Source: Thalassobacillus devorans (GTDB lineage Bacteria; Bacillota; Bacilli; Bacillales; Halobacillaceae). From it: a stretch of 64,000 nucleotides of DNA. Shown piece after piece: positions 1-64,000 of this stretch (the stretch's first letter is position 1; each line of letters begins with the position of its first letter). Under the pieces are notes generated by a model. That model searched no databases, was not told the origin of the DNA, and was given only the letters and a program-made list of their open reading frames with translations. The position numbers were made by a program, and so were the translations under genes. The DNA is taken from positions 620,001 through 684,000 of the forward strand of contig NZ_FXEH01000006.1 in NCBI RefSeq assembly GCF_900176565.1, read 5' to 3'.

Positions 1-579
1 GGGAATGGTACCGGACCAGGTGACGTAAGCGGTCAGCTCAATCGGTTTGTAGCGGCGGAAGAACGGTTTTTGGAAAACGAAAAAAATGGACGTTGCGATC
101 GTCGCCATTACTAATAGCATTGCCCCAGAAGACAGGGTGAAGCTCGATCCGGAAGAGCCGACCGTGATTAGCAGGATGCCGACAAATCCGATGCCGAGGC
201 CGATCCAGCCGAAGGTGCCGAGCTTTTCTTTTAACGCGATGACGGCAATGATCGCTGTGAAAATTGGCGCGGCTCCGATCAGCATGCCGGCGGTTCCGGA
301 CGAGACGGTGATTTCACCAAATGTAACACCGGTGTGATAGATACTTATGCCGACAAATCCAAGGGCCAAAAGCGGGAGAACATCTTTTTTAACCGGCAGC
401 TTAAACTTCACGCCTGGCCACAGGGCGTAAATCGCGAACAGGGCGGATGCGATCAGGTAACGGAACAGCACCAGGTGTCCCGCGGTATAGCCGCCGTGGA
501 GGCTCGCGCGGATCGCGGCAAATGTCGAACCCCAGATCAGTACCGTAATAAATGCCAGTGTAAATGCCTGTTTGTTCAT
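1..579 (-). CDS. EamA/DMT-family transporter, 3' end cut by window edge
   Basis: Inner-membrane drug/metabolite transporter of the EamA family. About 193 residues are visible, starting MNKQAFTLAF with the family's N-terminal helix (VLIWGSTFAAIRASL). Roughly six hydrophobic helices can be seen of the usual ten; the rest lies before base 1. The ATG is preceded by AAGGAGG, which overlaps the stop region of the gene just upstream (597-1580), so the two exporters are probably one transcript. Substrate unknown. The divergent XRE-cupin regulator is a plausible controller. Confidence 0.85.
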   Translation of the reverse strand, partial: MNKQAFTLAFITVLIWGSTFAAIRASLHGGYTAGHLVLFRYLIASALFAIYALWPGVKFKLPVKKDVLPLLALGFVGISIYHTGVTFGEITVSSGTAGMLIGAAPIFTAIIAVIALKEKLGTFGWIGLGIGFVGILLITVGSSGSSFTLSSGAMLLVMATIATSIFFVFQKPFFRRYKPIELTAYVTWSGTIP

Positions 580-596
580 TCACAGCAACCTCCTTT

Positions 597-1580
597 TCAA
601 GCACCGAATGATTCCTTTTTTGCTTCCTTGTTCGGGGAAGCAGAGATCTTTTTTGTAAAATAACTGTGCAGCGCCATGCCAGTGATGATGATGAAAAGTC
701 CCGCCAGGGCGATGCCACTAGGGAGCGGGGCTGACAGCAGCCAGGCTTCTCCGAGCAGAACAAATAATACCTGTGTGGACTGGGTCGCTTCGACGGCAGC
801 AAGCTTTCCTTGATTTTTTCTCGCCCGGTCCGTTGCAATGAAAAATAATGTCGTTGCGATAACACCGGAGCTGATCGCGACAATGAACGTCTGCAGCAGC
901 TGGTCATTGGACGGGGCGCCAGCAGTGACCCAACCGGCAGCCGCGATGAGCAGCCAGAACGGAAGGCTTGCGAGGGTCATGCCGAGCACCCGTTGAAAGG
1001 TATCGAGCCTTCCGCCGCACACCTCCATCATTTTCCGGTTTCCGAGCGGGTACGCAAACGCTGCGACCACGACCGGCAGCACGCCGATCAGCATTTCATA
1101 AATCGTCAGCTCGCCTGCTTTTTGCACCTGGATTAATGCCACTCCAAAAAGAATCAACAGGGAAAACGTCAGGGCCCTCACTTCCAGCTTGTTCCGTACT
1201 TTGACTGGTCCTTCGGCGGTCTCGACTGTTTTGTGAAAAAGCGGGCCAAGCAGCGCTCCGGCAACAATCGTCATTTGCCAGGTACCGGCGACAAGCCAGC
1301 CGGGCCCGTAGGCTGCCGCGTAGGTTAGCGGAGCATAAAATAAAACAAATCCGACAAAACTCCAAGTGATCCAAGGAAAAGGATTACGTCTTAATTCGGC
1401 AATCACTTGCCGGCCATTCTTCCTAACGAGTACAATAAGAATTAAAAACGGTACCATAAAAAGAAAACGCAGCGATGAACTCCATAACCAGCTGCCGCCC
1501 GACAACTCCATGGAGCGGTTCAAGATGAAGGTCACCGCAAAGAAAACAGACGCCAAAATCCCAATAAGAATTTCTTTCAT
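597..1580 (-). CDS. DMT-superfamily multidrug-resistance-type efflux transporter
   Basis: A 327-residue integral membrane protein with about ten hydrophobic helices in two halves, typical of the drug/metabolite transporter superfamily (the EmrE-like, double-length group). The N-terminus has the helix IGILASVFFAVTFILNRSME and the C-terminus ends in a short Lys-rich tail. It is followed after 17 bases by another EamA exporter on the same strand and is divergent from an XRE-cupin regulator, so a regulated export operon is likely. Substrate cannot be told from sequence. Confidence 0.8.
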   Translation of the reverse strand: MKEILIGILASVFFAVTFILNRSMELSGGSWLWSSSLRFLFMVPFLILIVLVRKNGRQVIAELRRNPFPWITWSFVGFVLFYAPLTYAAAYGPGWLVAGTWQMTIVAGALLGPLFHKTVETAEGPVKVRNKLEVRALTFSLLILFGVALIQVQKAGELTIYEMLIGVLPVVVAAFAYPLGNRKMMEVCGGRLDTFQRVLGMTLASLPFWLLIAAAGWVTAGAPSNDQLLQTFIVAISSGVIATTLFFIATDRARKNQGKLAAVEATQSTQVLFVLLGEAWLLSAPLPSGIALAGLFIIITGMALHSYFTKKISASPNKEAKKESFGA

Positions 1581-1644
1581 ATCATCCCCGCTTTTTCAAT
1601 TTGTAAAGTATACTATTTATCCTATAAACTATATTATACATATA

Positions 1645-1665
1645 TTCCTAGTGCCTGCCTAGGAA
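1645..1665. promoter_or_regulatory. Palindrome between exporter pair and XRE-cupin gene, candidate operator
   Basis: TTCCTAG (1645-1651) and CTAGGAA (1659-1665) form a perfect 7-bp dyad with a 7-nt spacer. It sits directly before the ribosome site of the XRE-cupin gene in the 105-bp divergent promoter region. Its position suggests an operator for that regulator; this is inference. Confidence 0.4.
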
Positions 1666-1685
1666 ATTCAGGAAGGAGAAATCCA

Positions 1686-2267
1686 GTGGACGAGTACCAG
1701 AAAGAAGTGGAAAAGTTAGCGAAGCAAGTAGGTTCCACCCTAAGAAACATCCGAAAAGAAAAAGGAATCAGCCTTCAGCAGCTTAGTGAACAGACGGGGG
1801 TTAGTGCGCTGACGCTAGGGAACATCGAGCGAGGCGAGGCTAACCCGTCGCTTGCTGTGATTTGGAAGATAGCGAATGGCTTAAGGATTCCGATCTCGAT
1901 GCTTTTGAATGAACAGCAGGAAGTGAAAATATCCCCGAACCATGAAGGGAATCGGGTTCTCAGTGACGACGAAGCCATCCGGCTCGAGCCAATGTTTGAT
2001 ACATCGGGCTATGGCTCGATGGAAATTCACCGCGCCTTTTTGAAAGGGAATGAGACGTACGCCCCCGGTGCCCACCAGCCAGGCGTGGTTGAGTATGTGA
2101 CCGTGATGGAAGGGGAAGTGCAGGTGAAAGTCGACGATGAGGTCTACCACTTGTATGAGTATGACTCGATCAAGTTCAAAGGCGACAGGGAGCACGCCTA
2201 CATCAATCCGACCGACCAGGTCGCAGTCCTGCATTTTGTCATGACCTATGCCGATGGCCGGCGGTGA
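1686..2267 (+). CDS. XRE-family regulator with C-terminal cupin sensor
   Basis: A 193-residue transcription factor. Residues about 14-70 are a helix-turn-helix of the XRE type (LRNIRKEKGISLQQLSEQ, then SALTLGNIERGEANPSL), and residues about 110-185 are a cupin beta-barrel, the common ligand-sensing arrangement. The start is a GTG at 1686 behind AGGAAGGAGA. It is divergent from two exporter genes, so it probably controls them. The ligand is unknown. Confidence 0.88.
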   Translation: MDEYQKEVEKLAKQVGSTLRNIRKEKGISLQQLSEQTGVSALTLGNIERGEANPSLAVIWKIANGLRIPISMLLNEQQEVKISPNHEGNRVLSDDEAIRLEPMFDTSGYGSMEIHRAFLKGNETYAPGAHQPGVVEYVTVMEGEVQVKVDDEVYHLYEYDSIKFKGDREHAYINPTDQVAVLHFVMTYADGRR

Positions 2268-2282
2268 GTTATTTGATGGTTA

Positions 2283-2536
2283 GCGGACAGGATCGAGGAC
2301 GACAAGCAGAAATCTGTCCGCAAAGTGTGGTGAACAGGACAGGATCGGACGAAAAGACGAAAAAGTTGTCCGCAAAGCATGGGGAACAGGACAGGATCGG
2401 ACGAAAAGACGAAAAAGTTGTCCGCAAAGCGTGGGGAAGCGGACAGAATCAGGCGAAAAGACGAAAAAGTTGTCCTCAAAGCATGGGGAAGCGGACAGGA
2501 TCGGGAAGTAAAAGCAATAAGCTGTCCGCTTAGAAG
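2283..2536. repeat. Five-unit tandem array, period 52 nt, each unit a possible hairpin
   Basis: GGACAG recurs at 2285, 2337, 2389, 2441 and 2493, exactly 52 nt apart. Each unit reads roughly GGACAGGATCGGACGAAAAG, then a short A-rich stretch, then TTGTCCGCAAAG and a TGGGGAA tail. Within units GGACA pairs with TGTCC; in the first and last units this extends to GCGGACAG/CTGTCCGC. The period is not a multiple of three, so it is not a protein repeat. It fills the gap between the XRE-cupin gene and the deaminase. Function unknown. Confidence 0.9.
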
Positions 2537-2598
2537 GTGAACCACGACAAGAAGACCAAAGCAGTTTTATAACCATTATTATAGGAGGGAGAATCTTT

Positions 2599-3048
2599 AT
2601 GGATCAGTTTATGAAGCGAGCAGTTGACTTAGCTGTAAACAACGTACGCGAAGGCGGTCAGCCTTTTGGCGCGGTACTGGTTAAAAATAATCAAGTTGTA
2701 GCTGAAGGGGTTAATGAACTGCATCAAGCTTATGATGTCAGTGGGCATGCGGAGCTGCTTGCCATCCGCCGGGCGCAGGAAGAACTGAAGACGCATGATC
2801 TGTCTGGATTTACGATGTATGCCAGTGGCGAGCCGTGCCCGATGTGCTTGACCGCGATGTATTTTGCAGGTATCGAAGATGTTTATTATGCTGCGTCCGT
2901 GGATAAGGCGGTAGAAGCGGGGTTAGGTAAGTCGAAGCAAGTGTATGACGATTTGCAAAAACAGAAAGAAGAGCGCTCGCTTGTGATGAAGCACGTGCCG
3001 TTGGAAGAGGGACAGGAAGATCCGATGAAACTCTGGAAAGAACAATAA
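2599..3048 (+). CDS. Nucleoside/guanine deaminase-like zinc enzyme
   Basis: A 149-residue member of the cytidine/deoxycytidylate deaminase fold. The zinc site is plain: HAE (His50, Glu52) and PCPMC (Cys80, Cys83). Length and the ending (MKLWKEQ) resemble the B. subtilis guanine deaminase group, but substrate choice cannot be fixed by eye; related proteins act on guanine, cytosine or other bases. The ribosome site is AGGAGGGAGA. It stands alone, flanked by two unusual tandem-repeat arrays. Confidence 0.8.
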   Translation: MDQFMKRAVDLAVNNVREGGQPFGAVLVKNNQVVAEGVNELHQAYDVSGHAELLAIRRAQEELKTHDLSGFTMYASGEPCPMCLTAMYFAGIEDVYYAASVDKAVEAGLGKSKQVYDDLQKQKEERSLVMKHVPLEEGQEDPMKLWKEQ

Positions 3049-3067
3049 AATAGGTTATCGGGAGATC

Positions 3068-3193
3068 TTCTTCCTTAACATGGCAGGATTCTGACTTAAC
3101 GAGGGTATGTTCTGTCCTATCTCAAACATGTTCCGCCCTGTCTCGATAAACTTCTGCCCTAACGAAAGAGTCTTCTTACCTAACGATCGCGAG
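3068..3193. repeat. Six-unit tandem array, period 21 nt (TTCTGMCYTAAC type)
   Basis: Units start at 3068, 3089, 3110, 3131, 3152 and 3173, exactly 21 nt apart. Each begins with a 12-nt core close to TTCTGMCYTAAC followed by 9 variable bases. The same core and period return at 43216-43341 and, degraded, at 47816. On the minus strand the units read as heptapeptides of the L-G/S-Q-N type. No promoter or stable hairpin is evident. Confidence 0.88.
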
Positions 3194-3205
3194 GAGTGTG
3201 ATGAA

Positions 3206-3628
3206 TTGATTAATGTCAGAGAAATACCAGTGAAAGATACATATGAATTGCGGAGCAAGCGTCCCGAGCTGGCTGCTGATGCGCCACAGTATCCAGGGGA
3301 TGACGAGGAATTCACCTTTCATTTAGGAGCGTTTGAAAACAGGGAGCTGACCGGAATTTCCTCTTTTTATATGGAAGCGACGGACGCTGTGTCCTCTCCG
3401 AAACAGATTCGCCTCCGGGGCATGGCGTTCGATGATCCGGATCAGGCCCTTCGGGTTGCTACGACGTTACTGCATAAGGCGAACCGGATTCTTTATCATG
3501 GTAATGCCGAGTACCTTTGGTGTGAGGAGCCGAAGGAAGTGCAGGCTTTTTATGAACGAATCGGATTTATTCCAGCAGAAGAAACGACGCACGGGATTAT
3601 TTTTTATAAAAAAATAGTAAAACCTTGA
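3206..3628 (+). CDS. GNAT-family N-acetyltransferase
   Basis: A 140-residue acetyltransferase-like protein; the fold is suggested by the central strand QIRLRGMAFDD, a following helix, and the C-terminal AFYERIGFIP segment typical of GNAT proteins. I place the start at the TTG at 3206 because GAGGAG lies 9 nt upstream and because the longer open frame back to 3107 merely reads through the 21-nt repeat array. Substrate unknown. A terminator follows at 3634. Confidence 0.7.
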   Translation: MINVREIPVKDTYELRSKRPELAADAPQYPGDDEEFTFHLGAFENRELTGISSFYMEATDAVSSPKQIRLRGMAFDDPDQALRVATTLLHKANRILYHGNAEYLWCEEPKEVQAFYERIGFIPAEETTHGIIFYKKIVKP

Positions 3629-3633
3629 TAGTC

Positions 3634-3657
3634 AGAAGCAGGTTTAGGCCTGCTTCT
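3634..3657 (+). terminator. Intrinsic terminator after acetyltransferase
   Basis: A 9-bp stem AGAAGCAGG/CCTGCTTCT with a 6-nt loop, followed by TTGTCTATTGTTT. Confidence 0.7.
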
Positions 3658-3681
3658 TTGTCTATTGTTTATGACTCTGGT

Positions 3682-3698
3682 TGTTCACCTTCTGTTCA
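3682..3698 (+). promoter_or_regulatory. Direct-repeat box upstream of two-component system
   Basis: TGTTCA at 3682-3687 and again at 3693-3698, 11 bp apart, the spacing expected for an OmpR-family response regulator. A TATAAT lies at 3739-3744 with no recognisable -35, consistent with an activated promoter. The same repeat (TGTTAA CCTTC TGTTCA) occurs at 5815-5831 before the next operon. Confidence 0.6.
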
Positions 3699-3766
3699 TT
3701 TTTGAAATTTATCATGATAGGTCGGAAGGAAAGTCTCTTATAATAGTAGGGAAAGGGTGAACGTAA

Positions 3767-4444
3767 ATGACATCGATTGTGGTGGTGGATGATGATCAGG
3801 CGATATTGAATCTCGTGGACATCCAGCTGAAGGATGCCGGCTACCATGTCTGGAAGGCGGCGAATGGAAACAAGGCGCTGGAAATTCTGGAATCTCAGGC
3901 GATTGACCTGGCGGTGGTGGATGTCATGATGCCGCACATGGATGGCTATACATTGACGGAAATTGTGAAGTCGGATTTTGAGATCCCGGTGATCCTTTTA
4001 ACGGCGAAAGGGGAAATCGAGGATAAGGAGAAAGGATTTCGCTCCGGGTCGGATGATTATGTCGTGAAGCCTTTCCATCCGAAGGAACTGCTGTTCCGGG
4101 TTCAGGCGGTGCTGCGGCGCTATGATAAACCGGCAGATACAGTGATAAAAATCGCCGGACTCACAATTAATCGTAAAAATTATGAAGTCCAGTCTGGGAC
4201 CCGGACGATTCTGATGCCGCGAAAAGAATTCGAGCTCCTGTCACTGCTTGCTTCCCGGCCAAACCAGGTGATGACGCGGGATTTTCTGATCGAGCAGATT
4301 TGGGGGATTGATTTTGAAGGGGATGAACGGACCGTCAACGTCCATATCAAAAGAATCCGGGAGCGGCTCGCCAAATTGACGGAGGAAATTACGATTCGTA
4401 CGGTGCGCGGGGTCGGCTACCGGTTAGAGGTTGAGGGGTCATGA
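3767..4444 (+). CDS. OmpR/PhoB-family response regulator
   Basis: A 225-residue regulator. The receiver domain (1-115) has the acidic pair Asp9/Asp10, phosphoacceptor Asp52 in VVDVMMP, Thr79 and Lys101 in VKPF. The winged-helix output domain follows (about 128-222, ending TVRGVGYRLE). Its stop overlaps the start of the histidine kinase by 4 bp (ATGA). The gene is preceded by an 11-bp-spaced direct repeat that also precedes the downstream transporter operon, suggesting autoregulation and control of that operon. It resembles the YvrH/YkoG type regulators. Confidence 0.93.
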   Translation: MTSIVVVDDDQAILNLVDIQLKDAGYHVWKAANGNKALEILESQAIDLAVVDVMMPHMDGYTLTEIVKSDFEIPVILLTAKGEIEDKEKGFRSGSDDYVVKPFHPKELLFRVQAVLRRYDKPADTVIKIAGLTINRKNYEVQSGTRTILMPRKEFELLSLLASRPNQVMTRDFLIEQIWGIDFEGDERTVNVHIKRIRERLAKLTEEITIRTVRGVGYRLEVEGS

Positions 4445-5808
4445 AGACGCTCTATTCCAGGTTTCTGATCGTGACGCTTTTGATCATCACAGGCAGCACG
4501 ATTATTGGATTTTTATTTTCGAATTCCTATTATCATCAAAAAGTGAAGCCGGAGAATGATGAGAAGAATATGGAGATTATCACCGGTATAGCAAGCTTTG
4601 CAGAAAATCAGGACGACCTTGACAGTTATCTGGAGCAAATGGGGTCGGCCGGCTACCAGCTCTATCTCGTCGATTCATCCGGGGAGGATAAGTTTTACGG
4701 GGGAGAATTTCGGGACAAAGAGCTGCCAGGAACCATCGTCGAACAGGTGCTGGCCGGGGGAGATTATCACGGCATGAAAAACTTCCCCCGGGAAACGTTC
4801 GTGTCGGGATTTTTTGCCGATGAATTAAGAAACACGGTCGGGACTTCATTCGATTATAACGGAGAGAGGTATGCGCTGTTTATGCGTCCCGATATTGAGC
4901 TGTTGTTCAGCGAGGTTCATATTCTGCTTGGCTGGATTGTCGTGATTATGCTGGTACTAACGATTGTCGCTGTCCTGATTGCCGCCCGAATGCTTGTTAA
5001 TCCGATTCGAAAGCTTTCGAATGCTACCCATAAAGTTGTCGATGAAAATTTTGATGTTCAGCTTGATATCCAGCGTACCGACGAAATCGGGCATTTGGCG
5101 GACCGGTTCAATCACATGACCAGAAGGCTCGGCGAGCTCGATGCTATGCGGAAATCGTTCATATCGAATGTCTCTCATGATATTCAGTCCCCGCTGTTGA
5201 ATATCCAGGGCTATGCCCGCCTGTTGGAAAACGATACGTTGACGAACGAGGAAAAGCAGGACTACATCAACGTCATCAAGGATGAAACGGAACGGATGTC
5301 GATGCTCTCGAAACAGCTGCTCGTTTTAACTTCCCTTGATCAAAAAGGAAAGCTGGAGAAAAAAGAAGCAGTAGATGTGACCGCGCAATTGAAGGAAACG
5401 ATTCACAAATATCGCTGGCTGTTTGAGGAGAAAGACCTGTTTGTGACGTATGATTTGGAGGAAGCGGTCCTTTTGGGGGATGAGGCGATGCTCTATGCGG
5501 TCTGGGAAAACCTCCTGACCAACGCCATCAAATATAACCGACCCGACGGTTCAATTGAAATTTCGCTCCAAAACAAAGCGGCCGAAGTGGCAATTGAGTT
5601 TCGCGACTCGGGAATTGGCATGACGCCGGAAGAACAGGAGCTTATTTTTGAGCGGTTTTACCGGGCTGATGAAGCAAGAACGACGGAGGGAACAGGACTT
5701 GGCCTGTCGATTGTCAATCAAGTGATCGATATGCATGGTGGGACCATTACGGTCGAGAGCGAACAAGATGCTGGAACCAGCTTCTTCGTTGTTTTGCCGA
5801 AAAAATAA
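4441..5808 (+). CDS. Sensor histidine kinase partner of the response regulator
   Basis: A 455-residue membrane kinase: transmembrane helix 8-26, an extracellular domain to about 160, helix 162-184, HAMP about 185-237, then a HisKA dimerisation domain with His246 in the motif VSHDIQSPL and an ATPase domain with the N box (WENLLTNAIKYN), DSGIGM and GTGLGLSI. The IQSPL form of the H box is seen in YvrG-like kinases. The stimulus is unknown; the neighbouring MMPL exporter hints at envelope or lipid stress. Confidence 0.93.
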   Translation: MKTLYSRFLIVTLLIITGSTIIGFLFSNSYYHQKVKPENDEKNMEIITGIASFAENQDDLDSYLEQMGSAGYQLYLVDSSGEDKFYGGEFRDKELPGTIVEQVLAGGDYHGMKNFPRETFVSGFFADELRNTVGTSFDYNGERYALFMRPDIELLFSEVHILLGWIVVIMLVLTIVAVLIAARMLVNPIRKLSNATHKVVDENFDVQLDIQRTDEIGHLADRFNHMTRRLGELDAMRKSFISNVSHDIQSPLLNIQGYARLLENDTLTNEEKQDYINVIKDETERMSMLSKQLLVLTSLDQKGKLEKKEAVDVTAQLKETIHKYRWLFEEKDLFVTYDLEEAVLLGDEAMLYAVWENLLTNAIKYNRPDGSIEISLQNKAAEVAIEFRDSGIGMTPEEQELIFERFYRADEARTTEGTGLGLSIVNQVIDMHGGTITVESEQDAGTSFFVVLPKK

Positions 5809-5814
5809 TCAATC

Positions 5815-5831
5815 TGTTAACCTTCTGTTCA
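5815..5831 (+). promoter_or_regulatory. Second copy of direct-repeat box, before MMPL operon
   Basis: TGTTAA (5815-5820) and TGTTCA (5826-5831) with the same 5-nt CCTTC spacer as the box at 3682-3698. It lies between the kinase stop and the next gene, so the response regulator probably drives the 5883-8473 genes. Confidence 0.58.
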
Positions 5832-5882
5832 CTTTTCTCCTTTATCTTTAATGATGGAAGTGATGTTAAAGGAGGAAAAACA

Positions 5883-6296
5883 ATGGAAGCATATAGTAGA
5901 TTATTAATAAGGGTGTCTGCTGTTTTCGCTTTGCTCGGTGCGCTCATCGGCGCGCACATGGCAGGCGCGGGGTCTTACGCGCTCAGGCCGATTCATGCAC
6001 ATATTCTTGTGGTGGGATGGCTGTCCTTATTTGCCTGGGGTGTTTATTATAAACTATTTACGATAACATCCGAAAAGCTTGCCACCGCGCAGGTATGGAC
6101 TGGCATTATCGGGGCGACTGGACTGACAACAGGAATGTGGGTGCATTTTCTTAACCTGCTCAGCATGCCGAAAGCCGTTTCGCTCGGTTTATATATCGGC
6201 GGTGGTTCGGTTCTGATCATCAGCTTTGTGCTGTTTTTGATTTCGACATTTTTTATCGCGTCGACGGATGTGGAGACAGGTGGGGTATCATCATGA
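5883..6296 (+). CDS. Four-helix membrane protein resembling a heme-copper oxidase subunit I fragment
   Basis: A 137-residue integral membrane protein with four hydrophobic helices. The second helix, RPIHAHILVVGWLSLFAWG, holds a His-x-His-x8-Gly pattern like that of the N-terminal heme-ligating helix of heme-copper oxidases and NnrS-like proteins. I do not recognise an assigned function. It has a strong AAAGGAGG site and overlaps the MMPL gene by 4 bp (ATGA), so the two are translationally coupled. It is probably controlled by the upstream two-component system. Confidence 0.75.
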   Translation: MEAYSRLLIRVSAVFALLGALIGAHMAGAGSYALRPIHAHILVVGWLSLFAWGVYYKLFTITSEKLATAQVWTGIIGATGLTTGMWVHFLNLLSMPKAVSLGLYIGGGSVLIISFVLFLISTFFIASTDVETGGVSS

Positions 6297-8473
6297 GTAA
6301 GTTATTTCGTTATACCAGTAGTAAAAAAGGAATGATCATCAGTTTATCGGTATGGCTCGTTGTCATGCTGGGGTTGAGTTTTCTGGCACCTGGTGCAAGG
6401 GATTCGGCCGTCAACACGGCAGGGGAAGGACTGCCGGATGATGCCCCGTCTGTAGTGGCTGATGAAAAAATAAAAGCGCATTTTGAAGATAATGACAGTC
6501 TGCCTGCTATCCTCGTCTTCCATGATCCAGAGGGGCTGGGGGAACAAGGGATAACCGAAGTGGCAGATGGGCTGAAGGCGATCGAAGATCTTCCGTCTGA
6601 ACAGAGGGAAGCCATTAAAGAAGTGCTGCTATTGGAGCAGCTGCCTCCCCAGGCACAGCAGTCGTTCTTATCCGAAGATGAAACTACGCTGGTCGTGCCG
6701 GCTGAGCTGAAAAAAGGTTTGGAGATGGAAGAAGTCAACGAATCCGTAGTGGCAATGGAAGAGACGATTCAAGGTGCCCTGGGTGAAGGAATCGAGGTCT
6801 CCATTACAGGACCGGCGGGGATTTCTTCCGATGCATTGGAATTGTTCTCAAGCGGGGATATGGTGCTGTTGTTCGCGACAGTCGCCCTTATTCTTGTTTT
6901 ACTGATTGTGATTTACCGATCCCCGCTCCTCGCTTTGATTCCGCTGATTGCCGCAGCAATCGTCTATGAAGTCGTCAACCGTGCAATCGGAATCGGCGGT
7001 ACGAACGGCTGGTTTACGGTAGAGACACAGGCATTATCGATTATGATGATATTGTTGTTTGCCGCTATCACCGATTACTCGCTGTTTGTTTTTTCGAGAT
7101 TTCGGGAGGAGCTTCAGCGGGTGGAAAGTAAATATGAAGCGATGCAGCTGGCGATGAGTCGTGTCGGAGAGCCGATTTTCTTCAGCGGGGCAACCGTGCT
7201 TGTTGCCGTCATCACGCTCATCGTGGCTATTTATGAACCGTACCGCAACTTTGCACCCGTATTTTCCGTCGCGATGGCCATTATTCTGCTGGCCGGACTG
7301 ACACTTGTCCCTGCATTGTTCACATTCTTCGGGAGAAGGGCGTTCTGGCCGTCGATTCCCCGTACAGGTACGGAAAATGTCGCCAAAACGAACAAGGTGT
7401 GGGGCAAAATCAGCCATGCGGTGACGAAAAAGCCTCTCGTCAGTGGGGTAGCGGTGCTTGTACTGCTCGGGCTGTTTTCAGTAAATGCGTTTCAGGTCAA
7501 CTATTCCTATAACCTGCTGCAGTCGTTCCCGAAGGATATGACCTCCCGGGAAGGATTTGACTTAATCGAGGAAAAATATAACCCGGGCGAAGTGGCGCCG
7601 ACGACCGTACTGGTTACTGCTGAATCAGCACTGGATCAGGAAACGGTTGAATCTTTGGCACAGCAGCTGGAGAAGCAGGAGCACGTAGAGGAAGTGACCG
7701 TAAACGCTCGTGATTTTCTGTCAGACGACGAAACTGCTGCCAAGCTGAGTCTTGTTTTTACAGGAAATCCTTATCAGCATGAAGCATTCGATGCGATGGA
7801 AAAACTGCGGGAAAACAAAGCGAACCTACTGGACGCTAGTGGATTGGACTCAGGGGAACACGAAATTTACTTTTCCGGAGAAACAGCGACCAATCTCGAT
7901 ATCCGGGAACGGAACAACCGCGATACGATTCTGGTGATGACACTGGTCACGGTACTGATTACGATCATGCTCGGGTTCCAGTCACGCTCCATTATTGCAC
8001 CTATTTACATGATGGCAACAATTCTATTGTCGTTCAGTGCTGCTCTGGGTATTTCCGATTATATCTTTAAAAATATATTCGGATATGAGCAGATGAGTTA
8101 CCGGATTCCACTGTACGCGTTTGTCTTCCTCGTTGCCCTAGGGGTGGATTATAATATTATGCTTGTGTCCCGAATCCAGGAAGCATACCGGAAGCTTTCG
8201 CTTAAGGACGCTGTCCAGCAGGGAATTTCCCGCACAGGCGGCGTCATATCTTCCGCTGGTCTCATTCTTGCCGCAACCTTTGCGGTTTTGACGACCCAGC
8301 CGATTATGGAATTGTTTATGTTTGGTTTTGTCGTTGCTGTCGGTGTGTTGATCGATACGTTTCTAGTACGGACGATTCTGACACCGGCGATCATTTTGCT
8401 GCTTGGAAAATTGAGTTTTTATCCGTTTGGTAAAAACAAAGAAACCGCTTCGCGTGTAGAGGGAAAAGGGTAA
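6293..8473 (+). CDS. MMPL-family (RND superfamily) membrane transporter
   Basis: A 726-residue exporter with the duplicated MMPL layout: one helix near residue 15, a large external loop, a five-helix sterol-sensing-like bundle (about 185-350), a second external loop after the helix near 385, then a final five-helix bundle (about 545-705). Relatives export lipids, siderophores or drugs in a proton-driven way. It is the last gene of the operon behind the two-component system. Substrate unknown. Confidence 0.9.
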   Translation: MSKLFRYTSSKKGMIISLSVWLVVMLGLSFLAPGARDSAVNTAGEGLPDDAPSVVADEKIKAHFEDNDSLPAILVFHDPEGLGEQGITEVADGLKAIEDLPSEQREAIKEVLLLEQLPPQAQQSFLSEDETTLVVPAELKKGLEMEEVNESVVAMEETIQGALGEGIEVSITGPAGISSDALELFSSGDMVLLFATVALILVLLIVIYRSPLLALIPLIAAAIVYEVVNRAIGIGGTNGWFTVETQALSIMMILLFAAITDYSLFVFSRFREELQRVESKYEAMQLAMSRVGEPIFFSGATVLVAVITLIVAIYEPYRNFAPVFSVAMAIILLAGLTLVPALFTFFGRRAFWPSIPRTGTENVAKTNKVWGKISHAVTKKPLVSGVAVLVLLGLFSVNAFQVNYSYNLLQSFPKDMTSREGFDLIEEKYNPGEVAPTTVLVTAESALDQETVESLAQQLEKQEHVEEVTVNARDFLSDDETAAKLSLVFTGNPYQHEAFDAMEKLRENKANLLDASGLDSGEHEIYFSGETATNLDIRERNNRDTILVMTLVTVLITIMLGFQSRSIIAPIYMMATILLSFSAALGISDYIFKNIFGYEQMSYRIPLYAFVFLVALGVDYNIMLVSRIQEAYRKLSLKDAVQQGISRTGGVISSAGLILAATFAVLTTQPIMELFMFGFVVAVGVLIDTFLVRTILTPAIILLLGKLSFYPFGKNKETASRVEGKG

Positions 8474-8479
8474 ACTATT

Positions 8480-8509
8480 GGCCCTGATTACTCCGAAGTA
8501 ATCGGGGCC
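8480..8509 (+). terminator. Hairpin after MMPL gene
   Basis: GGCCCTGATTACT pairs with AGTAATCGGGGCC (one G-T pair), 4-nt loop; only a weak T tract follows. Confidence 0.6.
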
Positions 8510-8524
8510 GATAATTCTTCTCTG

Positions 8525-8824
8525 ACCAATTAAGTTGGTCTTATAATTGAAACGTTTTGTGTTACAATGGTGAAAGTCACTAAAGATTTCTGGCTGTTTA
8601 ATCTGCTGGTAATGAAAAACGTTTTTTTAAAAAAAGTTTTATGAAAGCGGTTTAAGTCTGTGGGAATTCGGTTATTAGAGGATAATGGAGTGTTTTATGT
8701 AAGAGAACCAGAAAGAGAAGGTTTCATCCTGCAGCAGGATGGAAAAAGATGGGAGATCTGCAAGTGTAGAAGGAGATGCTTCTCCACACTCAGGTCAGAA
8801 TTACACGTGGAGAGGAAGAAACGG
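8525..8824 (+). other. Non-coding leader before Spo0E-like gene
   Basis: About 300 bases with small hairpins GACCAA/TTGGTC (8525-8541) and GGAGA/TCTCC (8772-8784) and a T/A-rich block near 8620. A frame open from GTG 8660 runs into the Spo0E-like gene, but has no ribosome site and unconvincing composition. I see no known riboswitch. Confidence 0.35.
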
Positions 8825-9028
8825 ATGAAACGATTCAACCTCCTAGAAGAGCACATTGAGCAGGTGAGATTGGAAATGTACCGTGCCTATCAGGACAATC
8901 CCCACGGAAAAGAAGTCCTGGAGCTGTCCCAAAGCCTGGACAGGCTTTTGAATGAATTGGACAGACGGAGATCACCTGTAACGAGAGAAAGAAAAGAGAA
9001 ACGGAAAGCGAAGCTGGCGATAAAGTAG
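8825..9028 (+). CDS. Spo0E-like aspartyl-phosphate phosphatase
   Basis: A 67-residue protein of the Spo0E/YisI/YnzD type: a short two-helix hairpin with the family motif SQSLDRLLNEL near residues 38-48. Such proteins dephosphorylate Spo0A~P or related regulators and delay sporulation. The start at 8825 follows GAGAGG by 9 nt and gives the usual family length; a longer frame from 8660 is possible but unsupported. It ends 14 bases from the convergent ykuK gene. Confidence 0.8.
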   Translation: MKRFNLLEEHIEQVRLEMYRAYQDNPHGKEVLELSQSLDRLLNELDRRRSPVTRERKEKRKAKLAIK

Positions 9029-9042
9029 GTCGTGCTTCGACT

Positions 9043-9567
9043 TCACTTCGTATATTTGTTCGCATACCCGCTTGCCACAATGGCATCGGGTTTTATTTTT
9101 GCTTCCATGCCGAGGGATTCGATCCGTGCCATCATTTCCTCTACATAGATTCGCGTGCGGTTCCGTTCTCCGGCACCGATATCGATGTGGCCTTCGATCG
9201 TAAAGCTGGCTCCTTTATAAATGTGGGGAAGCACAACATCAATCAATTGGGTCTTTTTTTCTTCGGTAAACAGGTTGGCAATTTCCTCGGTCAGTGAGGT
9301 TTCATAGGAAATCCGTTCGCCAAGGACGTGCATTTGCCTTGGTACGATTTCTTTTCTGAAACAGGCCCATACACCGGCCCCGAGGCGCTGAATGACGATG
9401 CCGGTAATGAAGACGGTCGCATGCGGATGTACCTGGGAGTCTGTGCCGAGCATCAGCTTGTAGTTGCCCATCGGCTGCTTTTTCATAAAGCGGTATATAT
9501 AATCAAATACCTCATCGAAGTCCATCTGGCTTCTGGTGGTATTTTGAAACCGTAACGGTCTGGTCAT
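9043..9567 (-). CDS. ykuK: YkuK-like DUF458 protein, RNase H-like fold
   Basis: A 174-residue protein matching the B. subtilis YkuK family (DUF458), predicted to have an RNase H-like fold. Visible landmarks are KLMLGTDSQVHPHATVF near residues 37-53 (with the first acidic residue) and DAIVASGYANKYTK at the end. Biochemical role not established. The ribosome site is AGGAGGAAAAC. Convergent with the Spo0E-like gene. Confidence 0.85.
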   Translation of the reverse strand: MTRPLRFQNTTRSQMDFDEVFDYIYRFMKKQPMGNYKLMLGTDSQVHPHATVFITGIVIQRLGAGVWACFRKEIVPRQMHVLGERISYETSLTEEIANLFTEEKKTQLIDVVLPHIYKGASFTIEGHIDIGAGERNRTRIYVEEMMARIESLGMEAKIKPDAIVASGYANKYTK

Positions 9568-9738
9568 TTGTTTTCCTCCTGAAAATGTTTAAATGTGGTA
9601 AAAAGAATGGTTCTTATAGCATATGTAAAAAGTTGAGATTAATTGAATAAGAGTGGGAACTGTTTAGTGGAAAGGCTGTCTGATCGCTTTTTCTTTTCTT
9701 CCTATAGGCTACCTGCCGTTACCGACCTGCCTCCTGTC

Positions 9739-9746
9739 CATACGAT
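9739..9746 (+). promoter_or_regulatory. Possible sigma-K -10 element before spoVIF
   Basis: CATACGAT fits the sigma-K -10 pattern CATANNNT and lies about 37 bases before the start of spoVIF, a gene known to be expressed late in the mother cell in B. subtilis. The -35 is not diagnostic. Confidence 0.35.
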
Positions 9747-9782
9747 AGGAATGAAGACAGTTTAAGTAAGGAGGCAGAAGGT

Positions 9783-10031
9783 GTGTTGGATAATTTTGAG
9801 AAAAAGACCGGGGTAAAGATGGATGATGTGATGCGGCTCGTGCAATCCCTGCGGGGAGCGGATCTTTCTGATGAAAGGACCGTCCGTCAGGTTATCAAAA
9901 AAGTATCACGACTTGCGAATAAACCGGTGTCACGTAGTACAGAAGACAAGATTGTAAAAGCGATTCTCAGTGGAAATGTTCCGAAAGATATGTCCACTAT
10001 TGAAAAGATGCTGAATAATAAAAAAAGATAA
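9783..10031 (+). CDS. spoVIF: Stage VI sporulation protein F
   Basis: An 82-residue protein that matches SpoVIF (YjcC) of B. subtilis along its length: FEKKTGVKMDDVMRLVQSL, the middle TVRQVIKKVSRLANKPVS and the ending of basic residues. SpoVIF takes part in late spore coat assembly and works with GerE. GTG start behind AAGGAGGCAG. A possible sigma-K element lies upstream and a strong terminator follows. Confidence 0.88.
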   Translation: MLDNFEKKTGVKMDDVMRLVQSLRGADLSDERTVRQVIKKVSRLANKPVSRSTEDKIVKAILSGNVPKDMSTIEKMLNNKKR

Positions 10032-10046
10032 CAGAGTTTCACTGAA

Positions 10047-10078
10047 AAACACAACCGAACGTATACTAGGTTGTGTTT
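10047..10078 (+). terminator. Intrinsic terminator after spoVIF
   Basis: Perfect 10-bp stem AAACACAACC/GGTTGTGTTT followed by ATTTTTTAC. Confidence 0.85.
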
Positions 10079-10119
10079 ATTTTTTACTTATTCTAAAGAA
10101 TCGGGAAGGGGGAGGAGAA

Positions 10120-10968
10120 GTGGCGGTCAAAAATACTCGACCCTGGCTGGATGATTTTGTGGAAGCCTGTAAAAAGGAAACATTACGCTTGCAACAGCCG
10201 TTTCAAAAGCAGCAGGAGCATGTATGCAGACCTGTCACAGAGGCAGGGTTATCTGCGAGAGAGTTGCAATCTATTTTACTGAAACACGGGTTGTTTGAAC
10301 CGCGGGAGTGGCGGCATGTCGAAAAGGCATCACAACAAATGGAGAGGAAGGGGATATGGGATCTCGTCAGGGGTGAATACCAGCGTCTGAGAAGAAAATG
10401 GCAGGGACCAAAGACAACCATTTACATCTTCCCTGTTGCCCAGTGCCACCTTCCTGCCCGCCGGCGTGTGATTGTGAAAAGTGGGTTAAGTTTTCAGCGG
10501 TGTCTGTTTTTATTTTTGACAGCAGATGTCCCGGATATAGGAATCAAGGCTTTACTGGCTCATGAATATAATCATATCTGCCGGCTGGCGCGGATGGGAT
10601 TCAAAACAGATGAATTGCCTTTAAAGGAAGTACTTGTGATGGAAGGGCTGGCGGAATACGCAGTGAAATCGCTGTATGGGGAAGAGCAGATGTCACAATG
10701 GGTGAAGCATCACAGGGGTGAGGATGTACGTCAGGTTTGGAAAAGAGAGTTTGTTCCGGCTCTGGAGCTGTCAGGACAAGAAAACCATCAGCCGTATCTT
10801 TATGGAGAGCGCCGTGGACGCTTGCCCGAATGGATCGGCTACCAGATCGGATATGAAATTATAGATTCCTATCAGCATAACCATGGAGAAGACAACATGC
10901 AGGAACTGTTGAAGAAGCCGGCGAACCAGTTGATTGCCGACTCTGATTTTCCTCTAGAATATAGATGA
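10120..10968 (+). CDS. DUF2268 (YjaZ-type) predicted zinc metalloprotease
   Basis: A 282-residue soluble protein with a clear zinc-protease motif HEYNH (His148, Glu149, His152) and a downstream Glu175 in VMEGLAEY as probable third ligand, the arrangement of DUF2268 and of B. subtilis YjaZ. It lacks a signal peptide, so it acts in the cytosol. GTG start behind AAGGGGGAGG. It is its own unit between two terminators. Substrate unknown. Confidence 0.82.
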   Translation: MAVKNTRPWLDDFVEACKKETLRLQQPFQKQQEHVCRPVTEAGLSARELQSILLKHGLFEPREWRHVEKASQQMERKGIWDLVRGEYQRLRRKWQGPKTTIYIFPVAQCHLPARRRVIVKSGLSFQRCLFLFLTADVPDIGIKALLAHEYNHICRLARMGFKTDELPLKEVLVMEGLAEYAVKSLYGEEQMSQWVKHHRGEDVRQVWKREFVPALELSGQENHQPYLYGERRGRLPEWIGYQIGYEIIDSYQHNHGEDNMQELLKKPANQLIADSDFPLEYR

Positions 10969-10973
10969 AAAAA

Positions 10974-10996
10974 TAACGCTCCTAATTGGAGCGTTA
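10974..10996. terminator. Bidirectional terminator
   Basis: TAACGCTCC/GGAGCGTTA, 5-nt loop, A-run before and T-rich after; serves the convergent genes ending at 10968 and 11012. Confidence 0.8.
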
Positions 10997-11011
10997 TCTC
11001 TTATTACCAAT

Positions 11012-12268
11012 TCAGTTGTCTTCTTCTGCTTCCTGTTTTTCCTCGGCGGCTTCTTTCTTTTCTTCGGCCGCTTCTTTTTTTTCTTCCTCTGCTTCCTTTT
11101 TCTCCTCTTCCGCTTCTTTCACCTGCTTATAACGCTGGCGCTGGCGGTAACCATAGGTGGAAGACAGGACGACGTCTTCATTTTCAAGTGCCGAGCCAAG
11201 CGCACCGATGATGGTAGCGATACTGGTCGCGGTCCAGGCGATGTAGAAGTAGTTGATATAACTGACAGATCCGGTAACTTGCGACTCCAGCATTCCCATT
11301 GGAATGATGAGCAGGACGGCAAGCGAAAACAATAAGAATAAAATGACGTAATACATGCAGACGGACACAAAGAGTGTCAGAACGGTCGCTGCATTATATA
11401 ATTTCCGTATATAGTCTTTGTATCCGGCATTTTTCTTCTCCCATAAGCTGTGGACAAGAATAATCCATACAGTCATGGCACCAATCGAGACAAATGTCAG
11501 CAGGAACATCCGCCAAATTCCATAGTCGCTGCTGAGCATCCATAATGTCGGAAAAACGATAGCGTAAGATCCGGTCGCAAATGCAATCATAATCAGTTTC
11601 AAGAATGCCGGGAACATCGCCCATGGGCGGTTGGCCCGGACCATTCCGGTCAGCACCCGTAAAGCTCCGCTGACACGTGACTTTACCGTAAACCGGACAT
11701 CGATGTTGGATTCGTCATCGTCCGGGGTCTCCCGTTGAAGCGGGGACACCCATTCGAACGGACGCTTTCCTACTAATCGGGTTGAGCTCCTATTTTTTAA
11801 CTCTTTATGCTGTTTTCCATTTTTAGATTCGAGTCGTTGTTCTGCCTGTTCACGGTCTTTTTCAGAACTTCCGTAATACATTTCGTTGACCAGCTGTAAA
11901 ACAGATTCGCGTATCCGCTTGAACATCGGTGTCGAACCGAGTCCGGGAATACTGATCATGGCGACATTTTCCTGTTCATATGCTTCTGCGACAATCGGCC
12001 GTTTATTTTTGAAAAACGGCAGGTCGGTGAGGGCAACCGCAAAGTCCCAGCCTTCATCCGACTTTCGTTCAAGTGCTGCGCCCAGGACTTCCCGGGAATC
12101 TTCTGTAACTCCGGTCAGGGAGTCTGTGACACAATCCACTTCCCAGTGATCTTCCTCATTGACATAATAACTGAGCAAATCGGGCAATGAACTCTCTAAT
12201 ATATCTACTAGTTCTTCTGTATAACCCGGTGCAGTAATTAGTCCTAATATTTTTGTTGATTTGCTCAT
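11012..12268 (-). CDS. Unrecognised four-to-five-helix membrane protein with acidic/basic heptad tail
   Basis: A 418-residue protein I cannot name. Residues 1-150 look like a soluble alpha/beta domain (KILGLITAPGYTEELVDIL), followed by a charged linker and a bundle of hydrophobic helices between about 215 and 365. The last 35 residues repeat KKEAEEE/KKEAAEE with a 7-residue period, a likely coiled coil. The ATG at 12268 follows AGAGGTG by a good distance and is preferred to the GTG three codons earlier. It is a single-gene unit. Confidence 0.8.
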   Translation of the reverse strand: MSKSTKILGLITAPGYTEELVDILESSLPDLLSYYVNEEDHWEVDCVTDSLTGVTEDSREVLGAALERKSDEGWDFAVALTDLPFFKNKRPIVAEAYEQENVAMISIPGLGSTPMFKRIRESVLQLVNEMYYGSSEKDREQAEQRLESKNGKQHKELKNRSSTRLVGKRPFEWVSPLQRETPDDDESNIDVRFTVKSRVSGALRVLTGMVRANRPWAMFPAFLKLIMIAFATGSYAIVFPTLWMLSSDYGIWRMFLLTFVSIGAMTVWIILVHSLWEKKNAGYKDYIRKLYNAATVLTLFVSVCMYYVILFLLFSLAVLLIIPMGMLESQVTGSVSYINYFYIAWTATSIATIIGALGSALENEDVVLSSTYGYRQRQRYKQVKEAEEEKKEAEEEKKEAAEEKKEAAEEKQEAEEDN

Positions 12269-12460
12269 AGCTAACACCTCTGTTATCGACGAGTATTATC
12301 CTAATAATGTATAACCTAATTTCATCAATTTAAACAGGGTAAAATACTTTTCTGAAAGGAAATTACTAGTAAACTGTAACTTTTCTGCGAGTGATTCGTA
12401 GAAAACTAGCAGGAGGCAGAAAGAAGCCAAGGAGTTTTTTGAAGAAAGGGAGTATTAATA

Positions 12461-12691
12461 GTGAGAAAGTATGGGCTGTTTATCATCAGTTTTTTTCTAT
12501 TGTACAGTTTATTTGCATTTCTGACCGGTTGGGTAATGACCGCTGCTTACACCCCCGATTTTTCCGTGAATAATGGGACAGGGAGTGAGACAGATTATGG
12601 CCGTCAGACGTTTGTGCCGTTGGTGATGAGTATGCTGGCCGGGACCGCAGCCTATGGCTTTGCAGAAAATTGGAGTGGGAAGAAGGGTTAG
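12461..12691 (+). CDS. Small two-helix membrane protein
   Basis: A 76-residue protein with hydrophobic helices near 5-28 and 50-68 and a basic C-terminus (NWSGKKG). The GTG start at 12461 follows AAAGGGAG by 8 nt. No family recognised. Confidence 0.65.
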   Translation: MRKYGLFIISFFLLYSLFAFLTGWVMTAAYTPDFSVNNGTGSETDYGRQTFVPLVMSMLAGTAAYGFAENWSGKKG

Positions 12692-12806
12692 GAAGCTGTA
12701 TGGCAGGTACCTCTTCATTATACCAGTCTTTTTTCTGTAATATCAGTCTAGCTTTTTTTCAACATACTGGTAACCTGAATGGTAGACGTTCAGGGGAGGC
12801 TGGGGA

Positions 12807-13325
12807 ATGATTGATTACCGGATTACGAGCAGAGCAGGATATGCAGAAAAGATAGGGGAATTGGTCTCGATGCTGGAGCATACGCGGGCCGTGACCCTGG
12901 AAGAAATCAAAGGACTGAGCGAGCGGGAACTGGATTTTTTGCCGGACGATCGTTCGAATACGATTGGTTCCCTGCTTCTACATATCGCATCCATCGAATA
13001 CGTCCATCAGGTGATTTCTTTTGAAAAAAGGGATATAACCGAAGCGGAGATTGAAAAGTGGCAGGCGGCATTAGAGCTTGGTGAGACGGGCAGAAACTCG
13101 ATCAGACAGCATGGACTTGAGTTTTATCTGGAGAAATTGTCCCAAGTGAGAGAGAACACGTTAGCCAAACTGAAAAACTATGAGGACCAGTGGCTGTTCG
13201 AGGAAAATCAGTGGGGGAATGGAGTCCCTCATAATAATTATTATCTCTGGTATCATGTGATGGAAGATGAAATCAACCACCGCGGACAGATACGAGTGAT
13301 CAAGCGCATGCTTGCAGAAAAATAA
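12807..13325 (+). CDS. DinB-family putative metalloenzyme
   Basis: A 172-residue four-helix-bundle protein of the DinB/DUF664 type. The metal-binding histidines are visible in LLLHIASIEYVHQ and YHVMEDEINHRGQI near the C-terminus. Family members include thiol-dependent transferases, but many have no known role. Ribosome site GGGGAGG; a bidirectional terminator follows. Confidence 0.8.
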   Translation: MIDYRITSRAGYAEKIGELVSMLEHTRAVTLEEIKGLSERELDFLPDDRSNTIGSLLLHIASIEYVHQVISFEKRDITEAEIEKWQAALELGETGRNSIRQHGLEFYLEKLSQVRENTLAKLKNYEDQWLFEENQWGNGVPHNNYYLWYHVMEDEINHRGQIRVIKRMLAEK

Positions 13326-13327
13326 AC

Positions 13328-13359
13328 AGGTGCCTTCCCTTTATAGTGGGGAGGCACCT
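13328..13359. terminator. Bidirectional terminator
   Basis: AGGTGCCTTCCC pairs with GGGGAGGCACCT across 8 nt; it serves both the DinB gene and the convergent cupin gene. Confidence 0.8.
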
Positions 13360-13364
13360 TTCCT

Positions 13365-14252
13365 TTAACCTTCTTCTGCTGCCAGGGCATCTGCTTTTGT
13401 TTCGTGGACCGTCCCAAATGGGTGTTCCGGCGGTGCATAGATGACATACAGTTTCATTGGTGTCTGGCCGATGTTGGTAATATTATGCCATTTTCCGGCT
13501 GGTACCATGATGGCGTAGTCATCTTCGACATATGCTTCAAAATCTAAATTATCTTTAGTATCGCCCATTTGTACCCGGCCTTCACCCTGTTCCAGGCGTA
13601 AGAATTGATCTTCATTCGGGTGGACTTCAAGGCCGATATCGTCTCCGACATCAATACTCATTACGGTAACTTGAAAATTTTCCCCCGTCCATATCGCTGT
13701 CCGGAACGTATCATTGTTAAGTGTCGCATCCTCGATATCTACCACATAGGGCTCCCCGCCAAAGTCTGTTGTTTCTTGACGAATGTCTCCATTTGCTGCC
13801 AACTGTCCCGCTTGTTCCACGTGCCTGATTTCGTCCTGGCATGCGCGTAGGAACGCATGGCCTGTGGAAGATTGAGGCGACCTGTAATAATAAAATCTCA
13901 TCGCTTCGTAATTCTCTGCTTCTATCTCGGAAGCTTTTCGGACGCCGTCCTGATACGAATGGAACGTGATTTTTTCCGTTTCATAGTCTGGCAGCTGCCC
14001 GCTAAGGCGGGTATACAATTCAGTGAAGTGCTGTAAATGCGTGCGTTCTTCGTTTAATGCCTGTAATATAACCGCTTGTTCCTGCTGATCTGCTGCTTTT
14101 TCAGATAGGCGATGGTATAGGTGGATGGTTTTCGCTTTTCTTTTGATTGCATCGAGGAGCGCCGTCGTTTCGTTACTGCCACTTCTATTCCATTGGTGTG
14201 TCGGAAAGCTGCCATAATAAGGATTGCCATAGAGATAAGAACCATTGTCCAT
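13365..14252 (-). CDS. Ferritin-like/cupin fusion protein
   Basis: A 295-residue two-domain protein. After a Tyr/Gly/Asn-rich start (SYLYGNPYYGSF) comes a helical ferritin-like part with Glu and His pairs (NEERTHLQHFTELY, then CQDEIRHVEQAGQ), followed by a cupin from about 180 with HPNEDQFLRLEQGEG and the second motif AGKWHNITNIG. Both parts could bind metal. The Tyr/Gly-rich start recalls spore coat proteins; that role is inference. The ATG at 14252 follows AAAGGA; frames starting earlier lack a ribosome site. Confidence 0.78.
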   Translation of the reverse strand: MDNGSYLYGNPYYGSFPTHQWNRSGSNETTALLDAIKRKAKTIHLYHRLSEKAADQQEQAVILQALNEERTHLQHFTELYTRLSGQLPDYETEKITFHSYQDGVRKASEIEAENYEAMRFYYYRSPQSSTGHAFLRACQDEIRHVEQAGQLAANGDIRQETTDFGGEPYVVDIEDATLNNDTFRTAIWTGENFQVTVMSIDVGDDIGLEVHPNEDQFLRLEQGEGRVQMGDTKDNLDFEAYVEDDYAIMVPAGKWHNITNIGQTPMKLYVIYAPPEHPFGTVHETKADALAAEEG

Positions 14253-14432
14253 TGCTCTCATTCCTTTCCAGGGATTCACAACCATATCCTATGCAATAAG
14301 TGGGCGAGAAGGGAATAAATCTGAAAAAGGCAGGAATTATGGCCCAGAAGAAGAATTAGTATAAAACTGGTAAGCCATATCCTATTCAATACGGAAGTTG
14401 CCGGTTACTCGCATGTGAAAGGAGAGACGATA

Positions 14433-15188
14433 ATGAAGTTAATTGATTTAAGTGTGCCTTTAAGTCCTGCGGTAAAGGAGCCGCTTCCTCCATCGATTAC
14501 CTATCATTCCCATGAAGAGGGAGCAGCACAAGGCGCACAGATTCTTGGCATAGAGAAAGAAGCTTTTCGTGATGGTAAAGCATGGGCGACTGAAACCGTG
14601 AGTGCCAACACCCACGCCGGGACCCACGTCGATGCCCCGTGGCATTATGGCGAAACATCAGAAGAAAATCCGGCAAGGACGATAGATGAAATGCCGCTGG
14701 AATGGTTTTATGGAGATGCCGTCCTGTTTGACTTCAGCAACCATCCACCAGGCTATGAAATTTCATCAAAGGATTTGAAACAGCAACTGAAGGAAATGGA
14801 TTATACCTTAAAGCCTTATGACATCGTGCTTGTCAGAAGTGATGCTGATAAAAAACTCTATGATGACAATTACGCCTTCCTCCATGCAGGTGTCTCCGCA
14901 GAAGCCACCCGCTGGCTGCTTGATCAGGGGATCAAAGTCGTAGGAACCGATGGCTGGGGCTGGGATATCCCATTGAATATCCAGGCGAAACAGCACATGG
15001 CTAACCCGGATAAAGGGGTGATGTGGGAAGCGCATTATGTCGGGATTGAAAAAGAATACTGTCAGATAGAGAAGCTCGCCAATCTCGATCAAATCCCGGT
15101 GCGGCATGGATTCCAGGTTTCCTGTTTTCCGGTGAAAATTGAAAAAGCAAGCGGTGCCTGGGCAAGGCCGGTTGCTTATATAGAATAA
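14433..15188 (+). CDS. Cyclase-family (kynurenine formamidase-like) metal hydrolase
   Basis: A 251-residue protein of the cyclase family (PF04199). It carries the metal-binding motif HAGTHVDAPWH (His61, His65, Asp67, His71). Characterised members hydrolyse N-formylkynurenine or similar amides and esters. Without other tryptophan-degradation genes nearby the substrate is open. The ATG at 14433 follows AAAGGAGAG; an earlier in-frame GTG is less likely. Confidence 0.85.
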   Translation: MKLIDLSVPLSPAVKEPLPPSITYHSHEEGAAQGAQILGIEKEAFRDGKAWATETVSANTHAGTHVDAPWHYGETSEENPARTIDEMPLEWFYGDAVLFDFSNHPPGYEISSKDLKQQLKEMDYTLKPYDIVLVRSDADKKLYDDNYAFLHAGVSAEATRWLLDQGIKVVGTDGWGWDIPLNIQAKQHMANPDKGVMWEAHYVGIEKEYCQIEKLANLDQIPVRHGFQVSCFPVKIEKASGAWARPVAYIE

Positions 15189-15379
15189 AAGCCTGCCTTA
15201 GCTCTTTTCTTAATGGAAAAGGAAGTGAGCCAATGCACAGAGCAGGTTATTTACAAATTAAATACATGGAGATATTTTCCCTATTTTTGATCGACCACTT
15301 AAAATTCAGGTTAAATTACTTCTTTCCGGGGTAGGAATAAAAAGAATTTAAATCTCTGAAGAATAGAATGGTGATCAAC

Positions 15380-16777
15380 ATGGGGTTTTTTTATTATATA
15401 AAGAAATATTTTAAAATGTCGAGACGGCAGCGTAAAAGTGAATTGAAATCGACGCTGTGGTTTATGCCGTTTTGGTATATCGTCGGAGCGGCTGGTTTAT
15501 CTGTTTTTACCTTTTATCTGGATTATGTGGTGGATGTCAGTTTATATTTACCGGCGGCCATCGGTTTCAGCGGGCAGACCTTGCAGGTGCTGTTGAGTGC
15601 ACTCGTCGGAGGGGTGCTGACGTTAAGTGCGTTTACGATTAACTCCCTGCTTGTCGCCCTGACGACATTCAGCGGGCAGTTTTCTTCCAAAATGCTGGTG
15701 AACTTTGTCAGTGACCGGGCAACGCAGCATGTGCTCGGAATTTTTAACGGCAGTTTTATTTATGTTCTCTTAAACTTCTTATACGTTACCCATGAAGAAG
15801 AAGAGTTTATTGTGGCGACACCGGTTTTGTCGATTCTGACTGCGATTACGGCTGCCGTGACATTCATTTATTTTATCAATCATACAACCACATGGATGCA
15901 GGTTCACAATATCAGCTCTAATATGAATACCAAGTCAAAATCGGTACAGGCTTCTCTCGAAAAAGAATTAACGTCTTACCGCCTGGATAAGGAGGTAGAG
16001 ACAGAATCCCTTCCCCCTGAATCAGAGGGGAAGGTGATCACAACCAGCGAATCAGGGTACTTTCAAGTCGCTGACTTTTCCAGACTGATGAAACTGGCGA
16101 AAAACGATGATATCCTTCTGAGATTCCATGTCAGAATTGGAGAGTTTGTTGTAGAGGGGACCCCGCTGCTTACTTACTGGGAAAACGGAAAAACCATTCA
16201 GACTGACCCTTACCTCAAGTCGATGGAGATCGGGGTCAAACAAACGGAAATCCAGGACCTGGAGTATGGGCTGATTAAACTTGCCGAAGTAGCCATCAAG
16301 GCGTTCGGCCATAATGATCCGCTCACGGTTACGAATACGATTCACCAGATTGCTGATTTGTTGAAAAGCATCGGCCAGTCTTCGAGTTTCTCTCCCTATC
16401 TTTTTGATGAGGAAGAGAAGCTTCGCATCATCCTGAATCAAAAGGATTTTCGTTATTACCTTCATAAGGGATTTGCTTCGATTCGAGAGTATGCGAACCA
16501 GAACTCGACCGTGATCACCGAGCTGATTACGATGGTATCCCTGCTGAGTAAAACGATGGATAAGGAAGTACACCAAGATCTATGGGAATTTGCACGCCAG
16601 ACTATTTTAGGATTTGATAACTATAGCCTGTATGAAAATGACTGCCTGTATATATTAGAGCAATTAGCCGAGCTTGCGAAACACACAGGAAATCAAAAGG
16701 ATTATCTGTTCCTTTTGGAATATATGCTACAGCGTGTCAGTTCGAAGAGTGCCGCCGAGGTTCCTTCGTCTCTATAA
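15380..16777 (+). CDS. DUF2254 membrane protein
   Basis: A 465-residue predicted membrane protein of the DUF2254 family: four hydrophobic helices between about 25 and 165 (including SALVGGVLTLSAFTINSLLV), then a large cytosolic part of about 290 residues. Function unknown; a channel or ion-flux role has been guessed for the family. I choose the ATG at 15380 because GGTGATC, a 7-nt match to the 16S tail, lies just before it. Confidence 0.85.
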   Translation: MGFFYYIKKYFKMSRRQRKSELKSTLWFMPFWYIVGAAGLSVFTFYLDYVVDVSLYLPAAIGFSGQTLQVLLSALVGGVLTLSAFTINSLLVALTTFSGQFSSKMLVNFVSDRATQHVLGIFNGSFIYVLLNFLYVTHEEEEFIVATPVLSILTAITAAVTFIYFINHTTTWMQVHNISSNMNTKSKSVQASLEKELTSYRLDKEVETESLPPESEGKVITTSESGYFQVADFSRLMKLAKNDDILLRFHVRIGEFVVEGTPLLTYWENGKTIQTDPYLKSMEIGVKQTEIQDLEYGLIKLAEVAIKAFGHNDPLTVTNTIHQIADLLKSIGQSSSFSPYLFDEEEKLRIILNQKDFRYYLHKGFASIREYANQNSTVITELITMVSLLSKTMDKEVHQDLWEFARQTILGFDNYSLYENDCLYILEQLAELAKHTGNQKDYLFLLEYMLQRVSSKSAAEVPSSL

Positions 16778-16791
16778 GCCAGAACGATGAC

Positions 16792-16822
16792 GGGGGCGAA
16801 CTTACATATGAAGTTCGCCCCC
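16792..16822 (+). terminator. Strong hairpin after DUF2254 gene
   Basis: Perfect 12-bp stem GGGGGCGAACTT/AAGTTCGCCCCC; T tract is poor. Confidence 0.7.
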
Positions 16823-16876
16823 TGCTATATGTTAGGGGAATGATATAATGGGTAAAAACGAAAGGGCGGAGGTAAC

Positions 16877-17230
16877 ATGCCAAAACATAAGATCTATACG
16901 ATGAGTTTCTCGAGCGTTTATCCCCATTATGTTACGAAGGCGGAAAGAAAAGGACGTACGAAAGCGGAAGTCGATGAAATCATCCGCTGGCTGACAGGGT
17001 ACAGCCAGGAGGAGTTAAAAGCGCAGCTGGAAAAGCAGACAAACTTTGAGAACTTCTTTGCGGAAGCTCCGCAAATGAATCCTTCCCGGAACTTGATCAA
17101 AGGTGTGGTCTGCGGGGTCCGGGTGGAAGACATCGAAGAACCAACGATGCGGGAAATTCGCTATATGGATAAGCTAATCGATGAGTTGGCAAAGGGGAAA
17201 GCGCTGGAGAAGATTTTGCGGAAATCATAA
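16877..17230 (+). CDS. DUF2200 family protein
   Basis: A 117-residue soluble protein that fits DUF2200 from end to end ([22 protein letters not shown] split by the family's conserved Tyr and Lys, then [12 protein letters not shown] and [13 protein letters not shown]). Role unknown. Ribosome site GGAGGTAAC. Confidence 0.85.
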
Positions 17231-17250
17231 GGGAGTTTTCATTAATAAAA

Positions 17251-17280
17251 AAAGAACTTCCGTAAATTTGGAAGTTCTTT
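17251..17280. terminator. Bidirectional terminator between DUF2200 gene and alaT
   Basis: AAAGAACTTCC/GGAAGTTCTTT with 8-nt loop, flanked by A-run and T-run. Confidence 0.88.
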
Positions 17281-17297
17281 TTCTGCTTACTACATAT

Positions 17298-18491
17298 TTA
17301 ATTGGAAGCTTCCAGGTGCACAGGTTTTTTTTCCAGACGCTTAGCGACAAAGCGCTTCATACGTTCCATTGCTTCGTCGAGCTGCTTTAATGATGTAGCA
17401 TAAGAGCAGCGGATGTAACCTTCACCGTTGGCTCCAAATACATCTCCGGGAACGACGGCGACTTGTTCTTCCTGCAGAAGCTCTTCCGCAAATTCCGCTG
17501 AGGTCAGTCCGGTTGCCTGAATCGACGGGAACGCGTAGAACGCTCCGCCTGGATTCGGGCAGTCAAGCCCGATTTCATTCAGGCTGCTTACGATGAAGTT
17601 ACGGCGCTGTTTATAGCTATCGACCATGTCCTGCAGGCTCTGGCGTCCATTTTTCAATGCTTCTAAGGCAGCGTGCTGCGCCATCGTAGGAGCACACATC
17701 ATCGTGTACTGATGGATTTTCACCATGGCAGAAATGAGTTCTGCTGGCCCGGTTGCATATCCGAGCCGCCAGCCGGTCATGGCGAATGCTTTGGAAAAAC
17801 CGCTGATCAAAATCGTCCGCTCTTTCATCCGGGCGATGGATGGAAAGCTCGTGTAGTTCTCGTCATAGGTGAGCTCAGCATAGATTTCATCGGATAAAAC
17901 GAGGAGGTCGTGCTGTTCAATCACTTCTGCCAGAGGCTCCAATTCTTCTTTTGTTAAAAAGGTCCCGGTCGGATTGTTCGGATTGCACAGCATGATCGCT
18001 TTCGTCTTCGGTGTAATCGCTTCTTCGATCTGTTCCGGCTTCAGCTTGAATGCATCTTCTGCTTTCGTCTGGATCGTCACTGGTGTGCCGCCGGCTAGTG
18101 AGATCGCAGGAACATAGGCGACGAAACTCGGTTCAACAACAATGACCTCGTCTCCCGGATTGACGATCGTACGGAGCGCAAGGTCGATTGCCTGACTCGC
18201 GCCTACGGTGACAATGACCTGGTCGTCTGGTTGATAATCGAGATTATAGTTTTTATTTAAATAGCCGCTGATTTGTTCGCGCAGCTCAATCATGCCCGCG
18301 TTTTCGGTATAGGAGGTATACCCCTGCTCCAGAGCATGGAAGCTTTGCTCGATAAACGTCCATGGCGTGACAAAATCGGGCTCGCCGACACCAAGGGAGA
18401 TGACGTCATCCATCTGGGCTGCTAAATCAAAAAATTTCCGGATGCCGGATGGTTTTAGGTCTGCTACTTGTTTGGAAAGATACTGATTCAT
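17298..18491 (-). CDS. alaT: PLP-dependent class I/II aminotransferase, AlaT (YugH)-like
   Basis: A 397-residue fold-type I aminotransferase. Visible active-site residues are Asn173 in NPNNPTG, Asp201 in SDEIY, the PLP lysine Lys234 in SGFSKAF, and the downstream Arg in WRLGYATGP. It overlaps by 4 bp the Lrp-type regulator upstream, the same pairing as B. subtilis alaR-alaT (yugG-yugH), where the enzyme is an alanine transaminase. Naming rests on that synteny plus similarity. Confidence 0.88.
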   Translation of the reverse strand: MNQYLSKQVADLKPSGIRKFFDLAAQMDDVISLGVGEPDFVTPWTFIEQSFHALEQGYTSYTENAGMIELREQISGYLNKNYNLDYQPDDQVIVTVGASQAIDLALRTIVNPGDEVIVVEPSFVAYVPAISLAGGTPVTIQTKAEDAFKLKPEQIEEAITPKTKAIMLCNPNNPTGTFLTKEELEPLAEVIEQHDLLVLSDEIYAELTYDENYTSFPSIARMKERTILISGFSKAFAMTGWRLGYATGPAELISAMVKIHQYTMMCAPTMAQHAALEALKNGRQSLQDMVDSYKQRRNFIVSSLNEIGLDCPNPGGAFYAFPSIQATGLTSAEFAEELLQEEQVAVVPGDVFGANGEGYIRCSYATSLKQLDEAMERMKRFVAKRLEKKPVHLEASN

Positions 18492-18985
18492 GGTGATACC
18501 ACAATTCTTTTATCGTCATCATCTTCATCTTCGAGGATGATGCCGTCATGCTTATATTTTTTCAAAACAAAATGGGTGGTAGTCGAAAGCACGGATTCGA
18601 GTGTGGACAGTTTTTCTGAAATGAAATGCCCGATCTCCATCATCGTACTTCCTCGTACCGAAACCGAGAGGTCATAAGCTCCCGACATCAGGTAGACGGC
18701 TTTCACCTCTGGAAAACGGTAAATGCGTTCCGCTACTTTATCAAAACCTACCCCACGGGCGGGTGTCACTTTGACATCGACCATCGCTGTCACTTCTTCT
18801 TCATTGGCTACTTTTGCCCAGTCAATGAGCGTCGAATAGCCGAGAATGGCTTTCTTTTCTTCCAGGTGTGCAATCATTTCTTCGATTTCTGCTGGCTTCT
18901 TCCCCATCAGTTTTGCCAGTTTATTTACGCTTAAGTTGGCGTTCTTTTCGATTAACTTCAATAATTCTACTTCATGTTCCATCAT
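18488..18985 (-). CDS. alaR: Lrp/AsnC-family regulator, AlaR (YugG)-like
   Basis: A 165-residue regulator with an N-terminal winged helix (LLKLIEKNANLSVNKLAKLMG split over two helices) and a RAM/AsnC ligand domain ending near residue 140, then an unusual acidic tail (LEDEDDDDKR). It heads an operon with the aminotransferase. The ATG at 18985 after GAGGGT is preferred over a GTG four codons earlier. Confidence 0.88.
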   Translation of the reverse strand: MMEHEVELLKLIEKNANLSVNKLAKLMGKKPAEIEEMIAHLEEKKAILGYSTLIDWAKVANEEEVTAMVDVKVTPARGVGFDKVAERIYRFPEVKAVYLMSGAYDLSVSVRGSTMMEIGHFISEKLSTLESVLSTTTHFVLKKYKHDGIILEDEDDDDKRIVVSP

Positions 18986-19109
18986 TGGGACCCTCACTTT
19001 TCAAAGATACATATGCTTCATTCTATCAAAATTTTCTGTTAACTCAAATGTTTCTGTAATGATTAAGGAGAGGGGGTGCCTGATTGATGACCAGGCCCCC
19101 GGGAGCAAG

Positions 19110-19276
19110 TTGTCTCATAAACGCTCTTGATGTCTCTCTTATTTTTGATTTTGTCTAATATATTTCCGGATTTGTCTCATAAAATTTCAAAACTGTCTCC
19201 TTTACGTGCACGCTTGTCTCAATTCCGGCAGGTGGAGTCTCTTATACAAGCAGGTTGTCTCTCTTATGCTCACGCA
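19110..19276. repeat. Eight-unit tandem array, period 20-21 nt (TTGTCTCATAA type)
   Basis: The core TGTCTC (or a close variant) starts at 19111, 19131, 19152, 19173, 19194, 19215, 19236 and 19256. Best units read TTGTCTCATAA plus about 10 variable bases. Period and core shape (TT-x-T-S-x-C-x-TAA) resemble the TTCTGMCYTAAC arrays at 3068 and 43216. It sits between the upstream side of alaR and the end of the lipoprotein gene. Confidence 0.85.
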
Positions 19277-19288
19277 CCCAGCCGATAA

Positions 19289-20404
19289 TTATTGGTAGTT
19301 GACGATGGCCGGACCTGGGTCGAGTTTGACGACGTCTTCCGGGTCCATGACTGGTTCATCTTTGTTGTAAAATATCTTGAAGCCGCCATACTGGGACGTG
19401 TCGTCACGGACGAATTTCCGGTAGAGTGTCTGCTTGTCCACTGAATTGCCCCAGCCATCAAAGTTCAGCGCGACTTGTACGTTGTCGGTCGGCTGGACCG
19501 CGTCTTTATTGGTCAGAACGCCATCAGTGAACTGGTGGAGGAGGACGAATTTATCCGGCAGGTTATTTTCTTCAACGATTTTGGATAAATACTCCACGGC
19601 TTCCTGGACTTCTTCACCGTCGACCTGGCCGAGGTCTTCACCCGGAACTTCTCCCTCACCGACACGGAATTCGGTATCGATGGCAAGGTGGACATGCGGC
19701 TCTTTCAAATATTTTTCAATCAGTTTCACCTGGTTCATGACAGAGTCGGTGCCGAGCTGGATGTCGAGCAGAAGCAGGGCGTTGTTTTCTTTGGCGAGCT
19801 CTGAATATTTCTCAATTTCCTCTTCCGGCGTCATCCGGTAGTACTTGCCATCCGGACCGGGTTCCCGCTGGGCTGCTGTTGTAATCAGTTCAATCGTCGG
19901 GATGGCCGGACGCTCTGGGTCAGCATCGGAATAAGCCTGCGTTTGTTCTTTCAATTTCTCCATAAACGCCTCTGGTTCCATTTCTCCGAGGATGCCCATG
20001 TTTTCTGAGTTGGGATGCCCGTAAAAAGCGACGAGCCGGTTGTTTTTCAACGGGCCGTCTGTATTATCCTCGGCATCTTTTACTAGCATATCACCGGCTG
20101 AAACGGCTCGTTCCGGGTTATCGACGCCGTTTCGCTGGGATTTGGGCATATTCGTTAGTTCGTCTTCTGATAGTTTTTCTTTCAAGGGTTTGGCGTCTTC
20201 GGAAGGTTCCAGCGCTTCATAAGGCCGGGAAGGTTCTTGTTCTTTTTCCGCCTCCTTTTCCTCGGACTTGTCTGGCTTTTCCTCTTGTTCTGTTTCTTCT
20301 GTGTTATTTTCCTCTTCTTCTGCATCCTGGGAGGTTGAATCCGTGCAGGCGGCGAGAAGCAGGGTTGTAGTGAAGATTGTTAATAAGAAAACTAATCGGT
20401 TCAA
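19289..20404 (-). CDS. Lipoprotein with conserved uncharacterised catalytic-looking domain
   Basis: A 371-residue lipoprotein: signal peptide with lipobox LLAAC near residue 20, a Glu/Lys-rich spacer to about 75, then a 260-residue domain I know only as an uncharacterised family shared with Actinobacteria and Chloroflexi. Landmarks are VAFYGHPNSENMGILGE, REPGPDGKYYRM, LAIDTEF and LLHQFTDG; the spacing of Asp and Glu suggests a barrel fold such as a glycosidase (inference). A TTG at 20404 after AAGGATG fits better than the GTG at 20413. Confidence 0.82.
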   Translation of the reverse strand: MNRLVFLLTIFTTTLLLAACTDSTSQDAEEEENNTEETEQEEKPDKSEEKEAEKEQEPSRPYEALEPSEDAKPLKEKLSEDELTNMPKSQRNGVDNPERAVSAGDMLVKDAEDNTDGPLKNNRLVAFYGHPNSENMGILGEMEPEAFMEKLKEQTQAYSDADPERPAIPTIELITTAAQREPGPDGKYYRMTPEEEIEKYSELAKENNALLLLDIQLGTDSVMNQVKLIEKYLKEPHVHLAIDTEFRVGEGEVPGEDLGQVDGEEVQEAVEYLSKIVEENNLPDKFVLLHQFTDGVLTNKDAVQPTDNVQVALNFDGWGNSVDKQTLYRKFVRDDTSQYGGFKIFYNKDEPVMDPEDVVKLDPGPAIVNYQ

Positions 20405-20594
20405 GGTGTTCACATCCTTATTTTCATGGTGATAATGAGAAAAGCAGCCTGTATTTTAACATATTGTAACGGCTTCAGGCAGGATTTAATGTATTTGAAA
20501 TCAAATTATTAAGACGAGGCAACTTTCCTTTCGTTACAATGAGGGTATACCCTAATTTTTCCGAATAAAGCCTAAATATGAGAAGGAGATTACG

Positions 20595-21278
20595 ATGAAT
20601 TCAAATAAACCGTTAACTTTTGAAAAGTCGGAGATAGAGGCGTTGACAGCGCGGGATCCCGCTATGGGAAAACTGGTTGCGCTCATCGGGGACATTTCCA
20701 TGACGAAACGAGAGGACCATTTTCAAAGTCTTGTCCGGTCATGCATTGGCCAGCAGCTTTCCGTAAAAGCAGCACAGACAATTTATGCCAGATTCCAGGA
20801 GCTGGTCGGCGAAATTACACCGGAAAGAGTGTTAGCCCGTTCCGATGAAGAGCTGAGAAGCGTTGGTCTTTCGAAGCAAAAAATTGCTTACTTACGGGAT
20901 CTCAGTGAAAAAGTGCAGACGAAAGAAGTCGATCTGGACCAGCTCGAAACGATGGAGAACGATGATATCAGAAAAGTTTTGACCAGTGTCAAAGGAATCG
21001 GCCCATGGACGGCTGAGATGTTTTTAATTTTTTCACTTGGGCGGACGAATGTGTTGCCAGTGGGGGACCTCGGGATTCAGCGTGCCTGCCAGTGGCTGTA
21101 TGGGAAAGAACGGGATTCCAATGGTAAAAAGCTCATTCAGAGTCATGCAGAAAAATGGCATCCCCATTATACAGCCGCTTCGCTCTATCTTTGGGAAGCG
21201 ATCAATCGAGGTTTGGTAGCCGAGTACAGGAATCTCGACGAGGCGTGGATCCAGCTGAATAACGTTAAAAAGCCATGA
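20595..21278 (+). CDS. DNA-3-methyladenine glycosylase II (AlkA-type, HhH-GPD)
   Basis: A 227-residue base-excision repair glycosylase. The helix-hairpin-helix is LTSVKGIGPWTAEM (about 129-142), and the catalytic Asp158 follows in PVGDLG; CIGQQLS near residue 50 is the family's early motif. It removes alkylated purines from DNA. It lacks the N-terminal beta domain of E. coli AlkA, as usual for Gram-positive forms. A terminator overlaps its stop. Confidence 0.9.
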   Translation: MNSNKPLTFEKSEIEALTARDPAMGKLVALIGDISMTKREDHFQSLVRSCIGQQLSVKAAQTIYARFQELVGEITPERVLARSDEELRSVGLSKQKIAYLRDLSEKVQTKEVDLDQLETMENDDIRKVLTSVKGIGPWTAEMFLIFSLGRTNVLPVGDLGIQRACQWLYGKERDSNGKKLIQSHAEKWHPHYTAASLYLWEAINRGLVAEYRNLDEAWIQLNNVKKP

Positions 21279-21303
21279 ACCTAGGTTAATCAGGTTCATG
21301 GCT
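21271..21303 (+). terminator. Terminator overlapping the glycosylase stop codon
   Basis: AGCCATGAACCT/AGGTTCATGGCT, 9-nt loop, then seven T. Confidence 0.9.
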
Positions 21304-21323
21304 TTTTTTGTCTTTAAGAAACA

Positions 21324-21854
21324 TTAATCTTCTACGACAAATTCAAAGTTGCCTTCGAATTTAACGTCTTTCCCAAGCAGGACGCCGCCTGTTTCGATTG
21401 CTGCATTCCAAGTCATGCCGTAAGCTTCCCGGTTCACTTTACCGGTTACGTCGAAGCCTGCAATCGTGCTGCCGTCCATTGGGCTTTTGGAAACGCCATT
21501 GTATTCGACAGTAAAGGTTTCTTCGCGGGTTACATCTTTGATGGTGAAGTCACCAGTAACTTCATATTCATCATCGGATACCTTTTTGATGGACTTGCTT
21601 TCGAACACCATGTTCGGGTATTTTTCTGCTTCAAAAAAGTCACCGGAACGAAGGTGGCCATCGCGGTCTTCGTTTCCTGTATCAATGGAAGTGACAGGAA
21701 TGGTTACGGTCACGTTTGCCTGGTCCAGGTTATCGAGATCCCCGTTGAAATCGACGTTGAAGTCCGTGAATTCTCCTTTTGCCTTGGATACCATCATATG
21801 TTTGATTTGAAAATTCAAGCTGCTGTGCACGTTGTCTAATTTTAATGTAGCCAT
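21324..21854 (-). CDS. YceI-family lipocalin-like protein
   Basis: A 176-residue YceI-family protein (polyisoprenoid-binding fold): KLDNVHSSLNFQIKHMMVSKA at the start divides into the two first strands, and FTIKDVTREETF and FEFVVED follow. No signal peptide, so it is cytosolic here. The promoter carries two inverted repeats resembling quinone/thiol-stress operators, which suggests induction by electrophiles. Confidence 0.88.
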   Translation of the reverse strand: MATLKLDNVHSSLNFQIKHMMVSKAKGEFTDFNVDFNGDLDNLDQANVTVTIPVTSIDTGNEDRDGHLRSGDFFEAEKYPNMVFESKSIKKVSDDEYEVTGDFTIKDVTREETFTVEYNGVSKSPMDGSTIAGFDVTGKVNREAYGMTWNAAIETGGVLLGKDVKFEGNFEFVVED

Positions 21855-21883
21855 TAATAATTCCTCCTGAATAGATAATTTTT

Positions 21884-21926
21884 ATCTCGAATTAAAGATA
21901 CTATAATTTTATCTCAAAGTCAAGAT
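21884..21926 (-). promoter_or_regulatory. Promoter with two MhqR-like operators before the YceI gene
   Basis: On the minus strand a promoter TTGACT-N17-TATCTT (21923 to 21895) is overlapped by two 16-bp inverted repeats, ATCTCGAATTAAAGAT (21884-21899) and ATCTCAAAGTCAAGAT (21911-21926). They match 14 and 13 of 16 positions of the MhqR box ATCTCGAATTCGAGAT known from B. subtilis. A MarR-type repressor is implied; none is encoded nearby. Confidence 0.6.
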
Positions 21927-22122
21927 GTTTTTATTTAAAATAATTAATATCGAGGTTTATCAGGAGTTCATTCGAATTAGAAAAATTTATGTAAAAGTAA
22001 CACAAGCTGGTAATTTCTTGTTATTATAGTTTTATAGTTCGAAAGTTTTAGGTAATACGAATCTGAAAGGTTTGCAGGAATAGGTCTTTATGAAGGCTGA
22101 TGAGAGGAGAGGGGAGAAAGGG

Positions 22123-22278
22123 ATGAAAACGAAGCCGGTGTATTTTGATGGCAGCAAGCTTGATCCGTCCTGGAATAAAAGCGGGACGGCAAGAAAAGAG
22201 ACATTCCGGGTAACGGATGAAATGAGGAAGAAGATAAGCGGTAATCCATATCGGAGTAACAACATCATAATTACATAA
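22123..22278 (+). CDS. Small hypothetical protein
   Basis: A 51-residue basic protein starting MKTKPVYFDG; a longer 62-residue form from ATG 22090 is also possible. GGGGAG lies about 10 nt before 22123. No family recognised. It is followed by a weak hairpin and then a strong bidirectional terminator. Confidence 0.4.
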   Translation: MKTKPVYFDGSKLDPSWNKSGTARKETFRVTDEMRKKISGNPYRSNNIIIT

Positions 22279-22323
22279 TAAAAAGGCGCCGTTCCCTGGC
22301 GTCTTTCTGGTTTGAATAGGCAG

Positions 22324-22367
22324 AAAAACCGGACTTCGCCACCAATAGCTGGCGAAGTCCGGTTTTT
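22324..22367. terminator. Long bidirectional terminator
   Basis: Perfect 18-bp stem running AAAAACCGGACTTCGCCA, with an 8-nt loop; T-run on both strands. It separates the plus-strand small ORF from the minus-strand YjcZ gene. Confidence 0.92.
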
Positions 22368-22448
22368 CAGTTAGATGTCTGTCGACGCTTTGCTGGCTGG
22401 CAAGGTGCCTGGGTTCAGGCAGGAGGCAAGCAGCAGCCAAACTCAATT

Positions 22449-22541
22449 TTAATAGTAGAAAGTTGCTCCTACGATGATTAGCAGGATGAACAAAACGACG
22501 ATCAATACGAATGTGTCACCATAACCGCGTCCGTAACCCAT
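22449..22541 (-). CDS. YjcZ-family sporulation peptide
   Basis: A 30-residue peptide: MGYGRGYGDT followed by a single hydrophobic helix and ending FYY. This Gly/Tyr start plus LFILLIIVGA is the hallmark of the YjcZ family of small sporulation membrane proteins, often present in many copies in Bacillaceae. Ribosome site TAGGAGTG. Likely made during sporulation (family knowledge). Confidence 0.88.
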   Translation of the reverse strand: MGYGRGYGDTFVLIVVLFILLIIVGATFYY

Positions 22542-22837
22542 ATTTCACACTCCTAACTTTAGATTCTTGAGGTATTTCACTAATACTATATGTAGCGGGA
22601 CCATGATGTGGATAGGCGCAAGCCTATATTAGAAGAAATGGATGTTTTCATTAGTCAGGTTTGCTATTACATAGTTTTTACACATTTGCTCAGGAAGACA
22701 GTTAGACAGCCTGCAAAACAAGGGATGAACGTTGTAATCACTCTGACATAACGGGGATATTTTCCATCCATGGGTTTACAGTCGGCTCAAACATGATACA
22801 ATGACGGAAACTCTTATTTGGAAAAGGGGAATGGAAA
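22542..22837. other. Intergenic region before SurA-like lipoprotein
   Basis: About 295 bases without a supported gene. It holds an 11-bp-spaced direct repeat TTACAT/TTACAC (22667-22683) similar to the repeats flanking the three hairpin elements at 38, 43 and 47 kb, and a TACAAT near 22796 that could be the -10 of the lipoprotein gene. Confidence 0.35.
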
Positions 22838-23620
22838 TTGAGTAAAAAATGGATTATGGGGCTGCTTTTTGCAGCATTATTAGCATTGGCTGCATGCGGC
22901 AACGATGAAGAAGCAAAAAAAGAGGGACAAGATAAAGACCAAAAGCAGGAACAAAAAGCTGAACAAGGTAAAGAAGGTGGAGAAGGCGAGCAGGCGAAAA
23001 TGCCGGAGCCGGATCTCAAAGATACACCTGAGGTCGTAGCAGAAGTCAATGGAGAAGAAATTAAGAAGGAAGAATTCGAGAGCGCTTATAAACAGCAGTT
23101 CCAACAAGCTGCTCTACAGGCACAAATGTCTGGCCAGGAACTGAATCAGGATCAACTGAAAAAGCAAATGGTTGAGAGCCTTGTCGGTCAGGAATTGCTG
23201 ATCCAGGAAGCGAACAACCGAGGCTATGAAGCGACACAGGAAGAAAAGGACAAAATCCTGGAAGATTTAGCTGAGCAGAATCAGCTTGGATCGAAAGATG
23301 AATTCATGGCTGCCCTTGAAGAACAAGGCATGAGTAAAGAGGAAATCGATTCTCAATTGGAACTACAAGTTAAAATGGATCAGTTGATTGCTGAAGAAGC
23401 AGGCGATCTTGAGCCATCCGAGGAAGAACTGAAACAAGCCTATGAACAAATGAAAGCCCAGCAGGAACAAATGGGCGGTGAAGGCCAAGGTGAAGTACCA
23501 CCATATGAAGAAGTGAAGCCTCAGCTTGAAGAACAAGTCAAGATGCAAAAAGAAGGCGAAGAAGCTCAGAAGCTGATGAAGAGCCTTCGTGAAGACGCCG
23601 ACGTGAAAGTTCATATTTAA
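22838..23620 (+). CDS. SurA/PrsA-like chaperone lipoprotein without a PPIase domain
   Basis: A 260-residue lipoprotein with lipobox LAAC (Cys20), a charged linker to about 60, then a SurA/PrsA N-terminal chaperone region (EVVAEVNGEEIKKEEFE, with LLIQEANNRGYE). The parvulin domain expected in PrsA is missing; the C-terminal half is short, Gln/Glu-rich helix. It probably assists folding of secreted proteins at the membrane-wall interface. TTG start behind AAGGGGAA. Confidence 0.82.
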   Translation: MSKKWIMGLLFAALLALAACGNDEEAKKEGQDKDQKQEQKAEQGKEGGEGEQAKMPEPDLKDTPEVVAEVNGEEIKKEEFESAYKQQFQQAALQAQMSGQELNQDQLKKQMVESLVGQELLIQEANNRGYEATQEEKDKILEDLAEQNQLGSKDEFMAALEEQGMSKEEIDSQLELQVKMDQLIAEEAGDLEPSEEELKQAYEQMKAQQEQMGGEGQGEVPPYEEVKPQLEEQVKMQKEGEEAQKLMKSLREDADVKVHI

Positions 23621-23629
23621 GGAACAAAT

Positions 23630-23656
23630 AAGCCAGGTCCCATCAGGACCTGGCTT
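23630..23656 (+). terminator. Terminator after chaperone lipoprotein
   Basis: AAGCCAGGTCC/GGACCTGGCTT, 5-nt loop, T-rich tail. Confidence 0.85.
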
Positions 23657-23668
23657 TTGTTATGATTA

Positions 23669-23788
23669 TCAGCGGTTCTTTTGAAAAAAGTCAAGAAACG
23701 CATGGTACAGTTCAATTCCCTGAAAAGAGAACAAGGATACTGCCGTTAGTGAAAACGCTGCGATCATGATCATTCGAAACCATATCAT
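23669..23788 (-). CDS. Small single-helix membrane protein
   Basis: A 39-residue protein (starts MIWFRMIMIA) with one hydrophobic helix and a basic end (FFQKNR). AAAGGAGG lies 9 nt upstream of this ATG; another ATG two codons earlier is too close. No family recognised. Confidence 0.6.
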   Translation of the reverse strand: MIWFRMIMIAAFSLTAVSLFSFQGIELYHAFLDFFQKNR

Positions 23789-23829
23789 TTGCATTCTCCT
23801 CCTTTGATAAAAATAGTAGTTGTTCTTTA

Positions 23830-24132
23830 TCAAAGGCGTACAATCACATAATTCGACTGATAAAAGATGGTAACAAGGAAAACCTTTGGAATGTATGCTG
23901 TTGCCAATTGGCTGGCACACCAGGTCATGAGCAGCAGACTGATGGTGATCATGATCGTTCCTTGCAATAAGCTAAACTTCTTGTCCCCCGGATCGCTGCC
24001 TCCAGAGGTAGATTGATCTATGATTGGATTATCCGCTACATAGTTCTCAGGTGAGGACTGTGTGTCATTCATACTTGCCGTAGTCGAACTGATAACAAGG
24101 AAAAGCAGTAAGAAAACAAATAATTGCTTCAT
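23830..24132 (-). CDS. Small exported/membrane protein
   Basis: A 100-residue protein with a signal-like first helix (residues 3-20), a polar Asn/Ser/Asp stretch, and a second helix near 58-75. Start ATG behind GAGGGTGG. No family recognised. Same strand as the 39-residue protein that follows it, possibly one transcript. Confidence 0.5.
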   Translation of the reverse strand: MKQLFVFLLLFLVISSTTASMNDTQSSPENYVADNPIIDQSTSGGSDPGDKKFSLLQGTIMITISLLLMTWCASQLATAYIPKVFLVTIFYQSNYVIVRL

Positions 24133-24293
24133 CGCCCCACCCTCTCGTTATCGTAGTAATCCAATTTTACACTATGGTAATGTTGTTTTATATAGTAATA
24201 AAGCCCGAAATAATAACGAATGGAGCCTATAGTTATTGCTTTTCAGCGCCTCCGTGTTAGGATAAAACCATCCTGAAAAAGAAGGTGAAGCTT

Positions 24294-25211
24294 ATGAAGA
24301 AGATAATGTTAGGAAACAGTGACTTACAGGTAGGAGAAATTTCGCTTGGCTGCATGCGGATGAGTGAGCTCAGCACAAAGGATGCAGCCCATGTCATTGA
24401 AAATGCGATGGAAGCAGGCGTTGATCTGTTCGACCATGCTGATATTTATGGGGAAGGGAAGTCGGAGGAAGTGTTCGCGGAGGCCATTGGTATGAATGAT
24501 GATGTGCGTGAGCGGATGAAAATCCAGACGAAATGCGGAATCCGCAAGGGCTTTTTTGATTTTTCCAAAGAACATATTCTCGAGTCAGTAGAAGCCAGCC
24601 TTCGCCGCCTGAAGACAGACTATGTCGACAGTCTGCTGCTGCACCGTCCGGATACTTTGATGGAGCCGGAGGAAGTGGCAGAAGCATTTGCAACATTGAA
24701 GGAAAGCGGTAAAGTCCGATATTTTGGCGTCAGCAACCAGAATCCGATGCAGATGGAATTGCTGCGTAAATATCTGAACGACGATTTGATTGTGAACCAG
24801 ATGCAGCTGAGCCTTGTACATACACCGATGATCGATTCCGGCTTTAACGTGAATATGCAAAATGATCCTGCCGTGGTGCGCGATAGCAGCGTACTGGAGT
24901 ATTGCCGTCTGAACGACATTACTATCCAGGCGTGGTCCCCATTTCAGCATGGCATGATTGAAGGGCCGTTTATCGGCAACGATGCGTTCCCGGAAGTGAA
25001 CGCTAAACTGCAGGAACTTGCCGAGAAAAAAGGCGTCACTGATTCTGCGATCGCAATTGCCTGGATTCTGCGTCATCCCGCTAACATTCAGCCGGTCGTT
25101 GGCTCGATGAATCCGAAGCGGCTGAACGCTATCGCAAAAGCTTCCGACATCGAATTGACAAGACAGGAATGGTACGAACTGTACCGCGCAGTAGGCAATG
25201 ACCTGCCTTAA
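24294..25211 (+). CDS. Aldo/keto reductase (YcsN/YdhF-like)
   Basis: A 305-residue NADPH-dependent oxidoreductase of the AKR superfamily. The tetrad is visible: Asp and Tyr in FDHADIYG, Lys in IQTKCG, and His in LLLHRPD; the cofactor end GSMNPKRL is also present. It resembles B. subtilis YcsN. ATG at 24294 behind AAGGTGA. Single-gene unit. Confidence 0.9.
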   Translation: MKKIMLGNSDLQVGEISLGCMRMSELSTKDAAHVIENAMEAGVDLFDHADIYGEGKSEEVFAEAIGMNDDVRERMKIQTKCGIRKGFFDFSKEHILESVEASLRRLKTDYVDSLLLHRPDTLMEPEEVAEAFATLKESGKVRYFGVSNQNPMQMELLRKYLNDDLIVNQMQLSLVHTPMIDSGFNVNMQNDPAVVRDSSVLEYCRLNDITIQAWSPFQHGMIEGPFIGNDAFPEVNAKLQELAEKKGVTDSAIAIAWILRHPANIQPVVGSMNPKRLNAIAKASDIELTRQEWYELYRAVGNDLP

Positions 25212-25310
25212 AGCATAGGAAATGGGCGCAGTCAGGATGATTGCGTTCATTTTTTTATAATTTTTTTCATCATGTTACAATGACGCCAATGATTCAGGAG
25301 GTGGAACCAT

Positions 25311-25418
25311 ATGTTGAATGATCCGTTTGTTCTATCCGTTTTAGCGATGGCAGCTATCATATCGATCCTCTTTGTCATTTTTATTCTTATCCTTCTTAAA
25401 AGAAGCAAGCGGAAGTGA
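25311..25418 (+). CDS. Small single-helix membrane protein (35 aa)
   Basis: Starts MLNDPFVLSV, has one long hydrophobic helix and ends with the basic tail KRSKRK. The ribosome site CAGGAGGTGG at ideal spacing makes it a convincing gene despite its size. Function unknown. Confidence 0.7.
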   Translation: MLNDPFVLSVLAMAAIISILFVIFILILLKRSKRK

Positions 25419-25453
25419 ACGTTCGTGAAAACTGATTCGGAGCGGCCGGGAAA

Positions 25454-26230
25454 TCAGGATTCATGAAGCCAGTCGTAGTACAGGTTGGATGGATCGTCCA
25501 TGATTTCTTTTCGTCCTACTTGCGTGAAGCTATTTCTCATTCCACCGTAAAAATAACCGAGAAAGGTTTTTTTGATCGCACCTTGCTTCTGGAGGAAAAT
25601 TGCCTGCTTGAAGGTTTTGGTGATCACGTCTATGTAATGGTCGACTGGATAGTTTAGCTTCATCTGCCGATAGGCACGCATGACACTGCCCCACGCGGCG
25701 TAAATATCCGTGATTTGTAAATAAGGTTTGGTCAGCTTAATAAACGCTTTTGGTATAAAAGCAGGGAGGTAGTCTGTATCCATCATCGGTTTGGATACAG
25801 CTTTTTTTATGTCTGACTTATGCGCGGGTGCCGGTTTCAAGGTGCTTCCTTCCGGTTGTTCGGTTTCTGCTTCTTTTTCCCATGGGCATGCAGCTGTTTC
25901 TTCAGGAAGGATGACTAGAAAATTCACGCCGCGTTTACCATTGGGGCGGACAGCCGGAACCCGCTTCATGAGTCCTTTGGCTACGAATATGTTGATGGCG
26001 CGAATGACCGTGCTCCGGCTGCGGCTTGTTTTCTCCATGATCGTGTCAATTTTGGCAAACGAAACACCTGGAAACTTCACCGAATGACGCCAGATGAATT
26101 TCAACACCTGAAGGGCACCAGGGGATAGCGTGGCTTTATGATGGTATAGAAAGGCGCGGACGCGGAGGTCCATCGCATTTTTGTTGGGAAATGATTGAAG
26201 TTGACGGATTTCTTGCAGCATGTTCATCAT
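25454..26230 (-). CDS. Helix-turn-helix protein of replication-initiator type
   Basis: A 258-residue protein with an N-terminal winged helix (about 30-105; TSRSRSTVIRAINIFVAKG is the recognition part), a Pro/Glu/Lys linker, and a C-terminal helical domain. The layout recalls HTH_36 proteins and plasmid or phage replication initiators that persist as chromosomal genes in Bacillaceae. There is no other phage gene here. Role unknown. Confidence 0.65.
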   Translation of the reverse strand: MMNMLQEIRQLQSFPNKNAMDLRVRAFLYHHKATLSPGALQVLKFIWRHSVKFPGVSFAKIDTIMEKTSRSRSTVIRAINIFVAKGLMKRVPAVRPNGKRGVNFLVILPEETAACPWEKEAETEQPEGSTLKPAPAHKSDIKKAVSKPMMDTDYLPAFIPKAFIKLTKPYLQITDIYAAWGSVMRAYRQMKLNYPVDHYIDVITKTFKQAIFLQKQGAIKKTFLGYFYGGMRNSFTQVGRKEIMDDPSNLYYDWLHES

Positions 26231-26632
26231 CCTATCACAGTCTTTTACTTCTATAATCGTAATTTCGATAAAAATGGTGTGACGGAATTTGAAAATTTTT
26301 TCGCTATGTTCGTTTTTCTCATGCTTTTCTATTATTAAATTTACGTTTTTGCTTCGTTTCCAGTGGGAATGAAGACGACTGGGTCCTTGTGGTGCCTGAT
26401 GTTCAGCCTTGGGGGTACGGTGTCATCTACCGTGGCATTCCTGGGGTGTCATCCGCGGTTGAAAAAAATAAAAAAATGCGTTATTCTAACGCACAGTATT
26501 CTTAGGGGATTTATCAGGCAATTGCTACCGTTTGCGTTGGTTAGTTGGGTGACCATGGTTGGTGATTCATGTTTACTAGGAATATAGCTGGGTATATAAT
26601 TAATGAGCCTACAGAGAAAAAAGGTGATACAA
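26231..26632. other. Intergenic region with a minus-strand terminator-like hairpin
   Basis: About 400 bases without a convincing gene. TGCGTT/AACGCA (26477-26493) followed on the minus strand by a long T-run forms a terminator with no minus-strand gene upstream of it, so an unrecognised short transcript is possible. GGTGTCATC is repeated at about 26418 and 26444. Confidence 0.4.
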
Positions 26633-26866
26633 GTGAAGCATCAAGAGTTAGACTTTATGCTTGATTCGCTTCTCGATACCAAAGAGGAGTTCGAAATCAA
26701 GGAGTATCCGAAGTACCGTTATGGCAAAAAGATTGTGGATGATAACGGGGACTACATGATTGTTTATTACCATCAAGAGATAGAAAAAGTAGTATATACG
26801 TTTAAAGGTGTGGAAGATATCTACTTCACCTTGTATATGCCAAAACAGAATACTAAAGTAACCTAG
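26633..26866 (+). CDS. Small hypothetical soluble protein
   Basis: A 77-residue acidic protein rich in Tyr and Lys (KYRYGKKIVDDNGDYMIVYY is typical). GTG start at 26633 behind AAAGGTGATAC. A good terminator follows. Family not recognised. Confidence 0.6.
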   Translation: MKHQELDFMLDSLLDTKEEFEIKEYPKYRYGKKIVDDNGDYMIVYYHQEIEKVVYTFKGVEDIYFTLYMPKQNTKVT

Positions 26867-26868
26867 CG

Positions 26869-26903
26869 CCTTTCTTCTGAAAGATAAACATTCAGGAGGA
26901 AGG
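26869..26903 (+). terminator. Intrinsic terminator
   Basis: CCTTTCTTCTGAA pairs with TTCAGGAGGAAGG (two G-T pairs), followed by seven T. Confidence 0.8.
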
Positions 26904-26915
26904 TTTTTTTGTTAC

Positions 26916-27161
26916 CTAAATGGGCATTACGGTTACAATTTGCTGGATACGTACAAATACAGTGGAATCGCCTGCTTTTAAAGCGATATGATCGGGCTGG
27001 ACTTCGATTAAATCTCCTCTGATCGTATCTTTTGTTGTTTCTACAATCAGCGTGGCACCAAGGATCGACTGAAGGCGATTCACAACAAAAGGATCGATCA
27101 AAGTCTTATATTGATGATTGGTTTCTTGGTTTCTGTCTCCTGCGTGTACATCATGACGCAT
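26916..27161 (-). CDS. YuzF-like DUF2642 protein
   Basis: An 81-residue protein of the DUF2642/YuzF type, an Sm-like small beta fold: LIDPFVVNRLQSILGATLIV, interrupted, then RGDLIEVQPDHIAL and a final hydrophobic strand. Related proteins are spore-coat associated. The ATG at 27161 lies 8 nt after GGGGG; a longer frame from 27182 is less likely. Confidence 0.75.
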   Translation of the reverse strand: MRHDVHAGDRNQETNHQYKTLIDPFVVNRLQSILGATLIVETTKDTIRGDLIEVQPDHIALKAGDSTVFVRIQQIVTVMPI

Positions 27162-27231
27162 GTCACATTCCCCCATTCTCATACTGCATTCAATTTATGC
27201 AAGGTCACTGAAAAGGTGCTGCCAATCAAAA

Positions 27232-27258
27232 AACCCTTCCTTTCGGGAAGGAAGGGTT
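27232..27258 (-). terminator. Terminator after YczE-like gene
   Basis: AACCCTTCC/GGAAGGGTT with an inner TTCC/GGAA pairing; on the minus strand it is followed by a six-T run. Confidence 0.75.
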
Positions 27259-27268
27259 AGTCATTACC

Positions 27269-27907
27269 TTAAGTCAGCGGCTCATACCTGCTTTGGTATT
27301 GTGGGTGATAGAGATAATAAATAGGATACCCTTTCGTATAAAAATACTGTATGAGTGGACCGGCGCCGAACGTTCCCATAATGGTACCGATTCCCACTGG
27401 GCCACCAATCAACAATGCCGAAGTTGAGGTGGTGACTGCGATGGCTGTCTGGCTTGCCAGCAGGCTGATGTTGAACTTGTCAGCGATGACTAAAAATAAT
27501 TGATCGACTGGTGCTCGCGGCAGTTGAGGTAAAATGTAAATCGCTACCCCTAAAGCAGTGAAACTGACACCGGCTATAACGGTGAGAAGCTGAATGAAAA
27601 ATGGTGCGGAAGCTAAGGTCATATGTTTGAACACAACTTCCAGCCAGAAGTCCAATACCAGGCTTTCTAAAATAAGTGGCAGTAAAGCACGAAATTCCGG
27701 CTTTTGCTTCATTAACCACCCATTGAGGAAAATGAAAGCGAGCTGAAACATTCCGTACCAAATGCCAACGGTAAAACCGAAACGATCAGATAATCCTACA
27801 AATAGTGCCGTCCAAAATCCCGCGCCTAAGGCGGCTTTTATTATAAGGGCTACACCAAAAAAATTCACAACTATTCCAAGCATGTACACCGCGGTACGAT
27901 AAAACAT
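27269..27907 (-). CDS. YczE/YyaS/YitT-family membrane protein
   Basis: A 212-residue integral membrane protein with about five hydrophobic helices. The early segment NFFGVALIIKAALGAGFW and the later LGVAIYILPQLPRAPVDQL are typical of the YczE/YyaS family. Function unknown. The ATG at 27907 follows GAGGG at 8 nt. Confidence 0.8.
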   Translation of the reverse strand: MFYRTAVYMLGIVVNFFGVALIIKAALGAGFWTALFVGLSDRFGFTVGIWYGMFQLAFIFLNGWLMKQKPEFRALLPLILESLVLDFWLEVVFKHMTLASAPFFIQLLTVIAGVSFTALGVAIYILPQLPRAPVDQLFLVIADKFNISLLASQTAIAVTTSTSALLIGGPVGIGTIMGTFGAGPLIQYFYTKGYPIYYLYHPQYQSRYEPLT

Positions 27908-28107
27908 TATGATAACCCTCGTCTTTCTGATCAAACAATTTTATTGGGCCATTCTATTAGCTGGATTTTTTCACGTCAATAGGGTGCTGAAATTTTCCTT
28001 TTATCTATCTTTTTTCCACAATAAGTCCCGTGAAGTGAAAGACATAATAGGACAAGCTTCATGTGAATAGCATGGTATATAGAGACTACCTGAGAGGGTG
28101 AGGGATC

Positions 28108-29520
28108 GTGCAAATTCATGTGGTTGTTTCAGGAGATACGTTATGGGCTGTGGCCCGGCGTTATGGAACGGATATGAACCAGATTGTTTTGGCGAATCAG
28201 ATAGAAAATCCTGATGTACTCGTGGTGGGTCAGGCGCTTGTCATCCCTGAACCGGGACGGGAGTATGTAGTCCAGCCGGGAGATACGTTGTGGGCGATCG
28301 CGCAACGCTTTGTAGTACCGGTGCAGGAGCTCGCACAAGTCAACCAAATCACGAATCCGGCATTGATTTTTGTGGGAGATATGCTGGTACTGCCGTACTT
28401 TCCATATCGTGTTCGGTCTGGGGACACGTTATGGCAGATTGCCAGACGGTTCGGGGCGTCTGTGGACCGGATCGTACAGGTGAACTCGATCAGTAATCCA
28501 GCGATGCTGTCGGTCGGCCAGGTTTTGTATATTCCCCGTGAGCCGCGGCCTGTTACGGAAATCAATGCTTATATTACGAATACCGGGGAGGAAGGGCGTA
28601 GCGAGGTGCTGGCGCTCGGGAGGAATTTTACTTACTTATCGCCATTCACATACTCCATAAGAGAAGATGGTTCTATTACGGATATGCGGGAGACCCCCGT
28701 GCTGGAAGCGGCGCGAGCGACAGCCGTTGCGCCATTGTTAGTGCTCACCAATTTCAGGGATCGGTCGTTCGATTCTGATGTGGCGGCGACTATTTTGCGA
28801 AGTCCTGAGCTGCAGGAAACCTTGATTACGAACATCATCGAGACAATGGAGGAAAAAGGGTATACCGGTCTGAATGTTGATTTCGAATACGTCTATCCGG
28901 AAGACCGGGAAAATTACAATGATTTTCTCAGGCGCGCTGTAGCGAGACTCAGGCCGGCAGGCTATTCAGTCTCGACGGCATTGGCACCGAAAGAATCAGC
29001 TGATCAGGTGGGGCTTTTGTATGAAGCGCATGACTATGCGGCGCACGGGGAAATTGTCGATTTTGTCGTTATTATGACTTATGAATGGGGCTGGGCCGGT
29101 GGAGAACCGTGGGCGATCGCGCCGATCAATAAAGTCCGCGATGTGCTCGACTATGCGGTTACAGAGATACCTCCCAAGAAAATTTTGATGGGCATCCCGT
29201 TGTATGGGCGGGACTGGAAAATTCCATGGCAGCAAGGCACGTTTGCCCGGACGGTCAGTCCAAAAGAAGCCGTGCAGCTTGCCGCCCGGTATGGAGTCGA
29301 TATTCAGTATGATGACGAGTACCAGTCGCCGTTTTTCCGTTACGTCGACGCGAGCGGCCAGGAGCATGAGGTGTGGTTCGAGGATGCCAGGAGTATGCAG
29401 GCGAAATACGATACCATCAAGGAATATGGCCTGCGCGGCGGCAGTTATTGGGTGCTCGGAAGCCCGTTCCCGCAAAACTGGCCGGTACTGCGTAATAATT
29501 TTACGATTGAAAAATATTAA
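28108..29520 (+). CDS. yaaH: Spore cortex hydrolase: three LysM domains plus GH18 (YaaH/SleL type)
   Basis: A 470-residue protein with three LysM peptidoglycan-binding modules (about 2-47, 52-97, 99-144; each opens with the SGDTLWAVA-type motif) and a glycoside hydrolase 18 domain (about 150-465). The catalytic motif is GLNVDFEYV with Glu260. YaaH/SleL cleaves cortical muramic-delta-lactam peptidoglycan during germination and is a spore-coat enzyme. B. subtilis YaaH has two LysM modules; this one has three. GTG start behind GGGTGAGGG. Confidence 0.92.
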   Translation: MQIHVVVSGDTLWAVARRYGTDMNQIVLANQIENPDVLVVGQALVIPEPGREYVVQPGDTLWAIAQRFVVPVQELAQVNQITNPALIFVGDMLVLPYFPYRVRSGDTLWQIARRFGASVDRIVQVNSISNPAMLSVGQVLYIPREPRPVTEINAYITNTGEEGRSEVLALGRNFTYLSPFTYSIREDGSITDMRETPVLEAARATAVAPLLVLTNFRDRSFDSDVAATILRSPELQETLITNIIETMEEKGYTGLNVDFEYVYPEDRENYNDFLRRAVARLRPAGYSVSTALAPKESADQVGLLYEAHDYAAHGEIVDFVVIMTYEWGWAGGEPWAIAPINKVRDVLDYAVTEIPPKKILMGIPLYGRDWKIPWQQGTFARTVSPKEAVQLAARYGVDIQYDDEYQSPFFRYVDASGQEHEVWFEDARSMQAKYDTIKEYGLRGGSYWVLGSPFPQNWPVLRNNFTIEKY

Positions 29521-29525
29521 ACCAA

Positions 29526-29548
29526 AAGCGTGCTTAGCCGGCACGCTT
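29526..29548 (+). terminator. Terminator after yaaH
   Basis: AAGCGTGC/GCACGCTT, 7-nt loop, followed by ATTTCT. Confidence 0.75.
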
Positions 29549-29637
29549 ATTTCTATGAATAGATACAAGAATCTTCTATAAATGTTAAAATGGAGGAAAT
29601 TGTCTGAAAATAGTATTTCATGGAAAGGAGAATAGGG

Positions 29638-30015
29638 GTGAACAGAAAAAGGGTCTCCTATGCCGTTCTCCTTTTGATAACAGGGTTGCTGGTCACTTTT
29701 TCATTGGAGTTACCGGTATTAGGATATAAAAAATTGGATTACAACGAAGATACCGAAACTACACAAATCACGGAATATTATTGGTATGGCGGGATAAAAA
29801 AACGGGAACCGTTTGATGGGAATCCGGATGGGGAGCTGGCCATTTTTCAAAAACAGTCCCGGCTGCAAAACATTCAAATTAGTACCGTTGTATTCTTCCT
29901 GATGACTATAGCTGGGAAATGGGCTCGGGAAAGGCGGATCGTGGTGATCGGTTCCCTGGCATTAGCGGTCATTTTCAGTGTAGTTGATATACTGATCGTT
30001 ACGAATTTTATTTAA
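29638..30015 (+). CDS. Three-helix hypothetical membrane protein
   Basis: A 125-residue membrane protein with helices near 7-25, 80-95 and 100-122 and a Tyr/Glu-rich external loop between the first two. GTG start at 29638, 7 nt after AAAGGAG. No family recognised. A 28-residue membrane peptide follows 22 bases later and may be co-transcribed. Confidence 0.65.
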   Translation: MNRKRVSYAVLLLITGLLVTFSLELPVLGYKKLDYNEDTETTQITEYYWYGGIKKREPFDGNPDGELAIFQKQSRLQNIQISTVVFFLMTIAGKWARERRIVVIGSLALAVIFSVVDILIVTNFI

Positions 30016-30037
30016 AATTGAAAAAGGGGGAACCCAG

Positions 30038-30124
30038 ATGGGCCTGACGAATATCCTGCTTGGTGTCGGTGTAACATTCTTCGTATTATTCATTATCGCT
30101 ATATCTTCTGCTTTAAAAAGATAA
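30038..30124 (+). CDS. 28-residue single-helix membrane peptide
   Basis: Reads MGLTNILLGVGVTFF and continues as one hydrophobic helix ending SALKR. The ribosome site AAAAAGGGGG is strong. Function unknown. Confidence 0.55.
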   Translation: MGLTNILLGVGVTFFVLFIIAISSALKR

Positions 30125-30160
30125 GGGAGGAACGGAATCGGATGCTCCCTCCCTAAAAAG

Positions 30161-31183
30161 TCATTGCTCCAAATATCTTCTGTCTTTCAAAAACAACTTC
30201 CAGAATAGATAGAAAGCCGGAACTAAGATGGCCATTCCAATAATGGTTGCAATCAACAGGGCATAAAACATCGAAGGATTGGTGAACGCTTCCTCGATGG
30301 TCAGGTGCGGATAGACCATGTACGGCAGGTGTGAAGAACCGTACGCATAGATGGCAAAACCATACTGTAAAACTACAAACACGACGGCATAACGGAATAA
30401 TCCCCGCTGTCCGTCCCTGTTTTTCAAAAACAGGGCGGCATAGCCAAATAGAAACAACAAGAGGGACATGCCGAATCCATACAAATGGTTTTCCACATTA
30501 GTCAGGAACCACGATGCTTCCGGTTCTAATGTGAATAGGGTTAAAACAGCAACAACAATCGTTACCGGTCCCGCTACAATTGCGTGTTTCCGGTACAATT
30601 GAGCAGCTGATGGATCTTTAGAAACGGAGGCATAATCCGCTAAAAATAAGGCGGATAAGAAAAATTGTGTGCAAATGCCAAACAGGATATGGGCGTAGGT
30701 GGTGAAACTTGTCAGCAGTTTTCCGTACAGCAGCTCATGGTGACCGTTTTCCATCGTAATAAATCCTCCAAGCGTAACAGGTAAGATACTCACCAATAAT
30801 GCCGGGATCAGTATGCCCGTAATTCCTGATATCACCTGCAATAGTCTGCCATACCGTTTCACCGAATGAGAAAAGACCATGAAAGTGGTCCGGATCGTCA
30901 ACAGAACGAGCCCAAGACCGATAGGCAGAAGGAACAAAACCCCAAGCATGGAAGCGGCAAACGGGAAAAAGCTGTATAAGGCTACCACAAATAACACGAG
31001 AAAGACATTGGTCACTTCCCAGGTAGGAGACAGGAAGCGGTTGGCAATCAGCGAGGCACCGGTATTATTTTTTTTACCATAAATCATCCCCCAGAAACCT
31101 GCCCCAAAATCAAGCGAACCGAGCATAGAGTAAATGTATAAAAAGCTCCAGAGAATCGTAATTGCGATGATGGATGCTTCCAT
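30161..31183 (-). CDS. cydB: Cytochrome bd-type quinol oxidase subunit II
   Basis: A 340-residue subunit II of the bd oxidase family with eight to nine membrane helices; SMLGSLDFGAGFWGM near residue 20 is the family's first-helix signature. It partners CydA encoded 3 bp upstream, whose last codons contain its ribosome site. The complex oxidises menaquinol and reduces oxygen. Length and sequence suit the YthB/CIO branch. Confidence 0.85.
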   Translation of the reverse strand: MEASIIAITILWSFLYIYSMLGSLDFGAGFWGMIYGKKNNTGASLIANRFLSPTWEVTNVFLVLFVVALYSFFPFAASMLGVLFLLPIGLGLVLLTIRTTFMVFSHSVKRYGRLLQVISGITGILIPALLVSILPVTLGGFITMENGHHELLYGKLLTSFTTYAHILFGICTQFFLSALFLADYASVSKDPSAAQLYRKHAIVAGPVTIVVAVLTLFTLEPEASWFLTNVENHLYGFGMSLLLFLFGYAALFLKNRDGQRGLFRYAVVFVVLQYGFAIYAYGSSHLPYMVYPHLTIEEAFTNPSMFYALLIATIIGMAILVPAFYLFWKLFLKDRRYLEQ

Positions 31184-31186
31184 GGT

Positions 31187-32512
31187 TTATCCCTCCAGTT
31201 GCAAATCTTTCATGACCGGGTTTCGCTTGAAGTAGTAACGCATGACGAAGCTGGTGATGAACAGTAATGCGATATACAGCCCGGCGAATAAAAAGAATAA
31301 CAGCCCGACATAATCAGAATCTGTCGCAGCTTCCGTCGTTCTCATCACATCGGTGATGGTCCATGGCTGGCGCCCGATACAGCTGAAGCACCAGCCGGCC
31401 TCAATGGCAATGATGGCAAGCGGTCCACCTGCTGTCAGTCCGGCAAACATCCACGGTTTGAACTCTTTTTTTAATACAAACTTCCATATCACCAGGAAAG
31501 CGGAATAGAGAAGCAATAACGTACCGATACCGACCATCACGTTAAACAGGGTGTGGACGAATAAAGGCGGCCATTCATCCTTCGGGAATTCATTCAACCC
31601 TAATACTTCTGTGTCAAAGCGGTCTCCAGCCAGGAAGCTTAGCGCACCGGGAATTTCAATCGCAAATTTCACCGACTCGCTCTCTTCATCGGTAAACCCG
31701 CCAATTGCAAGCGGGGCATAGGATTGCGTTTCGAATAATCCTTCCGCAGCCGCAAGTTTCCTTGGCATGTATTCGTGGAGCATCTGGGCTGTCTCATGAC
31801 CATTGGCAGCAGTTGCCAAAGACATAAGCAGACCTAACACGAGGGAGATTTTCAACCCCTTCATATGATAGCTGCGCTCTTCTTTTGTTATGTTTCTTTT
31901 TAGTAGTTTAAAGGCGGCAACCGACGCCATTACAAAAGCAGCGGTCATGTAAGCCGATACGGTCACGTGAAGGGCTGTGGCGAAAAAGCTCGGATTGAAA
32001 AAAGCATCCAATGGATCAACATCGACTACTTCCCCATTAACGATCCGGAACCCGTCCGGTGTGTTCATCCAGGCGTGGGCATCGGTGATCAGTATCGCCG
32101 AGCCGACCGCTCCGATAGCTACCAGGATGATGCTGCCAAGGCGCATGGCCGGTGATAAACGATCAGCAGCATAGAGATAGATCGACATAAAGACCGCTTC
32201 AATTAAAAATGCAAAAATTTCAATCAGGAACGGCAGGGCGATGATCTGTCCGACCATTTCCATGAAACCAGGCCATAACAACGATAATAGAACGCCGACA
32301 ATCGTTCCGGAAGCGATTGAAACAGCAATTAATATGGCGAACCCTTTCGTGATTCTGCGCGCCATGATGGCGTAATGGCGATCTTTGGTTATGATGTGCA
32401 TGAATTCACTTAAGATAATCATTAATGGCAGGCCGACACCTAGTGTGGCATAGATAATATGAAAACCGAGTGAGCTGCCGAACAGCACACGGGCGTACAT
32501 GACTGGATCCAA
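31187..32512 (-). CDS. cydA: Cytochrome bd-type quinol oxidase subunit I, YthA/CIO-like, with altered b595 motif
   Basis: A 441-residue subunit I with short Q-loop. The high-spin heme His is in SLGFHIIYATLGVG, the b558 ligands are His in LHVTVSAY and Met in NVMVGIG. The usual GWxxxExGRQPW reads GWCFSCIGRQPW, so the Glu that ligates heme b595 in E. coli is Cys378 here. I start at TTG 32512 (LDPVMYARVLFG) behind GAGGTGA; the longer frame to 32590 lacks a ribosome site and the family starts here. Confidence 0.87.
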   Translation of the reverse strand: MDPVMYARVLFGSSLGFHIIYATLGVGLPLMIILSEFMHIITKDRHYAIMARRITKGFAILIAVSIASGTIVGVLLSLLWPGFMEMVGQIIALPFLIEIFAFLIEAVFMSIYLYAADRLSPAMRLGSIILVAIGAVGSAILITDAHAWMNTPDGFRIVNGEVVDVDPLDAFFNPSFFATALHVTVSAYMTAAFVMASVAAFKLLKRNITKEERSYHMKGLKISLVLGLLMSLATAANGHETAQMLHEYMPRKLAAAEGLFETQSYAPLAIGGFTDEESESVKFAIEIPGALSFLAGDRFDTEVLGLNEFPKDEWPPLFVHTLFNVMVGIGTLLLLYSAFLVIWKFVLKKEFKPWMFAGLTAGGPLAIIAIEAGWCFSCIGRQPWTITDVMRTTEAATDSDYVGLLFFLFAGLYIALLFITSFVMRYYFKRNPVMKDLQLEG

Positions 32513-32675
32513 TCTACTCACCTCAGGAAGGAATAATCTGCTAGTTAGTAAGCCCTGTTCGACTATTTTTATTCCAACGGGATACTGCATTTATAAAACG
32601 TGTGATGTTTACGCCCTTTTTATAGTGGGAAAGTGGTTTATATAACCCAATTCCAACAGAAAGGATGAGCACAAC

Positions 32676-32843
32676 ATGGCACGAAAAGCACAATATCAAC
32701 CTGTAGGCGGAACTGGGATCGATCCAAGTGATGCACAGGAAGTACATTATGCGAAAGAATTCAAGCAAGCAGATAAAGCTGGAGGCTATCGAAAGCCTAG
32801 AGTCCAGGAAGCAAAACGTGAAAATCCTGAATTGAAAAAATAA
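32676..32843 (+). CDS. Small polar protein, YfhE-like motif
   Basis: A 55-residue basic, helix-poor protein: MARKAQYQPVGGTGIDPSDA, then QEVHYAKEFKQADKAGG and a Lys/Arg-rich end. The QEV-Y-EF-AD-AGG pattern reminds me of small YfhE-type proteins of Bacillaceae; a spore acid-soluble protein is another possibility. Ribosome site AAAGGATG and a strong terminator downstream support a real gene. Confidence 0.6.
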   Translation: MARKAQYQPVGGTGIDPSDAQEVHYAKEFKQADKAGGYRKPRVQEAKRENPELKK

Positions 32844-32852
32844 GCACCTTTG

Positions 32853-32882
32853 AAAAAGCAGCTTGAGAGCAAGCTGCTTTTT
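32853..32882 (+). terminator. Intrinsic terminator
   Basis: AAAAAGCAGCTTG/CAAGCTGCTTTTT, 4-nt loop, long T-run. Confidence 0.9.
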
Positions 32883-32976
32883 TTACGTTAAGAAGTTCAA
32901 ATTTGCTAAAGGCAAAGTATAATAAACACGAAGGATTATGGTGGTAAAACATGGCGAAGATGAAAGGGAGGTTTTT

Positions 32977-33525
32977 ATGAAACATGCGCTGGTGATTGGC
33001 GGTACGGGAATGTTAGCGGAAACGACACTGTGGCTCGCGGATCAAGGTTATCATGTCTCCGTAGTGGTGCGGAATAAACAGAAGATGGATAAGCTGATAG
33101 AGCGGTCCACTCGTAGCGATAAATTGATTCCGGTCTTAGTAGATTATAAAAATACAGAAGGATTGATACATAGATTGAGGGAAGATTTTGAGCGGCATGG
33201 CACGCCTCAACTGGTAGTAGCATGGATCCATTCGGATGCAGGGAAGGCCAGGGAGGTCATCCTGCATGAAGTGGCTAAAGCTACTGTTCCCTTCAACTTA
33301 TACATAATCCTTGGGAGCTCACACAACCGTGATGTCTTTCGGCAAGAGATTAATGTACCGGATCATGGCACGTTGCATATCGTGCAATTGGGCTATGTGG
33401 TGGAAGGGAATCGTTCAAAGTGGCTGGTGCATGACGAGATAGCACATGGTGTGATTGATGCGATAAGGAACGAAAAAATGGAACATGTTGTCGGTGTACT
33501 GGAACCGTGGGAACACCGGCCATGA
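32977..33525 (+). CDS. Short SDR-like NAD(P)-binding protein
   Basis: A 182-residue Rossmann protein starting MKHALVIGGTGMLAE with the glycine motif GGTGMLA. It is shorter than classical short-chain dehydrogenases and I do not see the YxxxK catalytic pair in its usual place, so it may be atypical or bind a nucleotide without SDR catalysis. ATG at 32977 behind GGGAGG. Confidence 0.7.
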   Translation: MKHALVIGGTGMLAETTLWLADQGYHVSVVVRNKQKMDKLIERSTRSDKLIPVLVDYKNTEGLIHRLREDFERHGTPQLVVAWIHSDAGKAREVILHEVAKATVPFNLYIILGSSHNRDVFRQEINVPDHGTLHIVQLGYVVEGNRSKWLVHDEIAHGVIDAIRNEKMEHVVGVLEPWEHRP

Positions 33526-33578
33526 TGGTTGGTTAATGAAGCGAAGCAAAAACTGTTATAGAATTAAGAACTTATATT

Positions 33579-33606
33579 AAGCCTGGATTTCATGTGAATC
33601 CAGGCT
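33579..33606 (+). terminator. Terminator after SDR-like gene
   Basis: AAGCCTGGATT/AATCCAGGCTT, 7-nt loop, T-rich tail. Confidence 0.85.
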
Positions 33607-33704
33607 TTTCCTATGTAAAAAAAAGAATTTCCTCTACTAGCCCGGTGTTAAAGTTTGACAACTTTGTTACAGTAGAAACATTTTTAAAAAATAATACCAG
33701 TAAG

Positions 33705-33720
33705 TGTGATTTAGTTCACT
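33705..33720 (+). promoter_or_regulatory. FNR/CRP-type box before heme-copper oxidase operon
   Basis: TGTGATTTAGTTCACT matches TGTGA-N6-TCACA at 9 of 10 positions. It lies 58-73 bp before the first gene of the oxidase operon and 45 bp after a TTGACA (33655-33660). Anaerobic control by Fnr is the simplest reading; not proven. Confidence 0.45.
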
Positions 33721-33777
33721 TAGTTAATAACCGTTCTCAATTATCATGGAGTTAACAAATAATAAGGGGGATTCGAA

Positions 33778-33924
33778 ATGGCGGAGTCAAACGTAAAGAA
33801 GACCGAAGAAGTGGTGGAAGAGCATTCGTCAATGAAGGGGACTATTTTTTCGGTAGCTGTGGTGGGGGGAGTCATTTTTCTAACGTATCTTCTGATTTAC
33901 GGATTGTATATGGCGAGAATATAG
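33778..33924 (+). CDS. Single-helix oxidase subunit IIa-like peptide
   Basis: A 48-residue protein with a charged N-terminus (AESNVKKTEEVVEEH) and one membrane helix. Its size and position directly before subunits II and I match the subunit IIa of ba3-type oxidases. Ribosome site AAGGGGGA. Confidence 0.75.
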   Translation: MAESNVKKTEEVVEEHSSMKGTIFSVAVVGGVIFLTYLLIYGLYMARI

Positions 33925-33936
33925 GAGGGGATGAAC

Positions 33937-34398
33937 ATGCATAAAGCGGAAAAAATTTGGCTGACATTGAGTTTTGGAATGATTATCGGATTCATGTTAA
34001 TCACAGGCTATCAGGCGTTCGCGAAAGATATGGGACCACCAAGCTACGGGGAACGGATCGATCCGCAAAAGGTCGATGAAACAGCTCCATTCGATAACCC
34101 TGGTGTAAAACAGATTGGTGAAAATGAATATGAAGTGGTTATGACGCTTCAGATTTTCAGCTTTACACCAAACGAAATTGAAGTACCTGCAGGATCCACG
34201 GTCCATTTCACCATGACTTCAAAAGATGTCACGCACGGGTTCCAGGTAGCGGATACGAATATCAACGCAATGGTCATGCCCGGCTACATTTCAAAAATCA
34301 CACAAACGTTCGATGAGCCTGGGGAGTACCTGGTCCTTTGTAACGAGTATTGCGGATCGGGCCATCAGCTGATGGGTACGACGATTACAGTAAAATAA
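33937..34398 (+). CDS. Heme-copper oxidase subunit II with CuA site (ba3/CuANOR type)
   Basis: A 153-residue subunit II: one N-terminal membrane helix (about 8-28) and an extracellular cupredoxin. All CuA ligands are present: His100 in VTHGF, then Cys135, Glu137, Cys139, His143 and Met146 in CNEYCGSGHQLM. It receives electrons from cytochrome c and passes them to subunit I. The short, single-helix form is typical of the B family of heme-copper enzymes. ATG 33937 chosen for its 8-nt distance from AGGAGG. Confidence 0.9.
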   Translation: MHKAEKIWLTLSFGMIIGFMLITGYQAFAKDMGPPSYGERIDPQKVDETAPFDNPGVKQIGENEYEVVMTLQIFSFTPNEIEVPAGSTVHFTMTSKDVTHGFQVADTNINAMVMPGYISKITQTFDEPGEYLVLCNEYCGSGHQLMGTTITVK

Positions 34399-34411
34399 AG
34401 GGGGGAGTAAC

Positions 34412-36091
34412 ATGGAAGCGATAAAAAAAGAGTATTGGAAAGATAAAGCGAATAAAGCGCTCGGAATCAGTCCGGAAGATGCCAGAATCACGAAATCATA
34501 TTTAATTGTTGCCTTCGTCGCCATTTTAGTTGGCGGTCTTCTCGGACTTCTCCAAGGCATGAACAGGGCTGGCATCCTCGAATTGCCGGTATGGCTGAAC
34601 TATTATAAAGTACTGACCGCCCACGGACTCTTACTGGTGGTTGTGTTATCGGCCTTCTTCACGATCGGTTACTTTTACGCGGGGCTCTCCCATTCCTTAG
34701 GCGGGCTGCTACCGAAAGTAAGGAAAATGGCCTGGATCGGCTTCTGGATGAAAATCTTCGGCTTCGTGCTTGCCGTCATCCCGATTTTACAGGGCGACGC
34801 CTCTGTCATGTATACCTTCTATCCACCGATGGCCGCTGCTCCGATGTTCTACATCGGTCTCGTCTTCATCGTATTGGGTGTCTGGATGCTTGCCTTCGGT
34901 GCCTTCATCAATGTGGCAAATTGGAGAAAAAATCATAAGGGACAGCACATCCCGATCATCTCCTTTTTCGCAACCGGTGTTTTTGTCCTATTGTTCTTCG
35001 GCAGTCTGCCGGTCGCTATTGAAGTATTCTACATCATTCCATGGGCGCTTGGATGGATTGAGACCATCAATGTTATGGTTTCCCGTACACTGTTCTGGGC
35101 ATTTGGCCATACGCTCGTTAACATCTGGTATATGACCGCCATTTCTGCCTGGTATGTTTTCGTTCCTAAAATCATTGACGGAAGACGCTGGAGCGATTTG
35201 TTGACAAGGATCGTTGTCATCGCGCTCGTCATCATGAATATTACTGGCGGCTTCCACCATCAGATCATTGACCCGGGTATCTCGGAATCTGTCAAATACA
35301 TGCACGTGTTTATGAGTCTTGCCATTGGGTTCCCGTCCTTGATGACTGCTTATGCGATGTTCGCTGTGTTTGAAAAGACAGCTCGTAAAAAAGGCGGCAG
35401 AGGTCTTGTCGGCTGGTACAAAAAACTGCCTTGGGGAGACGTCCGGTTCCTTGCTCCGTTCATTGCGATGGCTGCATTCATTCCAGCCGGTGCCGGCGGA
35501 ATTGTGCAAAGCACGAACCAGTTGAACCAGGTTGCCCATAATACGATGTGGGTGGTCGGTCACTTCCACTTGACGCTTGGTATGACAGTTGTTATGACGT
35601 TCTTCGGTGTCAGCTACTGGCTCGTCCCATATGTCTCCGGAAGGGTTTTGACGAAAGAAATCAATAAACTGGGTGTTATTCAAACGATCGTCTGGACAAT
35701 CGGTATGGTGCTCATGTCTGGGGCTATGCACTGGGTCGGCTTGTTGGGTTCCCCGCGCCGTACCTCTTACTCGACTTACTTTGATAATGCAACGGCACTA
35801 AGCTGGGATCCTTACCTGTTCTTCCTGGCGATCGGCGGAACCTTACTGATGATCGGTGTACTGCTCCAAGTGTACGCTGTCTTCCATATGATGTTCCTGG
35901 CACCAAAAGGGGAAACTGAGTTTCCGGTGGCAGATGTAGAAGAAGATGCAACACCGACACCAATGTGGACCGAGCGATGGGGTCTCTGGATCGTGCTGAT
36001 GCTTGGGCTGGTAAGCATGGCGTATGTCATTCCGTTAGTCGACTTCATTGTTAATGCGCCTCCAGGTTCGCCTCCATTCAAAACCTGGTAA
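34412..36091 (+). CDS. Heme-copper oxidase superfamily subunit I (B family), possibly a nitric oxide reductase
   Basis: A 559-residue protein with about 13 membrane helices. Metal ligands fall at His71 and His386 (low-spin heme), His384 (high-spin heme) and His233, His282, His283 (CuB), nearly the same numbering as Thermus ba3. The motif after His233, however, is HTLVN, so residue 237 is Asn where oxygen reductases have the cross-linked Tyr (HPxVY). Loss of this Tyr is characteristic of nitric oxide reductases, including the CuA-NOR group of Bacillus. Annotation as b(o/a)3 oxidase is the conventional alternative. Confidence 0.88.
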   Translation: MEAIKKEYWKDKANKALGISPEDARITKSYLIVAFVAILVGGLLGLLQGMNRAGILELPVWLNYYKVLTAHGLLLVVVLSAFFTIGYFYAGLSHSLGGLLPKVRKMAWIGFWMKIFGFVLAVIPILQGDASVMYTFYPPMAAAPMFYIGLVFIVLGVWMLAFGAFINVANWRKNHKGQHIPIISFFATGVFVLLFFGSLPVAIEVFYIIPWALGWIETINVMVSRTLFWAFGHTLVNIWYMTAISAWYVFVPKIIDGRRWSDLLTRIVVIALVIMNITGGFHHQIIDPGISESVKYMHVFMSLAIGFPSLMTAYAMFAVFEKTARKKGGRGLVGWYKKLPWGDVRFLAPFIAMAAFIPAGAGGIVQSTNQLNQVAHNTMWVVGHFHLTLGMTVVMTFFGVSYWLVPYVSGRVLTKEINKLGVIQTIVWTIGMVLMSGAMHWVGLLGSPRRTSYSTYFDNATALSWDPYLFFLAIGGTLLMIGVLLQVYAVFHMMFLAPKGETEFPVADVEEDATPTPMWTERWGLWIVLMLGLVSMAYVIPLVDFIVNAPPGSPPFKTW

Positions 36092-36102
36092 ATGACAAAA
36101 GA

Positions 36103-36131
36103 AGAGAGCCCGCTCCTGGCAGCAGCTCTCT
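36103..36131 (+). terminator. Terminator after subunit I
   Basis: AGAGAGC/GCTCTCT around a 15-nt loop, followed by TTCTTTTAAT; it may be leaky, since functionally linked genes follow. Confidence 0.65.
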
Positions 36132-36163
36132 TTCTTTTAATCGATAACTAGGATGTGATCCTA

Positions 36164-36790
36164 ATGGTCAACAAAAAACTACTAGCTTATCTACTGGTCG
36201 CTGTCTTTGGTATCGTCCTGTTCTACTTCGGAACTGATGGCTTTACTGCTTACACATCGGAAGCGGCTCGGGTCAACCAGCTGAAAGAAGAGAAACCCTT
36301 ATTTCCTGAGGTAACGTTAGAGGACCACGCCGAACGGGTGTATCCTTTTTCCGAGTTTGAAGGCAAGTATGTATTCATTACCTTTTTTTATACGATGTGC
36401 GGGACTGTCTGTCCGGAGCTGGAGAAGAATATGAAGCAAGTGTATGAGATGCTGCCGGAAGACGTGGTGGAAGAAGATATCCAGTTTTTAAGCATCAGCT
36501 TTGACCCGGAGCGTGATACACCTGAAGTACTGGACACGTACCGGGAATGGCTTGAGAGTGACGGGGAGACGTGGCGGATGGCTCGGATTCCGGATCAGCA
36601 GGAACTGGATGAACTGCTCGACCGTTTCGGCGTGATCGTCATTCCCGACGAATATGGCAACTTTGCCCACAATTCGGCTTTTTATCTCGTTGATCCGGAA
36701 GGCCGGCTGGTGGAAGTGATGGATTATCAGGAGACGAGAGAAGCGGCAGTAACCGTGATGGATAGGATGGAAGGGGGCGGAGAAAAATGA
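36164..36790 (+). CDS. SCO1/SenC-family copper chaperone
   Basis: A 208-residue membrane-anchored thioredoxin-fold protein. The copper site is CGTVC with a later His in FAHNSAFYLVD. SCO proteins deliver copper to, or reduce, the CuA site of subunit II, so its place right after the oxidase genes is apt. GTGATC just before the ATG at 36164 acts as the ribosome site. It overlaps the next gene by 4 bp. Confidence 0.9.
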   Translation: MVNKKLLAYLLVAVFGIVLFYFGTDGFTAYTSEAARVNQLKEEKPLFPEVTLEDHAERVYPFSEFEGKYVFITFFYTMCGTVCPELEKNMKQVYEMLPEDVVEEDIQFLSISFDPERDTPEVLDTYREWLESDGETWRMARIPDQQELDELLDRFGVIVIPDEYGNFAHNSAFYLVDPEGRLVEVMDYQETREAAVTVMDRMEGGGEK

Positions 36791-37344
36791 AGGGAATCTA
36801 TTATGTGTTATTGCTGTACTTTTTTCTCATGCTCCCTCCCGTTGCCAATCTGATGGAGTCCGTAATGATCATCCATATGCATATGCAGATGACACTGTTT
36901 GTCATCATCGGCTTTTTGCTCGCACCTGCACTGCAAAAAAGGTTCCCGCGCTTTTTTGAAGAATGGAACCCGAATGGCATTCCCGGCATCCTGCTGTTTG
37001 TGATCGTCATCTTCTATTGGACGCTGCCCCGGTCGATGGACGAAGCGCTCAACCTTTGGTATATTGAGCTGTTCAAGTTCATTTCCCTGCCGTTCTTAGC
37101 TGGTGTGCCGCTTTGGGACAGTTGGAAGAAAATCACTGCCAGTCTTAAAAACGGTCTGATTAGTTTATTTACCTTATTATTCATTTTGATGGGCTGGCTG
37201 TACATCTGGTCACCGAACCAGCTGTGCAATAATTATCTGATGATCGACCAGATCACCCTCGGATGGGGATTTTTGCTGACCGCTGTCTGTATGATCATTT
37301 ACCTGGCGTACAGTTATATTACCGATTTTGCCAAAACAGTATAG
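36787..37344 (+). CDS. Six-helix membrane protein linked to the oxidase cluster
   Basis: A 185-residue integral membrane protein with about six helices and a His/Met-rich stretch IIHMHMQMTLF near residue 30 that could bind copper or heme. I do not recognise the family with confidence; a CtaG-like assembly factor is a reasonable guess. Translationally coupled (ATGA) to the SCO gene. Confidence 0.72.
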   Translation: MKGIYYVLLLYFFLMLPPVANLMESVMIIHMHMQMTLFVIIGFLLAPALQKRFPRFFEEWNPNGIPGILLFVIVIFYWTLPRSMDEALNLWYIELFKFISLPFLAGVPLWDSWKKITASLKNGLISLFTLLFILMGWLYIWSPNQLCNNYLMIDQITLGWGFLLTAVCMIIYLAYSYITDFAKTV

Positions 37345-37393
37345 CCTATCATCCGGCCAATTTCCATGGATGTGGCTTCCGCGTATAAAAAAG

Positions 37394-37428
37394 CAGTCCA
37401 GAAAGCAATAAGATGGGCTGTTTTTTTT
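37394..37428 (+). terminator. Terminator closing the oxidase/SCO region
   Basis: CAGTCC/GGGCTG with flanking A-run and eight T. Confidence 0.75.
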
Positions 37429-37527
37429 ATGGATAGGAATGACAATCGGTGTGGATATATATGGTAAGATAAAGGGGAAGTTCTTCCTTCCAGTATTAAC
37501 GAAATTTTTAAAAGTTGGTGTTTGGTT

Positions 37528-37815
37528 ATGACGAAGTGTGATTGTTGCTCTAACCCTTTTAAGTGGGGAGAGATTTTAAAGAAAAACTTTATTTATGGTC
37601 CGATTACATGTCGAAATTGTAACTGCGTACATAAAATTGATGTTCCTTCGAGGTTTCTCACTACCCTGTTCAGTGTGGTTCCCTTCCTTTTATTCGGAAT
37701 GATTTTATCTCCTTTTCATAACATCTTTTTCACCATTGTAGTGGCGTTGTTGATATTTGTATCAGGTATGCTTGTCACCCCTTTTGTGGTTAATTATAAG
37801 TTGGTAAGCAAGTAG
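37528..37815 (+). CDS. Zinc-ribbon membrane protein (TIGR04104 type)
   Basis: A 95-residue protein with an N-terminal zinc ribbon (CDCCSNPFKWGE and CRNCNCVHK) and two membrane helices (about 45-63 and 68-88). This layout fits the TIGR04104 family of small putative zinc-finger proteins. Role unknown. ATG at 37528; ribosome site weak. Confidence 0.75.
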   Translation: MTKCDCCSNPFKWGEILKKNFIYGPITCRNCNCVHKIDVPSRFLTTLFSVVPFLLFGMILSPFHNIFFTIVVALLIFVSGMLVTPFVVNYKLVSK

Positions 37816-37854
37816 ACGGAAGGCAAAGGGGTGGCAGCAAAAGGCATAAAAAAA

Positions 37855-37878
37855 GTAAGCAGGCAGCCACCCGCTTAC
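37855..37878 (-). terminator. Terminator of minus-strand small gene
   Basis: GTAAGC/GCTTAC stem; on the minus strand it is followed by seven T directly after the stop of the 37880-38122 gene. Confidence 0.7.
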
Positions 37879-37879
37879 G

Positions 37880-38122
37880 TTAGTATTGTTTTTGGTGTTT
37901 AACATCCCAATGCATCGCACCTTTGGTATGAACATTGAGCTTCTGCGCCATTGCATGTGCGGCAGTGAAATCAGAAAAGGTTTTAAACAAATGGCTGTTT
38001 GTAGCCTTTAAGGTTTCTGTTGCCCCATTTACGCATCGTATAAGAACGAACATATTGCGGGACAGTGGTCTCAAAGCACCATCATCACAATGACGACAGC
38101 CTTTGTCCTTTCCCCATGACAT
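37880..38122 (-). CDS. Small His/Cys-containing hypothetical protein
   Basis: An 80-residue protein starting MSWGKDKGCRHCDDG, with two Cys early (CRHC) and several His late (TAAHAMAQKLNVH, HWDVKH). GGAGGTG lies upstream and a good terminator follows, which supports expression. Family unknown. Confidence 0.55.
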   Translation of the reverse strand: MSWGKDKGCRHCDDGALRPLSRNMFVLIRCVNGATETLKATNSHLFKTFSDFTAAHAMAQKLNVHTKGAMHWDVKHQKQY

Positions 38123-38249
38123 CGCTTACGCACCTCCTCCCCATTAAACTTTACCGGAGTTAGAAGAGGACTGTCAGATCATTTGTGATGATCAGGGTAA
38201 TTGCTATATCATTTGTCATTTTGAGGCAGCGTGTGATTGAGCGGACAGG

Positions 38250-38270
38250 GAGCCTGGTACAGCCAGGCTC
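38250..38270 (+). terminator. Orphan plus-strand terminator
   Basis: GAGCCTGG/CCAGGCTC, 5-nt loop, then TTTTTCT. No protein gene precedes it on this strand for over 400 bases, so an unannotated short transcript may end here. Confidence 0.75.
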
Positions 38271-38328
38271 TTTTTCTATTGCTATCATGAGAGAGATTAG
38301 TATGCAGCTCCTGATAAATAAACATACC

Positions 38329-38387
38329 AAAGGCAGCTATCATACCAGGAAAAAGGGGGAGGTCAAACTGGTTAGGTAGCTGCCTTT
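38329..38387 (-). ncRNA. Hairpin element copy 1 with C-rich loop (candidate small RNA)
   Basis: Outer stem AAAGGCAGCTA/TAGCTGCCTTT (38329-38339 with 38377-38387), inner stem ACCAG/CTGGT (38344-38348 with 38368-38372). The loop reads, on the minus strand, TTTGACCTCCCCCTTTTTC. A TATAAT on the minus strand (38401 to 38396) would start transcription at the base of the hairpin. Copies 2 and 3 lie at 43029 and 47625 with compensatory changes in both stems. Strand is inferred. Confidence 0.6.
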
Positions 38388-38430
38388 ATTCAATAATTAT
38401 ACTAACAGACATAGCCGCTTTAAACCACCA

Positions 38431-38458
38431 AAGTAATAAAAATGTAATACCTTTTTTA
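38431..38458 (-). promoter_or_regulatory. Triple direct repeat beside hairpin copy 1
   Basis: On the minus strand TAAAAA, TTACAT and TTACTT recur every 11 bp (38458 to 38431), ending 44 bp before the hairpin. This spacing is that of OmpR/PhoP-type regulator sites. The same trio is present beside copies 2 and 3. Confidence 0.5.
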
Positions 38459-38677
38459 CCCTTGACACATTTATCTCAAAAAGAAAAAATTTCATCCATC
38501 ACCTGGTAAAACAGTTGTTAGTAAGGTTGTAATGGTCTTTAAACATATTTTGGTGAATTACGGTAATGATTGTCACGTGGTACATATCTTTCCCTATAAA
38601 ACGGGCCTGTATATTTAGATATTAAGCCTGTATTTTTCAGGTGGTCACTTGTGTTAATCTTTTAGAGATGGAAATTC

Positions 38678-38701
38678 ACGTCCTCCTTTCATGGGGGACG
38701 T
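38678..38701 (+). terminator. Leader terminator upstream of glycosyltransferase
   Basis: ACGTCCTCC/GGGGGACGT, 6-nt loop, followed by TTTTATTTG, about 60 bases before the gene start. It could be the expression platform of a leader-controlled attenuator; I recognise no known riboswitch in the roughly 200 bases before it. Confidence 0.65.
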
Positions 38702-38759
38702 TTTTATTTGTCATAGACGTATAAAGTATATTGCATTTCACCATGAAGGAGTGACGGCT

Positions 38760-40154
38760 TTGGATTTATTTATAACGATATTTTTTCTGATTAGTGTAAC
38801 GTTTCCTGTGTTGCATCTTTATCATTGCCTGCCGTTTTTTCGTAATAATGACGAAAGTACGGGAATCACTAGCGGTTTGAAACAGTGGAAGCATCAACAT
38901 GGCTATATGAAAGAGGCCGGCATCAGTATTTTGGTTCCCTGTTACAACGAAGAATCGATCATTGAAACTTCAATAGCAAGTATGAAGACACTGGAGTATT
39001 CGAAGTTTGAAGTGGTTTATATCAATGATGGATCATCGGATGGCACGATGGATGATTTGAATAACATGCTCGATTTGAAAAAAAGCGAGCTGTCCCCTCA
39101 GGGCAGACTGATGCATGAAAAGGTAAAAGGGGTGTACCAGTCCCAGCTTTATCCTCATATGTACGTCATTGATAAAGAGAATGGCGGGAAGGCAGATGCA
39201 CTCAATGCCGGAATCGAATATTCTCAAAAAGATTTAGTTGTCACGCTGGATGCCGATACGATCTTGGCCGAGAATGCATTGGCAGCAGTCAATAAAGCAT
39301 TCGAAGATCAAGGAGTCGTAGCTGCCGGCGGAATGGTCCATGTTCTGCAGACAAAAACGAATGAGCCGTTAAAGCGGTTATCGCTGAAAACGGCCAATAT
39401 GCTTGTCCGTGTCCAGGTACTTGATTTTCTGAAAGCTTTTTATATATCCAAATTGTCACTCGTCCGATTCAAGGCTTTGGCCGTTATTTCTGGAGCGTTT
39501 GGTGTCTTTCGGAAAGACATTTTATTTAAGGTTGGCGGCTACCGGAATTCCATTGGAGAAGATATCGACATCACGTTGCGTATCCAGCGGTTCATTGCAG
39601 ATAAAAAGCAGTTGAAAATCACGTTTATTGCTGATGCGATCGGTTATACCGAACTTCCGGAGACATGGAAGGATTTGACGAAACAGCGTCTCCGGTGGCA
39701 AAAAGCATATGTCGACTGTGTCATTCATTTTTGGGCATTTTTCCTAAAAACGTTATTTACCAAGCCTGTTTCCTTTTTCTATATTTTTGAAACCTTTCTG
39801 ATTGGTACGATTGCTGCTTATTTCATGACTGGGGTGGTGACGTATAACCTGATTACGAGCTCGGAGAATTCGATTCTTGCCTATATGTTTTTCTATTTGT
39901 TCTTCCTGTTTTTATTCGGGGTCCTGTACGATCTTGTCGCGCTCCGTATGAACAAGCATTATGGCTTCCGTTTCCAGAAGGGAGATGGCTTCCGAATACT
40001 GGGGACAATTTTCTTCGATATTTTCGTGTATCGATTTGTGGCAGTCTATTACGTCATGTATGGAAGCATCTCTTACTTTTTCAACAAGAAATGGAACAAA
40101 GTATCCCGGACAGGAAGAAACTATCATCAGAAGAAATCGGAAACGGCAGCTTGA
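38760..40154 (+). CDS. Processive family 2 glycosyltransferase (IcaA/PgaC-like)
   Basis: A 464-residue membrane glycosyltransferase: one N-terminal helix, a GT2 catalytic domain (VPCYNEES, INDGSSDGT, the DxD in LDADT, then GEDIDIT and the product-site QRLRWQKAY), and C-terminal helices. Such enzymes polymerise and export surface polysaccharide such as poly-N-acetylglucosamine. I start at TTG 38760, 8 nt after AAGGAG. It is followed 28 bp later by an LCP protein, which fits cell-envelope polymer attachment. Confidence 0.88.
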   Translation: MDLFITIFFLISVTFPVLHLYHCLPFFRNNDESTGITSGLKQWKHQHGYMKEAGISILVPCYNEESIIETSIASMKTLEYSKFEVVYINDGSSDGTMDDLNNMLDLKKSELSPQGRLMHEKVKGVYQSQLYPHMYVIDKENGGKADALNAGIEYSQKDLVVTLDADTILAENALAAVNKAFEDQGVVAAGGMVHVLQTKTNEPLKRLSLKTANMLVRVQVLDFLKAFYISKLSLVRFKALAVISGAFGVFRKDILFKVGGYRNSIGEDIDITLRIQRFIADKKQLKITFIADAIGYTELPETWKDLTKQRLRWQKAYVDCVIHFWAFFLKTLFTKPVSFFYIFETFLIGTIAAYFMTGVVTYNLITSSENSILAYMFFYLFFLFLFGVLYDLVALRMNKHYGFRFQKGDGFRILGTIFFDIFVYRFVAVYYVMYGSISYFFNKKWNKVSRTGRNYHQKKSETAA

Positions 40155-40182
40155 CACTCCGTTTTGAGTGGAGGACAGCATT

Positions 40183-41724
40183 ATGGGTAAAAAAGTTCTA
40201 TTATTCATCATGACAGCCGGGACGGTATTGGTTCTTGGGGCAGTCAGTTATACATTCAACGTGTTCACGTCGACCTCGGCAAGCATCTATGAAGATATTG
40301 ACCGTAATCCTGAATTTGAACAGCGTCTGGATCATATCGACTTGAAGGACGGGGATCCGATATCCGTATTGATCATGGGGCTGGATACGCAAAAAGGAGA
40401 AAAAGGCGGACGGGCCGATACGATGGTCCTGCTGACAATCAATCCGGAAGAAGAGTCTGTCCAGATGGTCAGTATTCCCCGTGATACGTATGTAAAGGTT
40501 CGAGGGGCTGAAGAAAATAAGATGAACAGCACCTATCAAGTCGGCGGTACGGAAATGACCATCAAGTCAATTGAGGAATTTCTCGACGTTCCGGTCGATT
40601 ATTTTGTAAAAGTGAATATGCAAAGTTTTGAAGGCATTGTTAATGCTCTGGATGGTATCACTGTCCAGAACGACCTCGAGTTTGATACCAGGGATGCCGA
40701 GCATCTCAAAGGAGATGCGTATTTTCCTAAAGGGGAGATTACGCTAAATGGAGAAGAAGCCCTGCTGTATGCCCGGATGAGAGAGCTCGACCCTAGAGGG
40801 GATTTCGGGCGTCAGAAACGGCAGCGTCAGGTGATCGAACAAGTGATTCAAAAAGGGGCAAGCATTTCCTCCGTGACCAAGTTCGGTGATATTTTTGAAG
40901 TGGTGGAAGATCACGTGAAGACCAACCTGAGTTTTAATGAGATGTGGAAAATCCAGTCCAATTACAAAGATGCCCGTGCAAAAATTGAACAGTACAAAAT
41001 CGAAGGCACGGATAAAAAGATCGATGGGGTTTACTACTATATGCCTGACGAAAAACAAGTAGAGGAAATTTCCTATCAATTGAACTCTCATTTAGGGTTG
41101 GCCGACCAGGCATCTGATGCAGCAAAAAGGCCGATGGAAGAGAATGTTAAGAAAGAGGACAAGGAAGGGAATCTCTTTACGACCAAAGAACCCAAGCGTG
41201 AATCTGGTAAAGAACCAGTAACCGAAGCAGAGCATCGTCCGGACGAAGAAGATCCGCCGGAAGAAAAAGAGCAGGAAACATCGACAGAAAAGCCAACGCC
41301 ACCGAAAGAGGATGAAGGTGAGGCGGAGTCAGCCACAGACGAAAGTGAGGAGGCACCTCAAGAACCAACAGGACCGGAATCTTCCCAGGACCAAGGCGGC
41401 AATGGTGATCCGAACGTCAAACAAGTCATAACCGATAATTGGGCTGTTGTGCCAACCGAACAGGAGAACCATACTCATATCACTTTTGAAAAAGGTTCGC
41501 TCGATTGGAAGGAAATGACGACAGCGATCGCTGCAGGTGCCGGCTTGCCGGAAGACGATATGATTGTCTGGTGGGCGGCGGGTGAAGGCACGGATAAAGC
41601 CAATGCCACGGTCACCAATCAAGCCCAGACAGAGAATTACCGTGTCCATGTTGCGTGGGTGGACGGTGCCGGTTACAAGCCGGTGAAAACAGAAATTCTT
41701 TATGAAAATGATCAGAAAAATTGA
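40183..41724 (+). CDS. LytR-CpsA-Psr protein fused to a YrrS-like (DUF1510) domain
   Basis: A 513-residue protein: one membrane helix (about 5-25), an extracellular LCP domain (about 45-215; RADTMVLLTI, SIPRDTYV), a long Glu/Pro/Lys-rich linker (about 305-400), and a C-terminal domain with DWKEM at 441-445, ATVTN and AWVDGAGYKP. The last part matches DUF1510, the domain of B. subtilis YrrS. LCP enzymes attach wall teichoic acid or capsule to peptidoglycan. Probably in one operon with the glycosyltransferase. Confidence 0.85.
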   Translation: MGKKVLLFIMTAGTVLVLGAVSYTFNVFTSTSASIYEDIDRNPEFEQRLDHIDLKDGDPISVLIMGLDTQKGEKGGRADTMVLLTINPEEESVQMVSIPRDTYVKVRGAEENKMNSTYQVGGTEMTIKSIEEFLDVPVDYFVKVNMQSFEGIVNALDGITVQNDLEFDTRDAEHLKGDAYFPKGEITLNGEEALLYARMRELDPRGDFGRQKRQRQVIEQVIQKGASISSVTKFGDIFEVVEDHVKTNLSFNEMWKIQSNYKDARAKIEQYKIEGTDKKIDGVYYYMPDEKQVEEISYQLNSHLGLADQASDAAKRPMEENVKKEDKEGNLFTTKEPKRESGKEPVTEAEHRPDEEDPPEEKEQETSTEKPTPPKEDEGEAESATDESEEAPQEPTGPESSQDQGGNGDPNVKQVITDNWAVVPTEQENHTHITFEKGSLDWKEMTTAIAAGAGLPEDDMIVWWAAGEGTDKANATVTNQAQTENYRVHVAWVDGAGYKPVKTEILYENDQKN

Positions 41725-41871
41725 GGAGACGACCGTGTTAAAGATAGAAAACGGCGGGCTGTAAGGGTGGGTCCGCCAATAAACATGTAATTCCAACCAA
41801 TTTGAAAGATACTGCCCGAACAGCGGCTGGATTTTCGAAGTCTATTAAAAAGAGTTGGAGGAAGAAGCGAT

Positions 41872-42825
41872 ATGAATGCATCTGATTTTTTAAATATGTA
41901 TGTGTGGGTAACAGCAGCTGGTGTGTTAGCGTTTGTTGTAGTAGGTTTAATCATCTATCATTATTTTTCCGCTAAAAGCTATAAGAAAATGGTGGCAGAA
42001 GTGGAACACGACGCCGTGACAACACTGGATCAGGTGGAAAAGGATTATGAACAAAAGAAAGAAGAGCACAGGAAAAAAATAAAGGAAGATTACGAGCTAA
42101 AGGTCGCAGCGGTCAAAGAATACGTCAAAGATATGGAAAAGATCTCTCGAACAGCCAGTGAGATGGAAGTGTATACGATTGTGAGTGAATTGAAGGATAG
42201 TCTGGTTCGTGAAGGAAGGATCCAGCCTTCTGATATGATTCTACTGCCTAACGTGTACTTACCTTCGCCTGGGGATAAGAAATTCGTTAAAAATGAGCTT
42301 ATTGTATTGATGAAGTCGGGAATTTATCTGCTTGGCACCAACGATTTACAGGGAAAGGTGCTTTACGGTATGAGTCAGGACAAGGCGAAGGAAGTTTCTT
42401 TTTTGTTTGATGACTTTTTTTCTTCCGATGATCCTAAGGAAGAAAAGACGCTTGTCGCTGATCATCAGCAAGCAGAGCGGCATAACCTGAAGGTGAGGTC
42501 CATAGAGAATCCTGCCAGACAGGTATTGGATGGGATGGAGACGATCCATAGCCTGCTGGAAACTAATGAGCTCGACCATCGGGTACTTCCGATTGTTTAT
42601 TTTACTCAAAGCAACCAGGTCATCAATTATTCCAAAGCTTATAAGCCGTATGTATTTGATCAGAAAGAAAAGCTCGCCAAATTTCTGGTGGGTCAGCTGA
42701 AAGATGGCTATCCATTTTATACCGAAAAGGATTTGAAAAAGCTGAAAGCCGTGCTCGAGCACGCGGATATGACCAATGGAGAAGCCGGACACTTCAGTCA
42801 GGAACTTGCAGCGGAACATACGTAA
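41872..42825 (+). CDS. Membrane-anchored coiled-coil protein with possible divergent NERD domain
   Basis: A 317-residue protein: one N-terminal helix (about 10-30), a charged coiled coil (about 38-100), and a C-terminal alpha/beta region. KNELIVLMKSGIYLLGT and VLPIVYFTQSNQVI occupy the places of conserved strands in NERD nuclease-like domains, but the typical acidic catalytic residues are not clear. Function unknown. Ribosome site GGAGGAAG. Confidence 0.7.
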   Translation: MNASDFLNMYVWVTAAGVLAFVVVGLIIYHYFSAKSYKKMVAEVEHDAVTTLDQVEKDYEQKKEEHRKKIKEDYELKVAAVKEYVKDMEKISRTASEMEVYTIVSELKDSLVREGRIQPSDMILLPNVYLPSPGDKKFVKNELIVLMKSGIYLLGTNDLQGKVLYGMSQDKAKEVSFLFDDFFSSDDPKEEKTLVADHQQAERHNLKVRSIENPARQVLDGMETIHSLLETNELDHRVLPIVYFTQSNQVINYSKAYKPYVFDQKEKLAKFLVGQLKDGYPFYTEKDLKKLKAVLEHADMTNGEAGHFSQELAAEHT

Positions 42826-42829
42826 AAGA

Positions 42830-42950
42830 AAAGCGCAAGCGCCCTGAAAGACACGAAACGCATAAGCAAAACGGCTGGTGGAAGGTGTCCTTTCCTTCCG
42901 CAAGACGGGTTGCTTATGTCGCGAGTGTCTGGGCGCTGAAGCTAGCCGAC
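42830..42950. repeat. Palindromic intergenic repeat (AAAGCGCAAGCGCC ... GGGCGCTGAAGCTAG type)
   Basis: A 120-nt element whose ends pair: GCGCCC (42839-42844) with GGGCGC, AGACAC with GTGTCT, CATAAGCA (42861-42868) with TGCTTATG (42911-42918), and an inner GGAAGG/CCTTCC. Elements with the same ends (AAGCGCAAGCGCC and GGGCGCTGAAGCTAG) are widely scattered in Bacillaceae genomes, as I recall. One copy seen here. Confidence 0.75.
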
Positions 42951-42979
42951 TAAAATATTATACTTTCTTATCTTATAAC

Positions 42980-43008
42980 AAAAGCCACCCTCGATTGGGG
43001 TGGCTTTT
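42980..43008 (+). terminator. Intrinsic terminator
   Basis: AAAAGCCACCC/GGGTGGCTTTT, 7-nt loop, T-run. Confidence 0.88.
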
Positions 43009-43028
43009 TGTATGCAGTGTTTGTTTTT

Positions 43029-43093
43029 AATAAAGGCAGGATTCCTTTCAGATGAAAAGGGGGAGGTCAATACTGATGGGAACCTGCTTTATT
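43029..43093 (-). ncRNA. Hairpin element copy 2 with C-rich loop (candidate small RNA)
   Basis: Outer stem AATAAAG-CAGG plus TTCC (43029-43045) pairs with GGAACCTGCTTTATT (43079-43093) with a bulged G and A; inner TCAG/CTGA (43048-43051, 43073-43076). The minus-strand loop reads TATTGACCTCCCCCTTTTCAT. Stems differ from copy 1 but pairing is kept. Confidence 0.58.
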
Positions 43094-43132
43094 TATATTC
43101 ACCCTAACAGATGAATCTGCTTTTATCCAGAC

Positions 43133-43160
43133 AAGTAATCGCTATGTAATGTTATTTTAA
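43133..43160 (-). promoter_or_regulatory. Triple direct repeat beside hairpin copy 2
   Basis: Minus strand: TTAAAA, TTACAT, TTACTT at exact 11-bp steps (43160 to 43133), 40 bp from the hairpin. Confidence 0.5.
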
Positions 43161-43215
43161 CTCGTGAGATATTTTTTTCATCTTTCTGCATTAAAAAATA
43201 GGCAGCACTGGCAAG

Positions 43216-43341
43216 TTCTGCCCTAACTTAGGCAGGTTCTGACCTAAACCCAAAACATTCTGACTTAACGCAGGTAACTTCTGCCCTAACGCGTCAACCT
43301 TACGCCCTAACTGAGCCATGTTCTGACTTAAAGCAGCTATT
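43216..43341. repeat. Six-unit tandem array, period 21 nt (TTCTGMCYTAAC type)
   Basis: Units start at 43216, 43237, 43258, 43279, 43300 and 43321. Each has the 12-nt core TTCTGMCYTAAM plus 9 variable bases, the same core, period and number of units as the array at 3068. On the minus strand each unit encodes a heptapeptide such as ALSQNVL or KLGQNLP. It lies 85 bases before treR. Confidence 0.9.
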
Positions 43342-43426
43342 AGTTGTTTGGTCAATGGGTTGCGCTGGCGTTTTTTTCTAGTTATAGTACAAATACATAG
43401 AGAAGTGAGATACATAGGAGGCTATT

Positions 43427-44149
43427 ATGCCACGGGCTAAGTACAAGAAAATTTATGAAGACTTGAAACAGAAGATAGAAAATGAATTTTATCCCTATCA
43501 ACAGTTGCTCCCATCGGAAAATACCATGGTAAAAGAATACGACTGCTCACGAAATACGATCCGTCGGGCCATAGGTGAACTGGCTTCAGAAGGATATGTT
43601 CAGACGAGACATGGGCATGGAGCGCGTGTGATTTACCAGGACTTCAAACAGGCGGAGTATATGTTCGGGGAAACCGAAACGTTCAAACAATTCGCCATTC
43701 GTAATAAAAAAGGACACCGGACGGAAGTGATCGTTTTCGAAGAAATGACGGTGGACGAACGCCTCCATGAAGAGACGATGATGCCGGTGGGAATAGAGGT
43801 CTACCATCTCCAGCGGGTCCGCTATCTTGATGGGGATCCGGTGATCATGGATTATAACTATTTTAGAAAAGATGTTGTGAAAGATCTGACAGTAGACATC
43901 GCTGAGGATTCTATCTATGAATATCTGGAAAGAGAGTGGAATCAAAGAGCGGTCACCGCGAAGCGAAAAATGACGGTGGAGAAAGTGACCGAAACGGATG
44001 AAAAATATTTAAAAATGGATGGCTACAATTGTGTGGTTGTGGTCACCAGTCATGTTTTCAATGCGGACGGTGTCATGTTTGAGTATACCCAGTCGAGGCA
44101 CATGCCCGGTGATTTTGTCTTTTTTGACCAGACGCAGCGAAAAGCGTAA
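43427..44149 (+). CDS. treR: GntR-family (TreR-type) repressor
   Basis: A 240-residue regulator: N-terminal winged helix (about 5-70; LLPSENTMVKEY and SRNTIRRAIGELASEG) and a UTRA effector domain (about 90-235). It resembles TreR, the trehalose-6-phosphate responsive repressor, and lies next to a TreP-type permease. A perfect 16-bp palindrome in the permease promoter is its probable operator. Ribosome site AGGAGG. Confidence 0.82.
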   Translation: MPRAKYKKIYEDLKQKIENEFYPYQQLLPSENTMVKEYDCSRNTIRRAIGELASEGYVQTRHGHGARVIYQDFKQAEYMFGETETFKQFAIRNKKGHRTEVIVFEEMTVDERLHEETMMPVGIEVYHLQRVRYLDGDPVIMDYNYFRKDVVKDLTVDIAEDSIYEYLEREWNQRAVTAKRKMTVEKVTETDEKYLKMDGYNCVVVVTSHVFNADGVMFEYTQSRHMPGDFVFFDQTQRKA

Positions 44150-44150
44150 T

Positions 44151-44188
44151 AAAAAAGTGTACGAGAGAGAGTCTCGTACACTTTTTTT
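44151..44188. terminator. Bidirectional terminator between treR and the hydrolase
   Basis: AAAAAAGTGTACGAGA pairs perfectly with TCTCGTACACTTTTTT; 5-nt loop; T-run on both strands. Confidence 0.93.
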
Positions 44189-44194
44189 ATGTTT

Positions 44195-45958
44195 TTAAAC
44201 CGTTGCTGCCTGCTTACGTTCACGATTGTTTTTTTCCTGTTGCCGGGCGGCGAGATGGATGAATACGCTGGATGTCCACGTATGAGCAAGATCTCTTAAC
44301 CCTTCACCCGTTTCAGCGTGGAAGTTCTCGGCGAATCCTCCATACTTACAGAGCTTCAGGAATTTCTCCGCTACTTCATCCGCCAATTCCTGCTTCCCGC
44401 ATGCTTCAAAAGCATCAATGAACAGCAGGGTAGTCGGTGCCCAGATGGGTCCTCTCCAGTAAGCATCTTCTTCATATAATGGGCTGTCGATCGCCTCGGA
44501 AGCAATTCCCCATTCCGTCAAATACCTGTCGCTGCTTAGTGTTTCAATGATTTTCTTTCTTACGGATTCCGGCAATTTATCTGCCAGGATAAGGGAAACG
44601 AGCGGCAGGTATCCTTCGCTGTCGATCTTTTCGCCGGTCCGTGTATAACGGGCGACTGGCAAATCATCGACGATGAAATAGTCGCAGAACAGGTCGGTAT
44701 ATTTCTGTGCTTTCTCTTCCCACTGTTCCTTATCCTGAGGGCGGTCCAATTTACCAGCTGCGACAGCGAGCATGTCCATGGATTTAATCAAAAAGGCCAA
44801 TAGATCCGGAGAGTCAATGATATCGGCATTTCGGAAAACGGTGCTGTTATCCTGACCGGAATCATTCCCATGGTGGTATTCCGGAATGCCGTCCTGGTTG
44901 GAATCTTTGTATCGGAAATAGAAGTTTACATGCGCTTCAATTTGTTGATACATTTGTTCCAGCTGAGCTTGGGTAAGAGTCATTCTGTCCATCATTTTCA
45001 ATACAAACAATCCTTGTACCGGAGGCTTGGAAAAGTTCCAGCGGATGGTGGAATCACTGAGGGAGCCGGGAATTTGTCCTTTCTCGTCCTGGTGGTCGAA
45101 CAGGCATTGGATCTGATCCCATGCCAGCTGGTCATCCACACCGGCAAGCGCCAGGCCATTAAAGGCATTGTCCCAGCTCCATACGCCAGGGAAGTTGCTG
45201 TTGGACATGAACATCGCCTTCCTTTTCAGCAAGCCCTCTTCATTCTTGATGCACGTCCAGTTGAGATAAGCCGCTTCGCGTAAGGTTTGCTGATAGTCTT
45301 CCGGGACCGCCGGCTGTTTAGCTAGAAAATCTTCGAAGTGGGCCTTGCTTTTTGCCAGCGCTTGATCAAAGCTGTATTCTCTGTCGGCTGGAACCGATCC
45401 ATGTGTCGGAATATCTTCAATGACACAGAGAAACTCATCGGACCCGGCTTCAGCGTCAATATGGATGCTCGACAGGTTGTCCGCTTTATTCGTGCTCCCT
45501 GTTGTATCCATAAATACGTTCTGTTTCATGGAAAGCGAACCTTGTGGCGCAAAAATCAAATACTTCGTTAAGTTTTTATAGCTATTAACGATGCAGTATT
45601 CGTCTCCACTCTTCCCTAATAGATAATTGTATTCAAAGTTGTAAATCGGCTGGGTATCCAGTGTAAGTCCGAGGTTTTCCCCGGTTCCCCTGACAAAAAT
45701 CCGTAACTCATCTTCAAAACAAATGTCCAATTTTCCTCCATCGACATGCATGGTGATCTGGAATTCATCTGCCTCGTAGCTATAACTGACGGGTTCCCCG
45801 TTTTTCGTCGGAATTATTTTAAGCGCATTTTGATGCTGCTTGGATTTCCCCCTGACAGCATTCACATAAATGCCTTCTTTTTCGGGCTCGTTATTTTCCT
45901 GGTAGGTAAGGGCCATATAAGAACCGAAATGGCTCATTGGAGTTACTGTTAAATCCAA
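44195..45958 (-). CDS. GH63/trehalase-fold (MGH1-type) glycoside hydrolase
   Basis: A 587-residue soluble enzyme: an N-terminal beta-rich domain (to about 225) and an (alpha/alpha)6 barrel. Barrel landmarks are SNFPGVWSWDNAFNGLAL with the acidic residue after the Trp, HHGNDSGQDNS, and YWRGPIWAPTTLLF. Relatives hydrolyse trehalose, mannosyl- or glucosylglycerate and other alpha-glucosides. It is divergent from the PTS permease and stands where a GH13 TreA is usually found. TTG start at 45958, 8 nt after AAGGAG. Confidence 0.85.
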   Translation of the reverse strand: MDLTVTPMSHFGSYMALTYQENNEPEKEGIYVNAVRGKSKQHQNALKIIPTKNGEPVSYSYEADEFQITMHVDGGKLDICFEDELRIFVRGTGENLGLTLDTQPIYNFEYNYLLGKSGDEYCIVNSYKNLTKYLIFAPQGSLSMKQNVFMDTTGSTNKADNLSSIHIDAEAGSDEFLCVIEDIPTHGSVPADREYSFDQALAKSKAHFEDFLAKQPAVPEDYQQTLREAAYLNWTCIKNEEGLLKRKAMFMSNSNFPGVWSWDNAFNGLALAGVDDQLAWDQIQCLFDHQDEKGQIPGSLSDSTIRWNFSKPPVQGLFVLKMMDRMTLTQAQLEQMYQQIEAHVNFYFRYKDSNQDGIPEYHHGNDSGQDNSTVFRNADIIDSPDLLAFLIKSMDMLAVAAGKLDRPQDKEQWEEKAQKYTDLFCDYFIVDDLPVARYTRTGEKIDSEGYLPLVSLILADKLPESVRKKIIETLSSDRYLTEWGIASEAIDSPLYEEDAYWRGPIWAPTTLLFIDAFEACGKQELADEVAEKFLKLCKYGGFAENFHAETGEGLRDLAHTWTSSVFIHLAARQQEKNNRERKQAATV

Positions 45959-45986
45959 TTGATACACTCCTTATTTCAAAATTTTC

Positions 45987-46032
45987 TTGACAACTATTCT
46001 CACTGTACTATAATGAACTTGTTTAAACAAGT
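45987..46032 (+). promoter_or_regulatory. Consensus promoter with TreR-type operator before the PTS permease
   Basis: TTGACA (45987-45992), 16-nt spacer, TATAAT (46009-46014), immediately followed by the perfect palindrome ACTTGTTTAAACAAGT (46017-46032). The layout resembles known TreR operators (CTTGTATATACAAG). The operator covers the start site, so it should repress both divergent genes. Confidence 0.75.
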
Positions 46033-46040
46033 AGCAAATT

Positions 46041-46060
46041 TTGAAAGCGGTTTTTGAAAG
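46041..46060 (+). promoter_or_regulatory. Possible CcpA (cre) half-sites
   Basis: TTGAAAGCG occurs twice in tandem (46041-46049 and 46054-46062), each close to one arm of the cre consensus; catabolite repression of the permease is likely but unproven. Confidence 0.4.
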
Positions 46061-46086
46061 CGATTAAGATAAAGGGAGGAAATATC

Positions 46087-47556
46087 ATGGGTTTCAAAGA
46101 AAACGTTGCCAAAATAATTGAACATGTCGGCGGCCCTGCAAATGTCACGAATGCTTCCCATTGTGTAACCCGGCTGCGCCTCGTTCTAAAAGATGAAAAC
46201 CTCGTGAATAGAGATGCATTAGAAGAAAATGAATTGGTAAAGGGAACCTTTTCAGCGAACGGCCAGTATCAGGTCATTATCGGTCCTGGAACGGTGGAAA
46301 AAGTTTATCAGGAATTTGTAAAGCAGACGGATGCCGAGGAAGTCAGTAAGGATGAAATGAAGCAGATTACGGCAGAGAAAGGGAATCCTTTACAAAAAGG
46401 GATCCGGGTACTGGCGGACATTTTCATTCCGATTCTGCCGGCGATCGTTGCTGCAGGTTTGCTGTTAGGATTGAACAACCTGCTTGCCAATCCGGGAATC
46501 TTTTTTGAAGAAAAATCGTTATTAGACGTGTATACCGGCTGGACCGGATTTGCTGAATTCATTAATGTAATCGCAAACACGGCATTCACATTTTTACCTG
46601 TATTGATTGCCTGGTCCGCCGCGAAAAAGTTTGGTGGAAGTCCGTTATTAGGGATTGTTCTTGGTTTGTTGCTCGTCCATCCGGAATTGATGTCTGCCTA
46701 TGATTATGCAGCAGATCCAGAAGGTGTAGGATACTGGAATTTGTTTGGCTGGGAAATTGCTAAAATAGGATATCAGGGACAAGTGCTTCCGGTAATCTTT
46801 GCAGTATGGCTGCTGACCTGGTCTGAAAAACATTTGAAAAGTTTCATACCGGGTAATTTGCAAATGTTATTTGTCGCACCGTTTGCTTTGATTTTTGCCG
46901 GACTATTGACGTTTGGGTTGATTGGTCCGATCACAATGACTGGATCGAACTGGATTACGGATGGCATTTTATATCTATTTGAAGTATCTCCTGCATTTGC
47001 AGGCGGTGTTTATGGGTTCATTTCCGCTCCGCTTGTGATCACAGGAATGCACCATATTTTCCTTGGGGTAAACCTGCAAATGGCAGGAACTCTTGGGTAT
47101 GTCACGCTTTGGCCGGTAAGTGAAACGGTAACATTGGCGCAGGGTGCTGCTGCATTGACGATGTTCTTCCTATTGAAACGTAATAAGAAATTAAGAGGGG
47201 TTTCTTTTGCCGCGACGATTTCTGCCTGGCTTGGTGTTACGGAACCTGCGATTTACGGGATCAACCTCCGCTTCCGCTACCCGTTCATCGCTGTCATGCT
47301 GGCGAGTGCTGTGGGTAGTGCCTATATCGCTGCGCAAGGCGTCAAAGCAACTTCCGTTGGCGTGGGCGGCGTGCTGTCCTTCTTATCTGTTTATCCAGAA
47401 CACTGGGGATTCTACTTCCTTGGCATGGGAATCACATTTGTGCTGACGGTTGGTCTGACGCTCGGGTTCCATAAAGGTAACCTGTTCCAGACACGTAAAT
47501 CTGTAGATAAAAAAGAGGGTCAAACAGTGGAGACAAAAAAAGTAGCAACTTCCTAA
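46087..47556 (+). CDS. treP: PTS permease EIIBC, trehalose (TreP) type
   Basis: A 489-residue phosphotransferase permease. The IIB domain (1-85) has the phosphorylated Cys26 in SHCVTRLR; the IIC domain follows with about ten helices and signature segments ADIFIPILPAIVAAGLL, ITGMHHIFLGVNLQ and GVTEPAIYGINLRFRYPF. Similarity is closest to B. subtilis TreP. There is no IIA domain, so it should rely on EIIA of the glucose PTS. ATG 46087 behind AAAGGGAGG. Confidence 0.88.
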   Translation: MGFKENVAKIIEHVGGPANVTNASHCVTRLRLVLKDENLVNRDALEENELVKGTFSANGQYQVIIGPGTVEKVYQEFVKQTDAEEVSKDEMKQITAEKGNPLQKGIRVLADIFIPILPAIVAAGLLLGLNNLLANPGIFFEEKSLLDVYTGWTGFAEFINVIANTAFTFLPVLIAWSAAKKFGGSPLLGIVLGLLLVHPELMSAYDYAADPEGVGYWNLFGWEIAKIGYQGQVLPVIFAVWLLTWSEKHLKSFIPGNLQMLFVAPFALIFAGLLTFGLIGPITMTGSNWITDGILYLFEVSPAFAGGVYGFISAPLVITGMHHIFLGVNLQMAGTLGYVTLWPVSETVTLAQGAAALTMFFLLKRNKKLRGVSFAATISAWLGVTEPAIYGINLRFRYPFIAVMLASAVGSAYIAAQGVKATSVGVGGVLSFLSVYPEHWGFYFLGMGITFVLTVGLTLGFHKGNLFQTRKSVDKKEGQTVETKKVATS

Positions 47557-47559
47557 TAG

Positions 47560-47588
47560 AAAAGCCACTCCATATTGGAGTGGCTTTT
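47560..47588 (+). terminator. Terminator after PTS permease
   Basis: AAAAGCCACTCC/GGAGTGGCTTTT, 5-nt loop. Confidence 0.88.
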
Positions 47589-47624
47589 CTTGATCGTATG
47601 TTTTGCTGCTTGTCTTCTTGTTCA

Positions 47625-47691
47625 ATAAAGTTCAGGTTTTTATCAGAAAATAAAAGGGGGGAGGTCAAAACTGATGTTCACCTGACTTTAT
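47625..47691 (-). ncRNA. Hairpin element copy 3 with C-rich loop (candidate small RNA)
   Basis: Outer stem ATAAAGTTCAGGT/ACCTGACTTTAT (one bulge; 47625-47637 with 47680-47691), inner ATCAG/CTGAT (47642-47646 with 47671-47675). The minus-strand loop holds TTTTGACCTCCCCCCTTTT. Homology with copy 2 runs on through the flanking direct repeats into a degraded 21-nt array. Confidence 0.58.
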
Positions 47692-47731
47692 CTATATTCA
47701 CCCTAACAGAGGAAATTGCTTTTATCCAGTG

Positions 47732-47759
47732 AAGTAATAGCTATGTAATGAGATTTTAA
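47732..47759 (-). promoter_or_regulatory. Triple direct repeat beside hairpin copy 3
   Basis: Minus strand TTAAAA, TTACAT, TTACTT at 11-bp steps (47759 to 47732), 41 bp from the hairpin. Confidence 0.5.
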
Positions 47760-47815
47760 CCCATGATATCATTTTTCCAAACTTCTGCTTTAAATTTTTA
47801 TGGTACACCGGTAAC

Positions 47816-47868
47816 TTCTTCCCTAACTCAACCATGTTCTGACTTAAGCAAATTTCTGACTGTAACCG
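47816..47868. repeat. Degraded 21-nt array, two to three units
   Basis: TTCTTCCCTAAC at 47816, TTCTGACTTAAG at 47837 (21 nt on) and TTCTGACTGTAAC at 47854. Same core as the arrays at 3068 and 43216. Upstream TTCTGCTTTAAA (47783) also matches the sequence at 43184. Confidence 0.7.
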
Positions 47869-47938
47869 CATAAAGGATATGAAGGTATGTTAGGATAAGT
47901 GTATATATTTTACAATACACAGGGGATGGAGGGGGATA

Positions 47939-48130
47939 ATGAATAAATTTCAAAGGCAGGCGGTGGTTTTTTCATTGCTTGGTGCTGCCTGCATAGCCGG
48001 TGGCATGGGAATGAAAGATTATATCCCCTATTCTCCACTAATCGGGTGGTTGTTTGGGCTTATCTGTCAAATTCTCGCCTTACTATCTGCTATAAAATGG
48101 AATCGTGAACAACGCGGGCCTACTAACTAA
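47939..48130 (+). CDS. Small two-helix membrane protein (63 aa)
   Basis: Helices near 9-25 and 33-52 with a Gly/Met-rich turn (AGGMGMKDYIPYSPL) and basic end. Ribosome site GGAGGGGGATA. No family recognised. Followed 10 bases later by another small membrane protein. Confidence 0.65.
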   Translation: MNKFQRQAVVFSLLGAACIAGGMGMKDYIPYSPLIGWLFGLICQILALLSAIKWNREQRGPTN

Positions 48131-48140
48131 GGGGGGGAAG

Positions 48141-48359
48141 ATGATTAATAAGAAGTCTAAGTTTTTGCTGGGTGTCACCATAATATCCGTCACATTTTTA
48201 CTGCTTTTCAGTTTTTTTATCATCACATCCAGCTATTTTCATTCAAAAGAGATTGGTGAATTTACAGCCCAGTGTTACGAACGCGGTGGGGAAGTCCTGT
48301 TAGAAATACATAATAGTTTAACGAGTTCCTATTCTTTTGAATGTAAGATGGATAAGTAA
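48141..48359 (+). CDS. Small membrane-anchored protein (72 aa)
   Basis: One N-terminal helix (about 8-30) followed by an external part with two Cys (AQCYERGGE and SFECKMDK) that could form a disulfide. The ATG at 48141 comes 4-6 nt after AGGGGGGGAAG; an earlier in-frame start has no ribosome site. Probably co-transcribed with the gene before it. Confidence 0.6.
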   Translation: MINKKSKFLLGVTIISVTFLLLFSFFIITSSYFHSKEIGEFTAQCYERGGEVLLEIHNSLTSSYSFECKMDK

Positions 48360-48361
48360 AG

Positions 48362-48379
48362 CCACTCCGGCTGGGGTGG
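48362..48379 (+). terminator. Terminator after small membrane genes
   Basis: CCACTCC/GGGGTGG stem (one G-T pair), 4-nt loop, then TTTTTC. Confidence 0.7.
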
Positions 48380-48462
48380 TTTTTCTACTGGGCGCATCCT
48401 TGTATAAGAAAGCGGATTTCTGCTGAAGCTATTGGTAGCAGATAGACGTTAAAGTAGGTGCA

Positions 48463-49458
48463 ATGATGACAGCTGGACTGATTTCGATTATTATTCCTTC
48501 CTATAATGAATCCGATAATATCGACCTTATTTATAAAGCGGTGGACAAAGAGTTTGAAGCGCTTCGTTATGATTACGAAATCCTGTATGTGAATGATGGC
48601 AGTTCGGACGATACGCTCTCCCGGATTAAGAGGCTCGCGAAGGAGCACTCTCGCGTGAAGTATATATCGTTTACGCGTAATTTTGGAAAAGAGGTAGCGC
48701 TACTTGCCGGGTTTCAACATGCGAACGGAGAAGCGGTAATTGTGATGGATGCAGACCTGCAGCACCCGTGTTCGTTGATTCGACCGTTCCTCGACGGGTA
48801 TGAGGAAGGCTATCACCAGGTGATCGGAAAACGGAATCGGAAGGGGGAAGGCTGGCTGCGATCGTGTCTTTCCTCGCTTTACTATTGTGTCATCAACAAG
48901 TTTGTGGATGTCGAGCTTGAGGATGGAGTCGGGGATTTCCGGCTGCTGAGCAGGAAAGCGGTGGATGGGCTGTTGAAGCTGAATGAGGGAAGCCGCTTCT
49001 CGAAGGGGCTGTTTTCCTGGATCGGTTTAAGTCAAAAGGTCATCCACTATGATAACGTCTGCCGGGAGAATGGCCAGTCGAAGTGGAAGCTGTCTAAATT
49101 GATGAATTATGGCATTGATGGTGCGATATCGTTTAACAACCGGCCACTCCGGCTCTGCTTTTATACCGGTATTTTTGTGCTGATGATTTCTGCTCTATAT
49201 ATAATCGTCCATCTGGTCCTTATACTGAATAACGGGATCGTGGAGCAGGGTTATTTCACGACGATTTCTGCGGTGCTGCTGCTTGGCGGCATCCAGCTCG
49301 TCAGCCTTGGTGTCATCGGAGAATATATCGGAAGGATATACTACGAAACGAAGCAGCGGCCGCATTATCTGGTCGAGGAAGCCAATATCCGTCGCGGGCC
49401 AGACAGGGAAGCGGACCAAACGGGAGTTTACCAAATTCATCGCAGTGGGGATCGGTAA
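48463..49458 (+). CDS. csbB: Polyprenyl-phosphate glycosyltransferase, CsbB/GtrB-like
   Basis: A 331-residue family 2 glycosyltransferase: catalytic domain with IIPSYNESDNI, VNDGSSDDT and the metal motif VMDADLQHP, then two C-terminal membrane helices (about 228-250 and 262-285). It charges undecaprenyl phosphate with a sugar. Next to yfhO it matches the B. subtilis csbB-yfhO pair, in which CsbB makes C55-P-GlcNAc for lipoteichoic acid modification. Its last residues overlap a fragment resembling gtrA. Confidence 0.87.
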   Translation: MMTAGLISIIIPSYNESDNIDLIYKAVDKEFEALRYDYEILYVNDGSSDDTLSRIKRLAKEHSRVKYISFTRNFGKEVALLAGFQHANGEAVIVMDADLQHPCSLIRPFLDGYEEGYHQVIGKRNRKGEGWLRSCLSSLYYCVINKFVDVELEDGVGDFRLLSRKAVDGLLKLNEGSRFSKGLFSWIGLSQKVIHYDNVCRENGQSKWKLSKLMNYGIDGAISFNNRPLRLCFYTGIFVLMISALYIIVHLVLILNNGIVEQGYFTTISAVLLLGGIQLVSLGVIGEYIGRIYYETKQRPHYLVEEANIRRGPDREADQTGVYQIHRSGDR

Positions 49459-49468
49459 TGCGGTCAGA
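49412..49468 (+). pseudogene. Possible remnant of a GtrA-family flippase gene
   Basis: In the frame starting at 49409 the stretch REFTKFIAVGIGNAV looks like the start of a GtrA/GtcA flippase, overlapping the end of csbB as gtrA genes often do. The similarity stops after about 15 residues and the frame ends at 49525. A short match, so a chance resemblance is possible. Confidence 0.25.
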
Positions 49469-49514
49469 TACACTGATAAAACAGTAAAATATCTAAAATG
49501 CAGGCGGGGATGTC

Positions 49515-52127
49515 ATGGTAAATAAAAAGCTTATGCTGTTAGTGGCGGCGAGTCTCGTACTTGCTGTCTTAGCTCATGGTTTTTTTCTGCAGGCATGGAC
49601 GGAAGGCCGTTACATGGTCGGGCACAATGACGGCTTGCAGCAAATGGTGACATTCAAAAAACTTTTATACAACCAATACACCAGCGGTGATTTCTTCTAT
49701 AACTACGGATTTGGCCTCGGCGGGGGTACCTATAGTCAGTTGTCGTTTTATTTTTCGACGTCGATTGTTTTCCTGCTCAGCGCCGGGGTAACTTTTTTAC
49801 TGGAATGGCTTGGAGTAGTGAGTGCGGTAGATATCGTTTATTGGGCCAAGGCGGCCGTGTTCATCAGCATCCTCCGGCTGACTGCTATTCTTGCCCTTAC
49901 CACGCTTATTTTCCGTTATATGAAAGTTCCGTGGCTGCCTGCATTCCTGGGGTCCGCTGTGTATGGGTTATCGGTGATCTATTTCCGGCATGCGACGTAC
50001 TGGGAGTTCTTTGCTGATGCCATGTTATGGCTGCCATTGCTTGTCCTTGGGGTTGAAAAAATCATCCGTGAAGGCCGGGCGGGATGGTTTATTTTTGCTG
50101 TCGCCGTAACGATGTTTGATAACTTCTATTTTGCCTATATCAATCTGATTTTCATTGGCGTATACTTTCTGTTCCGGTTATTCCACCGGCTGGATGAGCA
50201 GGAAGTATCCTTGTTTAAAAGAGTCTGGCTGTTTATGACGGCGGGATTGATTGGTGCAGGCATCAGTGCGGTTTCTTTTGTACCGGCGGTCTACAGTTTT
50301 CTGAACAATTACCGCCCTGGTTACCGGTTTCCGATTGATATCGTAGATTTTTCCGATAATATCCTGTTTACAAGCCGGATCATTGTTCTGCCGGCTATTT
50401 TTCTCTTGTTGCTCTGCCTTATTCCCTTGTATAAGAGGCCACATTTCCGATTATTTGCCTCGTTAAGCGTTCTGTTCGTGCTCCTTCATTTCAGTCCGCT
50501 TGCGGCCAGCGCATTCAATGGCTTTTCGGCTCCCCAGTACCGCTGGGAATACCTGCTGTCATTTACGGTTGGAGGGGGTGTGGCTGTGGGACTGCAGTAC
50601 TTGGGGGAGGTCAGTAAAACAAGCATAATGATTGCAAGTCTGCTCGTAATCAGCCTGTACTTGAGCGTGCTGGTGATCGATCAGCATCTTTCTTTCTTCT
50701 CGCTGCCTGGTCTCACTGTCCTAATTTTCATGGTAGTCATCGTGTTGATGACTGCATGTGTCGTGTGGATAGGTAAACGCAGCTGCTTTTACATGTTATA
50801 CGGGGCAAGCCTTGTTTTTCTGCTCGTTTTTTCGAATGCCATCCAGTACGTCATCTCGGAAATGACCGGTGTGCGAAGTGTATCGCAGGAGTTTTTACAT
50901 AGCGAAAAATATAACGGGAAAGAACAGCTGGAATTGCTGACGGAAATCAAGGAGCGGGATAGCGACCCGCTTTACCGGATTGACTGGCGGGTCGGGTATT
51001 GGAACAATACGCCGATCGTTCAGGATTTCAACGGTATGAGTGTTTATTCCAGCATATTGAACAAGGAGCTGTTGTTTTTCTATTTGTATGATCTGCAAGT
51101 GGATATGGGGCGGGAGAGTGTCAGCCGTTACTCGACGCTCGGTTCCCGGGCCAATCTGTACAGCCTGTTGCAGGGCAAATACATGATGCGTAAAAAAGAA
51201 GACACGGCAAAAGTTCCCTATGGTTTCGAAAAGGTGGCCGCTACAGAAAATTATGTGATGTACGAGAATACCAACCTGCTGCCGTTTGTACGTACGACAG
51301 ATACCGTATTTTCTAAAGAGGCGCTGAGAGAAGCCAATGTCCTGGAAAAAGAGCACGCGATGCTGGAAGGGGTGGTTGTCGAGGACGGCAGCTTTTCTGA
51401 AAAACCAACAGAAGCGCCAAATCTTATTGACAATACGATCATGAAAACGGCTGGAGCAGAATATGAACATGGGTATTTGAAGGTGAAGGATAAAGAAGGT
51501 GGCATAGATATGATTGTCGAGGACTTTGATGGGGAGGCTGGTGATTATTACGTCCGTTTTCATCTCGAAAGTCTCGCCGAGCGGCAAGGGTTTGCGGTGA
51601 AGGTCAATGGTTACCGGACGACACGTAAACATAACCAGTCGATTTACAAAACCTACATCGATGACCTGGTCATCCGAGTTCCGAAAGCGGAAAAGATTTC
51701 GATACGTGTTCCCGAAGGTGAGTATTTGTTGAAGGAGTTTGCATTATATGAAGAAGACTACACGGTTCTAGACAAAGCAAAACGCCATACGGATGATGGA
51801 GCACAGGTGAAATGGGAGGGCAATAACCTGGCGATTCAATATGACAATCACGGTGGAGACAAATGGATGGTGCTGCCTATTCCTTACGAACGAGGATGGC
51901 AGGTGAAGGTGAATGGAGAGGAACAGAAGATGGAAAAGGTCAATTATGCGTTCCTGGGATTTCCGATTGAATCAGGAAACAATCAGATTCAATTAATGTA
52001 TTTTCCTCCTTTCTTTAAAGCTTCTATGGCAGTCACTTTTGTAAGTATCCTGCTTGCTCTCCTATTAGTCGGGAGAAAAGCGAACAATAAACATCATTTA
52101 ATTAATTATGTTCGCATTTACCATTGA
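49515..52127 (+). CDS. yfhO: YfhO-family membrane glycosyltransferase
   Basis: An 870-residue GT-C-type membrane protein with about 12-13 helices in the first 480 residues, a large external domain, and a last helix near 845-865. GHNDGLQQMVTF after the first helix and FYNYGFGLGGGTYSQ are characteristic of YfhO. In B. subtilis YfhO transfers GlcNAc from C55-P to lipoteichoic acid on the outer face. It follows csbB directly; length agrees with the family. Confidence 0.92.
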   Translation: MVNKKLMLLVAASLVLAVLAHGFFLQAWTEGRYMVGHNDGLQQMVTFKKLLYNQYTSGDFFYNYGFGLGGGTYSQLSFYFSTSIVFLLSAGVTFLLEWLGVVSAVDIVYWAKAAVFISILRLTAILALTTLIFRYMKVPWLPAFLGSAVYGLSVIYFRHATYWEFFADAMLWLPLLVLGVEKIIREGRAGWFIFAVAVTMFDNFYFAYINLIFIGVYFLFRLFHRLDEQEVSLFKRVWLFMTAGLIGAGISAVSFVPAVYSFLNNYRPGYRFPIDIVDFSDNILFTSRIIVLPAIFLLLLCLIPLYKRPHFRLFASLSVLFVLLHFSPLAASAFNGFSAPQYRWEYLLSFTVGGGVAVGLQYLGEVSKTSIMIASLLVISLYLSVLVIDQHLSFFSLPGLTVLIFMVVIVLMTACVVWIGKRSCFYMLYGASLVFLLVFSNAIQYVISEMTGVRSVSQEFLHSEKYNGKEQLELLTEIKERDSDPLYRIDWRVGYWNNTPIVQDFNGMSVYSSILNKELLFFYLYDLQVDMGRESVSRYSTLGSRANLYSLLQGKYMMRKKEDTAKVPYGFEKVAATENYVMYENTNLLPFVRTTDTVFSKEALREANVLEKEHAMLEGVVVEDGSFSEKPTEAPNLIDNTIMKTAGAEYEHGYLKVKDKEGGIDMIVEDFDGEAGDYYVRFHLESLAERQGFAVKVNGYRTTRKHNQSIYKTYIDDLVIRVPKAEKISIRVPEGEYLLKEFALYEEDYTVLDKAKRHTDDGAQVKWEGNNLAIQYDNHGGDKWMVLPIPYERGWQVKVNGEEQKMEKVNYAFLGFPIESGNNQIQLMYFPPFFKASMAVTFVSILLALLLVGRKANNKHHLINYVRIYH

Positions 52128-52176
52128 AAGCCTATCTGCGATTTGTTATAGTGGCACAGTAACGTTATAAATCAAT

Positions 52177-52249
52177 AACTCGTATATGCTCGGTAATATG
52201 GTCGGAGCGTTTCTACCAGGTTCCCATTGAAAGAACTGGACTACGAGGT
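52177..52249 (+). ncRNA. Guanine-class purine riboswitch
   Basis: P1 CTCGTA/TACGAG (52179-52184 with 52242-52247); core TAATATGG and TTTCTACC; P3 CCAG-GTTC/GAAC-TGG. The specificity base before the final P1 strand is C (C52241 in GGACTACG), as in guanine-binding rather than adenine-binding members. A terminator follows at 52310 and the regulated gene is a nucleosidase-like lipoprotein. Confidence 0.93.
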
Positions 52250-52309
52250 GAAATTTATGAATGTTCGGCTTCCAGCCCATTTGCCGAACTATACATATTT
52301 TTCCTTCGT

Positions 52310-52340
52310 AGGCCTGAAAGGTAACCCACCTTCCAGGCCT
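52310..52340 (+). terminator. Expression-platform terminator of the riboswitch
   Basis: AGGCCTGAAAGG pairs with CCTTCCAGGCCT (one mismatch), 7-nt loop, followed by TTTTTATCC. Formed when guanine is bound, it should switch the downstream gene off. Confidence 0.85.
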
Positions 52341-52456
52341 TTTTATCCTTTAAGAAAGTTTAACTATGTTAAACGATTAAAGGCTTTCACTATATGAACT
52401 TGGGGATCAGCCAAGTTTTCCTAATCGTGCATACGACACCACAAGGAGGAATCAGC

Positions 52457-53335
52457 TTGAAAACAGCACAGAGAAAAGTCGTTATTTTACTAGCAGTCAT
52501 GGCCGTAATGGTACTGACAGTCCTTGGGGCATGCAGTGCTTCATCCTCAACAGATGCTCCAGAAGAAAACAAACAGCAGCGGCCAATTTTAATTGAAGGG
52601 CCGATGCCGATTGAAGCAGAAAACTTCGCCGAACGGCTTGAAGATGTAGAAATTGAAAAATCCGGAACGTTTGAATTCTATATCGGAACCGTCGATGACT
52701 ACCCTGTTATTGTGGCAAAAACAGGGAAGGGAATGGAAAACACAGCAGCAGCTACCGCAGTGGCTATTGAAAAATACAACCCGGCTGCAATCATCAACCA
52801 GGGTACATCCGGAGGGCATGATCCGAATTTGAATGTCTATGATATTGTGTTGGGCGAGCGTACAACCAACATCGGCTCCATGAAGACAGGGGATCGGGAA
52901 GAAGGCGAAGGCATCAAGCCGAAAGAATGGATTCCGATGGATCTGATGGCTTCAGAAGGAAGTGCCGGAGAAGATCCGGATGCGGAGAATATCCGCTATT
53001 ATGAAGCGGACGAAGATCTTCTGGCAGCCGCTAAAGCAGTGAAAGAGGTGCATGAGGAAGGAAAAGTTGTGGAAGGGACAATCGGCTCTGCGGATGTCTG
53101 GAACAACGAAGTCGACCGGATCAACTGGTTTCACGAAAATTACGGCACCTCTGTAGAAGAAATGGAAGGTGCAGCGGCCGCCCAAATAGCGAAGGGCTAC
53201 GACGTTCCTTATCTCGGGATCCGCATCCTTTCTAATAATAAAACCAACGACGGGGAATACGATCCGAATACAGCGGAAGCGAATCAGGAATATGTGTATG
53301 AAGTAGTGAAACAGTACATTTCTGATCAGAAGTAA
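52457..53335 (+). CDS. Lipoprotein with purine nucleoside phosphorylase/MTA nucleosidase fold
   Basis: A 292-residue surface lipoprotein: lipobox VLGAC (Cys25 region), short spacer, then a nucleoside phosphorylase-type domain. NQGTSGGHDPNLNVYD and EEMEGAAAAQIA correspond to the MTA/SAH nucleosidase motifs. The catalytic Asp of the ISD motif is replaced: the sequence reads ILSNN. Asn at this kind of position favours 6-oxopurines in some phosphorylases, which would fit the guanine riboswitch. It probably frees bases from extracellular nucleosides. TTG start behind AAGGAGGA. Confidence 0.85.
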   Translation: MKTAQRKVVILLAVMAVMVLTVLGACSASSSTDAPEENKQQRPILIEGPMPIEAENFAERLEDVEIEKSGTFEFYIGTVDDYPVIVAKTGKGMENTAAATAVAIEKYNPAAIINQGTSGGHDPNLNVYDIVLGERTTNIGSMKTGDREEGEGIKPKEWIPMDLMASEGSAGEDPDAENIRYYEADEDLLAAAKAVKEVHEEGKVVEGTIGSADVWNNEVDRINWFHENYGTSVEEMEGAAAAQIAKGYDVPYLGIRILSNNKTNDGEYDPNTAEANQEYVYEVVKQYISDQK

Positions 53336-53336
53336 T

Positions 53337-53375
53337 AAAAATGCCTGGCTATCAAAGCGATAGCCAGGCATTTTT
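53337..53375. terminator. Bidirectional terminator
   Basis: AAAAATGCCTGGCTATC pairs with GATAGCCAGGCATTTTT, 5-nt loop; between the nucleosidase and the convergent stress protein gene. Confidence 0.93.
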
Positions 53376-53389
53376 ATTTAAAAAGTGAA

Positions 53390-53638
53390 TTATCGTTTGC
53401 GGCCTTTCATGATGACACTGATGATAAATACGAAAATCAACGCACCAATCAAGGCAGGGATTATTGCCATTCCAGCGAGGCTTGGTCCCCATGATCCTAA
53501 CAGGGCACCACCAATCCAGGCACCAATGATACCTGCAATAATATTACCTACAATTCCGAATGGTACATCACGGCCGAGGATAACACCTGCTAACCAGCCG
53601 ACTAGACCACCAACAATTAAATATAGAATAAATCCCAT
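53390..53638 (-). CDS. GlsB/YeaQ/YmgE-family stress membrane protein
   Basis: An 82-residue Gly-rich membrane protein with three helices; ILYLIVGGLVGWLAGVILG and GNIIAGIIGAWIGG are family signatures (transglycosylase-associated family). Often part of general stress responses. The ATG at 53638 is preceded by AAGGAGG, which the longer frame reads through. Confidence 0.88.
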   Translation of the reverse strand: MGFILYLIVGGLVGWLAGVILGRDVPFGIVGNIIAGIIGAWIGGALLGSWGPSLAGMAIIPALIGALIFVFIISVIMKGRKR

Positions 53639-53829
53639 AATCTTTTCCTCCTTCAACTAAATCTTTTATATCGTGTCGTATATGAAATATAACCTGCTTG
53701 GCTTCTTTTAAAACCTAACTTTTTTTGGCTTTGTTAACCATCGTTGTTGACTTTCATCATAGGCTTATTCCACAACAAGACCAAAAAATCGAAGACTTTA
53801 TTTTGAAATGTTATAGGAGGGGAAGGGGT

Positions 53830-53928
53830 GTGATGTACAACGAGGGAAGCAAATATGATAAATTGAGAAAGAAGCATTCGTTGGAAAAGGAAGCTACCAG
53901 GAGGGAAGGGAAATGCGAAGAGAATTGA
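53830..53928 (+). CDS. Very small charged protein (32 aa) coupled to next gene
   Basis: A GTG-started frame giving MMYNEGSKYDKLRK and ending GKCEEN. AGGAGG lies 9 nt upstream. Its last 16 bases overlap the start of the following membrane protein, and it contains that gene's ribosome site, so it may serve mainly as a translational coupler. Confidence 0.4.
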   Translation: MMYNEGSKYDKLRKKHSLEKEATRREGKCEEN

Positions 53929-54092
53929 GGGTAAGGATCGGGTTGATCGGTAATCTGCTGATTTTTTTCTGGGGAATTTACCGCATGTTTTCCGAGAATA
54001 CGATAGCGTTTATTCCAGTGATCCTTGCGGTAGGCGGTTTCATTGGTTTGATTGCCTCTATCTATGAACTGAAAAAGTTACATAAAGGATAA
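53913..54092 (+). CDS. Two-helix membrane protein (59 aa)
   Basis: Starts [13 protein letters not shown] with helices near 8-25 and 32-50 and a basic tail (KKLHKG). AGGAGG 8 nt upstream. Family not recognised. The next gene, ynfA-like, starts 30 bases later. Confidence 0.6.
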
Positions 54093-54121
54093 CGACTCAT
54101 AAACTGACGGGAAGTGATAGT

Positions 54122-54448
54122 TTGTTACATGCGTTTCTATTATTCCTGTTTGCGGGGCTCGCGGAGATCGGCGGCGGGTATTTGATTTGGTTATGGCTCA
54201 GAGAAGGGAAGCCGTTTTATTGGGGATTAGGAGGAGGATTTGCGCTTGCGATGTACGGGGTGATTGCTACCTTTCAAACCTTTCCTTCGTTCGGTAGAGT
54301 GTATGCGGCTTACGGAGGTGTCTTTATCGTGCTGTCTGTTTTATGGGGCTGGGGAATCGATAAAAAAACACCCGATTTATACGACTGGATTGGTGCCGGA
54401 ATTTGTCTGATTGGTGTGTCTGTCATGTTATTCGGTCCGCGTAATTGA
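54122..54448 (+). CDS. YnfA-family small membrane protein
   Basis: A 108-residue four-helix protein of the YnfA/UPF0060 family, distantly related to small multidrug resistance exporters. Signatures: [20 protein letters not shown] (end of helix 1) and [14 protein letters not shown]. Transport activity is not established. TTG start behind GGAAGTGAT. Confidence 0.88.
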
Positions 54449-54477
54449 TAAGCGCATTAATTATTTTTAACTTCCCC

Positions 54478-54506
54478 TTGACGGAGAGTAATAATCAGCG
54501 TATAGT
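54478..54506 (+). promoter_or_regulatory. Promoter of the cold-shock gene
   Basis: TTGACG, 17-nt spacer, TATAGT. A start near 54513 gives a leader of about 115 nt, as usual for csp genes. Confidence 0.7.
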
Positions 54507-54596
54507 AGGGATTAATTATTCTTGTTCGTTTAAAGAATGAAAGATAAGTTTTTGTGACTTACCCTTGAATTTCTAGAGCAATAATAGTAATACATT

Positions 54597-54612
54597 GTGG
54601 ATTTACATCCAC
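54597..54612 (+). promoter_or_regulatory. Hairpin directly before the csp ribosome site
   Basis: GTGGAT/ATCCAC with a TTAC loop, ending 3 nt before GGAGG; a candidate thermo-sensitive structure controlling translation. Confidence 0.4.
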
Positions 54613-54627
54613 GCAGGAGGTAACAAC

Positions 54628-54825
54628 ATGTTACAAGGTAACGTAAAATGGTTCAACGCAGAAAAAGGTTTCGGATTTATTGAAGTAGAAGGTCAAGACG
54701 ATGTATTCGTTCATTTCTCTGCTATTCAAGGTGAAGGTTTCAAAACACTAGAAGAAAACGAAACAGTTTCTTTCGAAATCGTCGAAGGCAACCGTGGACC
54801 ACAAGCAGCTAACGTGCAACGATAA
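54628..54825 (+). CDS. Cold-shock protein, CspB/CspD type
   Basis: A 65-residue OB-fold nucleic-acid chaperone. RNP1 is KGFGFIEV and RNP2 is VFVHFSAI. It binds single-stranded RNA and DNA and acts as a transcription antiterminator and RNA chaperone. AGGAGG at ideal spacing, long leader and its own terminator. Confidence 0.95.
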
Positions 54826-54840
54826 ACGTGAAGCGTTATA

Positions 54841-54869
54841 AAAGAGACTTCCCATTCGGAAGTCTCTTT
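54841..54869 (+). terminator. Terminator after csp
   Basis: AAAGAGACTTCC/GGAAGTCTCTTT, 5-nt loop, T-run. Confidence 0.9.
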
Positions 54870-54930
54870 TTTTGTGCAATTAGAACGGGCGATATATTGA
54901 CCGTCGAACGAACGCCATATATTTATAAAA

Positions 54931-54960
54931 AACGGAAGCCTCCGCCTGGGAGCTTCCGTT
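54931..54960 (-). terminator. Terminator of the arsR operon
   Basis: AACGGAAGC/GCTTCCGTT with A-run and T-run on both sides; lies just after the minus-strand small Cys protein. Confidence 0.85.
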
Positions 54961-54974
54961 TTTTTATCATTCGT

Positions 54975-55148
54975 TTAACAACAGGGAGCACAGCACACTG
55001 GAGCCGATTGCTTTTTCGAAAAGCTGATAGATGGGAGTTTCCATCTTTTTTTAGGAAGGGACGCAGATTTCCATGCATGACGGTTGATATGGTCTAACTT
55101 GCGTTTTTTCTCTTCTACTCGTTGACTCACGGAATATAAGTTATACAT
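54975..55148 (-). CDS. Small basic protein with C-terminal CCAPCC, third gene of arsR operon
   Basis: A 57-residue protein, MYNLYSVSQRVEEKKRKLD at the start, a basic middle (KKRWKLPS) and the ending SAPVCCAPCC. AGGAGG lies 6 nt upstream inside the end of arsI, and a strong terminator follows, so it is a real last gene of the operon. Four Cys at the end suggest binding of As(III) or another soft metal. I know no named family. Confidence 0.72.
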   Translation of the reverse strand: MYNLYSVSQRVEEKKRKLDHINRHAWKSASLPKKRWKLPSISFSKKQSAPVCCAPCC

Positions 55149-55158
55149 CATTTACCTC

Positions 55159-55557
55159 CTATTGGCAGCAGAACTGCTCTTTTTTATTGTTTTCTACATC
55201 TTGTTTGGTATGGAAAAACTCCCATTCATTGCCGTCCGGATCCGTTATCCAAAACTTATCCTGCAGGGCATAGCAGCAGGTAGTATTCGTTTCGTCTCTT
55301 GTGAAAAAACCGCTTTTTGTCAGTCTGTCTTTATGGAAATCGATGTCTTCCTGCTTTTCTACCTGGATGCCGAAGTGGCCAACCTGATTGCCGGATACTT
55401 CCGGTATTGCGTTCAGTGTAAAGTTCAATTGCAGATGTTCTGGCATAAATTTGGCATAATCATTCTTGACTTTCACTGGTCTTTCTCCGAAAACTTTTGT
55501 GTAAAACTCAATCGATCTTTCTAAATTTACTACATTCAAGCCGACATGTATGTTCAT
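55159..55557 (-). CDS. arsI: ArsI-type C-As lyase (vicinal oxygen chelate fold)
   Basis: A 132-residue VOC-fold metalloenzyme. Residues match characterised ArsI: His4, His61 and Glu113 as Fe ligands and the substrate pair Cys94-Cys95 in TTCCYALQDKFW. ArsI breaks the carbon-arsenic bond of trivalent methyl- or aryl-arsenicals; some relatives (CadI) respond to cadmium. The ending QFCCQ adds another Cys pair. It follows arsR and has its own ArsR-type operator. ATG 55557 behind GGAGG. Confidence 0.88.
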   Translation of the reverse strand: MNIHVGLNVVNLERSIEFYTKVFGERPVKVKNDYAKFMPEHLQLNFTLNAIPEVSGNQVGHFGIQVEKQEDIDFHKDRLTKSGFFTRDETNTTCCYALQDKFWITDPDGNEWEFFHTKQDVENNKKEQFCCQ

Positions 55558-55573
55558 GTGAAAACCTCCATAA

Positions 55574-55589
55574 ATCAATTTTTTTTGAT
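55574..55589. promoter_or_regulatory. ArsR-type operator between arsR and arsI
   Basis: ATCAATTTTTTTTGAT fits ATCAA-N6-TTGAT, the known ArsR dyad of Gram-positive bacteria. Third of three identical-pattern sites in 450 bp. Confidence 0.7.
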
Positions 55590-55605
55590 GAATAGCTGAA
55601 AAAAA

Positions 55606-55926
55606 TTACTCTCTACGGAATAAGCAGCACAATTCTTCTGACAGCAGGTGATTCATTTCTTTGTGATTCAAGGTGTAGTAGCTCCAGGTTCCTCTGGTAT
55701 CTTTGGTGATCAGCTGGGCATCCAGCAGGATTTTCAGGTGGTAGGATAATTTAGACTGGGGCAGGTTCAATTTCTCAGACAAATCGCAGACACATGCTTC
55801 GCCTCGGTCGGTTATTTCATGCAGGATATGCAGTCGTTTGTGATCGGCGATTGCTTTGAACTTCTTTTCGTATGTTTGAAAGGTCTTTTCTAATGATACG
55901 TCTGTGAGCGGGATTTCTTTGAACAC
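55606..55926 (-). CDS. arsR: ArsR-family metalloregulator
   Basis: A 106-residue winged-helix repressor. The metal site is in ACVCDLSEKLN (CVC on the alpha-3 helix) and the recognition helix in QSKLSYHLKILLDAQLI; a further Cys pair is in EELCCLF. As(III) binding releases DNA. GTG start behind AAAGGAGG. It is autoregulated through two upstream dyads. Confidence 0.93.
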   Translation of the reverse strand: MFKEIPLTDVSLEKTFQTYEKKFKAIADHKRLHILHEITDRGEACVCDLSEKLNLPQSKLSYHLKILLDAQLITKDTRGTWSYYTLNHKEMNHLLSEELCCLFRRE

Positions 55927-55943
55927 ATCAGCTCCTCCTTTAC

Positions 55944-56019
55944 ATCAATTTTTTTTGATTTAATAAAAGTATATGCAAAGGAAAGCAAAATGACAACTAT
56001 TAAATCAAATTTTTTTGAT
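55944..56019. promoter_or_regulatory. Two ArsR-type operators upstream of arsR and pirin gene
   Basis: ATCAATTTTTTTTGAT (55944-55959) and ATCAAATTTTTTTGAT (56004-56019), both ATCAA-N6-TTGAT. The second lies in the divergent region toward the pirin gene, which may therefore be co-regulated. Confidence 0.72.
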
Positions 56020-56126
56020 GAAAGGCTATATTCAGGAAAAAACTACTATGTCGAATTCCTTTCGTTTTATTTTACGAAAGCTATAGTAATATAATGGAAG
56101 CAGACCAATCAGGAGGTGCTGAATCA

Positions 56127-56966
56127 ATGGCGAATCAACGAGGAATTGAGCGCGTATGGACGGTGGAGTACCAGGAAGGAAGCGGCCCGCACAAGCAAGT
56201 CGGACAAGTGCTGCCGCCTGGCAACTGGGAACAATTCGACCCATTTTTGTTAATGGCGGAAGACTGGTTCCAGCAGGGGACGTTTCCGGATCACCCGCAC
56301 CGTGGCATGGAGACGATCACCTATGTAATCGAGGGAAAATTGAAGCATGAGGACAACCATGGGGGCTCCGGGGTGTTAGAGCCAGGTGATGCGCAGCTTA
56401 TGACGGCAGGGAGCGGCATCGTCCATTCGGAGGATCCACCCCCAGGTGAAACGGTCCATAGCCTGCAATTGTGGCTGAACCTGCCGAGCAGTAAAAAATC
56501 AGCGACTCCGCGCTATCAGGATTTGAAGGCGGAGACGGTGCCGGTTCGAAGGGAAGATGGCGCAAAAGTTCGTGTTTACTCCGGTTCTTCCGGTGATGTG
56601 CAGGCAGATACGGACAACCATGTCCCGCTCACCTACGTCGAATTAAATATGGAGGCCGGTGCGAAAATAACGCAGGAGCTGCCGGGAAGCTTCAATGGCT
56701 TTATCTATATTATAGAAGGAAGCGGGACATTTGGAAGTGAGGGAACCGAAGGGAAAAAGAACCAGGTGCTCTGGCTCGGACGCACTTCACAGGATTCAGA
56801 CAGTGAAGTGGCCATCCAGGCGAATGAAAAACTTCGAGCTATTCTCGTTGCCGGAGAACCGATCGGGGAGCCAGTGGTGGCGAGAGGGCCGTTCGTTATG
56901 AATACGGAAGAAGAAATTTTCCAGGCTTATCGCGACTATCAGGCTGGTAAATTCAACCGTTCGTAA
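56127..56966 (+). CDS. Pirin-family cupin protein
   Basis: A 279-residue bicupin of the pirin family. The metal site is in FPDHPHRGMETITYV with later His/Glu in SGIVHSEDP. Some bacterial pirins are quercetinases or redox-linked regulators. It is divergent from arsR with an ArsR-type dyad between them. ATG at 56127 behind AGGAGGTG. Confidence 0.9.
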   Translation: MANQRGIERVWTVEYQEGSGPHKQVGQVLPPGNWEQFDPFLLMAEDWFQQGTFPDHPHRGMETITYVIEGKLKHEDNHGGSGVLEPGDAQLMTAGSGIVHSEDPPPGETVHSLQLWLNLPSSKKSATPRYQDLKAETVPVRREDGAKVRVYSGSSGDVQADTDNHVPLTYVELNMEAGAKITQELPGSFNGFIYIIEGSGTFGSEGTEGKKNQVLWLGRTSQDSDSEVAIQANEKLRAILVAGEPIGEPVVARGPFVMNTEEEIFQAYRDYQAGKFNRS

Positions 56967-57046
56967 GGATCTGGTTTTTTTCAGGAACCCTATAACCGTG
57001 CGGTTTGCATCATGAGACTTTTTTCCTGTTTATCCTTGTTTTAAAA

Positions 57047-57093
57047 GTCTCGAAGTCGAAACAGTTGAGAAATTCCTCCTTCGGTAGTACAAT
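57047..57093 (+). promoter_or_regulatory. Promoter with MhqR-like dyad before azoreductase
   Basis: GTCTCGAAGTCGAAAC (57047-57062) matches 12 of 16 positions of ATCTCGAATTCGAGAT; it lies just before TTGAGA-N17-TACAAT (57065-57093). The B. subtilis azoreductase AzoR2 is under MhqR, so this site is plausible. Confidence 0.5.
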
Positions 57094-57140
57094 CTATAAT
57101 CGTTGAGCACACCTAAGTTAATCATGGGAGGAATATAGAG

Positions 57141-57773
57141 ATGAACGTACTAGTAGTAAAAGGTAATAACCGTCCTGACGGTATTACAACAAAAATGTAT
57201 GAAACATTCATGGAAGAGGTTAAAGACAACAGCGATCTGAACATCACGACGTATGATGTATTCGCAGAAGATATGCCTTATTTTGGGCAGGACCTTTTCA
57301 ATGCGTTGACAAAAATGGAAGCTGGCGAGCGTTTGAATGACGTAGAACAGCGTCTGCTTGACGCCAAGCAAAAAGCAAAAGATGCCTTAGAAGCAGCCGA
57401 TGTCATCGTGTTGGCATTCCCGCTATGGAACTTTACGATTCCAGCGAAATTGCACACATTCATCGACTACGTTTCTGAAGCTGGCTTCACATTCAAATAT
57501 ACCGAAGAAGGCATTAAGCCGCTTATGCCTGGCAAGAAAGTTATCCTGTTGAATGCGCGCGGCGGTGTTTATTCTTCTGAAGAAATGGCCCCAATGGAAA
57601 TGTCCGTCAACTTCATGCGCAATGTATTTGGCGGATTGTATGGCATGGACATCGTGGATGAAGTAATCATCGAAGGCCACAATGCGATGCCTGATAAAGC
57701 AGAAGCAATCATTGATGAAGGTATGACAAAAGTAAAAGAAGCAGCTCGTAACTTAGCCTACCAACACGCGTAA
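57141..57773 (+). CDS. azoR: FMN-dependent NADH azoreductase
   Basis: A 210-residue flavodoxin-like quinone/azo reductase. FPLWNFTIPAKLHTFIDYV is the hallmark segment for FMN and substrate binding, and NARGGVYS follows. It reduces quinones by two electrons with NADH and protects against quinone and thiol stress. AGGAGG site is near-ideal; the promoter has a candidate MhqR-type dyad. Confidence 0.92.
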   Translation: MNVLVVKGNNRPDGITTKMYETFMEEVKDNSDLNITTYDVFAEDMPYFGQDLFNALTKMEAGERLNDVEQRLLDAKQKAKDALEAADVIVLAFPLWNFTIPAKLHTFIDYVSEAGFTFKYTEEGIKPLMPGKKVILLNARGGVYSSEEMAPMEMSVNFMRNVFGGLYGMDIVDEVIIEGHNAMPDKAEAIIDEGMTKVKEAARNLAYQHA

Positions 57774-57806
57774 GGCTGAAATATACGGAAAAGTGTGGTG
57801 CCAGAA

Positions 57807-58529
57807 ATGAAAATTGAAGTATGGTCTGACTTTGTCTGCCCGTTTTGCTATATCGGGAAACGTCGGCTCGAGCAGGCACTGGAACAGTTTGCTCACAAGG
57901 ATGACGTGGAAGTCATCTTCAAAAGTTATGAATTGCAACCTCACATCCAGAGTGATGAGAATGTTTCTGTTTACGAGGTGCTTGCCAGGAAAATGGGTAC
58001 CACGGTTGAGCAGGCGAAAGCGATGAATGATCAGATGGTGGAGACCGCAAAGACCGTTGGTTTGGAGTATAATTTTGACGAGGTGAAACAGACCAATACG
58101 CTGGAGGCTCACCGATTGTTCAAATATGCTGAAATGCAGGGAAAAGGACTGGCGTTCACGGAACGTCTGATGCGTGCCTACTTCACAGAATCCCGTTTCC
58201 TCGGACGGCCGGACACACTGATTGAACTGGCTGAGGAAATCGGTCTCGATGGCGAAGAAGCAGAAGATGTACTGGTAAGCGATGACTTTTTGGAGGATGT
58301 CCGAAATGACCAGCGTGAAGCCCAGCAAATCGGAGTTCAGGGAGTACCATTCTTTGTATTCAATCGTAAATATGCGATTTCTGGCGCCCAGCCACCGGAA
58401 CTGTTCCAGGAAACCCTGGAAAAAGTGTGGCAGGAAGAAAACGAGACGCCTTCCTTGCAGCAAATCCAGCCATCCGCTGATGCGTCTTGTACGGATGACG
58501 GCTGTGAAGTAAAGGATGACAATAACTAA
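57807..58529 (+). CDS. DsbA-family oxidoreductase (FrnE-like)
   Basis: A 240-residue thioredoxin-fold protein with inserted helical domain. The redox motif is CPFC in SDFVCPFCYIGKRR, and the cis-Pro loop is GVQGVPFFVF. No signal peptide, so cytosolic, as for FrnE, which helps in oxidative stress. The C-terminus holds another Cys pair (CTDDGC). It starts 33 bp after azoR and shares its terminator, so probably one operon. Confidence 0.88.
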   Translation: MKIEVWSDFVCPFCYIGKRRLEQALEQFAHKDDVEVIFKSYELQPHIQSDENVSVYEVLARKMGTTVEQAKAMNDQMVETAKTVGLEYNFDEVKQTNTLEAHRLFKYAEMQGKGLAFTERLMRAYFTESRFLGRPDTLIELAEEIGLDGEEAEDVLVSDDFLEDVRNDQREAQQIGVQGVPFFVFNRKYAISGAQPPELFQETLEKVWQEENETPSLQQIQPSADASCTDDGCEVKDDNN

Positions 58530-58531
58530 TC

Positions 58532-58576
58532 AAAAACGCCCGATCAGAGAATCTATTCTCGTAATCGGGCGTTTTT
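58532..58576. terminator. Terminator after azoR operon
   Basis: AAAAACGCCCGAT/ATCGGGCGTTTTT with an inner GAGAAT/ATTCTC stem; symmetric, so it may also serve the minus-strand exporter. Confidence 0.9.
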
Positions 58577-58609
58577 ATATATAGAATCTATTTCATGACC
58601 AGTAGATGA

Positions 58610-59478
58610 TCAGCCAGCCTGCTTGACGCTTAGTATAGTTACTGTAACCAAAATAAGCGCCATTCCAAGAAATTGAATGAGTCCCAAATGATCTCCGAGA
58701 AGCAAAACTCCAAATATGGACGCTGTCACCGGCTCTACCATTGCGACCATCGAAGCCGTAGTCGGGGCAGTCTTTCGAACCCCGATCACATAGAATATAA
58801 ACGATATTCCAGCCCTACAAGTCCTAAGAGAATGAACCATCCCAGGTCGCTAGAGGTCAATACCTTAGTTGCTTCCCCACTTCCTGTAAAGAATAAAAGG
58901 ATGAGACAGAAAGAAAAAAAGGCGATGGTTAAGGTGGTCTGTGGCTTTCCGATAGCAGAAGCGTTTTTAAAACCGAATATAAACAAAGCATAGGAAAGAC
59001 CTGCAGCAAGCCCTGCTGCCGCCCCTGCTAAACTGACGGAAATGGATTCCGTATTGTAAGCACCTGTAAGCAGCACGATCCCCATAAGTACACCGAAAAT
59101 GCACGCCCATTTAAACCAGGTCGAACGTTCGATATGAAATAAAAAGGAGATTAACAGGACAAACACAGGTGCGGTGTACATCAAGGTAGCCGCTACAGCA
59201 ATGCTCGAGGCCTGGATGCCAAGAAAATAAAAAGTGAAATTTCCAGCAACACCAACGCCCGCTAATAATGACCACAAGTATAGACGAGGAGAGAAAGTCC
59301 AGTTCTTTTTAAAACGAATGAGAAACCACGCCAAGAAACATATAAATCCAACGGCACCCCGGTAAAACGAAATTACCATTGGGTCCCAGCCCTTGGTCAT
59401 TAAAATATCTGCAATTCCGCCACTAATGCCCCAGCATATAGCGGCTAGCATCACTAATCCTACACCTGCATACTTCAT
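58610..59478 (-). pseudogene. EamA-family exporter with one frameshift
   Basis: The start MKYAGVGLVMLAAICWG at 59478 behind GAGGAGG is normal, and the protein runs to GLVG near 58814, then the frame is lost. The rest (ISFIFYVIGVRKTAP to KQAG at 58610) continues in another frame. One missing base around 58811-58816 restores a full ten-helix EamA protein of about 289 residues. Either a recent mutation or a sequencing error. Confidence 0.75.
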
Positions 59479-59765
59479 TGTGCTCCTCCTCAACATGTGT
59501 GATGTACCAATTGTCTCTACTGATGTGGTCTTAATGTAAATGAAGGACCAAACAAATCTTTTTTCGATCCTTAATAACATATTTTAAATGACCGTGTAGA
59601 CGGTATTTCCTTTAATTTCTCATTCTTAAACCTATATCAACTCGCATGGAACTTTACTTTTAGGAGATAGAGGTAAAACAGTGAAGTTCACTATACTGTA
59701 TAAATTTACGCTATAAAAGCAAGCTAATTAAAAAGTGTTTTATAGATAAAATGGAGCTGACGGGT
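59479..59765. other. Divergent region between exporter and germination operon
   Basis: About 285 A/T-rich bases with no supported gene. GTGAAGTTCAC (59681-59691) is a small dyad just before TATACTGTATA; a forespore promoter for the ger operon may lie here but I cannot define it. Confidence 0.3.
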
Positions 59766-61325
59766 ATGGTTAAGCGACGGCGCAAACTGGTAAGTTCAAG
59801 AAAAGAGTCTAATCCTGCCACACGAATAGAAAAGAATAAAGGTGCTCTATATGATGATTTTGATAAAAATGAAAATCATATTCGGGCTGTGTATTCAGAA
59901 GCATCTGATTTAATCTTTCGCCATTTCTACATAGCGGGCAAACAAAAAGCCGTTCTGTTTTATTTAGATGGATTAGTTGATATACAAGAATTGGATGATT
60001 CTGTACTATCGCCGTTGATGGAGGAGTTTACAGCTGAATACAGCGGCGTAAAAGAATTACTGGAGAAAAAAATATCGGTTTCAGGGGTTAAAGAGCTTAC
60101 AAAACTATCGGATTGTGTAAAAAAGATATCCTCCGGTTGTCCAATTATTTTGTTGGAGGGCTGGAGTTCCGGATTCGCTCTAAATCTTACGAAGTTTGAG
60201 AAAAGAGCTATTGAAGAACCACCTGCCGAAGCTGTTGTTCGTGGTCCCAGGGAAGGTTTTGTAGAAACACTGGAAGTCAACCGAACCATGCTTAGAAGAA
60301 AAATTAAGAGCCCAAAATTAAAAATGAAAGAAATAGAGATTGGAAAATATTCTGCGACACCAGTGATTTTGGCATACATGGATGGAATCGCTGATGAAAA
60401 TTTGATTAAAGAAGCCGAAAACAGGTTGAAGCGAATTGATATCGATGGTGTGCTGGACAGTGGAATTATTGAAGAGTTGATCGAAGACTATCCTTATTCT
60501 CCATTTCCCCAATTATTATCGACAGAACGTCCGGATGTCGCAACTTCCCATTTGCTGGAGGGCCGTTTCGTTATTTTAGTAGACGGTTCGCCTTTCGTAT
60601 TAATAGCTCCGGTTACCATTTATTCTTTTCTTCAAGCATCAGAGGATTATTATAATCGCTTTATCATCAGTACGTTGATTCGCTGGCTCCGTTACGTATT
60701 CCTGTTGATTTCGTTGTTACTGCCATCTATCTATGTAGCCGTGATCACCTTTCATGCAGAAATGGTGCCAACCAGTCTGATGATAGGGATGGCAGCATCT
60801 AGGGAAGCTATTCCTTTTCCTGCGTTGATTGAGGCATTATTGATGGAAATCACATTCGAAGCATTGAGGGAAGCAGGGTTAAGACTTCCGAAACAAGTAG
60901 GTTCTGCTGTAAGTATTGTAGGGGCGCTTGTCATCGGGGAAGCGGCCGTCATGGCTGGGATTGTTTCTGCGCCAATGGTTATTGTTGTGGCTTTAACAGG
61001 GATTGCTTCTTTTACCATCCCTCGATACTCCGGAGCTTCAGCAATCCGCATGCTTCGGTTTCCGATGATTCTCCTTGCTGGCACCCTTGGACTACTCGGA
61101 ATTATGCTTGGACTGATCACCATAATCATCCATTTAGCTACTATTCGATCTTTCGGCGTGCCTTTCCTTAGCCCAATGGCACCACTCATGGGAAGTGAAA
61201 CGAAAGATATCCTGGTACGAGCGCCGTGGTGGAAACTTAACACACGCCCGCATCTGACAGGAAAATACAACAAATATCGACAAGCACCAGGCCAAAAACC
61301 CGGTCCGAAACATGGAGGAGACTAA
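59766..61325 (+). CDS. Spore germination receptor subunit A (GerA family)
   Basis: A 519-residue GerA/GerAA-type subunit: a soluble N-terminal region (to about 290; EAVVRGPREGFVETLEVNRT is highly characteristic) and a membrane part with about five helices. It forms the nutrient-sensing receptor and channel in the spore inner membrane with the B and C subunits encoded downstream. ATG 59766 chosen for its distance from GGAG. Order here is A, C, small, B. Confidence 0.93.
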   Translation: MVKRRRKLVSSRKESNPATRIEKNKGALYDDFDKNENHIRAVYSEASDLIFRHFYIAGKQKAVLFYLDGLVDIQELDDSVLSPLMEEFTAEYSGVKELLEKKISVSGVKELTKLSDCVKKISSGCPIILLEGWSSGFALNLTKFEKRAIEEPPAEAVVRGPREGFVETLEVNRTMLRRKIKSPKLKMKEIEIGKYSATPVILAYMDGIADENLIKEAENRLKRIDIDGVLDSGIIEELIEDYPYSPFPQLLSTERPDVATSHLLEGRFVILVDGSPFVLIAPVTIYSFLQASEDYYNRFIISTLIRWLRYVFLLISLLLPSIYVAVITFHAEMVPTSLMIGMAASREAIPFPALIEALLMEITFEALREAGLRLPKQVGSAVSIVGALVIGEAAVMAGIVSAPMVIVVALTGIASFTIPRYSGASAIRMLRFPMILLAGTLGLLGIMLGLITIIIHLATIRSFGVPFLSPMAPLMGSETKDILVRAPWWKLNTRPHLTGKYNKYRQAPGQKPGPKHGGD

Positions 61326-61349
61326 TCATTAAGAGGAGTAGGAAAAGGT

Positions 61350-62558
61350 ATGGCTCAGGGTTATCTTCATTTATCCAAAAAACTTTTACTAATTGTATTC
61401 ACGTGGGGAAGTCTGTTGGTGCTTTCAGGCTGCTGGGATCGTGTGGAAATTAATGATTTGGCCATTGTGCTTGCTGCCGGTATTGACAAAACAGAGGATG
61501 ATCAAATTGAATTGACTGTTCAGCTGGCTATCCCAAATCAGATGGGAGGCGGACAGCAACAGGGATCAGGCTCCGGGGGACAGGGGGAGAAACCCACCCT
61601 TACCAAACAAGCCACAGGTACAACAATTTCCGAAGCTGCTTCGATTTTACAACAAAAAGTTCCACGGCGAATTTTCTGGGGCCATAATACAGTAATAGTA
61701 TTTGGAAAGGAACTTGCAGAAGGTGGGATCCGGGAATATGTAGAATTCTTCGCTCATCATCCGGAACCAAGACTTCGTTCTTTTGTATTCGTAAGCGAGG
61801 AAAGGGCCTCTGCGCTTTTGGAGGTTATCCCTTACCTTGAGCAAAGCTCTTCCCAATTCGCGAGGGAATTAGCCCGCTTTCAAATAGGCCTGCGCGTAAC
61901 CTTAAAGGATTTGTTGGAAAGTATATCGGGAGGAGCAAGAGCGGTAGCACTTCCCGGGTTAGAATACGAATATGAAAATGTAAAAGAGAAAAAAGGCGGA
62001 CTGAATATTAACGGAACTGCCGTTTTTAAGGAAGATAAAATGGAAGGTTATCTCGATGATCGGTTGACCAGAGGGTTATTGTGGATACGAAATGAAGTGC
62101 ATTTAGCTACCGTTTCCTTCACACCGGAAAATGCAGATGGGTATATGTCTTTTAAATTGCTTCGTTCCAATACCCAATTACATCCAGAAATAAAGGATGG
62201 AAAATGGAAAATGACCCTCGCGATTACAACAGAAGATGATATTGAAGAAAATCAGACAGACTTAGTACTGACGGATCCTAAAATAATTGCCGAGTTAGAA
62301 GAACAATTAGCTGCAAAAATTGACGAGCGGATTGAAGAAACCCTTTCAACAGTACAAAAAGAGATGAAAGCTGACGTGTTAGGGTTTGCTAAATCATTTG
62401 AACAGAAATATCCGGATGAATGGGAACAGGTGAAAGACAGGTGGGAGGAAAAGTTCGCAGAAGTTGAAATTGAGGTAGTAAGTAAGGCTTATATTCGAAG
62501 GTTAGGTATGTCAACACAGCCCCAAGGCATTCCTGAAGAGGAGATGAAAGAAGAATGA
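61350..62558 (+). CDS. Spore germination receptor subunit C (Ger(x)C lipoprotein)
   Basis: A 402-residue lipoprotein with lipobox VLSGC, then WDRVEINDLAIVLAAGID, the standard start of Ger(x)C proteins, and three alpha/beta domains ending in Lys/Glu-rich helices. A Gly/Gln-rich insert (GGGQQQGSGSGGQGE) follows the first strand. It overlaps the next gene by 4 bp. Anchored to the outer face of the inner spore membrane. Confidence 0.93.
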   Translation: MAQGYLHLSKKLLLIVFTWGSLLVLSGCWDRVEINDLAIVLAAGIDKTEDDQIELTVQLAIPNQMGGGQQQGSGSGGQGEKPTLTKQATGTTISEAASILQQKVPRRIFWGHNTVIVFGKELAEGGIREYVEFFAHHPEPRLRSFVFVSEERASALLEVIPYLEQSSSQFARELARFQIGLRVTLKDLLESISGGARAVALPGLEYEYENVKEKKGGLNINGTAVFKEDKMEGYLDDRLTRGLLWIRNEVHLATVSFTPENADGYMSFKLLRSNTQLHPEIKDGKWKMTLAITTEDDIEENQTDLVLTDPKIIAELEEQLAAKIDERIEETLSTVQKEMKADVLGFAKSFEQKYPDEWEQVKDRWEEKFAEVEIEVVSKAYIRRLGMSTQPQGIPEEEMKEE

Positions 62559-62776
62559 ATTGGCTATCACTTTTCGGTGTCAGTTTAGTTGTCCTGCTCC
62601 TCTTCTTTTACGAATGGCCTAAAATGAATCAGAACCAGGTAAAAGAAAAAAGGGTGTTTATATTCCTTATTGCCGGAGTATGGCTGGTAGCCGTCATGCT
62701 GATATTTTTCCCCGATGTACCAGGACCAATTGATTTAATTACTTTTCTGTTCAGACCGGTGGAGAATTTTTTGTAA
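62555..62776 (+). CDS. Small two-helix protein of the ger operon
   Basis: A 73-residue membrane protein with helices near 4-19 and 33-52, coupled to the C gene by an ATGA overlap. Small fourth subunits (often called D) occur in some germination operons and modulate receptor function. That assignment is by position and topology. Confidence 0.75.
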   Translation: MNWLSLFGVSLVVLLLFFYEWPKMNQNQVKEKRVFIFLIAGVWLVAVMLIFFPDVPGPIDLITFLFRPVENFL

Positions 62777-62795
62777 ACGAAGGGGGGATAATCGT

Positions 62796-63881
62796 ATGGA
62801 AACAGGTAAAATCTCTGCATCCCAAATGGCATTCATGATGTATCCTGTAGTGATAGCCACTGGTATTGTGATCATACCATCAATCACTGCTAATTATGCC
62901 GCGCAAGATATGTGGCTGTCTCCCATATTGGCAAGTTTAATGGGAGTTCTCGTTATATTTATCGCTCTTAAGCTTCATCAATTGTATCCTGGCCATACGA
63001 TTATCGAATACAGCGTATCCATTATCGGCAAGGTACCGGGAAAACTTCTCGGGTTCATCTATTTATATTTCTATCTTCTGATGAATGCCGGGGGCACACG
63101 TATTTACGCAGATTTTGTGACAGGAGCTTTTTTTAAAGAAACGCCGCTATTTGTCATTCTCTCTACTATCATGCTTGTCAGTTCATTTGCTGTCAGAGGA
63201 GGGATAGAGGTTGTCGGCCGTTCAGCGGAAATGATTGTCCCCTTCTATGTCATTATTTTGACCATTTTATGTTTCCTGCTGGTTGCTGATTTGAACCCTA
63301 AAAATATATTTCCAATTCTTTCTGATGGTCTCATGCCGTCTATTAAAGGTGCCTACACTCCCCAAAGCTGGTTTGCGGAGTTCTTTTTGATTGCTTTTCT
63401 CTTGCCTTATGTCAAAGATATTCAGAAAGCTGGAAAATGGAGTATGATTTCTTTGGGCGCTGTGCTTCTGGGGTTCCTGGCCACTAACTTATCCTTGCTA
63501 TTTCTGTTCGGGGGAGAACTGACAGAGAGGTTCAACTATCCGTTACTGGATGCCGTACGATATATCAGTATAGCCGAATTTATCCAGCATCTGGAATCTT
63601 TAGTGATGGCTATTTGGGTGGCAGGTACGTTCGTTAAGCTGGCAGTTGTCCATTTTGCCTTGGTTATAGGTACCGCTCAATGGCTTAATTTGTCTGACTA
63701 TAAACCACTAGTATTTCCCTTGGGGTTCCTGACCGTATTAGTCAGTATATGGGGGATATCAAGTGAAATGGAATCCGCTCATTATAGCGGAACGATTTTT
63801 CCCTCGTTTTCTCTTGTCGTCCAAACGATAATTCCTCTGCTGTTATTGGTAATTGCTATCCTTAGAAAGAAGCACCATTAG
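62796..63881 (+). CDS. Spore germination receptor subunit B (permease-like)
   Basis: A 361-residue APC-superfamily protein with ten helices (MMYPVVIATGIVIIPSI in helix 1; LDAVRYISIAEFIQHLESL near helix 8), the germinant-binding subunit of the Ger receptor. Ribosome site AAGGGGGGAT. Last gene of the operon; no strong terminator is visible in the 119 bases that follow. Confidence 0.93.
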   Translation: METGKISASQMAFMMYPVVIATGIVIIPSITANYAAQDMWLSPILASLMGVLVIFIALKLHQLYPGHTIIEYSVSIIGKVPGKLLGFIYLYFYLLMNAGGTRIYADFVTGAFFKETPLFVILSTIMLVSSFAVRGGIEVVGRSAEMIVPFYVIILTILCFLLVADLNPKNIFPILSDGLMPSIKGAYTPQSWFAEFFLIAFLLPYVKDIQKAGKWSMISLGAVLLGFLATNLSLLFLFGGELTERFNYPLLDAVRYISIAEFIQHLESLVMAIWVAGTFVKLAVVHFALVIGTAQWLNLSDYKPLVFPLGFLTVLVSIWGISSEMESAHYSGTIFPSFSLVVQTIIPLLLLVIAILRKKHH

Positions 63882-64000
63882 GGAAATTGATGTAAAAAGA
63901 AATAATTAATAAGCACCACTTATAGTAGTAATTAGAAAATCTTGGATTAAAGATAGTCTAAATGGTATTATATAGTAGAGAACAATAATCCCTTCTCAGC

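Follow-up and report, generated by a model that had tools for sequence, protein, structure and literature searches.

Gene cluster

We found a complete five-gene cluster, cbaC-cbaB-cbaA-senC-cbaD, on the plus strand at positions 33778-37344 of the window, i.e., the whole 64 kb stretch of Thalassobacillus devorans DNA that was analysed. The order of the genes is that of bNOR, a CuA-containing NO reductase. The gene for subunit I, cbaA (34412..36091, plus strand), is a single uninterrupted frame of 559 amino acids, and its translation, alignments and trees mark it as a B-family heme-copper subunit I with Asn at position 237. It is 399/568 identical (about 70%) to BAZO_06399 of Bacillus azotoformans. 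A frameshift or pseudogene is ruled out by the one clean frame and by strong conservation.

The original prediction had also claimed a subunit II with a complete CuA site and a SCO protein nearby, and both are present. The former is encoded by cbaB (33931..34398, plus strand), whose 155-amino-acid product matches Pfam COX2 and is 121/153 identical to BAZO_06394. Its CuA loop, CNEYCGSGHQLM, is whole (C137-NEY-C141-GSG-H145-QL-M148) and H102 is found as well; we take these two Cys, two His and one Met to be the CuA ligands. The latter is encoded by senC (36155..36790, plus strand), a SCO1/SenC copper-delivery protein of 211 amino acids (Pfam SCO1-SenC, E 6.8e-22; 131/211 identical to BAZO_06404).

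The outermost genes, cbaC and cbaD, were absent from that prediction and complete the match to the published cluster. The cbaC gene (33778..33924, plus strand) encodes a small subunit of 48 amino acids with a single helix, which is 25/46 identical to B. azotoformans CbaC1. The local alignment score is 116, compared with a mean of 24 (sd 4.8) for shuffled sequences, and none of 1000 shuffles scored as high. Thus, the window has both the small CbaC peptide and the CuA subunit II with the characteristic N-terminus that are expected of bNOR. The cbaD gene (36787..37344, plus strand) encodes a membrane protein of 185 amino acids, judging by hydropathy, that is 112/190 identical to BAZO_06409. Five of its segments lie above the hydropathy cut-off, and six transmembrane helices have been published for the homologue. 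A Pfam search with CbaD gave no match.

A gene pair for a cytochrome bd-type oxidase (Pfam Cyt_bd_oxida_I and Cyt_bd_oxida_II) lies upstream on the opposite strand (window positions 30161-32590, minus strand).

Reference enzyme of B. azotoformans

A CuA NO reductase purified from B. azotoformans was assigned to cbaC1-cbaB1-cbaA1-senC1-cbaD1, and Asn is stated to take the place of the cross-linking Tyr in this enzyme (PMC3475470). As described there, the N-terminus of the small subunit equals that of CbaB1, and that of the other chain is nearly that of CbaC1. The purification used strain NCCB 10003, which is close to the sequenced LMG 9581T (PMC3475470). Given that the N-terminus published for the purified large subunit matched CbaC and not CbaA (PMC3475470), the link from activity to genes rests on subunit II and CbaC. 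For the enzyme of B. azotoformans, NO reductase activity has been published.

The reference genome (G540) was found by searching 397 genomes of the order with the published N-terminal peptides, which matched in 57. The best match is on contig 42 at base 104893, the published first base of cbaC1, and cbaA1, cbaA2 and nirK likewise agree in this genome with their coordinates in print. One nosZ is on contig 145 here versus 147 in print. We infer that G540 is the published B. azotoformans assembly.

Subunit I lacks the cross-linked tyrosine

The original prediction stated that subunit I has six metal-ligating histidines in a numbering like that of Thermus ba3, that Asn237 replaces the cross-linked Tyr and that Thr replaces the Pro of HPxVY. 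The translation and an alignment with Thermus ba3 bear this out. The histidines are at positions 71, 233, 282, 283, 384 and 386, and the helix carries the motif H233-T-L-V-N237. The two proteins are in exact register at the positions checked from 225 to 450, and Thermus H72 corresponds to H71 of the window. Pro234 and Tyr237 of Thermus ba3 are Thr and Asn in CbaA, and all six histidines are kept. CbaA therefore has the fold and ligands of a ba3-type subunit I, but not the cross-linked Tyr at position 237 that belongs to a B-family (ba3/bo3) oxygen reductase. The six heme and CuB histidines combined with Asn for this Tyr are what is expected of bNOR.

Among solved structures, chains of Thermus ba3 are closest to CbaA in sequence (E 4.7e-92). 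We also modelled CbaA with AlphaFold2 (mean pLDDT 79.5, built with 28 sequences), and the best fold match of the model is 1ehk (Z 39.0, 520 residues, rmsd 2.9 Å). Oxidases of other families and a cNOR come next at Z 31-32, so function cannot be read from the fold alone. Model confidence is only 58 and 52 in the blocks 221-230 and 281-290, so that the active-site loops are moderately confident. CbaA did not pass any of the curated NCBIfam cut-offs.

Survey of Asn-type and Tyr-type loci

We scanned named genome contigs for relatives of CbaA and fetched 53 loci. Asn237 is present in 52 of these, and the exception with Tyr is L060 (51% identity). Of the 398 genomes of the class that we scanned, 170 had a match at E <= 1e-20, and the best 30 loci were fetched. 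Half of these 30 have Asn, namely the window's own locus and 14 others with at least 54% identity, and the other 15 have Tyr, all at 52% identity or less. The window shows 99% identity to T. devorans CECT 7046. Because Asn is kept in 52 of the 53 named-contig relatives and in 14 further loci, Asn237 of CbaA is, judging by this conservation, neither a sequencing slip nor chance.

An alignment of 87 rows contains 66 with Asn237, 20 with Tyr and one type II enzyme that also has Asn. The 66 Asn and 20 Tyr rows coincide with the two sides of a fork in a quick tree, which was made from the 87 rows after two identical rows were dropped. In this tree, the window is among Thalassobacillus sequences and inside the Asn clade together with BAZO_06399. 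The Tyr oxidases are apart from this clade, and include two of B. azotoformans and the one of the window genome itself (L004), a second B-family gene with Tyr at 237. The 66-row fork has an SH-aLRT of 80, and the 64-row fork without L074 and L075 has 100. A careful tree of 51 of the 87 rows, from which the long-branched type II row was left out, has a 37-row clade with Asn throughout that includes the window and BAZO_06399 (support 100/100).

CbaA thus groups with the characterised B. azotoformans enzyme in both trees. The original prediction had proposed such a tree, in which clustering with proven oxygen reductases sharing the motif would have spoken against it. That outcome was not seen: among the sequences compared, those with HT[x]VN group with the characterised NO reductase, and they are not known oxygen reductases.

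The His71 column is gapped in 13 of the 66 Asn rows of the 87-row alignment. Since pairwise alignments show His71 in each Asn-type locus, we take this gap for an alignment artefact.

Gene neighbourhoods were scored for 68 Asn-type loci, which correspond to 66 distinct upstream regions because L039 and L067 are one contig present in two collections, as are L042 and L066, and for 19 Tyr-type loci. Homologues of senC and cbaD are downstream of cbaA in 61/68 Asn-type versus 0/19 Tyr-type loci. The seven Asn-type loci without adjacent senC and cbaD are L044, where the contig ends, and L069-L072, L074 and L075, where nothing was recognised within 1.5 kb. A cbaC-like peptide exceeds a loose threshold in all loci of both types (68/68 and 19/19), so the presence of cbaC does not discriminate between them.

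Active-site helix and possible proton route

By the criterion used, fifteen positions differ between the groups, including 234, 237, 238, 240, 276, 279 and 302. Loss of Tyr237 is accompanied by loss of Tyr244 and gain of Tyr240. Position 240 is Tyr in 64/66 Asn-type rows and Leu in 20/20 Tyr-type rows. Tyr244 is present in all 20 oxidase rows versus none of the 66 Asn rows, all of which have Ser245. Beside the CuB histidines, the Asn clade has Asn276 and Gly279, and the oxidases have Ser and Val. Tyr248, Ser309 and Thr312 are invariant in both groups, and position 261 among the Asn rows is Ser in 35/66 and Asn in 31/66. We take Tyr244, Tyr248, Ser261, Ser309 and Thr312 to be the residues of the ba3 K-path. 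Given that Tyr244 is absent from the Asn rows and that Tyr248, Ser309 and Thr312 are kept, the route from Tyr244 to Tyr237 is gone and the lower part remains.

CuANOR was reported to be electrogenic, and an equivalent of the K-path has been suggested (PMC5826923). Loss of Tyr237 might be offset by a proton route rebuilt within its helix, with Tyr240 as a possible relay or donor of protons to the NO-reducing site from the cytoplasmic side. This idea is tentative, and we lean against it. If true, it would explain why this NO reductase, unlike cNOR, can be electrogenic.

The two Asn-type rows that have Met instead of Tyr240, L074 and L075 (genomes G233 and G339), are also the two deepest. They could form a functional subgroup.

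FNR-type box and predicted promoter

An exact FNR-type box, TGTGATTTAGTTCACT (33705..33720, plus strand), occurs 57 bases before the start of cbaC. It conforms to TGTGAN6TCACT, and the 64 kb window has no other exact TGTGAN6TCAC[AT]. With mismatches allowed, FNR-like and TTGA palindromes are no commoner in the window than expected by chance, so we tested conservation across loci. Boxes were scored as TGTGAN6TCAC[AT] with at most one mismatch at 100-330 bases upstream of cbaB. Such a box is found in 61/68 Asn-type loci, 48 of them exact (59 and 46 of the 66 distinct upstream regions), and was not seen in the other seven. Six of the 19 Tyr-type loci also have one (L060, L077, L086, L089, L090 and L108), which is exact in three. 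In upstream regions shuffled by two-base blocks the frequency is about 1%, although this control is crude and the loci, where related, are not independent of one another. The "possible FNR box" of the original prediction is thus an exact box that is kept across most Asn-type loci.

A -10-like hexamer, TATCAT (33742..33747, plus strand), follows the box after 21 nt. Exactly this distance is found in 59 of the 61 box-bearing Asn-type loci (background 3.3% per position) and in three of the six box-bearing Tyr-type loci (background 1.8% per position). In class II FNR promoters, the box is centred near -41.5. The spacing of box and hexamer appears to fit class II geometry, and would put the predicted transcription start near 33754. 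A promoter scan of 33300-37700 gave 8 sites versus 6.6 expected, too small an excess to be informative, and terminator-like sites in this region number 9 versus 3.7 expected.

The window genome encodes a Crp/Fnr-family protein that ends in CENCPIVLC (L121 12524-13267), and that did not pass any curated cut-off. Its cysteine pattern presumably resembles that of B. subtilis Fnr.

Denitrification genes and other oxidases

The window genome (G000) has seven matches to PF00115: three genes with a GHPEVY motif, a Tyr-type B-family gene, the window gene, a qNOR and a protein of 124 amino acids. We take the GHPEVY motif to mark A-family oxidases. The Tyr-type gene means that the genome keeps a separate ba3 oxidase. 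The 124-amino-acid protein (L007 1411-1785, G000) matches the COX1 family profile, but only over the profile's C-terminal part, and a similar partial match occurs in G540 (L113).

The qNOR is identical at 572/782 aligned residues to the protein that B. azotoformans encodes at the position published for qnorB2. No NCBIfam model matched it at E 0.001, so that its name rests on PF00115 and on this identity. Around its gene (L121 4744-13432, G000 C4, outside the window) are two genes for regulators of the Crp/Fnr type, a radical-SAM gene (TIGR04053) and three FNR-type sites without mismatch.

NirK of the window genome is 250/358 identical to that of B. azotoformans, and the two have profile scores of 197.6 and 203.9, respectively, both under the curated cut-off. 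NosZ was not found in the window genome with one profile (TIGR04246, E 1e-50), and the same search finds three in G540. After nirK comes a NosD-like gene (272 bits versus a cut-off of 300; L118 2074-6726, G000 C1, outside the window), together with genes that by eye look like nosL, nosY and nosF, although NosZ was not found. Genes resembling narGHJI are present, and the sole narG match over the cut-off (L120 6005-9274, G000 C1, outside the window) encodes a protein of 1089 amino acids versus 1231. One region lacks about 140 residues without a shift of the frame, which is either a matter of the assembly or a real deletion. With such a NarG, nitrate may not be the source of NO.

We also counted denitrification genes in the 57 genomes picked for the cluster, 42 of which, G540 excepted, were not checked for Asn. 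A NirK match under E 1e-50 was found in 20, NosZ in 16 and NarG over its cut-off in 26. The NirS profile (PF02239) matched in 34 of the 57, including the window genome, only in short pieces and with at most E 1.6e-12, none of which we counted as NirS. Such short matches are typical of beta-propeller proteins. The counts of NirK, NosZ and NarG suggest that many carriers lack a detected NO-making step, which agrees with genomes reported to have only a NO reductase (PMC11388526).

Interpretation

The cluster at 33778-37344 very probably encodes bNOR (also called CuANOR or qCuANOR type I), a CuA-containing NO reductase. This conclusion follows from the histidines combined with Asn237, the order of the five genes, the identities of their products, the all-Asn clade and the linkage to senC and cbaD, and also from the fact that the genome has its own Tyr-type ba3 oxidase, NirK and a qNOR. 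The original prediction of a probable CuA NO reductase of the B. azotoformans type is supported by the tree, the gene order, the N-terminus of subunit II and CbaC.

In the mechanism that we propose, electrons from membrane cytochrome c551 and/or menaquinol would enter at CuA in CbaB. They would then pass through the low-spin heme b (H71/H386) to heme b3 (H384) and CuB (H233, H282, H283) of CbaA, where two NO would be reduced to N2O and water. A site without a Tyr cross-linked to His233 would have no extra donor of an electron and proton for splitting O2. Protons probably come from the cytoplasm via the remnant of the K-path (Tyr248, Ser309 and Thr312), which would make the reaction electrogenic. 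SenC presumably delivers copper, and a Fnr-type regulator is predicted to switch on expression without oxygen. The enzyme would act alongside qNOR and after NirK, in a bacterium that seems to stop at N2O.

An ordinary ba3 oxygen reductase is ruled out by the missing Tyr237 and the different clade. An oxygen reductase without the canonical Tyr237 could instead use Tyr240 of the same helix in its site. Residues 233 and 240 are seven apart and would thus be on the same face of the helix, and the almost perfect association of Tyr240 with Asn-type rows also fits. However, CbaA of B. azotoformans, which has been assigned to a purified NO reductase, has this pair of Asn237 and Tyr240 too, two Asn-type rows manage with Met240, and the K-path Tyr244 of the oxidases is lacking in 66/66. 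Moreover, the genome keeps separate oxidases, i.e., the three presumed A-family genes and the Tyr-type B-family gene. We therefore regard oxygen reduction by way of Tyr240 as very unlikely. Still less credible, with hardly any probability, is the second Asn-type enzyme, type II or sNOR (BAZO_04705, Geobacillus type), which likewise has Asn at the Tyr position, CuA and SenC (PMC3475470). Its subunit I has 493 amino acids in B. azotoformans versus 559 in the window, its genes are in another order, with a so-called cbaC2 that codes for 194 amino acids, and two N-terminal helices have been published for its subunit II (PMC3475470). In the quick tree, it forms a very long branch by itself, separate from the clade of the window. 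Length, gene order and distance thus rule out this identity.

A more serious alternative concerns the role of the enzyme, which might reduce both NO and O2, or might mainly scavenge NO in low-oxygen cells outside of denitrification. Among the 57 cluster-picked genomes, 37 have no detected NirK, 41 no NosZ and 31 no NarG, and the NirS profile gave only short partial matches among those listed, as this alternative would lead one to expect. On the other hand, the window genome has NirK and qNOR, and a respiratory enzyme would be expected to be induced anaerobically, as the conserved box predicts. We know of no O2 activity in the Asn-type clade. A dual or scavenging role is unlikely on balance, but deserves some weight. 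Regardless, bNOR remains the preferred identity of the cluster.

Standard tools label genes of this kind cytochrome c oxidase, which hides NO reduction and N2O release (PMC11388526). We suggest Thr234/Asn237/Tyr240 in subunit I together with adjoining senC-cbaD as a marker in bacilli, with an FNR-type box before cbaC in most cases. Thalassobacillus is added as a likely producer of N2O, in which NosZ was not detected with one profile.

Comparison with known systems

The family is already known as qCuANOR type I, CuANOR or bNOR, and Asn is recorded as its active-site residue (PMC3475470, PMC8756737). In one tabulation, CuANor is listed with this Asn and one proton channel (PMC8756737 Table A4). 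The name bNOR is used for an enzyme class (PMC12569097), and bNOR was reported in 123/433 Bacillota genomes carrying NO reductase and/or NosZ (PMC11388526).

The qNOR of the window genome (L006) shares with the cluster the reduction of NO in denitrifying bacilli, but is a single large subunit of another heme-copper lineage, with only 93 aligned residues. The type II enzymes of B. azotoformans and Geobacillus resemble the window in their Asn, their CuA subunit II and a nearby SenC, but have a shorter subunit I, another gene order and a very distant sequence. The b(o/a)3 oxidases of bacilli and Thermus ba3 share the fold, all six histidines, Tyr248, Ser309 and Thr312. Unlike in these oxidases, Tyr237, Pro234 and Tyr244 are replaced in the window, Leu, Ser and Val give way to Tyr240, Asn276 and Gly279, and senC and cbaD adjoin cbaA.

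The closest resemblance is to the bNOR of Bacillus (Calidifontibacillus, Schinkia) azotoformans (BAZO_06394-06409). All five genes and their order are common to both, as are Asn for Tyr, the CuA loop and SenC, and the N-termini of subunit II are nearly identical. At about 70% identity, the two CbaA proteins differ by Leu or Ala in HT[L/A]VN. The B. azotoformans genome also has a type II (sNOR) gene and NosZ, neither of which was found in the window genome. Both clusters have an FNR-type box that is followed 21 nt later by a -10-like hexamer, with one mismatch in the box of B. azotoformans. By its sequence, the window's cluster is an intact additional member of a family described in many bacilli, and is ordinary within that family.
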